This document shows, piece by piece, positions 1 to 64,000 of a stretch of DNA of 64,000 nt. Made by a program: the position numbers and the translations under genes. Origin of the DNA: Beijerinckiaceae bacterium (GTDB lineage: Bacteria; Pseudomonadota; Alphaproteobacteria; Rhizobiales; Beijerinckiaceae); NCBI GenBank assembly GCA_024304885.1, contig JALJOM010000003.1, positions 1,336,110 to 1,400,109 of the forward strand. The letters are read 5' to 3'. The first letter of the stretch is position 1. Every line of letters begins with the position of its first letter. Under the pieces are notes generated by a model that was not told the DNA's origin, did no database searches, and saw nothing but the letters and a program-made list of their open reading frames with translations.

Positions 1-229
1 CGACGGCCGTTCGAGCGCGTGCTCCCTCGTACGACGAACGAGCCCGGAGAATATCGACAAGGCTCCAGGTTTTTTGCAGGGCAGGCCAAGAATCGATTTC
101 GTGATCGCCCTCGACAAGCGGCGTCGGGGCTCGAAACGGCTCTTGCGCCCAATGCGACGGTCGATCGGATCGGCAGACTCCGCGCGGTCGGAATTGCTCG
201 GATCACTTCGCGTCTTGCCGCGACTGCCG
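1..229. other. Gene-free left edge
   Basis: I see no convincing gene here. Short open frames exist on both strands, but none has a ribosome binding site with a recognisable product. The stretch is the downstream flank of the minus-strand gene that ends at 230, and any gene further left is outside the window. Confidence 0.5.
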
Positions 230-781
230 TTAATGTTCCAGTCCCTTGACCTTGATCGATCTGATCCAGGAGATGTTTCTGCCACCGGCGATGTCACCCA
301 CGAAAACGAGCCGGGCGAAGCCGCCGCTTGCTTCGTCGAGAAGCACTCCGTCCTGCTTGTAGGCCACGAGAACTTGCTTGGCACCGAAGCGCGGATTGAG
401 CTCGCCGGCAGTGGTCGTGACGACATAGCCGTCCGTTGCCGTTGCGATAATCACCTTTCTCAGAATGTCGTTCTTGACGTTCGGGTCCGTCTTGATGCCG
501 ACCTTCTGCAACAGGTCCCACAAGGGCACGCCGGTGAATACGCTCGTCACCTGGCCCTGCCCGGTTGCAAAGGACACAGTCAAGGTCGTCGGCGGCAATG
601 CTTGCAGATCCGCGAGCTTGAACGTGGTGGGTGTGACGACGTCACCAAAAATCTTGAAGCTCGCCGAATATCCGCTGGAAGCCGGCGGATCGGCATAGGC
701 GGCCGAGATGTTCGAGAACATCAGCTGCAGCGCGAATACGCTCGCAGCCAAAAGTTTGAACGGCAACATTCTGGAATTCAT
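230..781 (-). CDS. Secreted molybdopterin-oxidoreductase-like (SUOX-fold) protein
   Basis: About 183 residues. The start at 781 is chosen because AGGAGG lies 7 nt upstream; an in-frame ATG at 787 sits only 1 nt after AGGAGG and is too close. A signal peptide is visible (basic MNSRML, a hydrophobic stretch, then an AYADPP cleavage region), so the protein is exported. The mature part follows the pattern of the oxidoreductase molybdopterin-binding fold: F-x-I-x-G near its start, a DLQALPP segment, SVFTGVPLWDLL, a TDGYVV motif and a C-terminal VGDIAGGRNISW segment. It is a single small domain with no visible catalytic cysteine or second domain. It may therefore bind a ligand or act as an accessory protein and not as an oxidoreductase; this last point is inference. 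No operon partner is visible. Confidence 0.75.
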   Translation of the reverse strand: MNSRMLPFKLLAASVFALQLMFSNISAAYADPPASSGYSASFKIFGDVVTPTTFKLADLQALPPTTLTVSFATGQGQVTSVFTGVPLWDLLQKVGIKTDPNVKNDILRKVIIATATDGYVVTTTAGELNPRFGAKQVLVAYKQDGVLLDEASGGFARLVFVGDIAGGRNISWIRSIKVKGLEH

Positions 782-1023
782 CAACATGCCTCCTGCGTTG
801 GACGGAGCGAGGAACCGGGCCCGGATCCGCGCCGCCACATATATCATTAAGTATATAGCTCGTCACAAGGAAATTGCGCTTGGGCTCGTGGGGAAGAATG
901 TCGGATTTCGCCTCCGATCATTCTAAAGATGACGTTTTGTGGTGGTTGGTCGTGAATAACCGGCTGCCGGCCCTCTCTGATCGGCGGAAGGGGGGCGATG
1001 AGCTGTCTCGTGAAAGTGACTTT

Positions 1024-1049
1024 ACATATAAAGATATCTGCATATATTG
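1024..1049. promoter_or_regulatory. Imperfect palindrome, candidate operator of the ArsR-type regulator
   Basis: An AT-rich inverted repeat, ATATAAAGATATCTGCATAT, is centred on GATATC, with 8 of 11 positions matching between the two arms. It lies about 30 nt before the GTG start of the regulator gene, where an autoregulatory operator would be expected. ArsR-family proteins bind such palindromes. That it is bound by this regulator, possibly in response to S-adenosylhomocysteine or SAM, is inference. Confidence 0.45.
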
Positions 1050-1079
1050 TTTTCCTCGAACGAACCCAGGACCTCCCCC

Positions 1080-2090
1080 GTGCCCGGCTCCGAGCCCGCA
1101 TCCTTCGACGGTCTTCTCTCCGCCCTCGCCGCGGCGGGCGAGGCGACGCGCCTGCGCCTCCTCGCGCTCCTCGCCGAGGCCGAGCTGACCGTCAGCGAGC
1201 TCGTGACCATCCTCGGCCAGTCGCAGCCGCGGATCTCGCGCCATTTGAAGCTTCTCGTCGAGGCCGGTCTCGTCGAGCGTCATCGCGAGGGGGCCTGGGT
1301 GTTCTGCTTCGTCGCCCAGGCCGGGCCGGCAGCCGGCCTCGCGCGCGACCTGATCGGGCGGCTCGCGCCCGGCGATCCGCTTCTCGTCGCCGATCGGGCG
1401 CGGCTCGCCGAGGTGCGTAAGGCCCGCGCCGACCATGCCGCGCGCTACTTCGAGACTCATGCCGCGACCTGGGACGAGCTTCGGGCCATGCATGTCTCCG
1501 AGGAGCGCGTCGAGGCCGCGATCCTCGATGCCGTAGGTCCCGCGCCGATCCGTGCCGTGCTCGATCTCGGGACCGGAACCGGCCGCATGCTCGAGCTGCT
1601 CGCGCCTCTGGCCCTGCGCGCGGTCGGGATCGATCAATCGCCGCACATGCTGAGCGTCGCGCGGGTCCGCCTGGAACGCGCCGGCCTGCGCAACGTGCAA
1701 TTGCGCCAAGGCGACATCTATGCTGTTCCGGTCGAGCCCGATTTCTACGACCTCGTCGTCGTCCATCAGGTCCTGCATTATCTCGACGATCCCTCGCGGG
1801 CGGTCCGCGAGGCGGCGCGGGCCTTGCGCCCGGGCGGGCGCATGATCGTCGTCGACTTCGCGCCGCATGCAGAGGAGAGCCTGCGCACGACCCAAGCGCA
1901 TCGGCGGCTCGGCTTCGCGGCCGAGGAGGTCGCAAGCTTCATGGCGGCGTCGGATCTCGATGTCGTAGAGACGAGGAATCTCGTGCCCGAGACGACCGAG
2001 GGCGGCAAGCTCACGGTCTCGCTCTGGCTCGGCCGCGACCGCCGAATCGTCACCGATCCCGTCCCCCTGACTGCGCGCGAGGTCGCATGA
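1080..2090 (+). CDS. ArsR-type HTH regulator fused to a SAM-dependent methyltransferase domain
   Basis: About 336 residues. The N-terminal winged helix (about residues 10-80) has the ArsR pattern, with GEATRLRLL followed by SQPRISRHLKLL. The C-terminal half is a class I methyltransferase fold with a glycine-rich SAM loop (LDLGTGTGRML, near residue 161), a VGIDQSPHML acidic strand and an RPGGRMIVVDF segment. GTG at 1080 is preferred over TTG at 1047, because the TTG lies inside the operator-like palindrome while the GTG has AGGA 8 nt upstream. The gene overlaps metF by 4 nt (ATGA), so the three genes form an operon. This fusion is common just upstream of metF in alphaproteobacteria and is thought to regulate the methionine cycle. 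Whether the methyltransferase domain is catalytic or a SAM/SAH sensor is not shown by the sequence. Confidence 0.88.
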   Translation: MPGSEPASFDGLLSALAAAGEATRLRLLALLAEAELTVSELVTILGQSQPRISRHLKLLVEAGLVERHREGAWVFCFVAQAGPAAGLARDLIGRLAPGDPLLVADRARLAEVRKARADHAARYFETHAATWDELRAMHVSEERVEAAILDAVGPAPIRAVLDLGTGTGRMLELLAPLALRAVGIDQSPHMLSVARVRLERAGLRNVQLRQGDIYAVPVEPDFYDLVVVHQVLHYLDDPSRAVREAARALRPGGRMIVVDFAPHAEESLRTTQAHRRLGFAAEEVASFMAASDLDVVETRNLVPETTEGGKLTVSLWLGRDRRIVTDPVPLTAREVA

Positions 2091-3004
2091 ACGAGACCAT
2101 GTTTTGTAGCTTTCCGCGTCCGAGCCGCAGTGCTTGCCCCGGCATCAACGTCTCCTTCGAGTTCTTTCCTCCGAAGACGGAGGAGATGGAGGCGACGCTG
2201 TGGGATTCCATCAAGCGGCTCGCGCCGCTCGGGCCGAGCTTCGTCTCGGTCACCTACGGCGCCGGAGGTTCGACGCGCGAGCGCACCCATGCGACGGTGG
2301 CGCGGATCGTTCGCGAGACCGACGTGAAGCCTGCCGCCCATCTCACCTGCGTCGCGGCGAGCCGCGACGAGATCGACAGGATCGTGAAAGGCTATTGGGA
2401 TGTCGGCGTTCGCCACATCGTCGCGCTGCGCGGCGACCCAAAGGACGGGGTCGGAACCAAGTTCCACCCGCATCCCGAGGGCTACGAGCATTCCGCGGCG
2501 CTCGTCGCGGGAATCCGCAAGGTCGCCGATTTCGAGGTCTCGGTCTCGACCTATCCGGAAGGGCATCCGGAAAGCGCCTCTGTCGAGGCCGACATCGATG
2601 TCCTGAAGGGCAAGATCGATGCCGGCGCGACGCGCGCCATCACGCAATTCTTCTTCGAGAATTCCAGCTACCTGCGGTTTCTCGACAAGGTGCGTGATCG
2701 TGGTATCGACATCCCGATCGTTCCCGGGATCGTGCCGGTGCAGAACTTCAAGGCGACGACCGCCTTCGCGAGGAAGGCCGGCGCGAGCATCCCGCAATGG
2801 CTCGCCGATCGGTTCGAGGGCCTCGACGACGATCCGACCACGCGCCGCCTCATCGCTGCTACCGTGGCCGCCGAGCAGGTGCTCGATCTCGTCGATCACG
2901 GCATCAAGGATTTTCATTTCTATACGATGAACCGCGCCGATCTCGTCTACGCGATCTGCCATCTCCTGGGCCTGCGGCCCAAGCTCGAGCAAAAGGCCGC
3001 CTGA
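2087..3004 (+). CDS. metF: 5,10-methylenetetrahydrofolate reductase
   Basis: 305 residues, the normal bacterial length. A flavin-dependent TIM-barrel enzyme that reduces methylene-THF to methyl-THF, the methyl donor for methionine synthase. Visible family landmarks are FEFFPPKT near the N-terminus (residues 24-31, with the catalytic Glu), TYGAGGST, AHLTCV, ALRGDP, the YPEGHPES segment and the ITQFFF strand. The C-terminal KDFHFYTMNR is typical. Its ATG overlaps the stop of the regulator gene by 4 nt, and metH starts immediately after its own stop. This argues for translational coupling and co-regulation of methyl-THF supply and use. Confidence 0.97.
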   Translation: MNETMFCSFPRPSRSACPGINVSFEFFPPKTEEMEATLWDSIKRLAPLGPSFVSVTYGAGGSTRERTHATVARIVRETDVKPAAHLTCVAASRDEIDRIVKGYWDVGVRHIVALRGDPKDGVGTKFHPHPEGYEHSAALVAGIRKVADFEVSVSTYPEGHPESASVEADIDVLKGKIDAGATRAITQFFFENSSYLRFLDKVRDRGIDIPIVPGIVPVQNFKATTAFARKAGASIPQWLADRFEGLDDDPTTRRLIAATVAAEQVLDLVDHGIKDFHFYTMNRADLVYAICHLLGLRPKLEQKAA

Positions 3005-6000
3005 ATGACCCGCACGATCCTCGAGGACGACACGGCGACGGCGCTGCGCGCCGCTGCGCGCGAAAAAATTCTCGTGCTCGATGGTGCCATGGGCACGATG
3101 ATCCAGCAGCACAAGTTCACCGAGGCCGATTTCCGTGGGGAGCGCTTCGCGGATTGGCCCCGCGACCTGCGCGGCAACAACGATCTCTTGAGCCTCACCC
3201 AACCCCAGGCGATCAAGGCGATCCACCGCGCCTATCTCGACGCCGGCGCGGATATTCTCGAAACCAACACATTCAACTCGACCCGGATCAGCCAAGCCGA
3301 CTACGGCATGGAGGAGCTCGTCTTCGAGCTCAATCTCGCCGCGGCACGGCTCGCCCGCGAGGCCGCCGACGAGGCGCGCGCGCTGGACGGCAGGCGCCGC
3401 TTCGTCGCCGGCACGTTGGGGCCGACCAACCGCACGGCGTCGATCTCTCCCGATGTCAACAACCCTGGCTTCCGGGCCGTCACCTTCGAGGACTTGCGCG
3501 AGACCTATCGCGAGGCCGCCTTTGCCCTCGTCGAGGGCGGGGCCGACATCCTCATGGTCGAGACGATCTTCGACACGTTGAACGCCAAGGCGGCGCTCGC
3601 CGCGATCGACGATGTCTTCGCGGGCCTCGGCCGGACCTTGCCGATCATGATCTCCGGCACGATCACCGATCTTTCCGGCCGCACGCTCTCGGGCCAGACG
3701 CCGACCGCCTTCTGGTATTCGGTGCGCCACGCGAGGCCGATGACCATCGGCCTCAATTGCGCGCTCGGCGCGCGCGAGATGCGCGCCCATCTCGCCGAGA
3801 TCGCGCGCGTCGCCGATACGCTCGTCTGTGCCTATCCCAACGCCGGCCTTCCCAACGAGTTCGGCCTCTACGACGAGAGCCCGGACTATATGGCCTCGCT
3901 CGTCGGCGAGTTCGTCGAGGCGGGCATCGTCAACATCATCGGCGGCTGCTGCGGCACTACGCCGGACCACATCCGTGCCATCGCCGATCGGGTGAAGGGC
4001 ATAAAGCCGCGCGCTGTCCCGAAGGTCGAGCCGCTCCTGCGTCTCTCCGGGCTCGAGCCCTTCACGCTGACCCACGATATTCCCTTCGTCAACGTGGGGG
4101 AGCGGACCAATGTCACGGGCTCGGCCAAGTTCCGCAAGCTGATCAAGGAAGGGGATTTCGCCGCCGCCCTCGATGTCGCGCGCGACCAGGTGTCGATGGG
4201 GGCCCAGGTCATCGACGTCAACATGGACGAGGGCCTGCTCGATTCCGAGAAGGCGATGGTCGAGTTCCTGAACCTCGTCGCCGCCGAGCCCGATATCGCG
4301 CGCGTGCCTATCATGATCGATTCCTCGAAGTTCGCAGTCATCGAGGCCGGGCTCCGTTGCATCCAGGGCAAGGGGATCGTCAACTCGATCTCGATGAAGG
4401 AGGGTGTGGAGAAGTTCGTCGCCGATGCCCGTAAGGTGCGGGCCTATGGCGCGGCCGTCGTGGTGATGGCTTTCGACGAGAAAGGGCAGGCCGACACCAA
4501 GGACCGCAAGGTCGAGATCTGCTCGCGCGCCTACGAGATCCTGACGACAGAGGTGGGCTTCCCCCCCGAGGACATCGTCTTCGATCCGAACATCTTCGCG
4601 GTCGCGACCGGGATCGAGGAGCACGACAACTACGGTGTGGATTTCATCGAGGCTACGCGTGAGATCCGCAAGCGTTTCCCGCTCGTCCACATCTCTGGTG
4701 GCGTGTCGAATCTCTCCTTCTCGTTTCGCGGCAACGAGCCCGTCCGCCAGGCGATGCATTCGGTCTTCCTCTACCATGCGATCGCAGCCGGCATGGATAT
4801 GGGAATCGTCAACGCCGGCCAGCTCTCCGTCTATGCGGAGATCGCCCCCGAGCTGCGCGAGGCCTGCGAGGACGTGGTGCTCAACCGCCGCCCCGACGCA
4901 ACCGAAAGATTGCTGGCGCTCGCCGAGAGCTACAAGGGGCAGGGGACCGAGCGGTCCGAGAAGGATCTCGCCTGGCGCGAGCAGCCGGTCGCAAAAAGGC
5001 TCGAGCATGCGCTGGTCAACGGCATCACAGAATATATCGACCGTGACGTAGAAGAGGCGCGCCTCGCGGCGACGCGGCCGCTCGACGTGATCGAGGGACC
5101 GCTCATGGCCGGCATGAACGTGGTCGGCGATCTTTTCGGCTCGGGCAAGATGTTCCTGCCGCAAGTCGTCAAGTCGGCCCGCGTCATGAAGCAGGCCGTC
5201 GCCTATCTCATGCCTTTCATGGAAGAAGAAAAGCAGAGAACCGGGGCGACCGAGCGGTCGAGCGCCGGCAAGATCCTGATGGCGACCGTCAAGGGCGACG
5301 TGCACGATATCGGCAAGAATATCGTCGGCGTGGTGCTCGCCTGCAACAACTACGAGATCATCGACCTCGGCGTCATGGTGCCGTCTGCGAGGATCCTCGC
5401 CACGGCGCGTGAGGAGAAGGTCGATGCGATCGGCCTTTCGGGACTCATCACGCCCTCGCTCGACGAGATGTGCTTCGTCGCCTCGGAGATGGAGCGCGAG
5501 GGGTTCGAGGTTCCGCTCCTCATCGGTGGGGCGACGACGAGCCGCGTCCATACCGCCGTGAAGATCCATCCGAACTATGCGAAGGGCCAGGCAGTCTACG
5601 TAACGGATGCGAGCCGCGCCGTGGGTGTGGTGCAATCGCTCTTGTCACCGCAATCCCGCGAGGCGACGATCGACTCGGTGCGCGCGGAATATTCCAAGGT
5701 GGCGGAGGCGCACCGCAGATCCGAGGCCGAGAAGCAGCGCCTGCCGCTCGCCAAGGCGCGCGCCAACGCGTTTCGCGTGGACTGGACAAGCTATCAACCG
5801 CCGCGTCCGCTCTTCACCGGCACGCGCGTGTTCCGCAGCTATGATGTGGGCGAGCTCGTCCCCTATATCGATTGGACGCCCTTCTTCGGGACCTGGGAGC
5901 TGCGTGGGCGCTATCCCGAGATTCTCGACGACGAGAAGGTGGGCGAGGCGGCGCGCCAGCTCCTCGACGATGCCCGCGCCATGCTGAAACGTGTGGTCGA

Positions 6001-6745
6001 GGATCGCTGGTTCGATCCCAAGGCCGTGATCGGCTTCTGGCCGGCGAATGCCCTCGGTGACGATATCGTGCTCTACACGGGCGAATCGCGCTCCGAAAGG
6101 CTCGCGACCTTCTGCACGCTTCGCCAGCAATTGGCGCGGCGGGATGGGAGACCGAACATCGCGCTCGCCGATTTCATCGCCCCGGCGGACTCGGGAAAAG
6201 CCGATTACCTCGGCGGCTTCGTCGTCACCTCCGGCGCGCGCGAGGACAAGATCTCGGAGCGCTTCGCCAAGGCCAACGACGACTACGGCTCGATCATGGT
6301 GAAGGCGCTCGCCGACCGTATCGCGGAGGCCTTCGCCGAGCGTTTGCACGAGCGGGTGCGGCGCGAGTTCTGGGCCTATGCGCCGGACGAGGAGCTCACC
6401 AACGAGCAGCGGATCGATGAAGCCTATCGCGGGATCCGGCCGGCGCCCGGCTATCCGGCTCAGCCCGACCATACCGAGAAAAAGACGCTGTTCCGGCTTC
6501 TCGATGCCGAGAAGCAGACCGGTGTCGCCTTGACCGAGAGCTTCGCGATGTGGCCGGGCTCCTCCGTTTCCGGCCTCTATCTCGCGCATCCCGAGTCGCA
6601 TTATTTCGGGGTGGCCAAGATCGAGCGCGATCAGGTCGAGGATTACGCGGCCCGCAAGGGGATGAGCGTGGCCGAGGTCGAGCGCTGGCTCGCTCCGGTC
6701 TTGAACTACGACCCGGCTTCGATGGCGGCCGAAGCGGCGGAGTAG
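3005..6745 (+). CDS. metH: Cobalamin-dependent methionine synthase
   Basis: 1246 residues, full length. It transfers a methyl group from methyl-THF to homocysteine through cobalamin. All modules are visible in order. The homocysteine-binding domain has [10 protein letters not shown] near residue 27 and zinc cysteines near 250 (LNCALG) and 313-314 (GGCCGTTP). The pterin-binding domain follows (about 350-620). The cobalamin cap and B12-binding domains carry the base-off motif DVHDIGKN, near residue 764. The C-terminal SAM-binding reactivation domain has R[11 protein letters not shown] near residue 1143. The ATG directly abuts the metF stop. Having both metF and a complete B12-dependent synthase means this methionine route needs cobalamin. 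Confidence 0.98.
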
Positions 6746-6773
6746 GCTCCGTTGCGGGCGAGCGACCCCGACC

Positions 6774-6877
6774 TCGAGCGCTATCCGATCCCGCAGAAAC
6801 GGATTGCGCTCTCGACTCCCTTCTGGTCGCCATTTCGCGGCGCGAAGTGGTGTCTAATTCGCCGGAAAATGCTTTAG
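6774..6877 (+). repeat. Degenerate R2 dispersed repeat
   Basis: A decayed copy of the R2 family, whose best copy is at 22164-22273. Recognisable parts are GAGCG...CCGATCC at the left, a central GTCGCCATTTCGCGGCG and the GCCGGAAAATGC right end. It lies between metH and the convergent CsbD gene. Confidence 0.55.
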
Positions 6878-6900
6878 CCGGGGTCGCTGCCGGCGAACGA

Positions 6901-7101
6901 TCAGTGCAAGGTGTTCAGCCAGTTGTCGACTTCCTCCTTGGCCTTGTCCTTCGCATATCCATAGCGCGTCTGGAGCATACCTTCGAATTGCTCGCGGTGG
7001 CCTTCGACCTTCTCGAGGTCGTCGTCAGTCAGATCGCCCCATTTCTCTCTGATCTTTCCTTTGAACTGCTTCCAGTTTCCTTCGAGTCGGTTCCAGTCCA
7101 T
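6901..7101 (-). CDS. CsbD-family stress-response protein
   Basis: 66 residues, the usual size for the family. It opens with MDWNRLEGNWKQFKGKI and has the paired WGDLTDDDL and GYAKDKA segments of CsbD-like proteins. The protein is small, soluble, highly charged and probably helical. AGGAG lies 7 nt upstream of the ATG. Family members are general-stress proteins of unknown biochemical role, so the function here is inferred from the family only. The gene stands alone and converges on metH. Confidence 0.9.
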   Translation of the reverse strand: MDWNRLEGNWKQFKGKIREKWGDLTDDDLEKVEGHREQFEGMLQTRYGYAKDKAKEEVDNWLNTLH

Positions 7102-7414
7102 TAGAGATCTCCTTTAGTCTAGGACACGCTTCTGATTTTGAACGTGCCTGTGCTTCGGCAAATCCAGAAGTGCCGGAAAGGTTCCAAAGGTGCGGCTCGC
7201 CCGAGCGGGGGGCCGGTGCCTCGCCCCGCAGCCGCGCCGGACCTCTTGCTTCGCCCGCGCAACTCCTTGTGAGTGCAACCGATTCCGCGCGCTTCGGATC
7301 GCTTGAGCTTCGCTGCTATTGAAGCCTATCCGATGGCCTCTATCGATATTCATCGATCTTTGCTAAACTGTCGCCGATCCGTTTCAGCTTCGATTTTCTC
7401 GTGAAGGGTTACCC
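7102..7414. other. Divergent intergenic region between the CsbD gene and comM
   Basis: This stretch holds no gene I can support. It must carry the promoters of two divergent genes. I see a GC-rich segment in the middle and an AT-richer stretch near 7340-7400 next to comM, but no clear operator or terminator. Confidence 0.5.
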
Positions 7415-8953
7415 ATGGTCGTCAGGGTCGCGACGGTCGCGTTCGAAGGGATCGAGGCGCGCCCGGTCGACGTGCAGGTCCAGATCGCCAACGGCAATGT
7501 CGTCTTCACCGTCGTCGGCCTCGGCGACAAGGCCGTCGCCGAATCGCGCGAGCGCGTCCGCGCCGCGCTCAACGCCTCGGGTCTCGCCCTTCCGGCGAAG
7601 CGGATCACGGTCAACCTCGCCCCGGCCGATCTGCCGAAGGAGGGCAGCCATTACGACTTGCCGATCGCGCTCGGCATCATGGCCGCGATCGGCGCGGTCC
7701 CGGCGGACGCCTTGCAGAATTACACGATCCTCGGCGAGCTCGCGCTCGACGGCACGGTGACCGCCGTCGCCGGCGTCCTGCCTGCCGCGATCGCCGCCAA
7801 TGCCCGCGGCCACGGGCTGATCTGCCCCCATGATTGCGGTCCGGAGGCGGCCTGGGCGTCGCAGGACCTCGACGTGCTCGCGCCGCTTTCGCTGATCCAG
7901 CTCGCCAATCATTTCAAGGGGACGCAGGTGATGGCGCGGCCGCGTCCGGCGGTGCGCGCGCAGCCCGGAGCCCAGCCGGATCTGCGCGACATCAAGGGCC
8001 AGGAGAGCGCCAAGCGCACGCTCGAGATCGCCGCCGCGGGCGGTCACAACCTCCTCTTCAACGGCCCTCCTGGCGCGGGAAAATCCATGCTCGCGGCGCG
8101 GCTCCCCTCGATCCTGCCGCCGCTCGGGCCGAGCGAGCTGCTCGAGGTCTCGCTCGTCCATTCGGTGGCGGGCGATCTCGCGGGCGGCGCGCTCACCGAC
8201 CGGCGTCCGTTTCGCGCCCCGCATCATTCGGCGTCGGCCGCCGCTCTCGTCGGCGGCGGCACGAGGGCGCGGCCGGGCGAGATTTCGCTCGCCCATCACG
8301 GCGTGCTCTTCCTCGACGAGCTGCCGGAGTTCCAGCCCCAGGTTCTCGACAGCTTGCGCCAGCCGCTCGAGACCGGCGAGGTCGCGATCGCGCGGGCCAA
8401 TCATCGCATCGTCTACCCGGCCCGCTTCCAGCTCGTCGCCGCGATGAATCCCTGTCGCTGCGGCCATGCGCTCGATCCTGGCTTCGCCTGCAACCGGGCG
8501 CCCAATGCACGCTATATCGCCCAATATCAGGCGCGCCTCTCCGGCCCCTTGCTCGATCGCATCGACCTCCACGTCGAGGTGCCGGCCGTCGCCGCCGCGG
8601 ATCTGATGCTGCCGGCTCCTGCCGAGGGATCGAAGGAGGTCTGCGCGCGGGTGACCGCCGCCCGCAACATCCAGGTCGCGCGCTACGCCGCTCTCGGCCT
8701 TCCCGGGGTGCTCACCAATGCCGCGGCGCCGTCGCATGTGATCGAGGCCGTCGCCGAGCCCGACGCCTCCGGCCTCGCGCTCGTCCGCGAGGCTTCCGAG
8801 CGGCTGCATCTTTCCGCCCGGGGATTCCATCGAGTCCTGAAGCTCGCCCGCACGATCGCCGATCTCGACGGTCTCGAGAAAGTGACGAGCCTCCACCTCG
8901 CCGAGGCTTTGTCGTATCGGATCGATACGACGCGGCAGCTCCGTGCGGCCTGA
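7415..8953 (+). CDS. comM: YifB/ComM-family Mg-chelatase-like AAA+ ATPase
   Basis: 512 residues, full length. The N-terminal domain (about 1-170) opens with the family signature ATVAFEGIEARPVDVQV and VGLGDKAVAESRERVR. A AAA+ module follows, with Walker A GPPGAGKS near residue 217 and a Walker B/DELPEF segment near 296. A four-cysteine zinc-finger-like insert follows (NPCRCGH...FACN). ComM is a hexameric helicase that promotes branch migration during integration of single-stranded DNA in natural transformation. The gene is convergent with the CPBP protease gene, only 15 nt apart. comF is also present in this window, but no DNA-uptake pilus gene is, so a role in transformation here is inference. 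Confidence 0.93.
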   Translation: MVVRVATVAFEGIEARPVDVQVQIANGNVVFTVVGLGDKAVAESRERVRAALNASGLALPAKRITVNLAPADLPKEGSHYDLPIALGIMAAIGAVPADALQNYTILGELALDGTVTAVAGVLPAAIAANARGHGLICPHDCGPEAAWASQDLDVLAPLSLIQLANHFKGTQVMARPRPAVRAQPGAQPDLRDIKGQESAKRTLEIAAAGGHNLLFNGPPGAGKSMLAARLPSILPPLGPSELLEVSLVHSVAGDLAGGALTDRRPFRAPHHSASAAALVGGGTRARPGEISLAHHGVLFLDELPEFQPQVLDSLRQPLETGEVAIARANHRIVYPARFQLVAAMNPCRCGHALDPGFACNRAPNARYIAQYQARLSGPLLDRIDLHVEVPAVAAADLMLPAPAEGSKEVCARVTAARNIQVARYAALGLPGVLTNAAAPSHVIEAVAEPDASGLALVREASERLHLSARGFHRVLKLARTIADLDGLEKVTSLHLAEALSYRIDTTRQLRAA

Positions 8954-8968
8954 TTGCAGCCGAGCAGG

Positions 8969-9742
8969 TCAGAAGCCGAGATAGGCGAGGACTGCAGCGA
9001 GGAAATTGTTGAAGGCGTGGAAAGCGATCGCAGGCTTCACGCTGCCGGTGATCTCGCGCATCGTTCCGAGCACGAGACCGATCGGAAATATCGCCAGCGC
9101 ATAGAGATGCGTGCTCTCGTAATGGAGCAAGGCGAAGACGGCCGAGGTCACGACGAGGGTCGTCGCGAAGCCGAAATGGTGCCGAAGGTCGGTATAGATC
9201 CAGCCCCGAAACAGTAGCTCCTCGGCGACCGGCGCGCAGACCACGGCGACGAAGGCGAGGACGAGGGCCAGGGCGGGACTCTCCGGCATCTCGAGCCAGG
9301 GTCCCGACCGCGGAGCGAAATGGTGCAGCGCGAAATCGGCCAGGAACCCATAGGCGAGGGCAACGGCGGCGAGCAGATAGACCCGGCGGTCGGTCCGCCG
9401 CGGGTTCCACGGAAGCCAGGCGACGAGGTCGCGCCAGCCGGAGCGGCCCCTGAGCCACGCCTCGATCAGCACCGCTGCCGCGAGCGCCGTGTAGACGAGG
9501 ACAGAGATCGCGAGCCCCAAAGCCACGCCCGACGTCTCGGTTCCGAAGATCGCACGCAAGAGCCGAATCCCCGGGCCACCCGCGCCCGGTCCGAGCAGGA
9601 TCTGCTCCAGGGCCAGGACGAGCGCCGCCGCGAAGGCGAGGAGCAGCGCGGTGATCATCGCGATCGTCGCGAGCCCGACGCAGAAGCGGAAGAGCGCGGC
9701 GAGCTTCATGCGAGTCTGCAAGGGCCTCGTCCCCTTAAGCAT
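8969..9742 (-). CDS. CPBP-family intramembrane glutamic endopeptidase
   Basis: 257 residues with about six to eight hydrophobic segments. The family motifs are clear: EELLFRGW near residue 175, the downstream ALLHYES histidine motif and a third FHAFNNF motif near the C-terminus. These supply the conserved Glu/His/Asn residues of CAAX protease and bacteriocin-processing (CPBP, formerly Abi) enzymes. An alternative start is the in-frame ATG at 9709 (MKLAAL). The substrate is unknown. The gene is convergent with comM and divergent from ssrA, and shows no obvious partner. Confidence 0.88.
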   Translation of the reverse strand: MLKGTRPLQTRMKLAALFRFCVGLATIAMITALLLAFAAALVLALEQILLGPGAGGPGIRLLRAIFGTETSGVALGLAISVLVYTALAAAVLIEAWLRGRSGWRDLVAWLPWNPRRTDRRVYLLAAVALAYGFLADFALHHFAPRSGPWLEMPESPALALVLAFVAVVCAPVAEELLFRGWIYTDLRHHFGFATTLVVTSAVFALLHYESTHLYALAIFPIGLVLGTMREITGSVKPAIAFHAFNNFLAAVLAYLGF

Positions 9743-9830
9743 TAGCCACGAAGTGAAGCACGCTTCGAAGGCGGCGGATACCGGTCGCCGGGTTCGCCTT
9801 TGAAATTAGGCGCGAAGCGCTTATATTGGG

Positions 9831-10160
9831 TGTGCCGCCTCGTGCGGCTATGGCGATAAACGGCGTCGAAATAAGCTCTTCGGACCCGGGGGCGGTACCC
9901 GGCGCCTCCACCCGAGCCCGTTCTCCTCGATCGAGGAGGGCGGGTTCCGGCGGGGGCGAAACAGGTTCGACGGGGAGTGTAAAGGACTGTCTTTCGCTCG
10001 GCATGGTTCCGCCGTCATCGGGCCGAACCTTATAGTTGCCAACGACAACTATGCTCCGGTTGCCGTCGCCGCGTAATGCGGTGATAGCACCGAAATCAAG
10101 CCCTCGGGGGTAGCACCTCGAGGCGGGGTCCGGAGGCACCTGGCAACAGAAGCCTCCACT
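9831..10160 (+). ncRNA. ssrA: Two-piece (circularly permuted) tmRNA
   Basis: A permuted alphaproteobacterial tmRNA gene. The acceptor piece comes first (about 9831-9912). It starts with a GCCGC...GCGGC hairpin and ends in a T-arm-like segment and CGCCTCC plus ACC. A discarded spacer follows. The coding piece starts at about 9952 with GGGGGCG, which pairs with CGCCTCC (one G-U pair) to form the tRNA-like acceptor stem, followed by GGTTCGACGGG. The tag frame begins at the resume codon GCC at 10038 and encodes ANDNYAPVAVAA, ending at TAA 10074-10076. The coding piece ends at about 10158 (CAACAGAAGCCTCCA). Exact ends are estimates. The gene for the ClpXP adaptor SspB follows about 50 nt downstream. 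Confidence 0.95.
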
Positions 10161-10208
10161 CTCGTCCTCTCGGCTCGCGTGCAAAGGGGAGGGTGCAAGG
10201 GCGTGCCG

Positions 10209-10757
10209 ATGGCGACCGACTTGATCCGATACGACCTGCTCATCCAGGATGCCTTGCGTGGTGTCGTCCGCAGGGTCCTCGCCGACGTCGCCCGCGACGG
10301 GCTGACCGGCGAGCATCACTTCTACATCACCTTTCGAACCCATGCGCGCGGCGTGCGGCTCTCGGCGCGGATGCGGGAGCAATACCCCGACGAGATGACG
10401 ATCGTCCTGCAACATCAGTTCTGGGACCTCTCCGTCACCGACCAGGCCTTCGAGGTCGGCCTGTCGTTTCGCAACATTCCCGAGAAGCTGCTCGTGCCGT
10501 TCGAGGCCGTGACCCGTTTCTCGGATCCTTCGGTCGAGTTCGACCTGAAGTTCGAGCCCGAGGAGGAGATCGCGGAGACGGGCGCCAATGACGAAGGCGC
10601 GCCCGGCACCTTCGGCAAGCCGAAGCTCGTGACCGAGGAGGAGCCTGCGGTGGTCCAGTCCCGAGGCGAGGGCGAGGTCGCGGCGGCGCAGACCGGATCG
10701 GCCGAGCCGGCCGAGGCCAATGTCGTCTCGATCGACATGTTCCGCAAGAAGACCTGA
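10209..10757 (+). CDS. sspB: SspB-like ClpXP adaptor
   Basis: About 182 residues. The start at 10209 gives the conserved N-terminus MATDLIRYDLLIQDALRGVVR and has AAGGG about 8 nt upstream; the in-frame ATG at 10179 lacks a site. The folded SspB domain spans about residues 1-125, including a GEHHFYITF strand and RMREQYPDEMTIVLQHQFWDL. An acidic disordered linker follows, then a short C-terminal tail (SIDMFRKK) of the kind that docks on ClpX. SspB binds the ssrA tag and delivers stalled-ribosome products to ClpXP. It lies directly downstream of ssrA, which supports the assignment. Alpha-type SspB is divergent from the enterobacterial protein. Confidence 0.93.
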   Translation: MATDLIRYDLLIQDALRGVVRRVLADVARDGLTGEHHFYITFRTHARGVRLSARMREQYPDEMTIVLQHQFWDLSVTDQAFEVGLSFRNIPEKLLVPFEAVTRFSDPSVEFDLKFEPEEEIAETGANDEGAPGTFGKPKLVTEEEPAVVQSRGEGEVAAAQTGSAEPAEANVVSIDMFRKKT

Positions 10758-10791
10758 CGCGCATCCGCCGAGACAGCCGGGGGGAATCGGA

Positions 10792-11010
10792 ATGGGCGAG
10801 ATCGTCAACTTGCGCCGCGCCCGCAAGGCCAAGGCGCGCGCGGCGGCCGAGGACCAGGCCGCAGCGAATCGCGCGCGGTTCGGACGCTCCAACGCTGAAC
10901 GGGAGGCGCTCGACAAGGCTCTGGCCCTGGACGCGCGCAAGCTCGACGGGCACAAGCTCGACGGGGAACCGCGCACGCCCGCCGTCGACGGGCCGGTCAC
11001 GACGGGCTGA
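10792..11010 (+). CDS. DUF4169-family small basic protein
   Basis: 72 residues, starting at the ATG at 10792. The N-terminus GEIVNLRRARKAKARAAAE and the later NRARFGRSNAEREALD match the DUF4169 pattern. It is short, strongly basic, rich in Ala/Arg/Lys and probably helical at its N-terminus. Function is unknown. It follows sspB by about 35 nt in the same direction, an arrangement frequent in Rhizobiales, and is probably co-transcribed with it. The C-terminus contains a short near-repeat (KLDGHKLDG). Confidence 0.85.
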   Translation: MGEIVNLRRARKAKARAAAEDQAAANRARFGRSNAEREALDKALALDARKLDGHKLDGEPRTPAVDGPVTTG

Positions 11011-11021
11011 CCCGCCCCGAC

Positions 11022-11471
11022 TCAGTCCTCGTGCACGAGTGCCGCCCAGGAGAGGCAGCAGACGGCGACGAAGGTCAGCCCGGCATTGGCAGCATGGGCG
11101 GCTTCCCATTGCAGCCGCAGCCGCGCCCAGTGCTCGGGCATGACCGTCCAATTGTCGGTGACGACATTGGCCGGGAACGTGAAGGCGAAGAAGATCGCGA
11201 GCGTCGCCGCGATGCAGGCCGCAGCGGTCGCGACGAAGGGGAATGCCCGGCTTTTTCCGCGCAGCCGGGACGCCCAGGCGACATCGGCGACGAGCGCCGC
11301 GACGAGGACGATCCCGAGCCACGCCCATCCTCGGTAGATGTTCTGAACGATGAAATAGGTCTCGTCGGCGAGCTTCATCTTGTTCGGAAGCTCGAGGAGA
11401 TGGGCTCCCGCCGGCACGAGCGCGAGCGCGGTCAGGACGATGGCGAGCCAGGCGACGATCCGGGTTGACAT
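11022..11471 (-). CDS. DUF1772-like four-helix membrane protein
   Basis: 149 residues with four hydrophobic segments. The sequence has the layout of DUF1772 (anthrone-oxygenase-like) proteins: an N-terminal helix followed by HLLELPNKM, a YRGW segment, and a C-terminal FTFPANVVTDNWT...W..LR..WEAAHA block with conserved polar residues. The family is of uncertain biochemical function in bacteria. The gene is convergent with the DUF4169 gene (12 nt between ends) and divergent from carB. Confidence 0.75.
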   Translation of the reverse strand: MSTRIVAWLAIVLTALALVPAGAHLLELPNKMKLADETYFIVQNIYRGWAWLGIVLVAALVADVAWASRLRGKSRAFPFVATAAACIAATLAIFFAFTFPANVVTDNWTVMPEHWARLRLQWEAAHAANAGLTFVAVCCLSWAALVHED

Positions 11472-11778
11472 GACATCGGCTCCGTTGCGCGCGAGGAGGG
11501 ACGATCAACTACCGACATAGGAGGCCGCGGGCCCGATTTCGACCGCAGCGCCTCGGCAATCATGGCGGATGCCAGGGCGGGTTCACAGGCACGAAATTCT
11601 CGTCTAGGAAGATAGCGGCCTGCGCCTGCGCGACCGCCGAGGACGCTTGTCGTTTTCGCGAGCACGCAAAGACAAGAATAATGCGCTTCGCGCCGGGCAT
11701 GGCTGCGGCCCGGGCCTGAGCCCTCGGGCCGCGCGGCTCGAACCGCCGATCTTCGGAAGGACGCACCCGGCACACAGC

Positions 11779-11798
11779 GGCCGGAGCGGCCTTTTTTT
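11779..11798 (+). terminator. Rho-independent terminator or attenuator ahead of carB
   Basis: A five-base-pair GC stem GGCCG-GAG-CGGCC is followed at once by seven T residues on the + strand. No gene ends upstream on this strand, so it terminates either an unannotated transcript or the carB leader itself. The latter would make it an attenuator, which is inference. Confidence 0.65.
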
Positions 11799-11803
11799 AT
11801 GGG

Positions 11804-11870
11804 CTCCGGGTCTTTGCTTCGTCGCCTCTCGGCGATGCGACCCGGTGCCCGTGTCGCTGGAAAATGCTCA
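11804..11870 (+). repeat. Partial R2 dispersed repeat before carB
   Basis: The right half of an R2 element: CTTCGTCGC...GCGATGCGA hairpin region, CCCGGTGCCCGTGTCGCTGG and the GGAAAATGCTC end. It sits 12 nt before the carB start, so it lies in the leader of carB mRNA. Confidence 0.65.
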
Positions 11871-11881
11871 GACGGGACTTC

Positions 11882-14800
11882 ATGCCGAAGCGGACCGATC
11901 TCTCCACGATCCTCATCATCGGCGCCGGACCGATCGTCATCGGGCAGGCTTGCGAGTTCGATTATTCAGGCACCCAAGCCTGCAAGGCGTTGCGAGAGGA
12001 AGGCTATCGGATCGTCCTCGTCAATTCCAATCCGGCGACGATCATGACCGACCCCGACCTGGCGGACCGGACCTATCTCGAGCCGATCACACCGGAGGTC
12101 GTCGCCAAGATCGTCGCCGAGGAGCGCCACGCCGTGCCGGGGGGCTTCGCGCTGCTGCCGACGATGGGCGGCCAAACCGCGCTGAACTGTGCCTTGTCGC
12201 TGCGACGGATGGGCATTCTCGACAAATACGATGTCGAGCTGATCGGGGCGAGCGCCGAGGCGATCGACAAGGCCGAGGATCGCGAGCTCTTCCGCGAGGC
12301 GATGCGCAAGCTCGGTCTCGAGACCCCGCGCTCGCATCAGGTCAAGTCGCTCGCCCAAGCGCTCGACGCGCTCGACGATATCGGCCTGCCGGCGATCATC
12401 CGGCCGTCCTTCACGCTCGGCGGAACCGGCGGGGGCATCGCCTACAACAAGGCCGAGTTCATCGACATCATCGAGCGCGGCATCGATGCCTCGCCGACGA
12501 GCGAGGTCCTGGTCGAGGAGAGCGTGCTCGGCTGGAAGGAATACGAGATGGAGGTCGTCCGCGACAAGGCGGACAATTGCATCATCGTCTGCTCGATCGA
12601 GAACATCGATCCGATGGGCGTCCACACCGGCGATTCCATCACCGTCGCTCCGGCGCTCACGTTGACCGACAAGGAATATCAGGCGATGCGCGACGCCGCG
12701 ATCGCGGTCTTGCGCGAGATCGGCGTGGAGACCGGCGGCTCGAATGTCCAGTTCGCGGTCAATCCCGAGGACGGCCGGATGATCGTCATCGAGATGAACC
12801 CGAGGGTCTCGCGCTCCTCCGCGCTCGCCTCCAAGGCGACGGGATTCCCGATCGCCAAGGTCGCGGCCAAGCTCGCCGTCGGCTATACGCTCGACGAGAT
12901 CGCCAACGACATCACGGGCGGCGCTACGCCGGCCTCCTTCGAGCCTGCGATCGACTATATCGTTACCAAGATCCCGCGCTTCGCCTTCGAGAAATTCCCG
13001 GGTGCGGACAACGTGCTCACCACGGCGATGAAGTCGGTCGGCGAGACCATGGCGATCGGGCGCACCTTCGCGGAAAGCCTGCAGAAGGCGCTGCGCTCGC
13101 TCGAGACCGGTCTCGACGGCCTCGACGAGATCGAGATCGAGGGCCTCGGCCTCGGCGACGACAAGAACGTCCTCCGCGCGGCATTGGGCCTTCCGACGCC
13201 CGACCGGCTCCTCGTCGTGGCCCAGGCGCTCCGCCACGGCATGACGCCCGAGGAAATCCACGAGGCCTGCCGGATCGATCGCTGGTTCATCGAGCGTCTC
13301 GAGGAAATCCTCGCTCTCGAAAGGATGGTGCGCCGGTTCGGCTTGCCGGACGATGCCGATAACTTGCGCATGCTGAAGGCCGCCGGCTTCTCGGACCTGC
13401 GTCTCGCGACACTGGCGAGGGTGCCTTCGGCAGAGGTGACCGCGTTACGCCGGCGGCTCGGCGTCGCGCCGGTCTTCAAGCGGATCGACACCTGCGCCGC
13501 CGAGTTCGCCTCGCCGACCGCCTATATGTACTCGACCTATGCGCCGCCTTTCGCCGGAGCGCTTGCCTGCGAGGCGCACCCGACCGCGCGCAAGAAGGTC
13601 GTGATCCTCGGCGGCGGCCCGAACCGGATCGGGCAGGGGATCGAGTTCGACTATTGCTGCTGCCACGCGAGCTTCGCGCTCCGCGAGCGCGGTTTCGAGA
13701 CGGTCATGGTCAACTGCAATCCGGAGACCGTCTCGACCGACTACGACACGTCGGACCGGCTCTATTTCGAGCCCTTGACTGCGGAGGACGTGCTCGAGAT
13801 CCTCGCGACCGAAGCCGCGGCGGGCGAGGTCGTCGGCGTCATCGTCCAGTTCGGCGGCCAGACCCCCTTGAAGCTCGCCCATGCGCTTGAGCAGGCAGGC
13901 ATCGCGATCCTCGGAACCAGCGTCGATTCGATCGATCTCGCCGAGGACCGCGACCGGTTCAAGCGGCTCCTCGACAAGATCGGCGCGCAGCAGCCGAGGA
14001 ACGGAATCGCCTATTCGGTGGAGCAGTCGCGCCTGGTCGCGGCCGAGCTCGGCCTGCCGCTCGTGGTGCGTCCCTCCTATGTGCTCGGCGGGCGTGCCAT
14101 GGCGATCATCCACGACACCAACGCCTTCGACGACTATCTTCTCGGCACCCTGCCGAGCCTCGTCCCGTCCGAGGTCAAGGCGAGATACCCGAACGACAAG
14201 ACCGGGCAGATCAACATGGTGCTCGGCAAGAATCCGTTGTTGTTCGACCGCTACCTGTCGGATGCCGTCGAGATCGATGTGGATGCGCTCTGCGACGGCA
14301 CCGATGTCTTCGTCTGCGGCATCATGGAGCATATCGAGGAAGCCGGCATCCATTCCGGCGACAGCGCCTGCTCGCTGCCGCCCCATTCCTTGCCGAGCGA
14401 TGTCTGCGCCCTCCTCGCGGAGGAGACGAGAAAGCTCGCGCTCGCGCTCGGCGTCCGCGGCCTGATGAACGTGCAATATGCGTTGAAGGACGGCGATATC
14501 TATGTGCTCGAGGTCAATCCCAGGGCGTCGCGCACGGTGCCCTTCGTCGCCAAGGTGATCGGCCTGCCGGTCGCCAAGATCGCGGCGCGGATCATGGCGA
14601 ACGAGAGCCTCGCGAGCTTCGGCTTGAAGAACGGCACCTGCGACCACGTCGGCGTGAAGGAAGCGGTGTTTCCCTTCGCGCGCTTCCCCGGCGTCGATAC
14701 GGTGCTCGGACCCGAGATGCGCTCGACCGGCGAGGTGATCGGCCTCGACCGGTCCTTCGCCGTGGCTTTCGCCAAAAGCCAGCTCGGCGGCGGGACCAAG

Positions 14801-15205
14801 GTGCCGACCGCCGGCACGGTCTTCGTCTCGGTGCGGGACGTGGACAAGCCGCGCATGCTCGACACGATGAAGCTCCTGACCGAGCTCGGCTTCGAGATTT
14901 GCGCGACCGGCGGGACCGCGCGCTACCTCCAATCGAAAGGCCTCGAGGCCAAGCGCATCAACAAGGTCTCCGAAGGGCGTCCCCACGTGGTCGATGCGAT
15001 CAAGAACGGCGGGATCCAACTCGTCCTCAACACCACGGAAGGCGCCCAGGCGCTGGCCGACTCGCGCTCGCTCCGCCGCGCGGCGCTCCTCCACAAGGTG
15101 CCGTACTACACCACGTTGGCGGGAGCGGTGGCCGCGTCGCAAGGGATCAAGGCCTATCTCGCGGACGATCTCGAGGTGCGCGCGCTGCAGGATTATTTCG
15201 CCTGA
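11882..15205 (+). CDS. carB: Carbamoyl-phosphate synthase large subunit
   Basis: 1107 residues. It makes carbamoyl phosphate for pyrimidines and arginine, from ammonia delivered by CarA (not in this window). The ATG at 11882 gives the conserved start [19 protein letters not shown]; an in-frame ATG 18 nt earlier is less likely. The duplicated structure is clear. The first carboxyphosphate half has [18 protein letters not shown] near residue 15. The second carbamate half repeats this as [18 protein letters not shown] near residue 578. Each half has an ATP-grasp domain ([10 protein letters not shown] in the first, [10 protein letters not shown] in the second). The C-terminal allosteric (MGS-like) domain starts near residue 975 and contains [13 protein letters not shown]. 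Its last 137 nt are duplicated at 19229-19362. Confidence 0.97.
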
Positions 15206-15210
15206 CGAGG
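15074..15210 (+). repeat. carB 3' end, left copy of a direct repeat bounding the island
   Basis: This segment (last ~44 codons of carB plus 5 nt) recurs at 19229-19362. I count 8 mismatches over 134 aligned bases and a 3-nt gap that removes exactly the TGA stop in the distant copy. The two copies bound a 4 kb region of mobile-element debris, like the left and right attachment duplications of an integrative element. Confidence 0.8.
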
Positions 15211-15231
15211 TACGGCAGGGCGGGGTGGTGC

Positions 15232-15300
15232 TCAAATCAGCCTCGAGCCCTTCAGGCTCGCATGGCCGTGCTTGCCGACCGCGATGATCTGATGGGTGAG
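15232..15300 (-). pseudogene. radC: radC 3' fragment
   Basis: Read on the minus strand this gives [22 protein letters not shown] and a stop. The intact radC at 22356 ends with the same residues but with 14 more between the two GK pairs. The fragment therefore has a precise 42-nt in-frame deletion between short GGCAAG direct repeats. No upstream part of radC remains. It may come from a radC carried by the element (radC genes are common in integrative conjugative elements) or from a duplication of the resident gene. Confidence 0.75.
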
Positions 15301-15308
15301 CTGATCAA

Positions 15309-15520
15309 CCTGACCGAGGCCGACATTTCCGACAGCGCCGGTGCGCAAGCAATCCTCTCTGCGATCGACGAGCGTTGCCTCGAGTTCAGCGCCGCTTTGC
15401 CGAGGCCGCCGCCGACTGGCGCACGCTGATGGACAAGGCGGCCTTGGAGGATTCGTGATCGAGATCGTCCGGGTCGAGAAACCGACCGGATTCGAGGTGC
15501 TGACTCGGCGCCGGGTGGTG
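15309..15520 (+). pseudogene. IS5-family (IS427-like) transposase remnant
   Basis: Pieces of one transposase are spread over three frames: LTEADISDSAGAQAILSAI, then FAEAAADWRTLMDKAALED, then VIEIVRVEKPTGFEVLTRRRVV. In intact IS427-group enzymes these parts are contiguous (ADI-DSAGA, an FAD-x-AYD motif, LMDKA, then the FEVLPRRWVVERTFGW signature). The fragment stops just at the RRRVV motif, so the catalytic Glu region is lost. At least two frameshifts are needed to join the parts. No terminal repeats could be identified. Confidence 0.75.
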
Positions 15521-15693
15521 GGGCCTCCTTCAGCATCACGACACGAGCTCCGGATGTGCGCGGTGGCACAGATTGATCACCAAACCAGAGTGATGCTTCG
15601 AGCATCGACCATCACGACGCGGAGCATCCCCGTAAAGCGGAGGCGCCAACGCAACGAGGTCCTGAGTTCCCATCTTCGGAAAGGGGGATCGCC

Positions 15694-16515
15694 ATGGCTG
15701 CCTGGGAGCATCGGTACGGTTGGAACGCCGAAGTGTACTACCGCTATCGCAAATACGTCATGTCCAAAGCCAAGGACTATGAAAGTAGCGATAGGGACTG
15801 TGCCGATGTGGCTATATCGCTCATCATCGACTTTGCGGCGGGCCTCAACCTGTGCCTTACTTTCCAAGACGCTACGGGCGGAATGTACATCTCCAAGGCC
15901 AAGGGCCTCATCCAACCGACGACCAGAGGGGGCTGGGAGTTGAACGACAGCATTACCTGGAGATCGAAGGAGGAGTACGTCAAAGCCGTGCTGGGGAGGA
16001 CCAGCGCCTGGGATCTGGCCCGGTACAACTGCAGGGTCAACCAATTCGGACCGGTGCCCGGCGACCTGATGCTCAGGGCGAAAATGGGGTGGGTTGGCCC
16101 TTTTAAATACCCCGCGAGTCACGCCGCCCTTGTCTTCGGAACCTACTCACCGGGCCAGCGCGCGGAGCCCGAGTACCTGGACGTGAAGGGCTATCCGAAT
16201 TTTCCGGGCGGCGACGCCGCGATGAAGGCCTTCACGCAGACCCGCTATTTCCGGGGAGACGTCGATGCCAACGGCTTGACGATCGCCCGCGAGCCGAAGC
16301 CGCCCTTCGACAAGGATGTCCATTTCAATTTCCTGAATTCCCGCGGCGACGCCAAGCGCAACGCCGAGTTGATCTACTTTGCCAACGCGCGTCAGATCCG
16401 CGAGGAGGGGTTCGATTTCTACGAGTACTCGCTTCTGGTCACCGACAACTGGCCGGACTTCAAAGGCGACGGGGTGCCGCCGTTCCGCACGCACAAGTAT
16501 CGGGAGCAGCGCTAG
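15694..16515 (+). CDS. Orphan protein with a papain-like (NlpC/P60- or CHAP-type) cysteine hydrolase pattern
   Basis: 273 residues, with AGGGGGA 5 nt before the ATG. I do not recognise a named family. The spacing of motifs matches NlpC/P60 or CHAP peptidases: a Cys at the start of a helix (SDRDCADVAISLIID, near residue 35), a VPGDLML motif before a strand (near residue 126) and then SHAALVFGTY carrying the putative catalytic His (near 148). The C-terminal ~110 residues are polar with no signal. There is no N-terminal signal peptide or membrane helix. It lies inside the carB-bounded island, and its base composition looks less GC-rich than the neighbours. Its TAG stop is the CTAG of an R1 repeat. 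Peptidoglycan hydrolase, toxin or amidase effector are all possible; none is shown. Confidence 0.5.
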   Translation: MAAWEHRYGWNAEVYYRYRKYVMSKAKDYESSDRDCADVAISLIIDFAAGLNLCLTFQDATGGMYISKAKGLIQPTTRGGWELNDSITWRSKEEYVKAVLGRTSAWDLARYNCRVNQFGPVPGDLMLRAKMGWVGPFKYPASHAALVFGTYSPGQRAEPEYLDVKGYPNFPGGDAAMKAFTQTRYFRGDVDANGLTIAREPKPPFDKDVHFNFLNSRGDAKRNAELIYFANARQIREEGFDFYEYSLLVTDNWPDFKGDGVPPFRTHKYREQR

Positions 16516-16583
16516 ATCACGATGACTTTGGATCGATTCGATCCAAAGTCATGACACGTGATCGATTCCAAAAGTTCAGAGCA
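16512..16583. repeat. R1 repeat, half copy (hairpin part)
   Basis: CTAGATCACGATGACTTTGG followed by ATCGATTCGATCCAAAGTCAT forms the near-perfect R1 hairpin. It continues through ACGTGATCGATTCCAAAAGTTCAGAGC, in inverted order compared with the copies at 24931, 58879 and 62561. The first TAG is the stop codon of the preceding gene. Confidence 0.85.
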
Positions 16584-16589
16584 GCAGCC

Positions 16590-17629
16590 GATCAGGTTGA
16601 ATCATAACCGGCGGCGGCGAAGACGTTCGTACATTCGTCGGGCGTGAAGAGGTCGATGATGCGCCCGATGGCGCCCCAAAGGGCGCTGACCGTGCGTTCA
16701 GCGGCCTTTCGGAGATGCGCTTCGAGTTTGGAGAAAGCGTTTTCTATTGGATTGAAGTCGGGGCTGTAGGGCGGGAGGTAGAGAAGCGTTGCACATGCAG
16801 CCTCGATCATCGCCTGCACCCGCGCCCCTTGTGGCTCGACAGATTGTCCATCACCACGATGTCGCTCGGCCGGAACTCCGGGACCAGGACCTTCTCCACA
16901 TAGGTCTCGAAGGCCTCACGGTTGATCGGTCCGTCGAGAACCCAAGGTGCGATCATGCCGTCGATGCGGAAGCCGGCGACAAAAGTGGTCGTCTTGCAAT
17001 GGCCGTGCGGTACGCCGACCCGCAGCCGCTCTCCCCGCGGGCGGCGGCCATGCGTGCGGGCCATGCGTGCGGGCCATGTTCGTCGAGGCCCAGGTCTCGT
17101 CGAGGGAGACGAGGCGCTCCGGGTCGAGGTCGAGCTGGCCCTCGAACCAGTCGGTGCGGGCGGCCTTCACGTCGGGGCGATCCTGTTCCGAGGCATGGGT
17201 GGTCTTTTTTGCGCGTGATGTCGTGGCGCACGAAGAAGCGACGGATCGTACCGCAGCCGAACGACTGGCCCTTCTCCCCCAGCGCCTGACGCAACTCCTC
17301 GACGGTGATGTCGGGCGTCTCCTCCAGCACCGAGAGGATCATCGCCTTGTGGGCCTCGATCCGACCGGACTTGCGGTCTCCACCCATGACCTTCGGCCGG
17401 GCATCGCCCTGCTCGCGCTCGCGGGTCCGCCAGCGGCTGACACACGACGCGCTCACCCCGAACCGTAGCGCCGCCTGACGGCAGAACAGACCACACGCCA
17501 CCGCAGCCAGAACCCGAACCCGAAGATCGAGGGACAAAGCTTTCGACATGCCCGCCGGCCTCCACCTCCGGCAGGCAGCTCGAATCACCAAAACCCCGAT
17601 TCGGGAATCCCCCACGATTCAGCCAGGTC
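16590..17629 (-). mobile_element. IS630-family insertion sequence (degenerate)
   Basis: An element of about 1.04 kb holding one broken IS630-type transposase on the minus strand. The ends carry imperfect inverted repeats. The left end (16590-16606) and the reverse complement of the right end (17612-17629) share the pattern GA-C-GG-TGAATC-T. The exact boundaries and the expected TA target duplication could not be confirmed. The left end abuts an R1 copy, and the right end overlaps the 3' end of the SRPBCC gene. Confidence 0.65.
16592..17549 (-). pseudogene. IS630-family transposase, three frameshifts
   Basis: Translation starts at about 17549 (MSKALSLDLRVRVLAAV) with an HTH region (RQAALRFGVSASCVSRW). 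It breaks at a run of six A near 17209, resumes at WFEGQLDLDPERL and SLDETWASTNM (first catalytic Asp), and breaks again at a 13-nt tandem duplication (17052-17064 and 17065-17077). It continues through TTTFVAGFRIDG and [11 protein letters not shown] (second Asp), breaks at one lost G near 16828, and ends with [14 protein letters not shown] (catalytic Glu) and a stop at 16592. All DDE residues survive, but no single frame encodes them, so the copy cannot make a normal transposase. Confidence 0.88.
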
Positions 17630-18107
17630 GCCTCACGCTCCAGTCTTCGTCTGCCTCCGTCGCCAAAACTGCATCGATCTTGCGCAGCATGGCACTCCAG
17701 CCCATCTCCGTCCGCTTCACATATTCGGCCCAGCGTTCATCCATGCTGTGCACGATGGTCGCGCGACATCCGCCCGCAAGAGGCTCAAGCGTTAACGTGA
17801 CGAGAGAGGAGTTCTCCTGTTCGTCTTCCTCGGAGGTGAACCAAGAGCCCCAATGCACGGCCTCGCCTGCTTCCCGCATGTCCGAAAAAGTGAACTTGCC
17901 GCCGACCCGCGCGTCGATCTCGATTCTGCGGACGTCGAAGGGGGGCATGTCCTGAACGGCCTGTGCCATCCAGGACCGCACTTTGATCGGATCGAGCCAT
18001 GCGTCGAATACGCGCTCAGCAGACGATTTGAACTCACGGACCGCCTTCGCTTCAAGCTTTCCGGACACGCTTTTTCTCCTTCGGAGGTCGGATTTCGCTC
18101 GTGGCAT
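17619..18107 (-). CDS. SRPBCC (AHSA1/START-like) domain protein
   Basis: 162 residues. The sequence fits the AHSA1 type: AVREFKSSAERVFDAWLDP near the N-terminus, GGKFTFSDM, then a C-terminal GWSAMLRKIDAVL helix. Proteins of this kind bind hydrophobic ligands in a helix-grip pocket; the ligand here is unknown. The gene overlaps the end of the ArsR-type gene by 56 nt, the usual arrangement for this pair. The last few codons (RRPG and stop) fall within the right terminal repeat of the IS630 element, so the native C-terminus was probably replaced by the insertion, with little loss. Confidence 0.82.
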   Translation of the reverse strand: MPRAKSDLRRRKSVSGKLEAKAVREFKSSAERVFDAWLDPIKVRSWMAQAVQDMPPFDVRRIEIDARVGGKFTFSDMREAGEAVHWGSWFTSEEDEQENSSLVTLTLEPLAGGCRATIVHSMDERWAEYVKRTEMGWSAMLRKIDAVLATEADEDWSVRRPG

Positions 18108-18438
18108 CTTCGGCCGTCAAAAGATCATCAATGGCTTGGAGCCGGCTCGCCCAAAAGGATTGCTGAGCCGCAATCCATTGTTGGGCCTCAGACAGTGGCT
18201 CGGGGCGGAAGCGAAGTATGTGGTCACGCCCGGACACATTCCGCTCGATGAGCCTTGCGCGCTCCAAGAGACGGATGTGCTTGCTTACCGAATTCAGCGA
18301 GATCGAAAACTCGGCTGCAACATCGGTGACGCGGGCTTCCGAAGCCGCCAGTCGCTGCAATATGCGCCGCCGAATTGGGTCAGCGAGCGCCATAAGCGTC
18401 CTGTCCAAGTCTGCCGATGGCCCTTCGTAGCGCATCAT
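18052..18438 (-). CDS. ArsR-family transcriptional regulator
   Basis: 128 residues. A winged-helix protein with the ArsR core: LMALADPIRRRILQRLA, TDVAAEFSISLNSVSKHIRLLERARLI and a wing (RDHILRF). No CxC metal-binding motif is visible in the recognition helix region, so metal sensing is unlikely. It belongs to the common ArsR/SRPBCC two-gene module, in which the regulator probably controls its partner. The genes overlap and are read together on the minus strand. Confidence 0.87.
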   Translation of the reverse strand: MMRYEGPSADLDRTLMALADPIRRRILQRLAASEARVTDVAAEFSISLNSVSKHIRLLERARLIERNVSGRDHILRFRPEPLSEAQQWIAAQQSFWASRLQAIDDLLTAEDATSEIRPPKEKKRVRKA

Positions 18439-18591
18439 TCATCCTTTTCGGTGAATTATGTCGAGTGCTGCCCCGAGTGTCAACCGGGCGGAACTCGCGC
18501 CACGACGCTGAGTCTGTTCTGAAACGAGACGTGGTTGATTGGAGCACTTCCGCTACGGCGCGCTGTCGCGATTGGGTAGGTCTTAGACAGA

Positions 18592-18994
18592 TCACAAGCC
18601 AATACTTCGCGCCCTCCCAAGCTGCCACGAGACCGAGCCGCCTTGCACAATCCCCATGACCTCGCGGCCCAATTGGCGGTCGATGACCGGCCGCCACGGA
18701 ACAGGGGTGAACTCGTGGCTTTTCTCGACCACGGCAAACTTGCCGCTCGATAGCTGCACGGTCCCGATGAACTTGCCGACGACGCTCTCGCCGTCCGTGG
18801 CGGCGCGGAACGGCAAACCCTTGCTCTCCGCCATCTCCGCGCCGACACGGGCGACCTCGCGCTCGCGCAGGGTCGCTAGAAGGTTGCGGCGGTAGAAGAC
18901 GCGGCGGTTCTACTGGCGTGTAAGTCGCCCCGGTCGATCAGATGATCGCGCCGCCGGTCCATCGCGTCGTGGACCTGCGGTCCGAAGCCTGGCG
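18592..18994 (-). pseudogene. C-terminal remnant of a DUF3363-type relaxase
   Basis: On the minus strand the fragment reads FGPQVHDAMDRRRDHLIDRG, then after a frameshift/stop near 18915, RRVFYRRNLLATLREREVAR and then GAEMAESKGLPFR. It continues through SGKFAVVEKS, VPWRPVIDRQLGREV and SVSWQLGRARSIGL to a stop at 18592. This is the pattern of the C-terminal DUF3363 domain of VirD2-like mobilisation nucleases of alphaproteobacterial conjugative elements. The catalytic N-terminal half is absent. The fragment ends where an R1 copy (18995) begins. It is good evidence that the island was once a conjugative or mobilisable element. Confidence 0.78.
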
Positions 18995-19053
18995 CCTGCG
19001 TAAACGCGATTGCGCCGGAAATCCGTTGTACACTTTACCTCTTCCCACTCTAG
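18995..19053 (-). repeat. Partial R1 repeat
   Basis: CTGCGTAAACGCGATTGCGC and the following CGGAAATCCGTTGTACACTTT match, in inverted orientation, the left module of R1 (AAGTGTACAGCGG...GCGCAATCGCG...GCGTAA). The hairpin module is missing. Confidence 0.75.
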
Positions 19054-19228
19054 GCCTGCTGGAGCCGACCCGCTGACCTTTCGCTTGCCGGGTCACGATG
19101 CAAAGGAGCCTGGATTTTCGGTGCTCCCATAGACGGTGGGGAGGAGAGTGCATCGCCTTGGCGCTCGCCGCCCTGGTCGGGTGGTCCGGCTCTGCGCTTG
19201 TGGATCCCGGCAAGGACGAAAGCAGGGT

Positions 19229-19362
19229 CGCCGCGCGGCACTCCTCCACAAGGTGCCCTACTACACCACCTTGGCGGGGGCGGTGGCCGCGTCGCAACGG
19301 ATCAAGGCCTGTCTCGTGGACGATCTCGAGGTGCGCGCGCTGCAGGATGATTTCGCCCGAGG
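19229..19362 (+). repeat. carB 3' end, right copy of the direct repeat
   Basis: It encodes [20 protein letters not shown] then [20 protein letters not shown], matching the CarB C-terminus. It is about 94% identical to 15074-15210, and the TGA stop is deleted. It has no start codon or upstream carB sequence, so it is not a gene. It marks the right border of the 15.2-19.4 kb island. Confidence 0.8.
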
Positions 19363-19601
19363 GGCGACCTCGGCTTTGCAGGCGCCTCCCGGCCGCGGAT
19401 CGGGGGCACGGTTCGGGATCGTCCTGCGGTGGTGCAGATCATGGCTGATAACCGATAATTGAATATCGTTACTTGTCGAAGGCTCCTCGGTTCGGCTATC
19501 GTTCGACACGGTTTCAGCTTGCGGGACCTCGTAGAAACTCCCGCCAGGTCCCGTCGATATCACCGGGCCACGCCTGCAAGACTTTTCCTGCGGGAGCGCT
19601 C

Positions 19602-21620
19602 ATGTCCTCGATTTTCGGCGACGATCATGTTCCTCGCGAGCCGGTTGCGACCCTGGCGGAGCGGACTGCCGAGCTCGAGGCACGCAACGTTCGGCTCGTG
19701 GTCGAGATCACAGACCACGAGCGCACCGAGGAACGGCTCCGGAATGCCTCGCTCTTTGCGCGCAACCTGATCGAGGCGAACCTCGATCCGCTGGCTGCGA
19801 TCGGCCGAGACGGCAAGATCCTCGAAGTGAACGAAGCCGCCGTCCGTGTGACCGGGGTCGCGCGCGAGGCCTTGATCGGCAGCGAGTATGCCGAATACGT
19901 GACCGAGCCGGACAAGGCCCGTGCCGGCATGGAGGAGGTCTATGCCAAAGGTTTCGTGACCGATTTCGCTCTCTCGATCCGCCATAGCTCCGGCAAGGTC
20001 ACCGACGTGCTCTTCAATGCGAGCGTCTTTCGAGACGCGAGGGAGGATGTCGGAGGCGTCCTCGCGGTCGCGCACGACATCACGATGCAAAGGCGGATGG
20101 AACGGGCGCTCGCCTTCGACGCGGGTGTCCTGTCCACCATTCAACAAGCATCGCCGGACGGCATCCTGCTGGTCGATGGGCGAGGACAGATCGTCTCCCG
20201 CAATCGACGTTTCGTCGAGATGTGGGCGATCCCGCCGGACATCGCCGCCGGCAAGAGTGATGCATCCGTGCTCGCCTTCATCGCCGAGCAGGTCGCCGAC
20301 CCGCCTTCGTTCGTCGCGCGCGTCGCCGAGCTCTACGCGAATGCCGACGCGACGAGCCGTGACGAGGTCACCCTCGCGGATGGTCGGGTCCTGGATCGGA
20401 TCACGACCCCGGTTCGGCTCGACGACGGGACCTACCTCGGCCGTGTCTGGTTCTTTCGCGATATCAGCGAAAGCAAGCGGGCCCAAAGTGCCCTCCGGCG
20501 ATTGAACCGGACGCTCGCGACGCTCAGCGCCGCCAATGCGGCGCTGGTTCGCGCAACGAGCGAGACCGAGCTTCTCGAGGAGATGTGCCGCGTCTGCGTG
20601 GAAATCGGCGGCTATCGTCTCGCGTGGGTCGGCTTCGCCGAGCACGACGACTCCAAGTCGGTGCGGCCGGTCGCTCGGGCCGGCGAGCCCGTGGACTATG
20701 TCGAGCTCGCGACGATCACCTGGGCGGACAGCCAGCGGGGACGCGGACCGGCGGAGACCGCCATTCGCACCGGTGAAGTGCAGGTCGCACAGGACATCGA
20801 GACCGATCCGGCCATGGGGCCCTGGCGCGAGGCGCTGCACGGATATCGTCTCGAGGCGAGTGCAGCCCTCCCTCTGCTGAACGGCTCCGACGTGCTCGGC
20901 ATTCTCGTTCTCTACTCGGGCGAGCGGGATGCGTTCGGATCCGACGAGATCTCTCTCCTGAAGGAGATGGCTGCCAACCTCGCCTTCGGAATTGCCGCAC
21001 GCCGTGATCGAGCCGGGCGCGAGGCGGCTTCTCGCGCGATGCAGGAAAACTTGAAATCCACGGTCCAGGCCATCGCCACCGCGGTCGAGATGCGCGACCC
21101 CTACACCGCCGGCCATCAGCGCCGTGTGGCAATGCTCGCGGGAGCGATCGCCCACGAGATCGGCTTGACGGACCGGCAGACCGAGGGCCTCGTCCTCGCC
21201 GCGACGGTTCATGACGTCGGCAAGATCAATGTCCCGTCCGAGCTCTTGAACAAGCCGGGCAGGCTGACACCGCTGGAATACCAGGTGGTCCAGACCCACG
21301 TCCAATCCGGCTACGACATCATCAAGGGCGTGAGCTTTCCCTGGCCGCTCGCCCAGATAGTTCTGCAGCATCACGAGCGCCTCGATGGCTCGGGCTATCC
21401 GAATCGGCTCGTCGGCGACGCGATCTTGCTCGAGTCCAGGATCCTGGCGGTGGCCGATGTCGTCGACTCGATGATGTCGCATCGGCCCTATCGCCCCGCG
21501 CTCGGATTCGAAGCCGCGCTCGACGAGATCGAATCCGGCAAGGGCCGCCTCTACGACCCGGCTGTCGTCGAGGCCTGCACCGCGCTCTTCCGTCAGAAAG
21601 GCTTCGAGCTCCCGAGGTAG
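19602..21620 (+). CDS. PAS-PAS-GAF-HD-GYP protein, probable c-di-GMP phosphodiesterase
   Basis: 672 residues from the ATG at 19602, which has GGGAG about 6 nt upstream. A short coiled segment (LAERTAELEARN) precedes PAS1 (about 53-165) and PAS2 (about 175-290), each ending in a V-x-HDIT or FFRDISE PAC motif. A GAF domain follows (about 310-455; IGGYRLAWVGFAE and AALPLLNGSDVLGIL). The HD-GYP domain (about 485-670) has HQRRVAMLA, the HDVGKINVP motif near residue 536 and HHERLDGSGYP near 590, the residues expected of an active enzyme. No membrane helices are visible, so it is a cytosolic sensor. The hemerythrin gene that follows suggests oxygen- or iron-linked c-di-GMP control (inference). Confidence 0.92.
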   Translation: MSSIFGDDHVPREPVATLAERTAELEARNVRLVVEITDHERTEERLRNASLFARNLIEANLDPLAAIGRDGKILEVNEAAVRVTGVAREALIGSEYAEYVTEPDKARAGMEEVYAKGFVTDFALSIRHSSGKVTDVLFNASVFRDAREDVGGVLAVAHDITMQRRMERALAFDAGVLSTIQQASPDGILLVDGRGQIVSRNRRFVEMWAIPPDIAAGKSDASVLAFIAEQVADPPSFVARVAELYANADATSRDEVTLADGRVLDRITTPVRLDDGTYLGRVWFFRDISESKRAQSALRRLNRTLATLSAANAALVRATSETELLEEMCRVCVEIGGYRLAWVGFAEHDDSKSVRPVARAGEPVDYVELATITWADSQRGRGPAETAIRTGEVQVAQDIETDPAMGPWREALHGYRLEASAALPLLNGSDVLGILVLYSGERDAFGSDEISLLKEMAANLAFGIAARRDRAGREAASRAMQENLKSTVQAIATAVEMRDPYTAGHQRRVAMLAGAIAHEIGLTDRQTEGLVLAATVHDVGKINVPSELLNKPGRLTPLEYQVVQTHVQSGYDIIKGVSFPWPLAQIVLQHHERLDGSGYPNRLVGDAILLESRILAVADVVDSMMSHRPYRPALGFEAALDEIESGKGRLYDPAVVEACTALFRQKGFELPR

Positions 21621-21717
21621 GGACTCGACGCGGCTCCGCCGAAAACGAGCCGATGCCGACCCGTCCCCGATCGTGCAGCAAACGGTCGAACGACGACAAC
21701 AACAACGAAGAAAGACC

Positions 21718-22149
21718 GTGCAGCAGCATATCTGGAAGATCGAATGGGACGACAGCCTGAGTGTCGGCATCCCCGAGATCGATGCAGACCACAAGCAATT
21801 CATCGTCTTGGTCAACCGGCTCAACAAGGCGATCATCGATCGGATGGAGCTGAGCGAGATCAAGAATCGATTGCAGTCGATCCTCGAGGATGCCGTCCGG
21901 CATTTCGAGCACGAGGAAGGCCTGTTCAGGCAGTGGAACTATCACGATGTGGACGCCCATGCGCGCAAGCACGCGGAGATCGTGAGCACGCTTCGGACGA
22001 TCATGGGCCGGGTCGGGAGCGATACCTTGATGCCGCAATGGATCGAGGTCGGGCTCGAGATAAAGGACACGTTGATCACCCACATCTCGACCGAAGACAT
22101 GAAGTACGCGCAATTCTACCGCAATTCTCCCGAGCTGCATCGGCAATGA
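21718..22149 (+). CDS. Bacteriohemerythrin
   Basis: About 143 residues from the GTG at 21718, which has a GAAG site; an in-frame GTG at 21673 has none. The diiron ligands are in place: His25 (DADHKQF), His62 and Glu66 (HFEHEEGLF), the HARKH pair near 81-85, and His122 with Asp127 (HISTEDMKY). The N-terminal IWKIEWDDSLSVGIPEID is typical of single-domain oxygen-binding bacterial hemerythrins. It lies about 100 nt after the PAS-GAF-HD-GYP gene in the same direction and may supply or sense oxygen for that pathway. Confidence 0.92.
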   Translation: MQQHIWKIEWDDSLSVGIPEIDADHKQFIVLVNRLNKAIIDRMELSEIKNRLQSILEDAVRHFEHEEGLFRQWNYHDVDAHARKHAEIVSTLRTIMGRVGSDTLMPQWIEVGLEIKDTLITHISTEDMKYAQFYRNSPELHRQ

Positions 22150-22163
22150 TCGCGCCGTGGGTC

Positions 22164-22273
22164 CTCTAGAGCAGCTTCCGATCCGGTGGAATCGGAAAGC
22201 CGCTCCACGTTCTTGTTTTGTCGCAATTTCGCGACGCGAACCGGTGTCCACTTCGCTGGAAATTGCTCTAGAT
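22164..22273 (+). repeat. R2 dispersed repeat, best-preserved copy
   Basis: About 110 nt bounded by the inverted ends TCTAGAGCA and TGCTCTAGA. It contains a CCGATCC...GGAATCGG hairpin and a GTCGC-AATTTC-GCGAC hairpin, then CGGTGTCCACTTCGCTGG. Related copies lie at 6774, 11804, 24863, 33434, 40923, 47005, 59029-59300 and 62314. Confidence 0.85.
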
Positions 22274-22355
22274 CTCGATCCGGGCGAAGCACGCGCCGTC
22301 ACGGTGCCGTGGTATTCGGCACAGGCCGGATGAACCGCCGTCTCCGAGCCGAGGC

Positions 22356-23075
22356 TCAGATCAGCCGCAGGCCCTTCAGGCTCACATGGCCGTGCTTGCC
22401 GATGATCAGATGATCGTGCACCATGACGTCGAGCGGCTTGCCCACGGCGATGATCTGGTGGGTGAGGTGAATATCCTCGGTCGATGGCTGTGGGTCGCCC
22501 GACGGGTGGTTGTGGACGAGGATGAGCGCCGAGGCATTGAGCTCGAGCGCGCGGCGCATCACCTCGCGCGGATAGACCGGGGCATGATCGATTGTGCCCA
22601 CACCCTGGACCTCGTCGGCGACGAGCTGGTTCTTCTTGTCGAGAAAGAGGATGCGGAACTCCTCGTGGTCGAGGAAGGCCATGGCGGTGCGGCAATAGTC
22701 CACCACCGCGCCGAAGCTCGACAGGGCGGGGCGCTTCATGATCGAGGATTTCGTGAGGCACCGCGCGGCCGCCTCGATGATCTTGAGGTCGGTGACCACG
22801 GCCTCGCCGATCCCGTCGATCTCGAGCAGCCGCTCCGGCCGTGCCGAGACGACCTCGGCGAAGGATCCGAACCGCGCGACGAGGGCCTTGGCAAGGGGCT
22901 TGATGTCGCGCCGCGGCATTGCGCGAAAGAGCACGAGCTCGAGCAGCTCGTAGTCGGCGAGCGCTTCGGAGCCGCCCTTGCGGAAGCGCTCGCGCAGCCG
23001 CTCGCGGTGGCCGAGATAATGCGGTTGCGGTGCCTCCGCAGCGTCGGTCTCGACCTCGGCCCGGCCCTTGCTCAC
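22356..23075 (-). CDS. radC: RadC-family JAB/MPN-domain protein
   Basis: 239 residues. The start is GTG at 23075, which overlaps the map stop (GTGA). A helix-hairpin-helix region comes first ([21 protein letters not shown] and [12 protein letters not shown]). The JAB domain follows, with the metal motif [11 protein letters not shown] (H-x-H-x7...D) near residue 188 and the C-terminal [14 protein letters not shown]. RadC was once linked to DNA repair, but its biochemical function is unsettled. It is translationally coupled to map here. A deleted copy of its 3' end lies at 15232-15300. Confidence 0.93.
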
Positions 23076-23911
23076 GGGGAGGTCGGAGCGCGCCCGTACG
23101 GCGGGCGATGCAGGCCCTTCGGCGAGAGGGTGAAAATCTCGTAGCCGGTTTCGGTGACTCCGATCGAATGCTCGAATTGCGCCGACATGGAGCGGTCGCG
23201 GGTGACCGCGGTCCAGCCGTCGGCGAGGATTTTGACATGGGGCCGGCCGAGATTGATCATCGGCTCGATGGTGAAGAACATGCCGGTCTTGAGCACAATG
23301 CCCTCGCCGCGGCGCCCGTAATGCAAGATGTTGGGCTCGTCGTGGAACAGGCGCCCGAGCCCGTGGCCGCAGAAGTCGCGCACGACCGAGCAGCGCTCGG
23401 ATTCGGCATATTCCTGGATCGCCGCCCCGATATCGCCGGTCGTCGCGCCGGGCCGCACGACGGACATGCCGCGCACGAGGGCCTCGTAGGTGACCTCGAC
23501 GAGGCGCTGGGCGCGGCGCGGAACGTCGCCGACGAGATACATCCGGCTCGAATCGCCGTGCCAGCCGTCGAGGATGAAGGTCACGTCGATATTGACGATA
23601 TCGCCGTCCTTGAGCGGCTTGCGGTCGGGCATGCCGTGGCAGACCACGTGATTGATCGAGGTGCAGATCGACTTGCGATAGCCGCGATAGTCGAGCGGAG
23701 CCGGGTACGCGCCGTGGTCCATCGCGAACTCGAAGATCAGCTGATCGAGCGAGTCCGTCGTCGTTCCGGGCTGGATCACGTCCGTCAGCATGTCGAGCGC
23801 GTCGGCAGCGAGGCGTCCGGTCCGCCGCATGCCCTCGAACGCCTCGGGACCGTGCAGCTTGATATGGCCGGGCCTGCGGCCCGTGATCTCGACGGCATCG
23901 ACAAAGGTCAT
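23072..23911 (-). CDS. map: Type I methionine aminopeptidase
   Basis: 279 residues. It removes N-terminal methionine from new proteins in the cytosol. The metal ligands are all visible: the two Asp in [18 protein letters not shown], the His of [15 protein letters not shown], the Glu of FFTIEPM and the last Glu of [13 protein letters not shown]. The short N-terminal extension before [13 protein letters not shown] is usual in alphaproteobacteria. It precedes radC with a 4-nt overlap and is divergent from the EI24-like membrane protein gene. Confidence 0.96.
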
Positions 23912-24141
23912 CGGGTTTGCTTTCCACGCGGTCCCGGCTCGGGCGCGAGCGTAGTTCTGGGTGCATCGTCACGGCTTTTCCGCCTCGGCGGGCCGCGTCA
24001 TGGTGAGACCGTGTCGCGCCGCCGCTCTCCCCGAGCTCGTGGGCGAGGGAGGGCAGCGGGGCCGGTCCGATTTCACCGCAATGTAAGCCATCGAACGTGC
24101 GAAGCAAGGGCGACACTCGTGCCCGCAACCCCGGAGAACCG

Positions 24142-24855
24142 ATGCTGGAGTATGCTCTCGCCGCCATCGACCAGATTTTCTCGAAGCCTTTTCGCGCGGT
24201 CCTGCTGAAGGCTTTGCTTCTGACCTTTGCGCTTCTCGGCCTCGTCTTCGTGGGGGTCGAGGCCGGGCTCGAGAAGCTCGTTTCGGCCTCGGTGACCTTT
24301 CCCTATGCCTGGCTCGCGAGCGCGGTCACGATCCTCGGCGGGATCGGCCTCTTCGTCGGCCTCGCCTTCCTCGTCGTGCCGATCTCCTTCGTCGTCGCGG
24401 GATTTTTCTTCGACGAGCTCGCGGACGTTGTCGAGCGCGACCTCGACCCGCAGGGACCTCGAGGTCGGGCGTCCCCGGCCGCCGAGGCGCTTCTCGTCTC
24501 GCTGCGTTTCGCCGCGATATCGCTCGTCGTCAACCTCGTGGCCTTGGCGCTCTGGTTCGTGCCCGGGCTCAATGCCCTCGCCTTCCTCGGCGCCAATGCC
24601 TATTTGCTGGGGCGCGGCACCTTCGAGCTGGCCGCCCTGCGCTTCGTGCCGCTCGGCGAGGTGCATCGCCTGCGTGCCCTGCATTCGGTTCGCTTGTTCC
24701 TCGCGGGGCTCGTGATGGCCGGCTTCGCCGCGGTTCCGGTCCTGAACCTGCTGTCCCCGCTCTTCGTCGTGGCCTTCATGGTGCGGGTGGCCCACGGCAT
24801 CTTGCGGCGGCGGACCGCGCCGCCGATGCGGAAGCGGCAGTCCAGTCGCGGTTGA
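24142..24855 (+). CDS. CysZ/EI24-like integral membrane protein
   Basis: About 237 residues from the ATG at 24142 ([20 protein letters not shown]), with GGAG 5 nt upstream. There are about five or six hydrophobic segments. The order is that of EI24/CysZ proteins: an amphipathic N-terminus, two helices, the [12 protein letters not shown] motif, two more helices, and a [18 protein letters not shown]-terminus. Some family members are annotated as sulfate transporters, but no sulfur gene lies nearby, so the substrate is unknown. R2 and R1 repeats follow its stop. Confidence 0.8.
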
Positions 24856-24862
24856 GCCGTGG

Positions 24863-24931
24863 GCTCTCCGATCTTGTTCTGTCGCAGTTTCGCGACACGA
24901 AGCGGAGTCCGGTTCGCTGGAAAATGCTCCA
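24863..24931 (+). repeat. R2 repeat, right half
   Basis: GCTCTCCGATCTTGTTCTGT, the GTCGCAGTTTCGCGAC hairpin, GGAGTCCGGTTCGCTGG and GAAAATGCTC are shared with the R2 copy at 22164. It runs directly into the R1 copy that follows. Confidence 0.8.
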
Positions 24932-25084
24932 GAGCGGGATGAGAAAAAGTGTACAGCGGTTTTCCGGCGCAATCGCGGTTACGCAGATTGCGTAAACTTA
25001 TCTGCTTATCCCGCTCTGAACTTTTGGAATCGATCACGTTTCATGACTTTGGATCGATTCGATCCAAAGTCATCGTGATCTAGA
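24931..25084 (+). repeat. R1 dispersed repeat, full copy
   Basis: A ~150-nt composite. The left module is closed by the inverted repeat GAGCGGGAT...TATCCCGCTC and holds TTACGCAGATTGCGTAA. A linker GAACTTTTGGAATCGATCACG follows in sense. The right module is the hairpin ATGACTTTGGATCGA with its exact complement, then CGTGATCTAGA. The final CTAG is the TAG stop codon of the minus-strand gene that ends at 25080. Confidence 0.9.
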
Positions 25085-26087
25085 CGACCCGGGAGCCGGC
25101 GAATTGTCCCGTTCTTCGATAGCGGTAGAGATAGGCCGGCACGATGGTCTCGAAAGCGCGGGGAACGAAGCCGAGGCCGGCGAGGGTGCGCCCGTCCGCG
25201 ATGGCCGCCTGGGACACGACATTGTCGTGCTTCAGGAGCTCGACCTGATCTTTCGTGATCGCGAAGGTCTCGGGAAAAAGCCCGAACGAATATTTCATGA
25301 CGGTCTCGGTCACGGCGCCGATCGTCTCTGCGCGCTCGAAAGGAATAGGGACGAGCCAGCGCTTGCGCTCGATCGTGGCCAGGATGAATTCGAGAATCCT
25401 CTTGAAGGTCGAGATCTCGGGTCCGCCGAGCTCGTAGGTGGTCCCGGGGCGCGCCCCGCCCTCGACGGCACGCGCGACGGCGTCTGCGACATCGCCGACG
25501 AAGACCGGCTGGAACCGCGTCGTTCCGCCGCCGATCAAGGGCAGCGCCGGCATGAAGCGGGCCATCTCGGCGAAGCGATTGAAGAACCGATCTTCCGGCC
25601 CGAACACGATCGACGGGCGAAACACGATGGTTTCGGCGCATGCGCCCCGAATCGCCGTTTCGCCTGCGGCCTTGGTCCGCGCATAGGCGGAGGCATGGGC
25701 CGGATCCGCGCCGATCGCCGAAAGGTGCACGAGGCGGGTAATGCCGGCTTCCCCGGCGGCCTCGCCGATCGCCGCGGCGCCGTCGACATGGACGGAGTCG
25801 AAGCTCTGCGGCCCGGCCTCGGCGAGAAGGCCGACGAGATTCACGATGGCCTCGGCGTCACGGACCGCGTGACAGACGGAGTCCTTGTGGCGGAGGTTGG
25901 CCTGGACGGCATGAATCTGGCCGACGCCTCCGAGCGGCTGGAGGTGGAACGCGAGCTCCGGGCGACGCGATGCCACGCGGACCCGAAAGCCCTGGCGCGC
26001 GAGGGCGCGGACCACATGGCGCCCGATAAAGCCGGATCCGCCGAAAACAGTGACGAGCCGGTCCGCCTTCACCCATTCGTCCGCCAT
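25080..26087 (-). CDS. NDUFA9-like NAD(P)-binding (atypical SDR) protein
   Basis: 335 residues. The Rossmann motif VFGGSGFIGRHVVRALA is near residue 14, followed by ANLRHKDSVCHAV, NLVGLLAEAG and a reduced active site (SAYARTKAAGE). There is a VFRPSIVFGPEDRFFNRF segment. The pattern matches the complex I NDUFA9 subfamily of atypical short-chain dehydrogenases, found widely in alphaproteobacteria. The enzymatic substrate is unknown, and a role linked to respiratory complex I or quinones is inference from the family. Its TAG stop is supplied by the end of an R1 repeat. Confidence 0.88.
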   Translation of the reverse strand: MADEWVKADRLVTVFGGSGFIGRHVVRALARQGFRVRVASRRPELAFHLQPLGGVGQIHAVQANLRHKDSVCHAVRDAEAIVNLVGLLAEAGPQSFDSVHVDGAAAIGEAAGEAGITRLVHLSAIGADPAHASAYARTKAAGETAIRGACAETIVFRPSIVFGPEDRFFNRFAEMARFMPALPLIGGGTTRFQPVFVGDVADAVARAVEGGARPGTTYELGGPEISTFKRILEFILATIERKRWLVPIPFERAETIGAVTETVMKYSFGLFPETFAITKDQVELLKHDNVVSQAAIADGRTLAGLGFVPRAFETIVPAYLYRYRRTGQFAGSRVV

Positions 26088-26307
26088 GGTCGCTTCCTGG
26101 TCCTAGAGGTCTTCGAGGTCGTGCCGGCAGGCTCCATAGCCCGCTTTTGCGCGAGAGGGAATCCGCAAAAGGCGCAAGCGGGAAGGGTCTCGTGATCGCT
26201 CCGCGGGGGCGCCCGGTAACACTGCCTTCACGACGCTCCCGTGTAGCCGGCCCGGGCCCGCCTTGGTCATTGACAAGGACGCCGGCCGGCACCTATGTGA
26301 GCGCAGG

Positions 26308-26392
26308 GCCCAGATGGCGGAATTGGTAGACGCGCTGGTTTCAGGTACCAGTGGTGAAAGCCGTGGAGGTTCGAGTCCTCTTCTGGGCACCA
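26308..26392 (+). tRNA. tRNA-Leu (CAG)
   Basis: 85 nt including the encoded CCA. The seven-base acceptor stem is GCCCAGA paired with TCTGGGC. The anticodon stem is TGGT/ACCA around the loop TTCAGGT, giving CAG. A class II long variable arm (GTGGTGAAAGCC region) and the T arm GGAGGTTCGAGTCCTC are present. Confidence 0.96.
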
Positions 26393-26667
26393 AGAACAGA
26401 TATGTAGTTTCATCTATCCGATTCGACCGAGTAAGTCATACATCATCGTAAAGCGAAATATCGAGAATCGCTCAGATCCAGCATGATTCGACGACCACGA
26501 ACTGCTGGGCGCTTCGTCTCAAGGCTCGGTCCGCATCGTCGCGGCTGCGAGAGTGGAGCGTCGGTCCAGGACCGGGTGCCCTTGACAAGGGACGGAAATA
26601 TTCGCAAATACATGACCGGCACGATACGGTGCCGGATTTGCTTGATGCAGCATTTTAGAGGTGCAGA
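26393..26667. promoter_or_regulatory. AT-richer leader of the polysaccharide genes
   Basis: 275 nt between tRNA-Leu and the dehydrogenase gene, visibly less GC-rich than its surroundings. It should hold the promoter of the exopolysaccharide genes. I cannot assign a specific box or riboswitch. Confidence 0.4.
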
Positions 26668-28017
26668 GTGAGTGGGTGTAGTGATCATCCCTTCGTTGAC
26701 GCTCTACTTCAAAAGTACTATGGACGCACGGCAGTCGTCGCGGTTATCGGTTTGGGCTATGTAGGCCTTCCCCTCGTGGGCGCGTTGCTGCACGCCGGCT
26801 TTCCCGTGCTGGGCCTCGATATCGACGAGGCCAAGGTCGAGTCGCTGAAGCGGGGCGAGTCCTATATCAGCCACATCCCGGGCGAGATGTTCGCCGAATC
26901 GATCGGAAGCGGGCGTTTCCGTCCCACGGTCGATTTCGCGGCCCTGCGCGAGGCCGACGCGATCCTGATCTGCGTGCCGACCCCCTTGACGCACCACAGG
27001 GAGCCCGATCTTTCCTTCGTCGAGCGCACGGCGCGGTCGATCCTTCCGAACCTGCGCTCGGGCCAGCTCGTCATCCTGGAGTCGACATCCTATCCCGGCA
27101 CGACGCGGGATCTGATCAAGCCGATCCTGGAGCAGTCGAAGCTTCGGAGCGGTAAGGACTTTTTCATCGCTTTCAGCCCCGAGCGCGAGGATCCCGGCAA
27201 TGCCGAGTTTTCGACGAGCCGCATTCCGAAGGTCGTGGGCGGGGACGGAGAAGATGCGCTCAACCTCGCAGACGCGCTCTACAGCTCGTTCGTGTGCAAG
27301 ACCGTGCGCGTTTCCGGGCTCGAAGCGGCCGAGGCCGTAAAGATAACAGAGAATATCTTCCGCGCGGTGAATATCGCGCTCGTCAACGAGCTCAAGATCG
27401 TATTCTCGGAAATGGGTATCGACGTCTGGGAGGTCATCGAAGCCGCCAAGACGAAGCCTTTCGGATTCATGGCTTTCTATCCCGGACCCGGCCTCGGCGG
27501 GCACTGCATTCCGATCGACCCGTTCTATCTCACCTGGAAATCGCGGGAATACGGGCTGCCGACGCGGTTCATCGAGCTCGCCGGCGAGATCAATACGATG
27601 ATGCCGCGCTATGTCGTGTCTCGCCTCGTGGACGAGCTGAACGCGCGTAAGGGACGGGGGCTGAACGGATCGAAGATCCTCGTCGTAGGTCTCGCGTACA
27701 AGAAGAACATCAACGATACTCGTGAAAGCCCCTCCTTCAAGCTCATCGAGCTCCTGGAAAGGCAAGGCGCGACCTGCGATGTGCACGATCCTTACGTTCC
27801 GGTGATCCCGCCTACGCGCGAATATGGCGCCCTCGCCGGCCGTCCTTCGGTCGCGCTGACACCGGAAGTCGTCGCGAGCTATGATGCTGTATTGATCTCG
27901 ACGGATCACGACGATGTCGACTACGAAATGCTTGCGCGAAACTCGAAGGTCGTGATAGATACTAGAAACGCCCTAGCTCGTGCGGGAATCGTCGGACCGA
28001 ATGTCGTAAAAGCGTGA
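26668..28017 (+). CDS. Nucleotide-sugar dehydrogenase (UDP-N-acetyl-hexosamine 6-dehydrogenase type)
   Basis: 449 residues from a GTG with AGAGG about 6 nt upstream. It oxidises a UDP-sugar to the uronic acid with NAD. The Rossmann motif VIGLGYVGLPLV is near residue 27. The central domain has STSYPGTTRD, FSPEREDPGN, and SGLEAAEAVKITENIFRAVN. The catalytic Cys280 is in GGHCIPIDP, and the C-terminal domain has GLAYKKNINDTRESP. The PERxDPGN and GPGLGGHCIPIDP wording favours the WbpA/TviB group (UDP-GlcNAc or related) over glucose-6-dehydrogenases. It starts a plus-strand group with wza- and exoY-like genes, which argues for exopolysaccharide precursor supply. Confidence 0.92.
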   Translation: MSGCSDHPFVDALLQKYYGRTAVVAVIGLGYVGLPLVGALLHAGFPVLGLDIDEAKVESLKRGESYISHIPGEMFAESIGSGRFRPTVDFAALREADAILICVPTPLTHHREPDLSFVERTARSILPNLRSGQLVILESTSYPGTTRDLIKPILEQSKLRSGKDFFIAFSPEREDPGNAEFSTSRIPKVVGGDGEDALNLADALYSSFVCKTVRVSGLEAAEAVKITENIFRAVNIALVNELKIVFSEMGIDVWEVIEAAKTKPFGFMAFYPGPGLGGHCIPIDPFYLTWKSREYGLPTRFIELAGEINTMMPRYVVSRLVDELNARKGRGLNGSKILVVGLAYKKNINDTRESPSFKLIELLERQGATCDVHDPYVPVIPPTREYGALAGRPSVALTPEVVASYDAVLISTDHDDVDYEMLARNSKVVIDTRNALARAGIVGPNVVKA

Positions 28018-28170
28018 CCGAACCTTGTCCCGCGACGCTGATCCTGTCCGGAGGTATCCGCGGTGGGTTTGCGCCCATCTTCCCCCGCCATCGCCTCTCC
28101 TCTGGACTGCATTCGGCGTCGCGCATGTGCTGTGAGAGCCGATGTCGGCGCAAAGTATAAGCAGGCATTG

Positions 28171-29409
28171 ATGCGATTGTCACGCGGCTTGGCTTGGCTG
28201 CCTTTGTGCGCCTCGATCGTGTTGAGCGGGTGCGAGGTCCTGCCCGCCTCCGGTCCTACGAACTTGGATATGCGCGCCGCTCGTGAGGCCGACGCCCGTT
28301 CCGAGGACCTCCCTTTTGCCTTCGTCGAGATCACGAAGGACATTGTTGGCACGCTCGCCAGGGAAACGCCGAGGATATCGGCTACCTTTGCAAATCGACA
28401 GCCGCCGAAGGTGGTCCGTTTCGGCACCGGTGACATCGTCGGTGTCACACTCTTCGAATCCGGCGCGGGCGGGCTCTTCATCCCGATCGAGGCCGGGGTG
28501 CGGCCTGGCAACTTCATTACATTGCCCACCCAGGAAGTCGACGACAAAGGCAATATTACAATTCCCTTCGCTCCGCCGATCCCGGCGAGGGGGCGGACCG
28601 TACCGGAAATTCAGCAGTCCATCCTGGACGCCCTCAAGGACCGCGCGATCGACCCGCAGGTGATCGTTACACGGCTCGAGCAGCGCGCTTCGTTGATCAG
28701 CGTTCTCGGCGACGTCAACGCCCCGGGGCGTTTCCCCGTGAATGCCGCGGGCGAGCGCATATTGGACGCGATCGCCCGTGCCGGGGGTCCGAGGAGCCAG
28801 GGCTTCGACTCGTGGGTAGTCTTGGAGCGCGCTGGGAAGCGGGCGACGGTGCCGTTCGGCGCCCTCGTCTACGAACCGTCGAACAACATCTACGTTCATT
28901 CGAACGACACCATCTACCTGTACCGCGAACCCCAGACCTTCGTCGCGTTCGGCGCTTCCGGACGCCAAGCGCATGTTCCTTTCGACGCATGGCGCATCTC
29001 GCTCGCCGAAGCTGTCGGTAAGGTCGGGGGTCTCAACGACGAGAAGGCCGATCCCGGCGCCGTCTATCTGTACCGCGGGGAAACCCGAGGCGTCGCGGAA
29101 CTCCTGGGCTTGGACACATCGAGATTTCAAGGGCCGATCATCCCAGTCATCTATGCCGTCAACTTGCGTAATCCGGGAGGATATTTTCTCGCGACGGAAT
29201 TTCCGATACGTAACAGAGATGTGATCTACGTTTCCCATTCCGTGGCTACGGAAAGCGCGAAAGCTATGGATTACCTCAGGGACATTTTCGCTACCGTCAA
29301 TGCTCCGCTTACTACCGCGACCAACGTCCTCATATTCAAAGACCTGCTTACTAATCCGCAGGGTGTCGTGACCACGACCTCGTCCACAGCGATTGTCGCT
29401 CCGCAATAG
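28171..29409 (+). CDS. Wza-type polysaccharide export lipoprotein
   Basis: About 412 residues from the ATG at 28171. A lipoprotein signal is clear: a hydrophobic LAWLPLCASIVLSG followed by Cys21. The polysaccharide export (Poly_export) domain opens with RFGTGDIVGVTLFE and contains GNITIPFAPPIPARGRTVPEI. Two SLBB-type repeats follow (VLGDVNAPGRFPV...DAIARAGG and VAFGASGRQAHVPF...EAVGKVGG). It would form the outer-membrane channel for capsule or exopolysaccharide export, together with a Wzc-type partner that is not in this window. It lies 150 nt after the dehydrogenase gene. Confidence 0.9.
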   Translation: MRLSRGLAWLPLCASIVLSGCEVLPASGPTNLDMRAAREADARSEDLPFAFVEITKDIVGTLARETPRISATFANRQPPKVVRFGTGDIVGVTLFESGAGGLFIPIEAGVRPGNFITLPTQEVDDKGNITIPFAPPIPARGRTVPEIQQSILDALKDRAIDPQVIVTRLEQRASLISVLGDVNAPGRFPVNAAGERILDAIARAGGPRSQGFDSWVVLERAGKRATVPFGALVYEPSNNIYVHSNDTIYLYREPQTFVAFGASGRQAHVPFDAWRISLAEAVGKVGGLNDEKADPGAVYLYRGETRGVAELLGLDTSRFQGPIIPVIYAVNLRNPGGYFLATEFPIRNRDVIYVSHSVATESAKAMDYLRDIFATVNAPLTTATNVLIFKDLLTNPQGVVTTTSSTAIVAPQ

Positions 29410-29535
29410 GTGTTCGATCGAGCATTGCGGAGCTAGCGCATAGCTACCGAAGACAAGCAGCTACATGGGGCTTGCCACACTAGCTATGGTGTAGTATTCA
29501 GCTGTTTCATTAAAGCGAATAGGATGGAGGTCCAC

Positions 29536-30252
29536 GTGTCGGACGCACAATTGATTGAACCCGACGAAGCATCGTCTCAATCCCATTGCGGGCCGATCGT
29601 GGCAATTTCCCCCAGCCATGTCGTGACAATTCCGGTATGGAAACGTATGCTGGATATTGTCATTGTGCTGATCGCAGTGCCTTGCCTATTGCCGACATTG
29701 CTAATGATTTCGATCCTCATCAGGTCCACCTCCAAAGGGCCGTTGCTGTTCAAGCAGGAACGCGTCGGTCTGCGGGGAAAGCCCTTCACCATCTTCAAGT
29801 TTCGAACGATGGTCGCCGGCGCGGACACGACGGTTCACGAGAACCACACGAGCGACCTGATCGACAGCAACAAGCCGATGACGAAATTGGACGCGCACGA
29901 CAGCCGCCTGATCGCATATGGCCGCATCCTGCGGGCCGCCGGCCTCGACGAGCTGCCGCAGCTTTTCAATGTGCTCCGGGGAGAGATGAGCATCGTCGGG
30001 CCGCGTCCCTGCCTGACGAGCGAGTATGCCAAATATTCGGCCAAGCAAAGGCAACGATTCGACACGCCGCCGGGCTTGACCGGCCTTTGGCAGGTTTCGG
30101 GCAAGGGACGTCGAACCTTCAATGAAATGATCGACCTCGATATCTACTATCTGCGTAACCGTTCCTTGTTCTTTGACTTGAAGATTATCCTCAAGACGAT
30201 CCCCGCCGTGATGCACGAAATAGAAGATATACAAAAACCGAGCGTGTCCTGA
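29536..30252 (+). CDS. Initiating sugar transferase (ExoY/WbaP-type phosphoglycosyl transferase)
   Basis: About 238 residues. GTG at 29536 is preferred because GGAGG lies 5 nt before it and covers the upstream in-frame ATG at 29524. After a soluble N-terminus comes the single membrane segment (MLDIVIVLIAVPCLLPTLLMI). The catalytic phosphoglycosyl transferase domain follows: KGPLLFKQERVGLRGKPFTIFK (in part), an LDELPQLFNVLRGEMSIVGP run and GLTGLWQVSGKG. It transfers a sugar-1-phosphate to undecaprenyl phosphate to start the repeat unit. Third gene of the 26.7-30.3 kb exopolysaccharide group; polymerase and flippase genes are not nearby. Confidence 0.93.
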   Translation: MSDAQLIEPDEASSQSHCGPIVAISPSHVVTIPVWKRMLDIVIVLIAVPCLLPTLLMISILIRSTSKGPLLFKQERVGLRGKPFTIFKFRTMVAGADTTVHENHTSDLIDSNKPMTKLDAHDSRLIAYGRILRAAGLDELPQLFNVLRGEMSIVGPRPCLTSEYAKYSAKQRQRFDTPPGLTGLWQVSGKGRRTFNEMIDLDIYYLRNRSLFFDLKIILKTIPAVMHEIEDIQKPSVS

Positions 30253-30393
30253 AAAATCTCGCACGCCAGGAGACGCACCAGGAGATAGGCCGGGAGACAT
30301 GCGAGCGACCATGTCGTTCGGGCATTGCGATCGTTGTCAAAGCGACGAGCCAGTCGAGCGTTTCTGGACGCGCGGTTCGGTCGCGGTGGCGTG

Positions 30394-33300
30394 TCAGTGC
30401 GCCTCGTCCCAGTTTTGCGCGGCCTTGGCGTCCACCTGGAGAGGAACGCTGAGCTCAACCGCGGGATGGGGCGCATCGGCCATCACCTGCCGGACTACCT
30501 CTATCGTCGCCGCCACTTCCGAATCCGGCACCTCGAAGACGAGCTCGTCGTGCACCTGCAGCAGCATCTGCGCCGAGAGCCGAGCTTTCTCGAGTGCTGC
30601 GTCCATGCGGATCATCGCGCGGCGGATGATGTCGGCGGCCGATCCCTGGATCGGTGCATTGATCGACGCGCGCTCGTTGAAGGCCCGTTCAGACGGGTTC
30701 GAGGCGGTGATGCGTGGATAGTGGCATTTGCGCCCGAAGATCGTCCGCACGAAGCCGTTCTCGCGGGCGAATTTCTTGGTCTCGTCCATATAGGTGCGAA
30801 TGCCGGGAAAGCGCTCGAAATACTTCTTGATATAGGCGCCGGCTTCGTCGCGCGGAATTCCCAGCTGATTTGCCAATCCGAAGGCCGAGATGCCGTAGAT
30901 GATGCCGAAATTGATCGCCTTCGCGCGACGGCGCACCTCGGAGGGCATGCCTTCCACCGGCACCCCGAACATCTCGGACGCCGTCCTCGCGTGGATGTCT
31001 TGCCCCTCGTCGAAGGCCTGTCTCAATTGTGGGATATCGGCGATGTGGGCGAGGAGCCTCAGCTCGATCTGCGAGTAGTCGGCCGAGATCAGCTTGTGGC
31101 CTTCGGCCGCGACGAAAGCCCGGCGGATCTTGCGTCCAGCCTCGTTGCGCACAGGTATGTTCTGCAGGTTGGGCTCGGAAGACGACAACCGACCGGTTGT
31201 GGTGGCGGCGAGCGCATAGGACGTATGGACTCGACCCGTTGTGGGATTGACATAGGAGGGCAGGGCGTCGGTATAGGTTGATTTGAGCTTGGAGAGCTGG
31301 CGCCAGTCGAGGATGCGCGCGGCGAATGTATTGCCTTGCTCGGCGAGATCGTCGAGCACGCTCGCGGCCGTCGACCAGGCGCCGGTCGCGGTCTTCTTCG
31401 CGCCGGGCAGGCCCATCTTGCCGAAGAGAATGTCGCCGAGCTGCTTCGGCGAGCCGAGGTTGAAGGTCTCGCCCGCCATCTCGTAGATCTCGGCCTCGAG
31501 CCGCGCCATGTCCTCTGCGAACTCGCCCGAGAGGCGTGAGAGGATCGCGCGATCGATCAGGGCGCCGCGCCGCTCCATCAGCGCCAGAACCTCGGCCATC
31601 GGGCGCTCGAGCGTCTCGTAGACGCTCGTCATGTGCTCCGCGGGCAGGCGCGGCTTCAAGACCTGCCAGAGCCTGAGCGCGACGTCGGCGTCCTCGGCCG
31701 AATATTCGGTGGCCTTGTCGATCGGAACGCGAGCGAAGCCGATGAAGTTGCGCCCGGACCCCGCGACCGCGCTGAAGGCGATCGGCTGGTGGCCGAGAAA
31801 TTTCTCGGCGAGGACGTCCATTCCGTGATCGCTGCGTCCTGCGTCGAGCACATAGGACATGAGCATCGTGTCCTCGATCGGCCGGACCTCGATCCCGTGC
31901 CGGCAGAGCACGAGCCAATCGAACTTCATGTTCTGCGCGATCTTGAGGACGTCTCGCGCCTCGAGCAGGGGCTTCAACCGCGCGAGCACGGCGTCGGAGG
32001 GGAGCTGGCCGGGCAGGAGGTCGTTCTCGCCGAAGAGTGCACCACCGCCGTTCGGGCGATGCCGCAGCGGGACGTAGACGGCTCGGCCGGCATGGACGCA
32101 GAGCGAGATGCCGACCAGCTCGGCCTGCATCGGGTCGAGGGAGGTGGTCTCGGTGTCGATCGCGATCGTGCCTTCCTCGCGCGCCTCGGCGATCACCGCA
32201 TCGAGCCGCTCGAGCGTCGTGATCGTCTCGTAGGCCGTCACGTCGAAGGGTCGCTCCTTCGCCGCGGCGGCGCGGGCTGCGGCGAGCTCGCCTGGACCCG
32301 ACGCGATCGCCTCCTTCTTCTGCGGCTCGCCGTAGCGGGTATTACGCTTGGGGGTAGGGGCCGTCGCGGCCGCGGGCTCGGCGGCCGTGTCGAGCTCGGG
32401 CGATGGTCGAGGCGCGCCGTTCCGGTTGCGCCAGCCGGCCTCGCCGACATAGGCCGGGTCGGGCTCGATCTCGGCCGCATCCAAGCCATAGGCCTCGGCC
32501 GCGCGCTTGGTGATGGTGGAAAATTCCATCGCCTTGAGGAAGGCCACGAGCGCCTTGCCGTCCGGCTGATGGACCCCGAGCTCGTCGAGAGGGATCTCGA
32601 CTGGCACGTCGCGCACCAACGAGACGAGGTCACGCGAGACCTTTATGAGCGCGACGCTTTCGGGATCGGTCAGGGTCTCGCGCCGCTTCGGCTGCTTGAT
32701 CTCGGCGGCTCGGGCGAGCAGCGTGTCGAGGTCGCCGTATTCGGTGACGAGCTGCGCCGCGGTCTTCAGGCCGATGCCGCGCGCGCCCGGAACATTGTCT
32801 GTCGAATCGCCGGCGAGCGCCTGGACATCGACGACCTTCTCCGGCGGGACGCCGAAATAGGCGACGACCTCCTCGGGCCCGATGCGGCGCTCCTCCCGCG
32901 CGCCCTTGGCTCCGGCCTCGCCCGAGGCCGGGTCGTACATCGCGACGCCCGGTCCGACGAGCTGCATGAGGTCCTTGTCGGCGGACACGATCAGCACATC
33001 GGCGCCGCGCTCGCGGGCTTGCCGTGCATAGGTCGCGATGAGGTCGTCGGCCTCGTAGCGGTCCTGCTCGACGGGCGTGAGGCCGAAGGCACGTACGGAG
33101 GCCCGCATGAGGGGAAACTGAGGGACGAGGTCTTCCGGAGGCTCCGAGCGATTGGCCTTGTAGGGCGGATAGATCTCCTTGCGGAACGAGTTTTCCGACT
33201 TGTCGAAGACGATCGCGAGATGGGTCGGCTCGATCCCGGCGGCACCCTCGCGGATGAACTGGAAGAGCTTGGTGCAGAAGAGCCGGACCGCCCCGGTCGG

Positions 33301-33432
33301 CAGCAGGTCGGACCTGTAGTTGTACTTGGCGGCCTGGCGAATCGACTGGAAATAGGCCCGGAACACGAAGGACGACCCATCGACGAGGAAGATGTGATCG
33401 CCGGCTTGGACGGGACGGTGAACAAGGGTCAT
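30394..33432 (-). CDS. polA: DNA polymerase I
   Basis: About 1012 residues from the ATG at 33432 (MTLVHRPVQAGD); ATG at 33441 is a close alternative. All three domains are present. The 5' nuclease domain (1-300) has FLVDGSSFVFRAY, DKSENSFRKE, YEADDLIAT and DKDLMQL. The 3'-5' proofreading exonuclease (about 400-600) has IAIDTETTSLD, so proofreading should be active. The polymerase domain (about 620-1012) has SADYSQIELRLLAHI, the O-helix RRRAKAINFGIIYG and QVHDELVFEV. An Ala/Pro-rich linker separates the first two domains. The gene converges with the exoY-like gene. An R2 repeat occupies the region just upstream of the start. Confidence 0.97.
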   Translation of the reverse strand: MTLVHRPVQAGDHIFLVDGSSFVFRAYFQSIRQAAKYNYRSDLLPTGAVRLFCTKLFQFIREGAAGIEPTHLAIVFDKSENSFRKEIYPPYKANRSEPPEDLVPQFPLMRASVRAFGLTPVEQDRYEADDLIATYARQARERGADVLIVSADKDLMQLVGPGVAMYDPASGEAGAKGAREERRIGPEEVVAYFGVPPEKVVDVQALAGDSTDNVPGARGIGLKTAAQLVTEYGDLDTLLARAAEIKQPKRRETLTDPESVALIKVSRDLVSLVRDVPVEIPLDELGVHQPDGKALVAFLKAMEFSTITKRAAEAYGLDAAEIEPDPAYVGEAGWRNRNGAPRPSPELDTAAEPAAATAPTPKRNTRYGEPQKKEAIASGPGELAAARAAAAKERPFDVTAYETITTLERLDAVIAEAREEGTIAIDTETTSLDPMQAELVGISLCVHAGRAVYVPLRHRPNGGGALFGENDLLPGQLPSDAVLARLKPLLEARDVLKIAQNMKFDWLVLCRHGIEVRPIEDTMLMSYVLDAGRSDHGMDVLAEKFLGHQPIAFSAVAGSGRNFIGFARVPIDKATEYSAEDADVALRLWQVLKPRLPAEHMTSVYETLERPMAEVLALMERRGALIDRAILSRLSGEFAEDMARLEAEIYEMAGETFNLGSPKQLGDILFGKMGLPGAKKTATGAWSTAASVLDDLAEQGNTFAARILDWRQLSKLKSTYTDALPSYVNPTTGRVHTSYALAATTTGRLSSSEPNLQNIPVRNEAGRKIRRAFVAAEGHKLISADYSQIELRLLAHIADIPQLRQAFDEGQDIHARTASEMFGVPVEGMPSEVRRRAKAINFGIIYGISAFGLANQLGIPRDEAGAYIKKYFERFPGIRTYMDETKKFARENGFVRTIFGRKCHYPRITASNPSERAFNERASINAPIQGSAADIIRRAMIRMDAALEKARLSAQMLLQVHDELVFEVPDSEVAATIEVVRQVMADAPHPAVELSVPLQVDAKAAQNWDEAH

Positions 33433-33433
33433 C

Positions 33434-33537
33434 GGAGCCATTTTCCGCGAGGTGGACAGCGGTTCGTGTCGTTGAAATTGTGACGAAACGAGAATGTGGA
33501 GCGGGTTTCCGCTTCCGCGGGATCGAAGCCCGCCTCG
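33434..33537 (-). repeat. R2 repeat upstream of polA
   Basis: An inverted R2 copy: GGAGCCATTTTCCGCGAGGT, GACAGCGGTTCGTGTCG, AAATTGTGACGAAACGAGAA, TGTGGAGCGGGTTTCC, then a short GATCG/CGATC-like end. It abuts the polA start, so it forms the 5' leader of the polA mRNA. Confidence 0.75.
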
Positions 33538-33987
33538 GCGCAGCATCCGGCCGGGAGCCCGAGCATCGGCCGCGAGCATAGGCTGGGACGAGGGGCTCGG
33601 CCAGCAAAACACGGCGCGAGGCGGTCGCGTGAAAAAAGTCGATTCCCGCACGCAACTTTCACTGATCAACAATCGTTAACTGTCGCCAACCGGGTGAAGC
33701 GTGCCCACGCTTCCCGGCTTCGTACGTCATGCGACGGCCGTCCCGGTGCACTGCGAGGTCAGTATATCCAGGGCCAAGCTTTTCAGCCCGAGGCTCGCTC
33801 TCGCGCGGGAACGGATCTTCGGTCATCGAAGTTCGAAAAGAGCAAAGCCCTGTCGGCTTGACCCGGCTGGCCGTCTTGGCGTTTACGGAGGCGCGCGCTC
33901 GACGTGCCGGCGGGACCGGGCTCGAGGATGATCTCGCATGGTCGGCGAGCCTCGGGCGGGCTTGCCGTGGTTTGGAGGAGGGGCTTC
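33538..33987. other. Gene-free interval between polA and the HWE kinase gene
   Basis: About 450 nt. I see no gene with a ribosome binding site and a recognisable product. The stretch 33620-33690 is AT-richer (GTGAAAAAAGTCG, CAACAATCGTTAACTG) and may hold the divergent promoters. Confidence 0.5.
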
Positions 33988-35454
33988 GTGAAACGTGACC
34001 GGGAGCTGGATTTCGAGGCTGTCTTCAACAGCCTTCCGGCACCATTCTTGGTCATGAGCGCCGATCTCGAGATCGTGGCGATCAACCAGGCCTATCTCGA
34101 CATGACCAAGCGGTCGCGGGAGAGCTTGGTCGGCTCCCCCTTGTTCACGGCCTTTCCGGCCGAGGGGGAAGCTCTGCGCGTGCTGCAAGACTCGTTCGAC
34201 CGGGTCCGCGCCCAAGGGGTCGTCGACGTCGTGCCCATGGTGCCCTATTCCATGCCGGTCGAGGGCGGGTTCGAGCAGAGGTTCTGGAGCTGTACTCATG
34301 TGCCGGTCCGCGGCGAGGACGGCAAGATCGCCTTCGTGCTGAAGAATGCCCACGACATCACCGAGCTGAAGCAGGCGAAGGACCTCGCGTCCCTCTCGGC
34401 GCTGCCACCGCGCTCGGTCACCGCGACAGCCGAACGTGCCGAGACGGTCCAGGTCCTCAACCAGAGCCTGCTCGCCACGGTTCATCACTTGCGCGCCTTG
34501 TTCATGCAGGCGCCGAACTTCATGTGTGTGCTGCGCGGGCCGGACCATATTTTCGAGATGGCCAACCTGGCATTCCAGGAGATCGCCGGCGGGCGGGAGC
34601 TCCTCGGCAAGACCTTGCTGGAAGGCCTGCCGGAAGCGGCGGACCAGGACTATCTCGCGATCCTGCGCAAGGTCTACGCGACCGGGGAAGCTTATGTCGG
34701 GCGCAAGATGAGCGTCATCCTTCCCGGCAAGCCGGGCGCCGAGCCGGAGGAGCATTTCATCGATTTCGTCTGCCAGCCGATCGTGTGCGATGGCGGCGAG
34801 GTGAGCGGCATTTTCGTCGAAGGCAGCGACGTGACGGATCACGTCCGTGCCGAGCAGCGCCAGGCGTTGTTGATTCGGGAGCTGCACCATCGGGTTCGTA
34901 ACACGCTCGCGACCGTCCAAGGGGTCATGAACACGACGGCGAAAAGCTCGGCGAGCGTCGAGGAATTCCAGGTCGCCTTCGCGGGACGGATCGCCTCGCT
35001 CGCCAACACCCATTCGGTTCTGACCGACGAGCTGGAGCAGTCCGTTTCCTTTTGCCGCCTGCTGAACCAGGAGCTCGGACCCTATCGGGACGAGGAAGGG
35101 CTAAGGGTGAGGCTCAAGGGGTCGGCGATCGATCTGCCGTCACAGATCGCGGTCCCGCTCGGCATGGCCGTTCACGAGCTCACCACCAATGCCGCGCGCC
35201 ACGGGGCCTTGGCGAGCGAGACCGGCCATGTCGAGGTGGAATGGAGCCTCGTCGAGCGCAACGGCGAGCGCGCGCTCCTGTGCGAATGGAGCGAGCACGA
35301 TGGTCCCGCCGTGACCCCGCCGTCCTCCGATGGATTCGGCGCGATGATGCTGACGCGAGTCCTCTCGCAGCAAATCGGCGCGGACGTGAACGTGGCTTTC
35401 GATCCCGAGGGGTTCAGGATGCGGATGGTCGTGCCGCTGGACTTGAAGAGATGA
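33988..35454 (+). CDS. PAS-PAS HWE-family sensor histidine kinase
   Basis: 488 residues from the GTG at 33988, preceded by a strong GGAGGAGGGG site. Two PAS domains (about 10-130 and 165-285) carry sensory input; no membrane helix is present, so the kinase is cytosolic. The phosphoacceptor region is LIRELHHRVRNTLATVQGV near residue 297, followed by the HWE-type ATPase domain with the N box VHELTTNAARHGAL, the W-x-E motif CEWSEHDGP and the G box DGFGAMML. HWE kinases are typical of Rhizobiales and often serve light or general stress pathways. No response regulator lies next to it, so the target is unknown. Confidence 0.92.
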   Translation: MKRDRELDFEAVFNSLPAPFLVMSADLEIVAINQAYLDMTKRSRESLVGSPLFTAFPAEGEALRVLQDSFDRVRAQGVVDVVPMVPYSMPVEGGFEQRFWSCTHVPVRGEDGKIAFVLKNAHDITELKQAKDLASLSALPPRSVTATAERAETVQVLNQSLLATVHHLRALFMQAPNFMCVLRGPDHIFEMANLAFQEIAGGRELLGKTLLEGLPEAADQDYLAILRKVYATGEAYVGRKMSVILPGKPGAEPEEHFIDFVCQPIVCDGGEVSGIFVEGSDVTDHVRAEQRQALLIRELHHRVRNTLATVQGVMNTTAKSSASVEEFQVAFAGRIASLANTHSVLTDELEQSVSFCRLLNQELGPYRDEEGLRVRLKGSAIDLPSQIAVPLGMAVHELTTNAARHGALASETGHVEVEWSLVERNGERALLCEWSEHDGPAVTPPSSDGFGAMMLTRVLSQQIGADVNVAFDPEGFRMRMVVPLDLKR

Positions 35455-35677
35455 CGTCGCTTCCGCTCGGCGCGGCGATGTAGCGCCGGAGGCCATGCAG
35501 GGACCGCGAACGGGGTCCGGGACGTTCTCGAGGTAGACGAAACCGGTGCGGTCGACTCGACCGCCGGTGAAGTGCCCGGGCGCCTGGCAGGCGATCGCAG
35601 CCCGGAGCGCCTCCTCGGCGTCGTCGATATCCATCGAGGGCGTCGTCGTGGAGCCAAGCATGCCGCTTTCGTAAGCG

Positions 35678-36610
35678 TCACGTCGGCATGAGCATGGCCA
35701 TGATCAGTATGCGCAATCGCTCGGGGCCGTGAGCCCTGTGACCGAAAATGGGCGCGATACGCATCGGCCAGCGCTGGCACTGCAAAGGTCCGCAATAATG
35801 GCGAACCATGACGTAGTATTCGTATCCCTTACTTGCATAGCGCTTCGCGGCTCTGGAGCGGATGATCATCTCGTCGGGAGAAAGAGAGGCATCGACCTCG
35901 GCATGATACTTGGACTTGTCGTTGCTCAGCTGACCGGCGCGGAACCTGAAGCAGCCGAGGATCGTGTCGATGATGACGAGATCGGTCTGCCTCGCGAAAC
36001 GCCGCCACAGATCGAAATCGCCGGCTAGCCTGAACTTCGAATCGAGGCCGCCTACCTTTTCCCACAGACGAGGGCGCCAGAACGTGCCCTCCTGTTGAAT
36101 GAAGGGAACCGCGAAGCGTCCTTCGAAAATTCCGGCGGCGATGGCTTGGCGCGGGAACGGAATGAGCGGTGATATATGCAGCACGGCCCCGACTTCATTG
36201 ATCACCGTCGGCCGCCCTGTCACCCAATCGATGTCCGGAAAACCGGCGAAGGCCTCCGCCACTGTGGTAAACGCACCCGGCTGATAGCGATCATCGGCAT
36301 TGATCCAGGCCATCACATCCGCCTCGCCGCAGGCCGCGAAGCCTCGATTGACCGCATCGTAGAGGCCTTTGTCGGGTGCGCTCGCGTAGGAAAACTCGAT
36401 GCCGTCGCAGCAAATCGGAAATTCACCCGCCAATCGCGCCTGCCAAGCGGACAATATCTTCAAAGTGGCATCCGTCGATCCGCCGTCTTGAACGTGGTAG
36501 CGGATCGTGAACGGCCCCGCTTGGCTCACGACGCTGAAAATGGTCTCGTCGAGGAATTTCTCGCCGTTGAGAACCGGCGTGACGATATTGAAGCGCATTG
36601 GCTTGTCCAT
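35678..36610 (-). CDS. Family 2 glycosyltransferase (WcaA-like)
   Basis: 310 residues. A GT-A fold enzyme opening with FNIVTPVLNGEKFLDETIFS, with VQDGGSTDATLKIL and the metal-binding AWINADDRYQPGAF. Later segments are PFIQQEGTFWRPRLWEKVGGLD and FDLWRRFARQ. No membrane helices are visible. It probably adds a sugar during surface polysaccharide assembly; donor and acceptor are unknown. It is followed on the same strand by nothing recognisable and preceded, 221 nt upstream, by a second glycosyltransferase gene. Confidence 0.9.
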   Translation of the reverse strand: MDKPMRFNIVTPVLNGEKFLDETIFSVVSQAGPFTIRYHVQDGGSTDATLKILSAWQARLAGEFPICCDGIEFSYASAPDKGLYDAVNRGFAACGEADVMAWINADDRYQPGAFTTVAEAFAGFPDIDWVTGRPTVINEVGAVLHISPLIPFPRQAIAAGIFEGRFAVPFIQQEGTFWRPRLWEKVGGLDSKFRLAGDFDLWRRFARQTDLVIIDTILGCFRFRAGQLSNDKSKYHAEVDASLSPDEMIIRSRAAKRYASKGYEYYVMVRHYCGPLQCQRWPMRIAPIFGHRAHGPERLRILIMAMLMPT

Positions 36611-36831
36611 CCTCCTGCAATCTACGAAGCAACATATGCTCGTCTAGGTCCGGGCGGCCCGGGTGACCCGAGGGCAAAGGGGTGCCTGAAATGGCGGAGC
36701 GAGGCGAAACGAGTGGATATACGACGTCGAGCCGAACACGTCGGACGTCTGCGAGGCCGCCTGCGGAGCGCTGCGCGACGGCACAAACGCCGGTCAGCCG
36801 AACCAGTGCAGTGCCGACAAACGCTCCGCGG

Positions 36832-37800
36832 CTACCGGAGGTGCCCATCTCGAGCATCCGTGACGCCGTAGTCCCGCGCCTCCTCGGTGAGGGTCTTCGG
36901 CTTTATCCAGGTTCCACTCGTTTTCCAGCGCCAGAATTGCACATCCAAGATCACATGTCGGCGCAAAATCCGATATTTCCACTTCCACGTGTATGGAGCG
37001 CCCAGTAAAACTTTCAATAGATCCATACGAAGCTTGAAGAGGTTACCATAAAAAAAAGCGAGCCTTCTCCACTGGGACATCTTCCCGATCTTGTCGACTT
37101 CGGTCAAGAACGCGCTGGAGTTGTGCGATCTGTATTTTCGTAGGACCACGGGGAGCGCCACAATTTCACCCGAAGCGGCGAAACGCGCTAGCAAAGGGTA
37201 TTCCGATCCGGTCATCATCGTCGGTGCTTTCATGCCTGCCACTATGGAGTTGCAGAGTTTTGTCTGCATCAAGCCATAAATGCACAGGTGGACATTCGGA
37301 TATGCGAATTCGAAGAATGGAATACGCCGGATTTCCCAAGGCAGTGATTCCCTCGTGTCCTCCAATTTGTCTTCGCGCAGCTCGACCCCGAACTCGTCGA
37401 TAATTGCGAAGTCAACCGCGGCAATGACAGTTCGAGTGTTCCGGACCAAGTAGTTCACAGTATGCTCGAGAAAGCCTGGCTCTAGAATGTCATCATGAGC
37501 AAGCCATGTGAAGAAGCGTCCTCTCGCGTGTCGGACGACAAAGCCGAAATTCCAAAAAGCGCCGTAGTTTTTTTCATGCCTGATGTACTTGAGTCTGGAG
37601 TCATGTTTCACTTGCTCGAGACAAATCTCTCGCGTCGCATCGTTGGAGCAATTGTCAGCTATAATCAGCTCGAAATCGGTGAAAGTCTGGTTCAGCACCG
37701 AGGCGATCGCCTCGCGAATGAATCGCTCACCATTATAGACCGGCATGCCGATGGTGACTGCAGGCGCTTTGGCTTGTTCTTCGTGTTGAGCTATTGACAT
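36832..37800 (-). CDS. Family 2 glycosyltransferase
   Basis: 322 residues. N-terminal TIGMPVYNGERFIREAIASV is followed by ELIIADNCSNDATREIC and the metal-binding TWLAHDDILEPGFL. The C-terminal third is rich in aromatic and basic residues and could associate with the membrane. The base composition is clearly less GC-rich than the chromosomal neighbours, which suggests acquisition by transfer, as is common for surface-polysaccharide genes. It pairs with the glycosyltransferase at 35678 on the same strand. Confidence 0.9.
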   Translation of the reverse strand: MSIAQHEEQAKAPAVTIGMPVYNGERFIREAIASVLNQTFTDFELIIADNCSNDATREICLEQVKHDSRLKYIRHEKNYGAFWNFGFVVRHARGRFFTWLAHDDILEPGFLEHTVNYLVRNTRTVIAAVDFAIIDEFGVELREDKLEDTRESLPWEIRRIPFFEFAYPNVHLCIYGLMQTKLCNSIVAGMKAPTMMTGSEYPLLARFAASGEIVALPVVLRKYRSHNSSAFLTEVDKIGKMSQWRRLAFFYGNLFKLRMDLLKVLLGAPYTWKWKYRILRRHVILDVQFWRWKTSGTWIKPKTLTEEARDYGVTDARDGHLR

Positions 37801-38153
37801 CTCGAGCTGCCTGGCATGTCGTTCGGTCGACGAAGTGACGTTCTAGTCATGGAGGGCGGTACGAGATATCGGTTCTTGCTATGACTGGCCAGGAATAAAT
37901 CTCGGATGCTGTTTCAGCGGATGGTGTGCACCGGTCTCGATTCCATAGTGCCCAGCGAATGGGTGAGGTCGGTACTGCCGGATCCGGTGCAACGACATTT
38001 GGACGACCCGCACGATCAACGGCAAGGAGTGGAGCGCGAGCTGTGTGGCGGCTCGTGCCGCGAGAATGCGACAGGACGAGTTCGTGGAGCGCCTTGCGAC
38101 TCGGTCGGGTCGGAGGGCGCGCGACGTCGTACGAACGAGAGGAGACGACACGC
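37801..38153. other. Divergent intergenic region
   Basis: About 350 nt between the minus-strand glycosyltransferase and the plus-strand DUF6165 gene. I see no gene, known RNA or repeat in it. Promoters for both directions must lie here. Confidence 0.5.
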
Positions 38154-38540
38154 GTGCCCATCATGGTCGAGATCGCACCCGGCGAGCTGATCGACAAGAT
38201 CACGATCCTCGAGATCAAGCTCGAGAACATACGCGACGAGGCGAAGCTCTCCAACATCAGGCGCGAGCACGCGATCTTGACGGATGTGCTCGTCCGCGAG
38301 GTCGCGGCGACCGACGAGCTGGCACGCTTGACCGCTGCCCTCAAGGGAGTCAACGCAGAGCTCTGGCGGATCGAGGACGCCATTCGCGATCAGGAACGGG
38401 CGAGGACTTTCGGCGCGGAGTTCGTCGCCTTGGCCCGTTCCGTCTACCGCACCAACGACCGCCGCGCAGCGCTGAAGCGGGAGATCAACGATCTCTTGAG
38501 AAGCGAGATCATCGAGGAAAAGAGCTACGCGGCCTATTGA
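38154..38540 (+). CDS. DUF6165-family protein
   Basis: 128 residues from the GTG at 38154, with GAGAGGAG about 9 nt upstream; an ATG at 38163 is in frame. The sequence begins PIMVEIAPGELIDKITILEIK, the family signature, and is almost entirely helical and charged, with a likely coiled coil over most of its length. No function is established. Such genes often sit beside glycosyltransferase and surface-polysaccharide genes, as here, so a role in that process is a guess from context. Confidence 0.85.
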   Translation: MPIMVEIAPGELIDKITILEIKLENIRDEAKLSNIRREHAILTDVLVREVAATDELARLTAALKGVNAELWRIEDAIRDQERARTFGAEFVALARSVYRTNDRRAALKREINDLLRSEIIEEKSYAAY

Positions 38541-38592
38541 GCGGTCGCTCTACGGATCGCAGCGGGCGAGGGACGATGGCCGGAATGCCGCC

Positions 38593-39117
38593 ATGATGAT
38601 CCGCGACGAGACTCCCGCAGATCATGCGACGATCGCTGCGCTGCTTCGCGCCGCCTTCGCAGGCAGCGCCGAAGCCCGGCTCGTCGAGGACCTGAGAGCG
38701 GGCGGCCTCGTCATCTCTGCCCTCGTCGCGGTCGAGAGCGCCGCTGTCGTCGGCCACGTCATGTTCAGCCGGCTTTCGCTCGAGTTCGACGGGGTGCCCC
38801 GTAAGGGGGCCTCGCTCGCGCCGCTCGCCGTCGCCACGAGCCATCGGAGCAGGGGCATTGGCTCGAGCCTCGTGGCGGCAGGCCTCGAGCGTCTCGCGCG
38901 TAACGGCGTCGAGGCCGTCGTCGTCCTCGGAAGCCCGGCCTACTACGGGAGATTCGGCTTCTCGGCCGAGCTCGCGAGCCGTCTCGAGGCGCCCTTTCGG
39001 GGCGCGGCCTTCATGGCCCTCGAGCTCGTGCCGGGCGCGCTCGCCGGGGAACGCGGGAGCGTCCACTATCCCGAGGCCTTCGGCCTCGCGTCGCACGAAG
39101 GTCGCGACCTTACGTAA
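38593..39117 (+). CDS. GNAT-family N-acetyltransferase (YhbS-like)
   Basis: 174 residues. It opens with IRDETPADHATIAALLRAAF, and the acetyl-CoA loop is near residues 75-92 (LAPLAVATSHRSRGIGSSLV), followed by VVVLGSPAYYGRFGF, the typical wording of the YhbS subgroup. The C-terminal FMALELVPGAL is also typical. The acceptor is unknown. Start codons at 38593 and 38596 are adjacent and cannot be separated. Confidence 0.9.
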   Translation: MMIRDETPADHATIAALLRAAFAGSAEARLVEDLRAGGLVISALVAVESAAVVGHVMFSRLSLEFDGVPRKGASLAPLAVATSHRSRGIGSSLVAAGLERLARNGVEAVVVLGSPAYYGRFGFSAELASRLEAPFRGAAFMALELVPGALAGERGSVHYPEAFGLASHEGRDLT

Positions 39118-39212
39118 GTTTCATGCCGCCGAAATGGCGGAGCAATGCGACAGGCCCTATCTCATCGTCAGCGCGGCTCGGCCCGCTCGACGTCCTGAAG
39201 GAGTGTAGAACG

Positions 39213-40757
39213 ATGCTCGATATTCGGTTGCCTCGGTCAGATGCCGCAGGCGCATCCCGCACTGTGCCAAGCAGCGGGCGCAAGCTCCGTGCGGCGCTGC
39301 TCGGCGCCGTGGCGACGGCCGCGGTCGCCGGCATGCTCGTCGATGGCCTCGGTCTTTCCGGGCAGGCTCTCGCTGCGCCTGCCGCGATCGACGCCCCGGT
39401 TCCGTCTTCGGTGCCGGCCTCCTTCGCCGATGTCGTCGAACGGGTCCGTCCCGCGGTTGTCTCGGTCAAGGTGAAGGCCACCGAGACCGCCGAAGCCGAC
39501 GACGAGTCCGATATGCCGCAATTCACCCCGGGTGACCCGCTCGAGCGCTTCTTCCGGCGCTTCGGCGAGGAGTCCCCGTTCAAGCGCCGCGGCAAGCCGC
39601 ACAAGGTGCAGTCGCAGGGCTCCGGCTTCATCATCTCGCCGGACGGCTATGTCGTCACCAATAATCATGTCGTCGAGAACGCCACCGAGGTGTCCTTGAC
39701 CATGGAGGACGGCAAGACTGTCCCGGCGACCGTCGTCGGGACCGACAAGAAGACCGACCTCGCGCTGCTGAAGATCTCGCAGTCGGGAACCTATCCGCAT
39801 GTCGGATTCGGCACCGCGGTCCCGCGGGTCGGCGACTGGGTCATCGCGGTCGGCAACCCGTTCGGGCTCGGCGGCACCGTGACGGCCGGGATCGTCTCCG
39901 CGCGCGGGCGCGACATCGGCTCCGGCCCCTATGACGACTTCCTGCAGATCGATGCGCCGGTGAACCGCGGTAACTCGGGCGGCCCGACCTTCAATCTCCA
40001 AGGCCAGGTCGTCGGCGTGAACACCGCGATCTTCTCGCCGACCGGCGGAAGCGTCGGCATCGGCTTCGCCATTCCCGCGGAGACCGTGCAGTCGGTCGTC
40101 GCGGCGCTGAAGGACAAGGGCTCGGTCGCGCGCGGCTGGATCGGCGTCCATATCCAGCCCGTGACCCAGGAGATCGCCGACAGCCTCGGGCTCAAGTCCA
40201 CCAAGGGGGCGCTCGTCGCCGAGGCTCAGCCGGATTCGCCGGCCAAGGCCGCGGGCCTCAAGTCCGGCGACGTGATCCTCGGGATCGACGGTGAGCGCAT
40301 CGACGGGCCGCGTGAGCTCGCCCGCAAGGTCGCGGCCCTCGGACCGGGCAAGAAGACCGAGCTCACCTATTGGCACGACGGATCGGAAAAGACCGTCAGC
40401 GTCAAGCTCGGGGCCTTGCCCGACGAGAAGGAAGCCCGCGCGACCCCCGGCGCGCCGCGCGACAAGAGCGCTCTCGCGGGGCTCGGGCTGACACTGGCGC
40501 CGGCGGACTCGGTGCCCGGAGCCGGCGGCGAGGGCGTGGTCGTCACCGATATCGATCCCGACGGGGTCGGCGCGCAGAAGGGCTTGCGCGTGGGGGACGT
40601 CATCGTCGAGGCCGGCGGGAAAACCGTCGGTAAGCCGACGGAGATCGCCGCAATCCTCGCCGAGGCCAAGAAGGACGGCCGCAAGGCCGTGCTGCTTCGG
40701 GTCAAGGGCGCCCAGGGCATGCGTTTCGTCGCCATCGCGACCAATCAAGCTTCCTGA
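39213..40757 (+). CDS. degP: DegP/HtrA-type periplasmic serine protease
   Basis: 514 residues from the ATG at 39213, with AAGGAG 9 nt upstream. A signal sequence (RKLRAALLGAVATAAVAGML, cleaved near QALAAPA) exports it. The protease domain carries the triad His152 (NNHVV), Asp182 (KTDLALLK) and Ser255 (GNSGGP). Two PDZ domains follow (about 300-390 and 410-505; the first starts near GWIGVHIQPV). It degrades or refolds misfolded envelope proteins. It is followed by a two-component pair and glnE, an order conserved in Rhizobiales. A strong GC hairpin lies after its stop. Confidence 0.95.
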   Translation: MLDIRLPRSDAAGASRTVPSSGRKLRAALLGAVATAAVAGMLVDGLGLSGQALAAPAAIDAPVPSSVPASFADVVERVRPAVVSVKVKATETAEADDESDMPQFTPGDPLERFFRRFGEESPFKRRGKPHKVQSQGSGFIISPDGYVVTNNHVVENATEVSLTMEDGKTVPATVVGTDKKTDLALLKISQSGTYPHVGFGTAVPRVGDWVIAVGNPFGLGGTVTAGIVSARGRDIGSGPYDDFLQIDAPVNRGNSGGPTFNLQGQVVGVNTAIFSPTGGSVGIGFAIPAETVQSVVAALKDKGSVARGWIGVHIQPVTQEIADSLGLKSTKGALVAEAQPDSPAKAAGLKSGDVILGIDGERIDGPRELARKVAALGPGKKTELTYWHDGSEKTVSVKLGALPDEKEARATPGAPRDKSALAGLGLTLAPADSVPGAGGEGVVVTDIDPDGVGAQKGLRVGDVIVEAGGKTVGKPTEIAAILAEAKKDGRKAVLLRVKGAQGMRFVAIATNQAS

Positions 40758-40829
40758 AGCCGCTGCCTCTCGGCTGACGAGCGCGCGCCGCCAAGGCCCC
40801 TTGCAGCGGCGCCGCGCTCCAGGATGCGA

Positions 40830-40854
40830 CAGGCCGGGAGCCTCTCCCGGCCTG
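40830..40854. terminator. GC-rich hairpin after degP
   Basis: An exact 11-base-pair inverted repeat CAGGCCGGGAG-CCT-CTCCCGGCCTG lies 73 nt after the degP stop. There is no T-tract, so it is either a weak or Rho-assisted terminator or an RNA-stabilising stem. Confidence 0.45.
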
Positions 40855-40922
40855 CTGCGCTGGCGCAGTTACCAGCGAGGTGGCCTCCGGCTCGCGTCGC
40901 GAACATGCGACAATGCGCGCAA

Positions 40923-40964
40923 GGAGAGCAGCTTCCGATCCAGCCGGATCGAAAAGTGCTCGAG
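40923..40964 (+). repeat. Short R2 fragment
   Basis: GAGAGCAGCTTCCGATCCAG and CCGGATCGAAAAGTGCTCGAG match the left terminal hairpin of R2. It lies 27 nt before the response regulator start. Confidence 0.6.
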
Positions 40965-40990
40965 CCGCCACAATCCTCTATAGATCGGTC

Positions 40991-41674
40991 ATGCGCATTC
41001 TGATTGTCGAGGACGACCCGGAAGCCGCGAGCTACATGGTCAAGGCCTTTCGCGAGGCGGGCCATGTCGCCGATCACGTCGAGGACGGGCAGGCCGGCTA
41101 CCAGCGCGCCCACGACGAGGCCTATGACGTGCTCGTCATCGACCGTATGCTGCCGAAGCTCGACGGGCTCTCCCTCGTCGTCCGCCTGCGCGCCGAGAAG
41201 ATCGCCACGCCCGCCTTGATCCTTTCGGCGCTCGGCCAGGTCGACGACCGCGTGACGGGGCTTCGCGCCGGCGGCGACGATTATCTCGCCAAGCCCTACG
41301 CCTTCTCCGAGCTGCTCGCCCGGGTCGAGGTCCTCGCTCGGCGGCGGCAGGCCGGGGTCGTGGAGGATACGGTCTATCGGGTCGACGGGCTCGAACTCGA
41401 CCGGCTCGCCCACAAGCTCACCCGGGACGGCAAGGAGATCACCTTGCAGCCACGCGAGTTCCGCCTGCTCGAATACCTGATGAAGCACGCGGGCCAGGTC
41501 GTGACCAGGACGATGCTCCTCGAGAATGTCTGGGACTACCATTTCGATCCTCAGACCAATGTCATCGACGTCCACGTGTCGCGGCTACGGGCGAAGATCG
41601 ACAAGGGGTTCGATCCTCCGCTCCTGCACACGGTCCGCGGCGCGGGATACATGATCCGTGACGGCGCTCGGTAA
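40991..41674 (+). CDS. OmpR-family response regulator
   Basis: 227 residues. The receiver domain (1-115) has the acidic pair in VEDDPEA, the phosphorylation Asp in LVIDRMLPKLDG (near residue 51), a Ser/Thr switch in LILSALG and Lys in LAKPYAF. The OmpR-type winged helix (130-225) has LQPREFRLLEYLMKHAGQV, VTRTMLLENVWDYHFDP and a VHTVRGAGYMI-like end. It overlaps the sensor kinase gene by 17 nt. Unlike most Rhizobiales names for this locus (FeuP, for example), I cannot assign a specific ortholog. Confidence 0.94.
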   Translation: MRILIVEDDPEAASYMVKAFREAGHVADHVEDGQAGYQRAHDEAYDVLVIDRMLPKLDGLSLVVRLRAEKIATPALILSALGQVDDRVTGLRAGGDDYLAKPYAFSELLARVEVLARRRQAGVVEDTVYRVDGLELDRLAHKLTRDGKEITLQPREFRLLEYLMKHAGQVVTRTMLLENVWDYHFDPQTNVIDVHVSRLRAKIDKGFDPPLLHTVRGAGYMIRDGAR

Positions 41675-43144
41675 GCTTTTTCGCACGACCGTCTTCAAGC
41701 TTTCGCTCGGCTATCTCGTGATCTTCGCGATCGGGGCCGGGCTCGTCCTCGGCAATGTCGGCGCGAACGTGAAGGCTTTGATCGAGGAGCAGATCGCGCA
41801 GACCGTCGCCGCCGATATCGCCGGCCTCTCCGAGCAATATGCGCAAGGCGGCATCCGCCGGCTCGCCGAGACGATCGAGAACCGAAGCCGCAGGCCGGGC
41901 GCCGGCCTCTATCTCGTCACGACCGCGTCCGGGGAGACGATCGCCGGCAATATCCAGAGCCTGCCACCGGACCTCATGCTGCGCTCCGGCCTCATCGAGA
42001 CCTTGTACGAGACACCCGGCGGCGGCCACGAGAAGCATCGCGCGCTCGCCCGAATCTTCATTCTGCCGGGCGGCTATCGCGTGCTCGTCGGGCAGGACCT
42101 CGAGGAGGGCGAGACGCTTCGCAATATCCTCAGCGGCGCGCTCCTCACCTCGCTCACCTGGCTCGTGATCATCGGGACGCTCGGTGGCCTCTTCGTCGCG
42201 AGCCGCGTCCTCAACCGGGTCGACGCGATCAATGCCGAGGCGCAGTCGATCGTCGCGGGTGATCTCTCCGGCCGCCTGCCGCTCGCCGGGACCGGCGACG
42301 AGCTCGATCGGCTGGTGCAGAACGTAAACGCCATGCTGGAGCGAATCGCGCTGCTGATGGCAGGTCTGAAGGAGGTCTCGGACAATATCGCGCACGACCT
42401 CAAGACGCCCCTGACGCGCCTGCGCGGGCGCGCCGAGCACGCCTTGCGGATGGCCGCGAGCCCCGAGGACTATCGCGGCGCGCTCGAGAAGGTGCTCGAG
42501 GAATCCGACCGGCTCATCCAGATTTTCGACGCGCTGCTCGCGATCGCGAGGGCCGAGGCGGGTGCGGGCCGGGAAGGGATGGTCGATTTCGACGCGGCGG
42601 CGGTGGCGCGCGACGTGGGAGAGCTCTACGAGCCCGTCGCCGAGGAGCGCGGCATCACGCTCGTGGTCCGGGCGCCGGAGGGCCTGTCCCTGCACGGCAG
42701 CCGTGAGCTCATCGGCCAGGCGCTGGCCAATCTCGTGGACAATGCGCTGAAATACGGTGACCGGAACGGGGGGCGAGCCGCCCCCTCGCGCTTTCTCGAA
42801 GGCGGCATCTTGGGACCCTTGGCCGCGAGCGCTACGAAGTCCGTCGAGATCGTCGCGGAACGCCGCGCCGGCAGGATCGAGTTCAGCGTCGCGGATCGCG
42901 GCCCGGGCATCGCGGAGAAGGATCGGCCGCGCGTGCTCGACCGGTTCGTCCGCCTCGAGAATGCTCGGTCGCGGCCGGGCTCCGGCCTCGGACTCTCGCT
43001 TGCCGCAGCGGTCGCGCGTCTGCACAATGGCACCTTGCGCCTCGAGGACAACAAGCCCGGCCTGCGCGCGGTCCTCTCGCTTCCGGCGGGTCCCGTCGCA
43101 ATGATCCCGCGCCATGGGCGCAGCTGCGTGAAAGGCGCTGCGGC

Positions 43145-43148
<4 letters not shown>
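41658..43148 (+). CDS. HAMP-domain sensor histidine kinase
   Basis: 496 residues from a GTG. Two membrane helices (about 14-35 and 155-180) enclose a short periplasmic domain. A HAMP domain (about 180-235) and a HisKA domain with NIAHDLKTPLTRLRGR follow. The ATPase domain carries NLVDNALKYG, DRGPGI and GSGLGLSLA. It is the partner of the overlapping response regulator. The stimulus is unknown; the neighbouring degP suggests envelope stress (inference). Its end overlaps glnE by 4 nt (ATGA). Confidence 0.94.
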
Positions 43149-46114
<2,966 letters not shown>

Positions 46115-46129
46115 TCGCCGAGGCTCGGC

Positions 46130-46996
46130 ATGTTGTTCTTCCGCGACGGCGCGATCTCCGACGAGGCGACCGGGCCTTTCGATCTCCGCGACCGAGGCCT
46201 GCTGCTCGGTGACGGCGTCTTCGACACGGCGCTTGTCCTCGGCGGGAGGATCTTCCGCGCAGCCGCTCATCTCGAACGTCTGCTTGCGGCCGCGCGGGAG
46301 CTCGGCATCGATGCCGACGAGGCCGCCGTCCGCCGCGCCGCCGAGACGCTCGCCGAGCGCGGCGGGCAGGGGGTCCTGCGCACGAATATCACGCGCGGCC
46401 CGGGGCCGCGGGGCTTGCGCCCGGCGAGCCCGCAGCGCCCCGCGATTTTTGCGAGCCTCGCCGAGCTTCCCGCGCAGGGCGCCTTCGCGCCCGTGACCCT
46501 CGGGATCGCGACGATCCGGCGCAACGAGACCTCGCCCACCTCGCGGCTCAAGACCCTGAATTATCTCGACGCCGTTCTCGCCGTCGGCGCCGCCGCCGCC
46601 GCGGGATTCGACGAGGCGCTTTTCTCGAATTGCGCGGGGCGGGTCGCCTGCGCCGCGGCGGGCAATGTCTTCGCCATCCGTGGCGGCGAGATCGCCACGC
46701 CACCCGTCGCCGACGGTGTCTTGCCGGGGATCGTCCGCGACTTCATCCTCGCGGAATGCGGCGGCGTCGAGCGCTCGCTCGACATCGCGGATCTGGTCAC
46801 GGCCGATGCCGTCGTCGTGACGAGCAGCGTGAGGCTGATCGCGCCGGTCACGAGGATCGGCGACACCGCTCTCGCATCGTGCCGCAACGAGGTGGTGAGA
46901 AAGATGCAGGAGCGCTTGTGGGCAGCGATCCGAGTCGAATGTGGCGTCGCGCCGCCGCTGCCTGTCGTGACCGACGCGGCCGAGACGGGCGGATAG
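46130..46996 (+). CDS. Class IV PLP-dependent aminotransferase
   Basis: 288 residues. The fold-type IV pattern is clear: DRGLLLGDGVFDTALVLGGRIF near the N-terminus, the PLP lysine at 141 in SRLKTLNYLDAVLA, and the SSVRLIAPV phosphate-binding region near the C-terminus. The group includes branched-chain aminotransferase, D-amino acid aminotransferase and 4-amino-4-deoxychorismate lyase. The short length and the absence of the branched-chain-specific motif do not allow a firm choice. It lies 15 nt after glnE in the same direction. Confidence 0.85.
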   Translation: MLFFRDGAISDEATGPFDLRDRGLLLGDGVFDTALVLGGRIFRAAAHLERLLAAARELGIDADEAAVRRAAETLAERGGQGVLRTNITRGPGPRGLRPASPQRPAIFASLAELPAQGAFAPVTLGIATIRRNETSPTSRLKTLNYLDAVLAVGAAAAAGFDEALFSNCAGRVACAAAGNVFAIRGGEIATPPVADGVLPGIVRDFILAECGGVERSLDIADLVTADAVVVTSSVRLIAPVTRIGDTALASCRNEVVRKMQERLWAAIRVECGVAPPLPVVTDAAETGG

Positions 46997-47004
46997 TGGC
47001 GATG

Positions 47005-47147
47005 GAGCTCGAGCGCTTTCCGTTCCGATGGACTCGAAAAGCAGCTCTATTTTCTTGTCTTGTCGCATTTTCGCATAGCGATGTCGCTGTTGCGATACAT
47101 CGCCAGCGAAATGCGAACCGGAGGCCACTTCGCTGGAAAATGCTCTT
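47005..47147 (+). repeat. Long-form R2 repeat over the comF start
   Basis: A long R2 copy with an extended central arm (GTCGCATTTTCGCATAGCG, GATGTCGCTGTTGCGATACATCG, CCAGCGAAATGCG). It ends in CCACTTCGCTGGAAAATGCTC. The last 15 nt are in frame with comF. Where most copies read GGTGTCC, this one reads GGAGGCC, giving a Shine-Dalgarno-like GGAGG. Confidence 0.8.
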
Positions 47148-47945
47148 GGTCTGGCCACCTTCCGCGAGCTTCCGCGACTCCTGCGGGTTGGCTTCGCGGC
47201 TCGGATCCTGCCGGCGCTCCGCGCCGCCGGTCGCATCGCGATAGATCTCGCCTTCCCGCCGGCGTGCCTCGCCTGCCGCAAGGCGACAGATACCGCGGGT
47301 TCGCTCTGCGCCGACTGCTGGGGAAGCGTCCGCTTCATCGAGCGGCCCTATTGCGAGCGGCTCGGAACGCCGTTCCCGGTCGATCTCGGCCAGGAAGGGC
47401 TGCTCTCGCCCGAAGCCGTCGCCGACCCGCCGGTCTATGAACGCGCCCGCGCGGTCGCCCGCTACGAGGACGGTCCGGTCCGGATCCTCGTTCATCGCCT
47501 GAAATACTACGATCGGCTCGAGATCGCCGAGCCGCTCGGAGCCTGGATGGCCCGCGCGGGAAGCGACCTCTTGCTCGATGCCGATCTCCTCGTGCCCGTG
47601 CCCTTGCACAGGAGCCGGCTGCGCTCGCGCCAATTCAATCAATCGTGCGCGCTCGCCGAGGTCGTCTCGTGCCGGTGCGGAATTCCGGTCGATCCCTTCG
47701 CGCTCGAGCGCGTGCGAAGCACCGCGTCGCAGGTCGGGCTGTCGCGCTCGCAACGTGCGATCAACTTGCAGGGCGCTTTCCGGGTGCCCGACGCCATGGT
47801 GCCCCGGATCGCAGGCCGCAGGATCGTGCTCGTCGATGACGTCCTCACCTCCGGAGCGACGGTGAATGCCGCCTCCCGCGCGCTGCTGCGGGCCGGGGCA
47901 CGCCGCGTCGATGTCCTCGTCCTCGCGCGGGTGTGCACCTCCTGA
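47133..47945 (+). CDS. comF: ComF-family phosphoribosyltransferase-like protein without a canonical start codon
   Basis: About 270 codons in one open frame. After a short N-terminus comes the zinc-ribbon part (PPACLACRK...GSLCADCW), then the region containing ERPYCERLG. The phosphoribosyltransferase domain has VPVPLHRSRLRSRQFNQS, the LVDDVLTSGAT PRPP loop and a C-terminal VLVLARV. Between the upstream in-frame TAG (47070-47072) and the body of the protein there is no ATG, GTG or TTG in frame; the first ATG is 47547, inside the domain. CTG at 47133, with GGAGG 8 nt upstream, is the best start I can find, and both come from an R2 repeat. The gene is intact apart from this and may be translated weakly or be a recent pseudogene. 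Confidence 0.8.
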   Translation: MENALGLATFRELPRLLRVGFAARILPALRAAGRIAIDLAFPPACLACRKATDTAGSLCADCWGSVRFIERPYCERLGTPFPVDLGQEGLLSPEAVADPPVYERARAVARYEDGPVRILVHRLKYYDRLEIAEPLGAWMARAGSDLLLDADLLVPVPLHRSRLRSRQFNQSCALAEVVSCRCGIPVDPFALERVRSTASQVGLSRSQRAINLQGAFRVPDAMVPRIAGRRIVLVDDVLTSGATVNAASRALLRAGARRVDVLVLARVCTS

Positions 47946-47969
47946 TCCTTCGCGCGGCGCGGTCCGCCG

Positions 47970-49697
47970 TCAATGAAACAGGGCGAAGGTCTTCTGCAGG
48001 GTGATCCACACGCCCCAGGCCAGCGGAACCCCGACGGCGGTCCAGGCCATTGCCGAGACGAGGGCTCTGCCCGCGCCGCCGTTGCCGGCCTTGGCTACGA
48101 GCACGCGGAACGGGCCGCTGCGCGGCGGAGCCGGCTCCAGGCCTTCCTCGACGAAATCCTCGAAGTCCGCGTGGGCCTCCGCTTCCGCCTTCTTCACCGC
48201 TGTGGCCGAAATCTTCTTGTCGGCGGCGACCTCCTCGTCGGTCATGAAGAAGCGCTCGGCGACGGGCCGCACGAGGAGATTGCAGATCATGCCGAGAACG
48301 AGCATCCCGGCGAGGATGTAGAGGGTCTGGTTGTAGACGGCCTCGCGCGGAACGCCGTGGTCGAGCTGATAGTCGCGAATGTAGTTGACGAGAACCGGTC
48401 CGAGCACGCCCGCGGTCGACCATGCCGTCAAGAGGCGTCCGTGAATCCCGCCGACCATATGGGTGCCGAACATGTCCGCGAGATAGGCGGGAATGGTGGC
48501 GAAGCCACCTCCATACATCGAGAGGATGATGCAGAAGGACAGCACGAACAAGACGACGTTGCCCGAATGCGCGGCGAAGGGCGCCGAGGCATAGAGCAGG
48601 AAGCCGAGGCTGAAGAAGATCGCATAGGTCGTCTTGCGGCCGAGGCGGTCGGACCAGGTCGCCCAGAAGAACCGTCCGCCGATGTTGCAGAGGCTGAGGA
48701 GGCCGGTGAAGCCCGCCGCGATCGCCGCGACCTGCTTCTTCTGCTCGCCGTCGAGCTCGTTGAACGTGATGTCGAGCCCGAGCAGCTTGCCGCCGAAGAC
48801 TTCCTGCAACATGGGTGACGCCATGCCGATGACGCCGATCCCCGCGCTGACGTTGAGGCAGAGCACGCCCCACAGCAGCCAGAATTGCGGAGTCTTCCAG
48901 GCGACGTCGATATGGACATGACGATGGGTCACCATCCTGTTCGCGGCAGGCAAGGGCGGCGTCCAGCCGCGCGGCTTCCAGCCGTCGCGTGGAACCCGGT
49001 AGCCGAGCGCGCCGCCGACCATGAAGACGAAATAGATCGCCGCCATGGTCACGAACGTCTCCCACACGCCGATCGAGGTCGGAGTCGCATAATAGCCCAT
49101 GAGCTTGTCGGCGAGCGGGGCGCCGATCATCGCTCCGCCGCCGAACCCCATGATCGCCATCCCGGTCGCCATGCCGCGGCGGTCGGGAAACCACTTGATC
49201 AAAGTCGAGACGGGGGAAATGTAGCCGAGCCCCAAGCCAATGCCGCCGATGACGCCGGATCCGAGCCACAACATCCAGATTTGATGGAGCCAGACGCCGG
49301 CCGCCGAGATCAACAGCCCGCCACACCAGCAAAAGGCGGCGGCGAGCCCGGCCTTGCGCGGGCCGGCATGCTCGAGCCAATGCCCGAACACGGCCGCCGA
49401 CGAGCCGAGAAAGACGAAGAACAAGGTGAAGGTCCAACCGAGCATGCTGACCTTCCAGTCGCAACTCGTGGCGAACACCGATTGAAGCAAGCTCATATCG
49501 GCCGGGCAGGCCTTGGGCTCCGTGACCCCGATCGCGCGCGACAGCGGCAGCCAGAACACGCTGAACCCATAGGCCATGCCGATGCAGAGATGGATCGCGA
49601 GTGCCGCAGGAGGGACGAGCCAGCGATTGAACCCGGGTCCGGCGACGGAGCGCTCGCGGTCGAGAAAGCCCAGTAGATCCCCTCGTGCGACCCGCAT
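47970..49697 (-). CDS. OFA-type major facilitator transporter
   Basis: 575 residues from the ATG at 49697, with GGGGAG 5 nt upstream. Twelve hydrophobic segments can be traced. The sequence matches the oxalate/formate antiporter (OFA) subfamily: NRWLVPPAALAIHLCIGMAYGFSVFWLPL at the first helix (in part), GGIGLGLGYISPVSTLIKWFPDRRGMATG, and IGGRFFWATWSDRLGRK in the second half. The long version with an extended central loop and a 60-residue soluble tail is common in Rhizobiales. The substrate is probably a small organic acid, but cannot be read from sequence. Confidence 0.9.
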   Translation of the reverse strand: MRVARGDLLGFLDRERSVAGPGFNRWLVPPAALAIHLCIGMAYGFSVFWLPLSRAIGVTEPKACPADMSLLQSVFATSCDWKVSMLGWTFTLFFVFLGSSAAVFGHWLEHAGPRKAGLAAAFCWCGGLLISAAGVWLHQIWMLWLGSGVIGGIGLGLGYISPVSTLIKWFPDRRGMATGMAIMGFGGGAMIGAPLADKLMGYYATPTSIGVWETFVTMAAIYFVFMVGGALGYRVPRDGWKPRGWTPPLPAANRMVTHRHVHIDVAWKTPQFWLLWGVLCLNVSAGIGVIGMASPMLQEVFGGKLLGLDITFNELDGEQKKQVAAIAAGFTGLLSLCNIGGRFFWATWSDRLGRKTTYAIFFSLGFLLYASAPFAAHSGNVVLFVLSFCIILSMYGGGFATIPAYLADMFGTHMVGGIHGRLLTAWSTAGVLGPVLVNYIRDYQLDHGVPREAVYNQTLYILAGMLVLGMICNLLVRPVAERFFMTDEEVAADKKISATAVKKAEAEAHADFEDFVEEGLEPAPPRSGPFRVLVAKAGNGGAGRALVSAMAWTAVGVPLAWGVWITLQKTFALFH

Positions 49698-49919
49698 GGC
49701 CACTCCCCTCGTCGAACTGCGCAGCGCATGCCGACCCGGCGACTCCACCGCCCCCCGCGGCAGGATCACGTCGTCGCTGTCGGTCCCGGATTGTGGTCCC
49801 GAGCGCAAAAGTTGGCTTATACCGCAGCCCAAATGATGACAATGCGAAACCCGGGCGTGGCACGCGGCGATCGATCTCGCCGGGATCGCCGGCCGAAGGG
49901 GCATGGAGAGGGCACGATC

Positions 49920-50900
49920 GTGCGTAGCTTGACCGTTGCTGTCGAGAGCTTTCCGATCGCGGGCACCTTCCGCATCTCGCGCGGCGCGAAAAGCGAGGCT
50001 GTCGTCGTTGTCGCCACCTTGGACGAGGCTGGCTGCCGAGGCCGGGGCGAGTGCGTGCCTTATGCGCGCTACGGCGAGACCGTCGAGAGCGAGGTCCGTC
50101 GGATCGAATCCGTGCGCCCTGCCTTGGAGCAGGGCGCCGATCGCTTCGCGCTCCAGGATCTGCTCCCCGCGGGGGCGGCCCGGAACGCGCTCGATTGCGC
50201 GCTCTTCGATCTCGCCGCGAAGCTTTCGGGCCTGCGCGCCTTCGAGATCGCCGGGGTTCCCGTTCCGGCCCCCGTGACGACGGCTTTCACCCTCTCGGTC
50301 GGGTCGCCTGCAGAGATGGCGACGGCCGCCGCCGCCGCCGGTGCGCGTCCGCTCCTGAAGGTGAAGCTCGCGGGCGAGGGCGACCCGGCGCGCATTGCCG
50401 CGGTCCGCGCGGCGGCACCCGACGCGACGCTGATCGTCGACGCCAACGAAGCGTGGGATCGCTCGACCCTCGAGCGCAACCTCGCCGCCTGCGCAGCGGC
50501 CGGTGTCCGTCTGGTCGAGCAGCCGCTCCCCGCAGGCGCGGACTCGGCGCTCGACGAGATCGACCGTATCGTTCCGGTCTGTGCCGACGAGAGCCTGCAC
50601 GAGCGAAGCAATCTCGGCGATCTTCGCGGGCGCTACGACGCGATCAACGTGAAGCTCGACAAGGCCGGAGGGCTGACGGAGGCGCTCGCGCTCGTCGCGG
50701 AGGCGCAGGCGCAAGGCTTCCAGATCATGGTCGGCTGCATGGTGGCGACCTCGCTCGCGATGGCTCCGGCCCTGCTGCTCGCGTCGCACGCCCGCTTCGT
50801 CGATCTCGACGGACCGCTGCTCCTCGCAAGGGATCGCCCGGATGGGCTCGTCTACGAGCGCTCGCTCGTTCATCCGGCCTCACCCTCCCTCTGGGGGTGA
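49920..50900 (+). CDS. Dipeptide epimerase of the enolase superfamily
   Basis: About 326 residues from the GTG at 49920, with GGAGAGG 9 nt upstream. The capping domain has FPIAGTFRISRGAKSE and RGECVPYARYGE. The barrel carries the pair of catalytic lysines (LLKVKLAG near 150 and NVKLDKAGG near 249) and metal ligands in VDANEAW (Asp174), EQPLP and ADES. The order fits L-Ala-D/L-Glu epimerases of the YcjG type, which recycle murein peptides. Other dipeptide substrates are possible. It is divergent from the transporter gene and tail-to-tail with the large helicase gene. Confidence 0.88.
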   Translation: MRSLTVAVESFPIAGTFRISRGAKSEAVVVVATLDEAGCRGRGECVPYARYGETVESEVRRIESVRPALEQGADRFALQDLLPAGAARNALDCALFDLAAKLSGLRAFEIAGVPVPAPVTTAFTLSVGSPAEMATAAAAAGARPLLKVKLAGEGDPARIAAVRAAAPDATLIVDANEAWDRSTLERNLAACAAAGVRLVEQPLPAGADSALDEIDRIVPVCADESLHERSNLGDLRGRYDAINVKLDKAGGLTEALALVAEAQAQGFQIMVGCMVATSLAMAPALLLASHARFVDLDGPLLLARDRPDGLVYERSLVHPASPSLWG

Positions 50901-50939
50901 GCGCCGGGCATCTTGCGGTGCCCGTCGAGCCGGCGAAGT

Positions 50940-53900
50940 CTATGCCGCGAGCGAGCGCACCAAGCGGTGAAAATCTCGGCTCGCCTTCTTCAGCCCGAGG
51001 AGCGCGGCGACGAAGTCCGGAAGGCTCTTGTCGTCCAGGGCCGGGTCCTGCCGGCGCGCGATCTCGATCGCGGCCGCGATCTCGAGCTCGGCGATCTTGT
51101 CGAGCCTTTGCAGGGTGACCGGCGCGGCCGACCGGTCACGCACGGGAGGCTTGCGTCTCTGCTTCTCGGTGAACCAGAAATCCGCGTCGTGGCCGAGGTG
51201 GGGGGCGGAGGCCTGCAGGTAGGCCAGTCCGCGCGCGACCGCCTCCGCGATTCGCTTGCCAACCCGCTCCTTGCCGAAGAAGGCGGCGACGCGGCGCGTG
51301 ATCTCGTCGCGATGGATCGGGCCTTCGCGCTCGATCACGGTTTCGATGAGATCGGCAACCTGCTCGGCCGTGGCCGATTCGAGGGCATGCCCGAGCGGCG
51401 TCGTGCAATGTGCGAGGGAATAGGCCGGTTGGCGGGCTCGGATCCCGATGTTCTGGGCCGGCCGCGGCGGGCTCGACGGGCTCTGCGACGCCGCATTCTC
51501 GCGCAGGCCTGCCTCGCGCCGCGCGGCGTCGAGCGCGGCTTTCAGCCCCTCGATCTGCGCTGCGCGCCGGTAGAACCAATCCGTGCTCCAGATGCGATGG
51601 AACCGCCAGCCGAGCCGCTCGAGGATTTCCTGGCGTTGCCGGTCGCGCTCACGCGCCCAGAGCGCGGAATGATAGGTCACGCCGTCGCACTCGATCGCGA
51701 GGAGGTAGCGCCCCGGCGCGCTCGGGTCGCGGACCGCGAGATCGAGCCGGAACCCGGCCGAGCCGACCTGCTTGTCGACCACGTAGCCGAGGCTCTCGAT
51801 CGCCTCGGCGACGGCGGCCTCGAAGGGCGAGTCGAAATCTCCTCCGGTCGGGGCAGATACGTCGAGCACTCCGGAGTCCGCATATTCGAGGAAGCGCTTC
51901 AGGACGCGTGGACCGGCGCCGGTCGCGCGATCGAGGTTGATGTCGCCGGGGCCGAAGGAGACGAAGACCTCGCAACGGATCCGAGCCCGGGTGAAGAGGA
52001 CATTCAGCCGGCGCTCGCCGCCTTCGGCGGAGATCGGCCCGAAGGCCATGCTGTCGAGCGGCTTTCCCGCCTCGCGCGGCCCGAAACCGACCGAGACGAA
52101 GATCACGTCGCGCTCGTCGCCTTGCACGTTCTCGAGGTTCTTCACGAAGACAGCCTCGCCGCCCGTCTCGCGCAGGCTCGCGTCGAGCACCGGATCCTCG
52201 CGTCGACGTGCGTCCAGAAGATCGCAGACGAGATCGCGTTGAGCCGTCGAGAAGGTGACGATTCCGAGCGATTGCCGGGGGTGCTGGCGCGCATGGTCGG
52301 CGGCGGCGTCCACGATCGCCTGAGCCTCGGCGAGATTGGTTCTGAGACCGCCGCGGTCGTAGGCGCCTCTCACACGGCGCAGGATCAAGCCTTTGTCGGA
52401 GCGTTCGAGGGTCGGCGTCGGCGGCATGACGAGGTGGCGGTAGAATTCCGCGTTCGAGACCTCGATCAAGGACTTGTGCTGCGACCGGTAGTGCCAGCGC
52501 AGCATGCGTGTCTCGAGGCCGCGCGCCTCGCACAAGGTCAGGATGCTCTCGAGGTCGGTCGGCGTCGCGGCGCCGCTCGGCGGCAGTGTCCCTTCCTCCT
52601 CGTCGTCGTCCTGCGTCTCCGCCTCGTCGGTGACGAGGCGATCGAAGAAGCTCGACGGGGGCAGCTGCTTCTTGTCGCCGACGACGACGATCTGGCGGCA
52701 CCGCGCGATGGCGCCCAGCGCCTCGGCCGGGCGAATCTGGCTCGCCTCGTCGATGACGAGGAGATCGAACTCCACGGCCCCGGGAGGCAGGAATTGCGCG
52801 ACCGAGATCGGGCTCATCAGGAAGACGGGCTTGATCCGCTGGATCGCCGGTCCTGCTGCCGCCATCAGCTTGCGCAGGGGCATGTGGCTGCGCTTGCGGC
52901 CGATCTCGCCGCGGATCACGCCCATGGCGCCCTGCGCTCCCGTCGGGAGCGCCGCCCGGTGGCGTGCCAGGATGCTCTGGACCGTCTCGTCGCGTCGCCG
53001 TCCTTCGAGCTCGGCGAAGCGCAAGACGAGCCGTTGATGATCCGCTCCTTCGAACGCGGCGAGATCCGGGTCGGCTTCGATCGCCGTGGCCCAGCAGGCT
53101 TCGGCGAAGGCCGCCTCGAGCTCGGCCGCGGCACGGCCCGGATCGAGCGCGCCGGACGCGAGGCCGTCGACGATCGCCGCAGGCCCGACCGCACGCAGCG
53201 CCCCGTCGGCCTGGACCAGCCGCGCCCATTGCTCGAAGCGGACGGAGCTCGCCGCCCAGATCTCCGCGCGTTCGGCCAGGGCTTCGAGATCGAGGCGGGT
53301 GATCGAATCGACGTGAAAGGCCGCGTCGATATCGAGATCGAGCGCACGGACGACCTTTCCGAGCTCGAAGGCGACGCCCGCGAGCTCCCCATCGAGCCGC
53401 GCCGCGAAGCGGGCGGCCGCGCCCTGGCGCAAGCTCGCGACGGCTCGCACGACATCCACGCGCGGGTCTGCCGCCCTGATCGTCTCGATGATCCGCACGA
53501 TGACGAGGAGGCGGGTGAAATCCGTCCGCTTCCCATGCCAGTCGGGTCCGAGGAACCTCGCGAGACTCGCCGCATCGGGGCCGAGCGCGGCGAGGCGGGC
53601 TCGGCTCTCGATCAGGGCGTCGAGCAACGCGATCCGCTCGCGGTGGCGTGACGGAAGAGGCACGGTCAGGAGGTCCACCAGGGATCGGCAAGCGTTCCGA
53701 TAGTCGGTGCTGCAACGGGCGATCCAGCTCGTCGCGCCTTTCGCGAGCGGCATGCGGAGCCGTTCCACCGGAGCCGTCCAGGCCGCGGCTCGAAACTTTC
53801 GCGCAAACGGCGCTTGATGCGCTTGCCACCGAAGGGCTCGCGTCGTGGCATCGAGGATGCGCGACAGGCTCGGAGCCGTCGCGCAAGCGATGGCCGTGCT

Positions 53901-55628
53901 ATCGCTGCCTTCGGGAAGCAAGGCGAAGAGGCGCAAGAGCGTGACGAGGCACTTGACGCTCGCGGGCGTCGCCGGCTGGTCGAGCCCGAGCATGAAGCCG
54001 ATCTCGGTCGCGGAAACGGAGAGTGCCCTGGCACCGGCGATGAGCGCGTGCAGCTCCCCGAGATGGCGCTGGAGGTCGCTGGGCTGCAGGCGGGTGCGTC
54101 GAACTCCGACATAGGGGTGTGAATCGCGAGGACCGGCGCTTGCCGTCAAGGCGGCGAAGGCCTGGGTCAGCGCGAGCCGAAGCTCGAAGTCCGCGCGGCT
54201 CCAGGACGCCGCCTCGGCGACCAGCTTCGCATTTGGGATGATCTCGCGTGCGGCCATCGCGATCTGGATCGACAGCGCGCGATAGGGGGTCATCCCGGTG
54301 TCGCCGATCTGGCGATGCAGCCGTGATGCCGTGCCGTTCAAGCGGTCGCGGAGGGCGCCGAGCTGATGGATGCAGTCCTTGCCCGTCGCGGGAGCCACGG
54401 CCTGTAGGGCCTGGTCGAGCCGATCCGCGACGAGCCGCTTGCTGGCCGACGGCCCGTGCAGCTCGAGGCAAATGTCCTCGAGCCCGACGTTGCAGAGCCG
54501 GGCATGAACGACATCGAGCGCAGCCATTTTCTCGGCGACGAACAAGACCGTCTTGCCGTCGTGAACGGCGCTCGCGATGATATTCGTGATGGTCTGCGAC
54601 TTGCCGGTGCCCGGCGGCCCTTGAACGACGAGATTGAGTCCGGCACGGACCGTCTCGATCACCTTCGTCTGCGAGGCGTCCGCATCGACGACCTGCACGA
54701 TGTCCGCCGGCGCGAGGACCTCGTCGAGATTGGTCGACTCCGTAAAGATCGGCGGCTCGCCGGCGAAGCCGTCGCAGAGGAGCCCTCGGAGCAACGAGTG
54801 GGACAGAAGCGCGCGATCGGGCCAAGTGCCGGGCTCGAGGTCGCGCATCATCAGGTGCTTGGAGAAGAAGCTGAAGCCGAGCTCGATGTCGTCGCTGTCG
54901 ATCGACCAACGACGCTTCGGCTTCGTCGCCGCCGCGACGGCCTCGAAGTAGCTGCTCGGCGTCCAATCGTCGGACTCCGGCACCGCGGGAAGCGACAAGG
55001 CGAAGTCGCTCCTGAGCCGTTCCTGCAAAGCTTGGTTCGTCGTGATCTCGTCGTCGCGCAGCTTGAGATCGAAGGTCGAGCGGCGCGGGTCGCGAACGAG
55101 GACGACCGGGACGAGAATGAGCGGCGCGTGGCGAGGAACCTCCGACCTTTCGTCCTCGTACCAGCGCAGGAACCCCAAGGTCAGGAAGAGGATGCTCATG
55201 CCTCGTTCTTCCTCGGCCGTCTTGGCGTCGCGATAGATCCTCTGCAGCCTCCTTTGCAGCTGATCGCCGGAAAAAGTCGTCTGCAACCCGTAGCGGGCCT
55301 CGCGGCCGAGCCTCTGCGTGACGAGCCGCGGCCCTTTCGGCCGCGGCAGGTCCTGGCCGACCTCCGGCGTCTCGTCCGCCGCGAAGAAACGCAAGGTCTT
55401 GCCTTCGCGCACGAGATGCCGAAACACGCAATCCGCGTTCGTGCCCACGACGCCGAGAGCGCGTGCCCGTCGAGCTCCACGAGGAGAATGGATCAGCCGA
55501 TTGCGGATCCCGGTATCGACGAGCTTCATCCGAGCCTCGGCAAGGCTTTTCTCGATGGCCGTGCGAGCTTCGACGTGCTCCGGTGCCGGTTGCCGGCGCA
55601 CCACGTGAATGGAAGCGATCTTGCCCAT
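50940..55628 (-). CDS. DUF4011-helicase-Vsr-like nuclease-DUF3320 protein, candidate defence factor
   Basis: About 1562 residues from the ATG at 55628 (MGKIASIHVV). The DUF4011 region (about 30-300) starts at EARMKLVDTGIRNRLI and contains GFLRWYEDE and LILVPVVL. A superfamily 1 helicase follows, with Walker A GPPGTGKSQT near residue 334 and a ~600-residue insert. Walker B LLVIDEASQIRPAEA is near 955, GDKKQLPPS near 986, and the C-terminal helicase motifs are NVQGDERDVIF and RRLNVLFTRAR. A Vsr/MTES_1575-like nuclease domain (about 1270-1390) has FRLDLAV, LLAIECDGVTYHSA and LGWRFHRIWSTDWF. A DUF3320 winged-helix tail ends it. Proteins of this architecture are associated with anti-phage defence. 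No partner genes are near. Confidence 0.88.
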   Translation of the reverse strand: MGKIASIHVVRRQPAPEHVEARTAIEKSLAEARMKLVDTGIRNRLIHSPRGARRARALGVVGTNADCVFRHLVREGKTLRFFAADETPEVGQDLPRPKGPRLVTQRLGREARYGLQTTFSGDQLQRRLQRIYRDAKTAEEERGMSILFLTLGFLRWYEDERSEVPRHAPLILVPVVLVRDPRRSTFDLKLRDDEITTNQALQERLRSDFALSLPAVPESDDWTPSSYFEAVAAATKPKRRWSIDSDDIELGFSFFSKHLMMRDLEPGTWPDRALLSHSLLRGLLCDGFAGEPPIFTESTNLDEVLAPADIVQVVDADASQTKVIETVRAGLNLVVQGPPGTGKSQTITNIIASAVHDGKTVLFVAEKMAALDVVHARLCNVGLEDICLELHGPSASKRLVADRLDQALQAVAPATGKDCIHQLGALRDRLNGTASRLHRQIGDTGMTPYRALSIQIAMAAREIIPNAKLVAEAASWSRADFELRLALTQAFAALTASAGPRDSHPYVGVRRTRLQPSDLQRHLGELHALIAGARALSVSATEIGFMLGLDQPATPASVKCLVTLLRLFALLPEGSDSTAIACATAPSLSRILDATTRALRWQAHQAPFARKFRAAAWTAPVERLRMPLAKGATSWIARCSTDYRNACRSLVDLLTVPLPSRHRERIALLDALIESRARLAALGPDAASLARFLGPDWHGKRTDFTRLLVIVRIIETIRAADPRVDVVRAVASLRQGAAARFAARLDGELAGVAFELGKVVRALDLDIDAAFHVDSITRLDLEALAERAEIWAASSVRFEQWARLVQADGALRAVGPAAIVDGLASGALDPGRAAAELEAAFAEACWATAIEADPDLAAFEGADHQRLVLRFAELEGRRRDETVQSILARHRAALPTGAQGAMGVIRGEIGRKRSHMPLRKLMAAAGPAIQRIKPVFLMSPISVAQFLPPGAVEFDLLVIDEASQIRPAEALGAIARCRQIVVVGDKKQLPPSSFFDRLVTDEAETQDDDEEEGTLPPSGAATPTDLESILTLCEARGLETRMLRWHYRSQHKSLIEVSNAEFYRHLVMPPTPTLERSDKGLILRRVRGAYDRGGLRTNLAEAQAIVDAAADHARQHPRQSLGIVTFSTAQRDLVCDLLDARRREDPVLDASLRETGGEAVFVKNLENVQGDERDVIFVSVGFGPREAGKPLDSMAFGPISAEGGERRLNVLFTRARIRCEVFVSFGPGDINLDRATGAGPRVLKRFLEYADSGVLDVSAPTGGDFDSPFEAAVAEAIESLGYVVDKQVGSAGFRLDLAVRDPSAPGRYLLAIECDGVTYHSALWARERDRQRQEILERLGWRFHRIWSTDWFYRRAAQIEGLKAALDAARREAGLRENAASQSPSSPPRPAQNIGIRARQPAYSLAHCTTPLGHALESATAEQVADLIETVIEREGPIHRDEITRRVAAFFGKERVGKRIAEAVARGLAYLQASAPHLGHDADFWFTEKQRRKPPVRDRSAAPVTLQRLDKIAELEIAAAIEIARRQDPALDDKSLPDFVAALLGLKKASRDFHRLVRSLAA

Positions 55629-55679
55629 GGGAATACCTGTGCCGAAGCCCCGAGGCTGCCGAGGAACAGTCGTGAGAAA

Positions 55680-55800
55680 GCCAGTCTCGAATGTGTACGT
55701 CTGATTGAATGTTGAGTAAACACTATGAATATAATTCAGTCGAATCATTATGATCAAAACGTTACGAAAAGATTTGTAAACTTTCCTCTTCATGCAATGC
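55680..55800 (-). promoter_or_regulatory. AT-rich promoter region of the DUF4011 gene
   Basis: A strongly AT-rich stretch in an otherwise GC-rich window, about 55-170 nt before the start of the DUF4011 gene. On the minus strand it holds TTGATC and, 18 nt later, TATATT, which resemble -35 and -10 boxes. This is the sort of upstream region bound by silencers or read by a housekeeping sigma factor; the specific boxes are a guess. Confidence 0.35.
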
Positions 55801-55840
55801 AGTGCTGAGGGCGGCTGAGAATATTTCGAGACCAATAGCC

Positions 55841-55872
55841 AAAAAAAGCCATCCGGCTGGCACCGGATGGCT
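55841..55872 (-). terminator. Rho-independent terminator of the EF-G-like gene
   Basis: On the minus strand the perfect 10-base-pair stem AGCCATCCGG-TGCCAG-CCGGATGGCT is followed by a run of seven T residues. It lies about 85 nt after the stop of the EF-G-like gene and isolates it from the DUF4011 gene downstream on the same strand. Confidence 0.92.
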
Positions 55873-55955
55873 CGGATCGGGCAGGTCGAGGCGCAATCGC
55901 GAAGACCGATATTCAACTTAAACTGAAAATATTCACGTGCAGCGTGTGCTGCTCT

Positions 55956-57926
55956 TCAGTGGGCGAGCTTCTCGGCGACCGCGCCGCGCGCTTCGGCGAG
56001 GTGGTCGAAGTGGCGCCGATAGCTGCCGAGCCCCATCGTGTCCGAGCGCAGCTCCATGATGAGATCGTGCAGCTCGGCCGCGGGCACCAAGGCTTCGACC
56101 TCGTCCCAGCCGGGCCAGCCGGGTCGCTCCGAATAGCCGAGGATTTGGCCACGGCGTCCGCTCAAGAGACGTTGGGTCGCCGCGGTGAAGCTGTTCGGTA
56201 CGGTCGCTGTCACGTGGTCGATCGGCTCGAGCAGGACCGGCTCGGCCTTGGAGAGCGCCTCGGTGACCCCCATGCGTGTCGCGGTCTTGAAGGCCATGTC
56301 GGAGCTGTCGACGGTATGGAAGGTCCCGTCGAGGAGCGTGACCGCGACGTCGACGACCGGATAGCCGAAGGGCCCCTTCTGCATGGCGTCCTCTGCGGCG
56401 TCATGGACCGCGGGGATATATTGCTTCGGCACGGCGCCGCCGACGATCTTGTCGGTGAAGGCGAAGCCTTCGCCGCGGGCGCGTGGGGCGATCTCGAGCT
56501 TCACGTCGGCGAACTGGCCATGTCCCCCGGTTTGACGCTTCAGCCGAGAATGCTGGGTGACGACCTTCTTGATGGTCTCCTTGTAGGGGGTTTTCGGCGT
56601 CGTCGCGGCGACGGCGAGATTGTAGATCGTGGCGAGCCGGTCGAGCGCGAAGTTGAGATGGATCTCGCCCTGCCCGTGGAGGACGGTTTCGCCGGTCTCG
56701 ACATTGTGCTCGACGGCGAGAGCCGGATCCTCCTCGAGGAGCTTGTGCAGGGCGGCGGAGAGCTTCACGTCGTCCTTGCGGTCCTTTGTCGCGATGGCGA
56801 GCGCGAACACCGGAGGCGGCGGCTCCGGGAACGGCAACGACTCTGCCCCCGACGCACCGAGGACAGCGCCGGTCGGCACCCCGTCGAGGCGCCCGATCGC
56901 CACGAGCTCGCCGGCCTCGGCGTCCGCAATCCGGATCTGCTCGCCGGCGACGATGCGAGAAATTCCGCTGACGCGGGTGCTGCCGAGGGTCGCCCCGTCG
57001 TGCAGGACGCCGCGCCAGACCCGCCCGAAGGCGAGCTTTCCGGCCTGGACGGTCTTGAAAATCTGGAGGAGGGGCTGATCGCCGGCCGCGACGCCATGGC
57101 GCTCCGCGGACTTGCGCGCGGGCGGCACGTCGTGCCGCAGGGCCTTCCAGAGCCTGAGGATCCCGTGCCCGTGCACGGCCGATCCGACCAGAACCTCGAC
57201 GATTGTCCCGGTCGCCTGATCCTTACGCAAATGGCTGTAGAGCTCGTCGCGGGTCGGCTCGACATCCTCGAGAACCTTCTCGAGCAGCTCGTCGTCCTGA
57301 TCGGCGAGCACCTCGGTGAGGTGGGCCAAGGCATGCTCCTCGGTGGCGCGCAGGCCGGCGGGCAGCTCGGCCGGCTCCGGATTGCTCGCCCCGCCGTAGC
57401 GATAGGCACAGGCGCGGACCACATCGACATAGCCGGTGACATGATCGCCCTCGCGGATCGGGATCTGCCGGAGCGCGATCGGAAATTTCGAATGGGCCTG
57501 CAGCGCCGCCTCGAGATCCGCCGGATCGGTCGTGAGCATGTCGATCTTGTTGACGAAGACGAGGTGAGGAATGCCGCGCTCCTCGAGCGCACGCATCAGG
57601 AGCGGGAGGGTGGACAGACGATCGGGTGAGGGCTCGCAGACGATGACCGCGAGGTCCACCGCGGCGAGCGCGCTCGAGGTCTCGTAGACGAATTCCACCG
57701 AGCCGGGGCAATCGACGATCGACCAGGGATCGCCGAGGAAGGTGCAATGGCCGAGCCGCAGCTCCGTGCTCATGGAACGGTTGCGAGGATCGACAGTTCT
57801 ACGGAGCGGCGAGCCCGCCGCGGCGAGCAGGGCCTCGAACAAGCTCGACTTACCGCTGCCATAGGGGCCGATGAGCGCGACCGAACGGGGCCCGACCGTT
57901 GCGGTCGCCGACGAGGATACGGACAT
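55956..57926 (-). CDS. Elongation factor G-like GTPase (FusA2 type)
   Basis: 656 residues, with AGGAGA 8 nt before the ATG. The G domain has a diverged P-loop (LIGPYGSGKSSL, near residue 19), a DCPGSVEF G3 motif and VNKID G4 motif. Domain II, III, IV and V order follows that of EF-G (DKRKDDVKLSAALHKL, GETVLHGQGEIHL and KRQTGGHGQFADV, each with family wording). It is shorter than true EF-G and lacks the canonical switch sequences. It therefore belongs to the EF-G-like paralogues whose role in translation is unproven; the true fusA is not in this window. It has its own terminator. Confidence 0.88.
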   Translation of the reverse strand: MSVSSSATATVGPRSVALIGPYGSGKSSLFEALLAAAGSPLRRTVDPRNRSMSTELRLGHCTFLGDPWSIVDCPGSVEFVYETSSALAAVDLAVIVCEPSPDRLSTLPLLMRALEERGIPHLVFVNKIDMLTTDPADLEAALQAHSKFPIALRQIPIREGDHVTGYVDVVRACAYRYGGASNPEPAELPAGLRATEEHALAHLTEVLADQDDELLEKVLEDVEPTRDELYSHLRKDQATGTIVEVLVGSAVHGHGILRLWKALRHDVPPARKSAERHGVAAGDQPLLQIFKTVQAGKLAFGRVWRGVLHDGATLGSTRVSGISRIVAGEQIRIADAEAGELVAIGRLDGVPTGAVLGASGAESLPFPEPPPPVFALAIATKDRKDDVKLSAALHKLLEEDPALAVEHNVETGETVLHGQGEIHLNFALDRLATIYNLAVAATTPKTPYKETIKKVVTQHSRLKRQTGGHGQFADVKLEIAPRARGEGFAFTDKIVGGAVPKQYIPAVHDAAEDAMQKGPFGYPVVDVAVTLLDGTFHTVDSSDMAFKTATRMGVTEALSKAEPVLLEPIDHVTATVPNSFTAATQRLLSGRRGQILGYSERPGWPGWDEVEALVPAAELHDLIMELRSDTMGLGSYRRHFDHLAEARGAVAEKLAH

Positions 57927-58272
57927 GTTGGCGTCTCCTGTTATGTTCCGGCCGTCGTTTCGTGCGGCTCGGTAGAGCTAGAACTCGGTCATGCCGTCGC
58001 CGGATCCACGCGAGGATGGATTTTGCCTTGCGTCAACGGGCGATGGCCGAGCGTCGTGGTGGATGCTGCGATGCACCACAAAGCCTGCGCGAGGTCCACA
58101 CACGTCTCCCGACAAGTCGAAGTTGCTCCGGTGCGCAGTCGACGATCACGACGGCAAGAATTTGCACATTATCGTGATAGGAAGCATTGCCGAGTTACAT
58201 AACATTCATTTGCCCGCCCGGCATTGCCGCAGGACACTATCGGGCCTGCAACTTTCCCATGAGGCGAGCATC
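57927..58272. other. Divergent intergenic region upstream of the LTXXQ gene
   Basis: About 345 nt between the EF-G-like gene (minus) and the LTXXQ gene (plus). I see no gene or repeat. AT-richer sequence near 58160-58215 could contain the promoter of the exported protein. Confidence 0.5.
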
Positions 58273-58815
58273 ATGAAGAAGCATCTTCTGCTGACCGCGG
58301 CGATCCTGTCCTTGTCGCTGCCGATCTCGACGGCATTCGCAGAGCCGCCGGGGCGCGGCCCCGAGCACCATCGGGCATTCTCCGCCGCGGATGCCGCGGC
58401 CTTCACGAATGCCCGCATCGCCGCGCTGAAGGCCGGTCTCGAGCTGACGCCCGCGCAAGAAAAGCTCTGGCCCGCATTCGAGGCCACGCTTCGCGATAAC
58501 GCCAAGGCCCGTGCCGCGCGTCTCGGCGAATGGCGCGAGAAAAAGGAGGAGGCGCGCGAGAAGCCGGATGTGCTGGCGATGCTGCGAGCGGGAGGCAAGG
58601 CTCTCGCGGAGCGCGGCGCGGAGCTGGAGAAGCTCGCCGATGCCGCAAAGCCCCTCTACGACACCCTCGACGAAGCCCAGAAGCGGCGGTTCGGCGTGCT
58701 GCTCCACATGATGCGCCAGCCGCTCGGACCGCGTCATATGGGGCGGGGACCGCACCGGGGGATGGGGATGGGGGCCGCACCGCAGCAAGACGACGAGTCC
58801 GACGACAAGGACTGA
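58273..58815 (+). CDS. LTXXQ (Spy/CpxP-like) periplasmic protein
   Basis: 180 residues. The signal peptide MKKHLLLTAAILSLSLPIST is cleaved near AFA-EPP. The mature protein is helical and charged, with an LTXXQ-type motif (LELTPAQEKLWPAFE, near residue 58) and a second half-motif (LYDTLDEAQKRRF). The tail is rich in His, Met, Gly and Pro (HMGRGPHRGMGMG), which could bind metal. Family members act as periplasmic chaperones or regulate envelope-stress systems. No adjacent two-component genes are present. It has GAGG 8 nt upstream. Confidence 0.88.
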   Translation: MKKHLLLTAAILSLSLPISTAFAEPPGRGPEHHRAFSAADAAAFTNARIAALKAGLELTPAQEKLWPAFEATLRDNAKARAARLGEWREKKEEAREKPDVLAMLRAGGKALAERGAELEKLADAAKPLYDTLDEAQKRRFGVLLHMMRQPLGPRHMGRGPHRGMGMGAAPQQDDESDDKD

Positions 58816-58878
58816 GTGCTTCCTCCGAGTGGTACGGCGCGGGTTCGATTTCCGACCCGCGCCGACGCCGCATGTCGC

Positions 58879-59034
58879 TAGAGCGGGACGACAAAAGCGT
58901 ACAGCGGTTTTCCGGCGCAATCGCGTTTACGCAGATTGCGTAAACTCATCTCCCCATCCCGCTCTGAACTTTTGGAATCGATCACGTTTCACGGCTTTGG
59001 ATCGATTCGATCCAAAGTCATCGTGATCTAGAGC
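58879..59034 (+). repeat. R1 dispersed repeat, full copy
   Basis: Same structure as 24931-25084: GAGCGGGAC...CATCCCGCTC closing module with TTACGCAGATTGCGTAA, linker AACTTTTGGAATCGATCACG, then the CTTTGGATCGATTCGATCCAAAG hairpin and CGTGATCTAGA. It runs directly into an R2 copy. Confidence 0.9.
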
Positions 59035-59300
59035 AATTTCCCGCCACGTCGATCCCGCTTCGCATATCGATCTCGAAGTCGCGCGAGACCCTTCTCCGAG
59101 CGCTTTTCGCCCGAAGGGGAGAAAGCAAAGCGCGAAGGAGCGAGGACGGCTCCGCAAGGCCCCACCCTTCCGTGCTTTCGGAACGGAAGGACGGGCGCGG
59201 AAGCCTACGAGGGCGAGGGTAGATCGATGTCGATGCGAAATTCCGACGAAGCAAACGTGTAGAGCTGGGTTCCGATTCGATTGGATCGGAAACCGCTCTA
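59029..59300 (-). repeat. R2 long-form repeat split by about 150 nt
   Basis: The left part (59029 to about 59075: CTAGAGCAATTTCCCGCCAC...CGCATATCGATCT) and the right part (about 59220-59300: AGATCGATGTCGATGCGAAA...GGATCGGAAACCGCTCTAG) together make an R2 long form. They are separated by ~150 nt of unrelated GC-rich sequence in the apical loop. The last CTAG is the TAG stop codon of maiA. Confidence 0.65.
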
Positions 59301-59939
59301 GCCGGAGCCCGGCTGATGTTCGGGTGCCGCGGCCGCGAAAGGCGCAAGGGCACGGGCCGCGGCGTCGGCCGCGACAATGCGCGGATATGGTGAAAGATCC
59401 ACCTCGAACCGGCGCGCGTTGTAGGTCTGCGGTACGAGGCAAATGTCGGCCAGCGTGACCCTGTCGCCGATCGCGTGGGCTCCGGCAGTCTCGGCGAGCC
59501 TCGCCTCGATGGCGTCGAAGCCCGCCGTGATCCAACCGGCGGCCCAAGCCGTCTTGGCTGCGCCGTCCGCGCCGAGATCGGCCCCGAGCTTCTCGAGGAC
59601 GCGCAGGTTTCCGAGAGGGTGGATATCGCAGGCGATCGTGTAGGCGATCTCGCGGCAAGCGGCGCGCAGCCTCGGATCCTGCGGCAGCAAGGGCGGATCG
59701 GGGTAGCGCTCGTCGAGGTAGGCGATGATGGCGAGCGATTGGCCGAGCCGGAAGCCGGGTTCTTCCCACATCGGCACGAGGCCGGCAGGTGCCATGGCGC
59801 GATAGGCTTGGCCGCGCTGCTCGCCCTGCCTCAGATCGACGGGAGCGGCCGTGGCGGTGATCCCTTTGAGGTTCAGGGCGATGCGGACCCGGTAGGCGGC
59901 GCTCGAGCGCCAATAGCCGTAGAGGATCGGTTCAGGCAT
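59298..59939 (-). CDS. maiA: Maleylacetoacetate isomerase
   Basis: 213 residues. A zeta-class glutathione transferase that isomerises maleylacetoacetate to fumarylacetoacetate in tyrosine breakdown. The thioredoxin-like half has YGYWRSSAAYRVRIALNLKG with the SSA/Y-x-V-R active-site pattern, and the helical half contains NLRVLEKLG and VTLADICLVPQTYNARRF. Its ATG at 59939 overlaps the fahA stop by 8 nt, giving translational coupling. The stop codon TAG comes from the end of an R2 repeat. Confidence 0.94.
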   Translation of the reverse strand: MPEPILYGYWRSSAAYRVRIALNLKGITATAAPVDLRQGEQRGQAYRAMAPAGLVPMWEEPGFRLGQSLAIIAYLDERYPDPPLLPQDPRLRAACREIAYTIACDIHPLGNLRVLEKLGADLGADGAAKTAWAAGWITAGFDAIEARLAETAGAHAIGDRVTLADICLVPQTYNARRFEVDLSPYPRIVAADAAARALAPFAAAAPEHQPGSG

Positions 59940-60957
59940 TGCTGTCCTTTTGGGGCGCGACCTTCTGCTCGATGGCGCCGAAGATCGATTGTCCGGCGGC
60001 ATCTTTCATCTCGATCCGCACCTCGTCGCCATAGCACAGGAACGGCGTTCTCGGCGCACCGAAACGCAGCGTCTCGACCATGCGAAGCTCGGCGAGGCAG
60101 GAATAGCCGGCGCCGCCCTCGCCGATGGCCAAGCCGAAGCCGCCGTCCGGCCCTTTGTTCGAGACCGTCCCGGAGCCGAGGATCGTCCCGGCCGCGAGCC
60201 GTCGTGTCCGCGCGGCATGGACGATCAGGGCCGGGAAGTCGAAATTCAGGTCACGGCCGGCGTCGGCCCTGCCGAAGGGCAATCCGTTGACGTGAACCAG
60301 CAAGGGCAGGTGCAACCGCCCGCCGTCCCAAGCGGTACCGAGCTCGTCCGGCGTCGCCGCGACCGGCGAGAAGGCCGAGGACGGTTTCGCCTGGAAGAAG
60401 CCGAAGCCCTTGGCGAGCTCGGCCGGGACGAGGTCGCGCAAAGAGACATCGTTCACGAGAAGGACGAGGCGGATCGCCGCGGCGGCCGTCTCCCGGTCGG
60501 CGCCCATCGGGACATCGCCGAGGACGACGGCGACCTCGGCCTCGAGGTCGATGCCGAAGCTCTCGTCGGCCGCCCTGATGTCATCGCAGGGCGCGAGAAA
60601 GCTGTCCGAGCCGCCCTGGTACATCAAGGGATCGGTGTAGAAGCTCGGCGGCATCGGGGCACCGCGCGCCTTGCGCACGAGCTCCACATGGGAGAGATAA
60701 GCCGAGCCGTCGATCCATTGATAGGCGCGGGGCAGGGGTGAGAGCGCAGCCTTCGGGTCGAAAGGCTCCGATGCCGCCGCGCCGGACTCGAGCGCCGCCG
60801 CCAGGGCCGCGAGCGGCGGCGCCGCGAGCACCCAATCGTCGAGCGCCTTCTGGAGCGTCGGGGCGATCGCCCTCGCATCGGCCGCACGCGAAAGATCGCG
60901 CGAGACCACGACGAGACGCCCGTCGCGTGTGCCGTCGGCGAGAGTCGCGAGCTTCAT
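59932..60957 (-). CDS. fahA: Fumarylacetoacetate hydrolase
   Basis: 341 residues. It cleaves fumarylacetoacetate to fumarate and acetoacetate, the last step of homogentisate breakdown. Visible motifs are [13 protein letters not shown] at the start, [22 protein letters not shown] (in part), [14 protein letters not shown] with the metal-binding acidic residues, [13 protein letters not shown], and GSGTVSNK. Its ATG overlaps the hmgA stop by 4 nt, and it overlaps maiA at its own end. The three genes form a tight operon on the minus strand. Confidence 0.94.
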
Positions 60958-62270
60958 ATGCCGGTCCCGTTGCGGTCAGCCGGGTCGAAATGCCTCTCGA
61001 GATGCTGCCAGCAGGCGATGTAGTCGGCCTGCAGGGTCGGCAGCGTCGCCGCATAGTCCGTAGGGTGGTGCGGATAGCGCGATTCCAGCATGAAGGCGAT
61101 GCTCCCCTCGAGCTTCTCCGGCCGCAGATCGGCGGAGGTGGCCTTCTCGAAGGCGGCCGCGTCCGGGCCGTGCGGCAGCAGCGCATTGTGGAGCGACAGG
61201 CCTCCGGGCAGGAAGCCCTCCTGCTTCGCATCGTAGCGGCCGGTGATCAGGCCCATCAGCTCGCTCATGCAGTTCATGTGGTACCATGGTGGGCGAAAGC
61301 TATGCTCGGCGACGAGCCATCGGTCGGAAAATACCACGAAATCCACATTGGCGATGCCGCGCTCCGCCGACGGCGAGGTCAGGACCGTGTAGATCGACGG
61401 GTCCGGATGATCGATCAGGACCGATCCGATTGGCGAGAAAGCCCGTAGATCGTACTTGTAGGGGGCGTAATTGCCGTGCCAGGCGACCACATCGAGCGGC
61501 GAATGGTCGATCTCGGTCGTGTGGAAGCTCCCGCCCCATTTCACCGTGAGCCGGCACGGCACCTCCTTGTCCTCGTAGGCGGCGACCGGTGTTTCGAAGT
61601 CGCGCGGGCTGGCGAGCCCGTTGGCGCCGATCGGGCCGAGCTCCGGCAGCTCGAGCCTGTTGCCGTAGTTCTCGCAGACATAGCCGCGCGAGGAGCCGTT
61701 CTCCGGCGCGATCTTGAACTTGATCCCGCGTGGGACGACCGCGATCTCGCAGGGCTCGACCGCGAGCTCGCCGAGCTCGGTCGCGATCACGAGGCCGCCC
61801 GACTGCGGCAGGATCATGAGCTCGCCGTCGGCATCCATGAAATAATCGTCGGTCATGGCCTCGGTCACGAAATAGAGATGAGCGGCCATGCCGACACGAA
61901 GGTCTGCGTTTCCCGCCGTGGTCATGGTGCGCAGGCCCGAGACGAAGGTAACGGCCTCGTTCGGTATCGGCGCCGGGCTCCAGCGCAAGGGACCGAGCGG
62001 CAGAACCTTGTCGATCGGCTGCGGCGCGGTTTTCCATTCCGGCACATCGACCCGGGTGAAGCGCCGCATGTGCTGGACGGAGGGGCGGATCCGGTAGAGC
62101 CAGCTGCGCGCATTGGACGCCCGCGGGGCAGTGAAGGCCGTGCCGGAAATCTGCTCGGCATAGAGCCCATAGGGGCAATGCTGGGGCGAGTTTTGGCCCC
62201 TGGGCAGGGCGCCCGGCAAGGCTTCCGTCGCGAGCTCGTTGCCGAAGCCGGTCATATATTCGTGAGGCAT
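60954..62270 (-). CDS. hmgA: Homogentisate 1,2-dioxygenase
   Basis: 438 residues from the ATG at 62270 ([17 protein letters not shown]), a typical N-terminus. It opens the ring of homogentisate with a non-haem Fe(II). The iron-binding region has [17 protein letters not shown] and [12 protein letters not shown] (His-x5-Glu), with [19 protein letters not shown] near the C-terminus. First gene of the hmgA-fahA-maiA operon; overlaps fahA by 4 nt. R2 and R1 repeats lie just upstream, in the region that should hold the promoter. Confidence 0.96.
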
Positions 62271-62313
62271 GCGAGGCACTCTTCGCCAGCGGGGCCGGGG
62301 GCCAGTGCAGGGG

Positions 62314-62413
62314 CAGGACAGATTTGTCCTGTCGCATTCTCGCATCGATGTCGATCTATCGAAACATCGAGATCGAATGTGCGAAGCGGCGTCCACTTCG
62401 CTGGAAAATGCAC
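62314..62413 (+). repeat. Long-form R2 repeat upstream of hmgA
   Basis: GTCGCATTCTCGCATCGATG, then a TCGATCTATCGA...ATCGAGATCGAATGTGCGA arm, GGCGTCCACTTCGCTGGAAA and ATGCACTC. It has the extended arm seen at 47005 and 59029. It sits 44 nt before the hmgA start. Confidence 0.75.
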
Positions 62414-62560
62414 TCGCCCGCGCGGCAACCTCCCTATAGATAGAGCGTCCTTTCGCTATGTGCAGGCATTCCCGCCGCCGTTTGCGGCGAAAGAAGCCTC
62501 GTCCGTCTCCGAGACGGTGTAAAGTTCATTCCGAAGGCGGACTCGACCTTCCCGCCTTCA

Positions 62561-62713
62561 GAGCGGGATGATGAAAACTGGACACCGGTTTTCCGGCGCA
62601 ATCAAGTTTACGCAGATTGCGTAAACTTATCTGCGCATCCCGCTCTAAACTTTTGGAATCGATCACGTTTCATGACATTGGATCGGTTCGATCCAAAGTC
62701 GTCGTGATCTAGA
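62561..62713 (+). repeat. R1 dispersed repeat, full copy
   Basis: GAGCGGGATGATGAAAACTG, TTACGCAGATTGCGTAA, CATCCCGCTC, then AACTTTTGGAATCGATCACG and the ATTGGATCGGTTCGATCCAA hairpin, ending CGTGATCTAGA. It differs at a few positions from the other copies. The next gene starts 17 nt later, and its GGAGG follows the repeat end. Confidence 0.9.
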
Positions 62714-62729
62714 AGCCGCGGAGGTTCGG

Positions 62730-63140
62730 ATGCCAGAAAGGACGCTCACGGTTCTCGTCGCCTCGATCATCGTCCTGGTCGCCGGCCACGACATCGATCA
62801 TGTGATCCGAGGAGATTATCGCGCGGGGACGTTCGTCGAGTTGCTGCCGATTGTTGCCGTGACCGTCGTCAAATATGCGATCCTCGGGCTTGGGTTGCTC
62901 TTCTATGTCAGGGGCAAGGTTGGCCCCGGATTCTGGGCGATCCTCGCGGGTATCAGCGTGCTGCTCGCCTGGCTCGCGCATTTCAGCCCGTTCTCGGAGC
63001 AGACGCCACAGTTCATATTCCATGCCTACGCGACTCCGGCGGCGGGCACATTCGCGGTCGCTTGGCTCGCCGCGCTGATGCTCGTGCTTGTCGCCACGAC
63101 GCTCTACGCCCTGGTCCTATGGGCCAGAGCCTCGAAGTGA
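62730..63140 (+). CDS. Small multi-pass membrane protein of unknown function
   Basis: 136 residues with GGAGG 5 nt before the ATG. Four hydrophobic helices are visible (VLVASIIVLVAG, LLPIVAVTVVKYAILGLGLL, AILAGISVLLAWLAHF, and AVAWLAALMLVLVATTLYALVL). A HDIDHVIRGDY motif follows the first helix and holds polar residues that might be conserved. I do not recognise the family. It is transcribed opposite to the flanking catabolic genes and is sandwiched between hmgA and hpd. Confidence 0.65.
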   Translation: MPERTLTVLVASIIVLVAGHDIDHVIRGDYRAGTFVELLPIVAVTVVKYAILGLGLLFYVRGKVGPGFWAILAGISVLLAWLAHFSPFSEQTPQFIFHAYATPAAGTFAVAWLAALMLVLVATTLYALVLWARASK

Positions 63141-63192
63141 CCGCATGGAGACGTGGGTGCGGGCCTCGCAGAGCGCTCGGCCCTGACCGTCC

Positions 63193-64000
63193 TCACGCCG
63201 TCAGGACCCCGCGGCGGATTTGATCGGCCTCGATAGATTCGAACAAGGCGCGGAAATTTCCTTCGCCGAAGCCCTCGTCGCCTTTGCGCTCGATGAACTC
63301 GAAGAAGATCGGGCCGATCAATGTCTTCGAGAAAATCTGCAAGAGGAGCTTCGCGCACGTCCCGGGGCCGGTGATCCCGTCGATCAGGAGGCCGCGCCCA
63401 GCGAGCGCGTCCAAGGACTCCCCGTGGCCGGGCAGGCGCGCCTCGATCTGCTCGTAATAGGTGGCGGGCGGCGCCGGCATGAAGTCTACTCCACGCGCAG
63501 CCAGGTCGCCGACCACGTCGTAGATGTTGCGGCACCCGAGCGCGATATGCTGGATGCCCTCGCCCTTGTAGTCGCGCAGATATTCCTCGATCTGGCTCTT
63601 GTCGTCGGTCGATTCGTTCAAGGGGATGCGGATCTTGCCGCAAGGGCTCGTCAGGGCGCGCGACACGAGCCCCGTCATCTTGCCGGAGATGTCGAAATAG
63701 CGGATCTGCCGGAAGCCGAAGAGGTCACGGTAGAAGGCATACCAACGGTCCATGTTGCCGCGATGGACATTGTTGGTGAGGTGGTCGATCGTCTCGAGCC
63801 CCACTCCGACGGGCGCCGGGTCCTCTTCCGCGACCCAGTCGTATGCGTCCTGGTAGGCCGAGCCCTTCGCCCCGTAGCGATCGACGAAATAGAGGAGGCT
63901 GCCGCCGATCCCGACGATCGCCGGGACGTCGAGGCATTTCGCGCCCATGTCCGTGGTATATGGCTCGGCGCCGCGCGAGACGGCATGGGCGAAGGCGCGC
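63193..64000 (-). CDS. hpd: 4-Hydroxyphenylpyruvate dioxygenase (5' end outside the window)
   Basis: The C-terminal ~269 residues are present; the N-terminus lies beyond 64000. The enzyme converts 4-hydroxyphenylpyruvate to homogentisate with Fe(II). The visible part has HLTNNVHRGNMDRWYAFYRD (first iron His), RIPLNESTDDKSQIEEYL, GIQHIALGCRNI (second His) and PIFFEFIERKGDEGFGEGNF with the third ligand Glu. It supplies the substrate of hmgA, which lies downstream on the same strand after a small membrane-protein gene in the opposite direction. Confidence 0.95.
   Translation of the reverse strand, partial: RAFAHAVSRGAEPYTTDMGAKCLDVPAIVGIGGSLLYFVDRYGAKGSAYQDAYDWVAEEDPAPVGVGLETIDHLTNNVHRGNMDRWYAFYRDLFGFRQIRYFDISGKMTGLVSRALTSPCGKIRIPLNESTDDKSQIEEYLRDYKGEGIQHIALGCRNIYDVVGDLAARGVDFMPAPPATYYEQIEARLPGHGESLDALAGRGLLIDGITGPGTCAKLLLQIFSKTLIGPIFFEFIERKGDEGFGEGNFRALFESIEADQIRRGVLTA

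Follow-up and report, generated by a model that had tools for sequence, protein, structure and literature searches.

A single-gene helicase–nuclease of the PDC-S37 family in a Beijerinckiaceae bacterium: a probable defense enzyme with a predicted Upf1/Dna2-type motor

The 64,000-nt stretch of a Beijerinckiaceae contig analyzed here (the window) contains an intact, large one-gene helicase–nuclease of a widespread family. We regard it as probably genuine but unexceptional as a defense enzyme, and consider it reasonably likely that this one protein attacks phage or plasmid DNA independently of DNA modification and with no partner modification enzyme. The initial annotation had described a large single gene with the order DUF4011, helicase, Vsr-like nuclease, and DUF3320, and the Pfam domains were indeed found in this order. 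The family is already known, as it is included in PADLOC, and the idea of a one-gene mechanism is in print for larger relatives, as given in the available part of that source (PMC3710099). What is added by this work is a likely, model-based placement of the protein among the Upf1/Dna2-type helicases with DUF4011 as the likely stalk/1B part, and the observation of a common locus next to hslO, of repeated breakage within the genus, and of an island integrated into one copy.

RESULTS

The gene and its start codon

The features of the gene and of its surroundings are as follows.

50940..55628, minus strand: gene of the PDC-S37 family encoding 1562 aa, coordinates including the stop codon, start ATG at 55628
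54729..55571, minus strand: DUF4011, residues 20–300 (Pfam at 35–205), apparently stalk plus domain 1B
54594..54620, minus strand: Walker A, GPPGTGKSQ, residues 337–345, invariant in the alignment
52914..54401, minus strand: helical insert inside RecA domain 1, residues ~410–905, by model secondary structure, at the position of domain 1C
52737..52751, minus strand: motif II (Walker B), DEASQ, residues 960–964, invariant in the alignment
51909..52511, minus strand: RecA domain 2, residues ~1040–1240, Pfam AAA_12, structure match 5z56_Q (Z 17.3, rmsd 2.3, 144 residues)
51531..51824, minus strand: Vsr-fold nuclease (MTES_1575 REase), residues 1269–1366, by Pfam and structure matches
51246..51374, minus strand: DUF3320, winged-helix type, residues 1419–1461, by Pfam; model residues 342–408 are helix-helix-helix-strand-strand
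55728..55757, minus strand: sigma-70-like promoter match, TTGATC-18-TATATT, 9/12 matches, ~100 nt before the start
55846..55873, minus strand: terminator-like site following the EF-G-like gene upstream, 12 pairs, 7 of them G-C, T tract
55956..57926, minus strand: upstream neighbor, EF-G-like gene (Pfam EFG_III, EFG_IV, EFG_C, GTP_EFTU), context only

The minus-strand frame is open over positions 50940–55916 (1658 aa), and the most likely start within it, judged from sequence comparison, is the ATG at 55628, because the congener proteins begin there and because the open stretches of loci L006 and L012 themselves open at the equivalent methionine. A start resembling MG-x-V-T-S-I is common to the congener proteins, whose start points were set by the analyst in this comparison; it reads MGKIASI in the window protein and MGAVTSI, MGEVTPI, or MGGVTSI in others. 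The G+C content of the gene (68.3%) is on a par with its surroundings, and therefore the gene does not look recently foreign. A 912-aa plus-strand frame (50913–53651) runs antisense through the gene, and it was judged to be a G+C-rich shadow frame.

Relation to PDC-S37, ProA, Hhe, and the MTES_1575 proteins

The frame matched the PADLOC profile PDC-S37 (PDLC05009), for which no cut-off is given, with 1626 bits over frame residues 119–1654 of 1658 and profile positions 4–1527 of 1550. PDC-S37 is a single-gene phage-defense candidate, the family itself being a prediction, and no difference from it was found in this near full-length match. The name PDC-S37 was not found in the literature searched.

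The nearest named relatives are ProA and Hhe. The score against ProA (NCBIfam NF058533) was 1287.1 bits, which is below the cut-off of 1500, and the profile aligned from position 347 to its end. The order of DUF4011, helicase, REase, and DUF3320 is alike in both (by Pfam in the relatives L155 and L156), while the window protein starts just before DUF4011 and misses the N-terminal profile positions 1–346, which corresponds to ~350 residues. The same cut-off was passed by a short relative (L095, 1509.6 bits) and by a long one (L156, 2089.3 bits), and it was missed also by the relatives L144, L154, and L067. A description of ProA as an anti-phage protein was not found in the literature searched. 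Membership in Hhe (NCBIfam NF042953; PADLOC Hhe) was rejected, with 883.9 bits against a cut-off of 2000 and the match split into two stretches. Hhe is named for DUF4011, and its helicase and nuclease regions are related to those of the window protein; the words Hhe and DUF4011 have no occurrence in the main text of Rousset 2022 (PMC9122126). The link to anti-phage proteins made in the initial annotation is thus upheld by PDC-S37 and by the kinship with ProA and Hhe, but it does not extend to being an Hhe protein by the NCBIfam rule.

For the MTES_1575 giant proteins a nuclease–helicase mechanism without modification enzymes was proposed in 2013, and their wHTH overlaps DUF3320, according to the available part of the source (Anantharaman et al.; PMC3710099). 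As described there, these proteins combine an SF1 helicase, a Vsr-type REase, and a winged helix with no modification subunit, as in the window protein. They differ from it in adding HEPN and transglutaminase-like domains, neither of which was found in the window protein by Pfam at E ≤ 1.

A match at E ≤ 1e-150 was present in 24 of the 149 genomes sampled from the host family. By score (1476–1674 bits), seven of the 149 had the short form, including two outside the genus (G034 and G103, both of one genus), and 11 of the remaining 17 had open frames of 1967–2038 residues in the best match. Five long loci of other genera (L155, L156, L157, L159, and L160) encoded ~350–400 extra N-terminal residues. 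A C...D...H pattern in the N-terminus of the long relatives looked transglutaminase-like by eye, with no Pfam match. Relatives were found in many phyla; the genome scan confirmed at least 518 stretches, of which the best 80 were kept.

Conserved residues and the predicted fold

Pfam gave on the 1658-aa frame, in order, DUF4011 (3.8e-36), AAA_11, AAA_12, the MTES_1575 REase (5.1e-35), and DUF3320 (7.6e-12). The Walker A sequence GPPGTGKS at 337–344 and the nuclease residues E1270, D1296, E1313, and D1315 are all present in the window protein. The proteins aligned with it come from many phyla (among the best 80 of at least 518 matches), with 17 of 82 candidate loci left out as partial, frame-shifted, or duplicate, together with the full-length L101 and L103 among them. 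The data showed that K343, S344, D960, and E961 were identical in 66 of 66 sequences (65 relatives and the window's own), and that Walker A, motif II, D985, Q988, and R1048 did not vary in the same set. In the second, nuclease alignment, from which L081 was absent, the four acidic residues were identical in 65 of 65 sequences (64 relatives and the window's own) and H1320 was kept in 64 of them, while G1436 and R1445 of the winged helix were variable among the aligned relatives. Hence, the ATPase motifs and nuclease Asp/Glu residues, which the initial annotation had regarded as intact, are so in the window protein and invariant across the aligned sequences.

Two AlphaFold2 models covered residues 1–1200 (mean pLDDT 85.6) and 1080–1562 (90.8). 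The best matches of the first model were IGHMBP2 (Z 19.3, rmsd 5.3, 415 residues), Dna2 (Z 19.0, rmsd 5.4, 434 residues), and Upf1 (Z 18.7, rmsd 5.2, 453 residues), and the top six rows lay within Z 18.7–19.3, rmsd 5.2–6.0, and 415–470 residues. DUF4011 appears in this model to be the stalk and 1B domain of a Upf1-like helicase, because the Upf1-like chains align from model residue 14–24, through DUF4011, while UvrD chains align only from 307–308. These ranges give the first and last aligned residue and not a residue-by-residue alignment, and an unrelated SF2 row (T4 UvsW, rmsd 13.4) likewise starts as early as residue 17, so the alignment ranges alone are no proof of this reading of DUF4011. 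A link between Upf1 and DUF4011 was not found in the literature searched.

Domain 1C of Upf1-like proteins sits inside RecA1, and the helical insert of the window protein would, in the model, lie where domain 1C would. The split helicase noted earlier was confirmed, but its insert, put there at ~600 residues, is nearer to ~495 (about 410–905, all helical). In comparison with the Upf1-like SF1B helicases (IGHMBP2, Upf1, and Dna2), the window protein has the SF1 motifs and the motor fold in common, but it differs from them in this ~495-residue insert at the 1C position, and in carrying a C-terminal Vsr-type nuclease and a terminal winged helix. The second model contained a Upf1-like RecA2 and the nuclease, which matched I-Bth0305I (3r3p) with Z 12.7, and Vsr (1cw0) with Z 10.5, rmsd 2.4, and 26% identity over 101 residues. 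A second C-terminal helical unit (model residues 425–482) was without strands, and Pfam recognized one DUF3320 stretch.

Leader and flanking genes

The gene stands isolated, as had been annotated, because the downstream gene, of the enolase/muconate-lactonizing type by Pfam (a cycloisomerase), converges on it, and the EF-G-like gene upstream on the same strand is set apart by the terminator-like site. The intergenic region (55629–55955) has a G+C content of 47.4%, and of 43.3% past this site, which agrees with the claim of an unusually AT-rich upstream region when compared to 68.3% in the gene. One sigma-70-like site was found against a mean of 0.4 in shuffled sequences, and from its sequence it is a weak candidate for the promoter. 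The 12-pair site with its T tract is present after the EF-G-like gene, but the number of terminator-like sites (two, with 2.8 expected) was not above chance. The region 50500–56200 had no Rfam match at gathering scores, and the fold of the leader RNA was unremarkable (z 0.09).

All 15 genomes of the genus have the EF-G-like gene, and the PDC-S37 gene was absent from the 1.5-kb flanks of the other EF-G loci examined. The cycloisomerase gene was absent from 17 EF-G loci with 1.5-kb flanks (the window, 14 congeners, G035, and G058; L268–L271 were left out of the comparison), and therefore no empty site could be aligned. In a search of the window for flanking direct repeats, the 20 families listed out of 43 showed nothing but G+C-rich matches of the kind expected by chance.

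Neighborhoods of the window copy and of its relatives

A defense-island setting was not borne out for the window copy, around which no defense genes were recognized by eye and the neighbors looked like ordinary chromosomal genes. Here Pfam was applied to the two flanking genes, the rest being judged by eye, and the genes were called by a codon-usage script.

To compare the relatives, the flanks of 27 chromosomal genomes (up to 5 kb, less at contig ends) were paired with control 10-kb stretches located 25–45 kb before alaS, which are random in that sense only. The alaS gene could be located in 33 of the 34 genomes, and seven of the 34 were left out, mostly because alaS was too near the contig start or missing. 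The scan against PADLOC at 1e-10 covered 229 neighbor and 231 control proteins. With each listed family counted as a separate protein, there were ~20 in the cases and ~17 in the controls (25/99 and 25/32 listed versus 16/16 and 25/49 listed). The number of PADLOC family models hit was 131 in the cases and 65 in the controls, which leans toward a defense role, although many models hit one protein (e.g., PD-T4-6 and GajB). Specific-looking matches were WGR_XIII, HEAT-ARM_XIII, and AriA in the cases, and BilD and BilA in the controls. The latter two (1.2e-163 and 1.6e-51) were found in the control set L242–L254, where one of 13 stretches holds a Bil-type operon or a look-alike.

Among plasmids, 328 records were matched, of which seven contain ≥80% of the protein in one place, while the phage records yielded a single match, which was partial (59% covered). 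Five of the seven plasmid records (H1, H2, H3, H6, and H7) and also H8 (78%) were opened, and three of these had gene tables. The three annotated relatives are of short-form size (1569, 1596, and 1609 aa), and, judged by product names, all three lie among defense-type neighbors. These are DUF2130, DUF4297 'anti-phage-associated', DUF87, and integrase genes in Paraburkholderia sabiae; RecD-like helicase, AAA ATPase, WYL, and PD-(D/E)XK genes in Azospirillum; and SIR2, recombinase, and WGR genes in Hymenobacter. In Pseudomonas aeruginosa a core DUF4011 gene borders defense hotspot 1, as given in the available part of the source (PMC10250203), and therefore, as far as this part goes, belonging to the core does not prevent a DUF4011 gene from marking a defense site. 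The neighbors of the P. moorei relative of PDC-S37 (L125) differ by eye from those of this hotspot.

History within the genus

The gene was present in 12 of the 15 genomes of the genus, including that of the window, and was not found in three, one of which (G010) is only 77% complete. Nine of the 12 copies stand tail to tail with hslO (HSP33) of an argD-argF-hslO run, at a distance of 3 to 1561 nt. In G006 and G007, in whose assemblies no hslO was found, a prfA-like release-factor gene lies beside the copy on the contig, and in the window genome the gene is 1.3 Mb away from hslO. In the protein tree the window copy is sister to the 11 other copies of the genus (support 1.0), while a small four-gene host tree groups the window genome with G017 and G058 of another genus (support 0.76), and not with its congeners; these two genomes had no match at E ≤ 1e-150. 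Because the two trees place the window copy and the window genome differently, the gene may have descended vertically and changed its location, or it may have been acquired separately.

Of the 12 copies, five (G000, G004, G008, G013, and G014) are intact, that of G006 is divided between contig ends and was counted as neither intact nor broken, and the remaining six are broken. The C-terminal part is lost in G001 and G003, a single internal stop interrupts the G002 copy, the frame changes in G005, and G007 shows both frame changes and missing ends. The G011 copy is split, its halves being separated by 50.7 kb; a phage-type integrase (by Pfam) lies next to one junction, and the two junctions share a 19-bp direct repeat. 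The island between them (G011:C1:3402000-3456000; L257–L259) contains, by eye, repeated transposase-like frames and polysaccharide-type genes, and the direct repeats fall inside a 'GINIL' coding stretch. Single-base breaks in draft genomes may in some cases be assembly errors. In G001 and G002 (L014, L015, L017, and L018) there is also a second, 1746-residue open frame with a PDC-S37 match in two parts, and a Y-family polymerase (IMS, Pfam) lies nearby at L017.

The dN/dS ratio was 0.13 for G013/G014 and 0.12 for G004/G005, the latter compared up to the frame change in its broken member. For hslO, argF, and argD (argD in one pair only) of the same pairs it was 0.02–0.18. The insert had the highest omega (0.17) of the five stretches compared in G004/G005. 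The low ratios despite the breakage suggest that the gene is constrained yet often lost. Among the best 80 of at least 518 loci, a list that favors intact copies, nearly all were open over the match.

DISCUSSION

The proposed enzyme would be an intact motor of the Upf1/Dna2-type SF1B class, in which DUF4011 would provide the stalk and domain 1B, followed by RecA1, which carries an unusually large helical insert resembling 1C, and by RecA2. The winged helix and the nuclease could hold DNA while the ATPase moves along one strand; SF1B helicases are expected to translocate in the 5'→3' direction. Cleavage might require this movement, or else a DNA feature (an end, a gap, or a branch, for example) that phage or plasmid DNA could expose more than the chromosome does. 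The purifying selection together with repeated breakage is in keeping with an accessory gene that is useful but either dispensable or costly.

A defense role is favored because of the PDC-S37 match, the kinship with ProA and Hhe, the invariant motor and nuclease residues, the Upf1/IGHMBP2/Dna2 and Vsr folds, the patchy presence in the host family, and the defense-type neighbors on plasmids. It is disfavored by the near-core presence in the genus at mostly one locus, by the lack of clear enrichment around the 27 relatives, by the low numbers of well-covered plasmid records (7/328 at ≥80%) and of phage matches (one, partial), and by the failure of two other PADLOC candidates in a published test. 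These two 'PDC' candidates had no activity in the model system of that test, as given in the available part of the report (PMC12409345). The initial annotation had regarded conservation as a core gene with no defense-island association as an argument against its own reading. On this point the data are divided: 12 of the 15 congeneric genomes have the gene, mostly at one hslO locus, but its short form was assigned by score in 7 of the 149 family genomes sampled, half of the 12 copies are broken, and the plasmid relatives have defense-type neighbors.

The same conservation could be explained if the protein were a house-keeping nuclease–helicase of DNA repair or recombination, trimming flaps or ends like Dna2 and kept at the hslO locus. 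The presence next to hslO in 9 of 12 copies, the purifying selection, and a fold as near to Dna2 as to Upf1 are all consistent with such a function. We nevertheless regard it as unlikely, given the three genomes in which the gene was not found (with the reservation on the incomplete G010), the copies broken in 6 of 15, the rarity of the short form in the family, and the company of the plasmid relatives. Alternatively, the gene could be decaying and have lost its role in most of the genus, the window copy being one that has simply escaped breakage so far; this would account for the six broken copies and for the three genomes without a match. The omega values of 0.12–0.13 in the two pairs, even with one member of a pair broken, speak against decay, as do the checked catalytic residues, all kept in the window copy, the mostly open frames among the best 80 loci, biased as these are toward intact copies, and the chance that some single-base breaks come from draft assembly; we consider decay very improbable.

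The fold also brings to mind a factor directed at RNA, in which a Upf1-like motor would run on RNA and the nuclease or the winged helix would serve an abortive infection response, since several of the closest folds are those of RNA helicases (Upf1, Sen1/SETX, and Aquarius). However, Dna2, which is a DNA enzyme, scores equally well, the nuclease has the fold of DNA enzymes (Vsr and I-Bth0305I), and the C-terminus is of the winged-helix type, which makes action on RNA a rather improbable explanation. A nuclease–helicase that attacks phage or plasmid DNA stays our preferred reading.

More tentatively, and with some doubt on our side, PDC-S37, ProA, and Hhe could form one class of bacterial Upf1/Dna2-type motors, with DUF4011 as the stalk and 1B, and the insert as a hypertrophied, prong-like 1C domain that serves as a sensor. 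The short form would then be the minimal complete weapon, and ProA the same machine plus an N-terminal effector, while mobile elements would break the gene, even by integrating into it. If this is true, the short PDC-S37 form would be the smallest complete machine in the group to which ProA and Hhe belong, and it would be well suited to purification, since a single chain would unite the motor, the nuclease, and the DNA-binding part without needing a partner. If DUF4011 is the Upf1-type stalk/1B part, a domain of unknown function would become a known part of a motor, and the insert would be the likely sensor.
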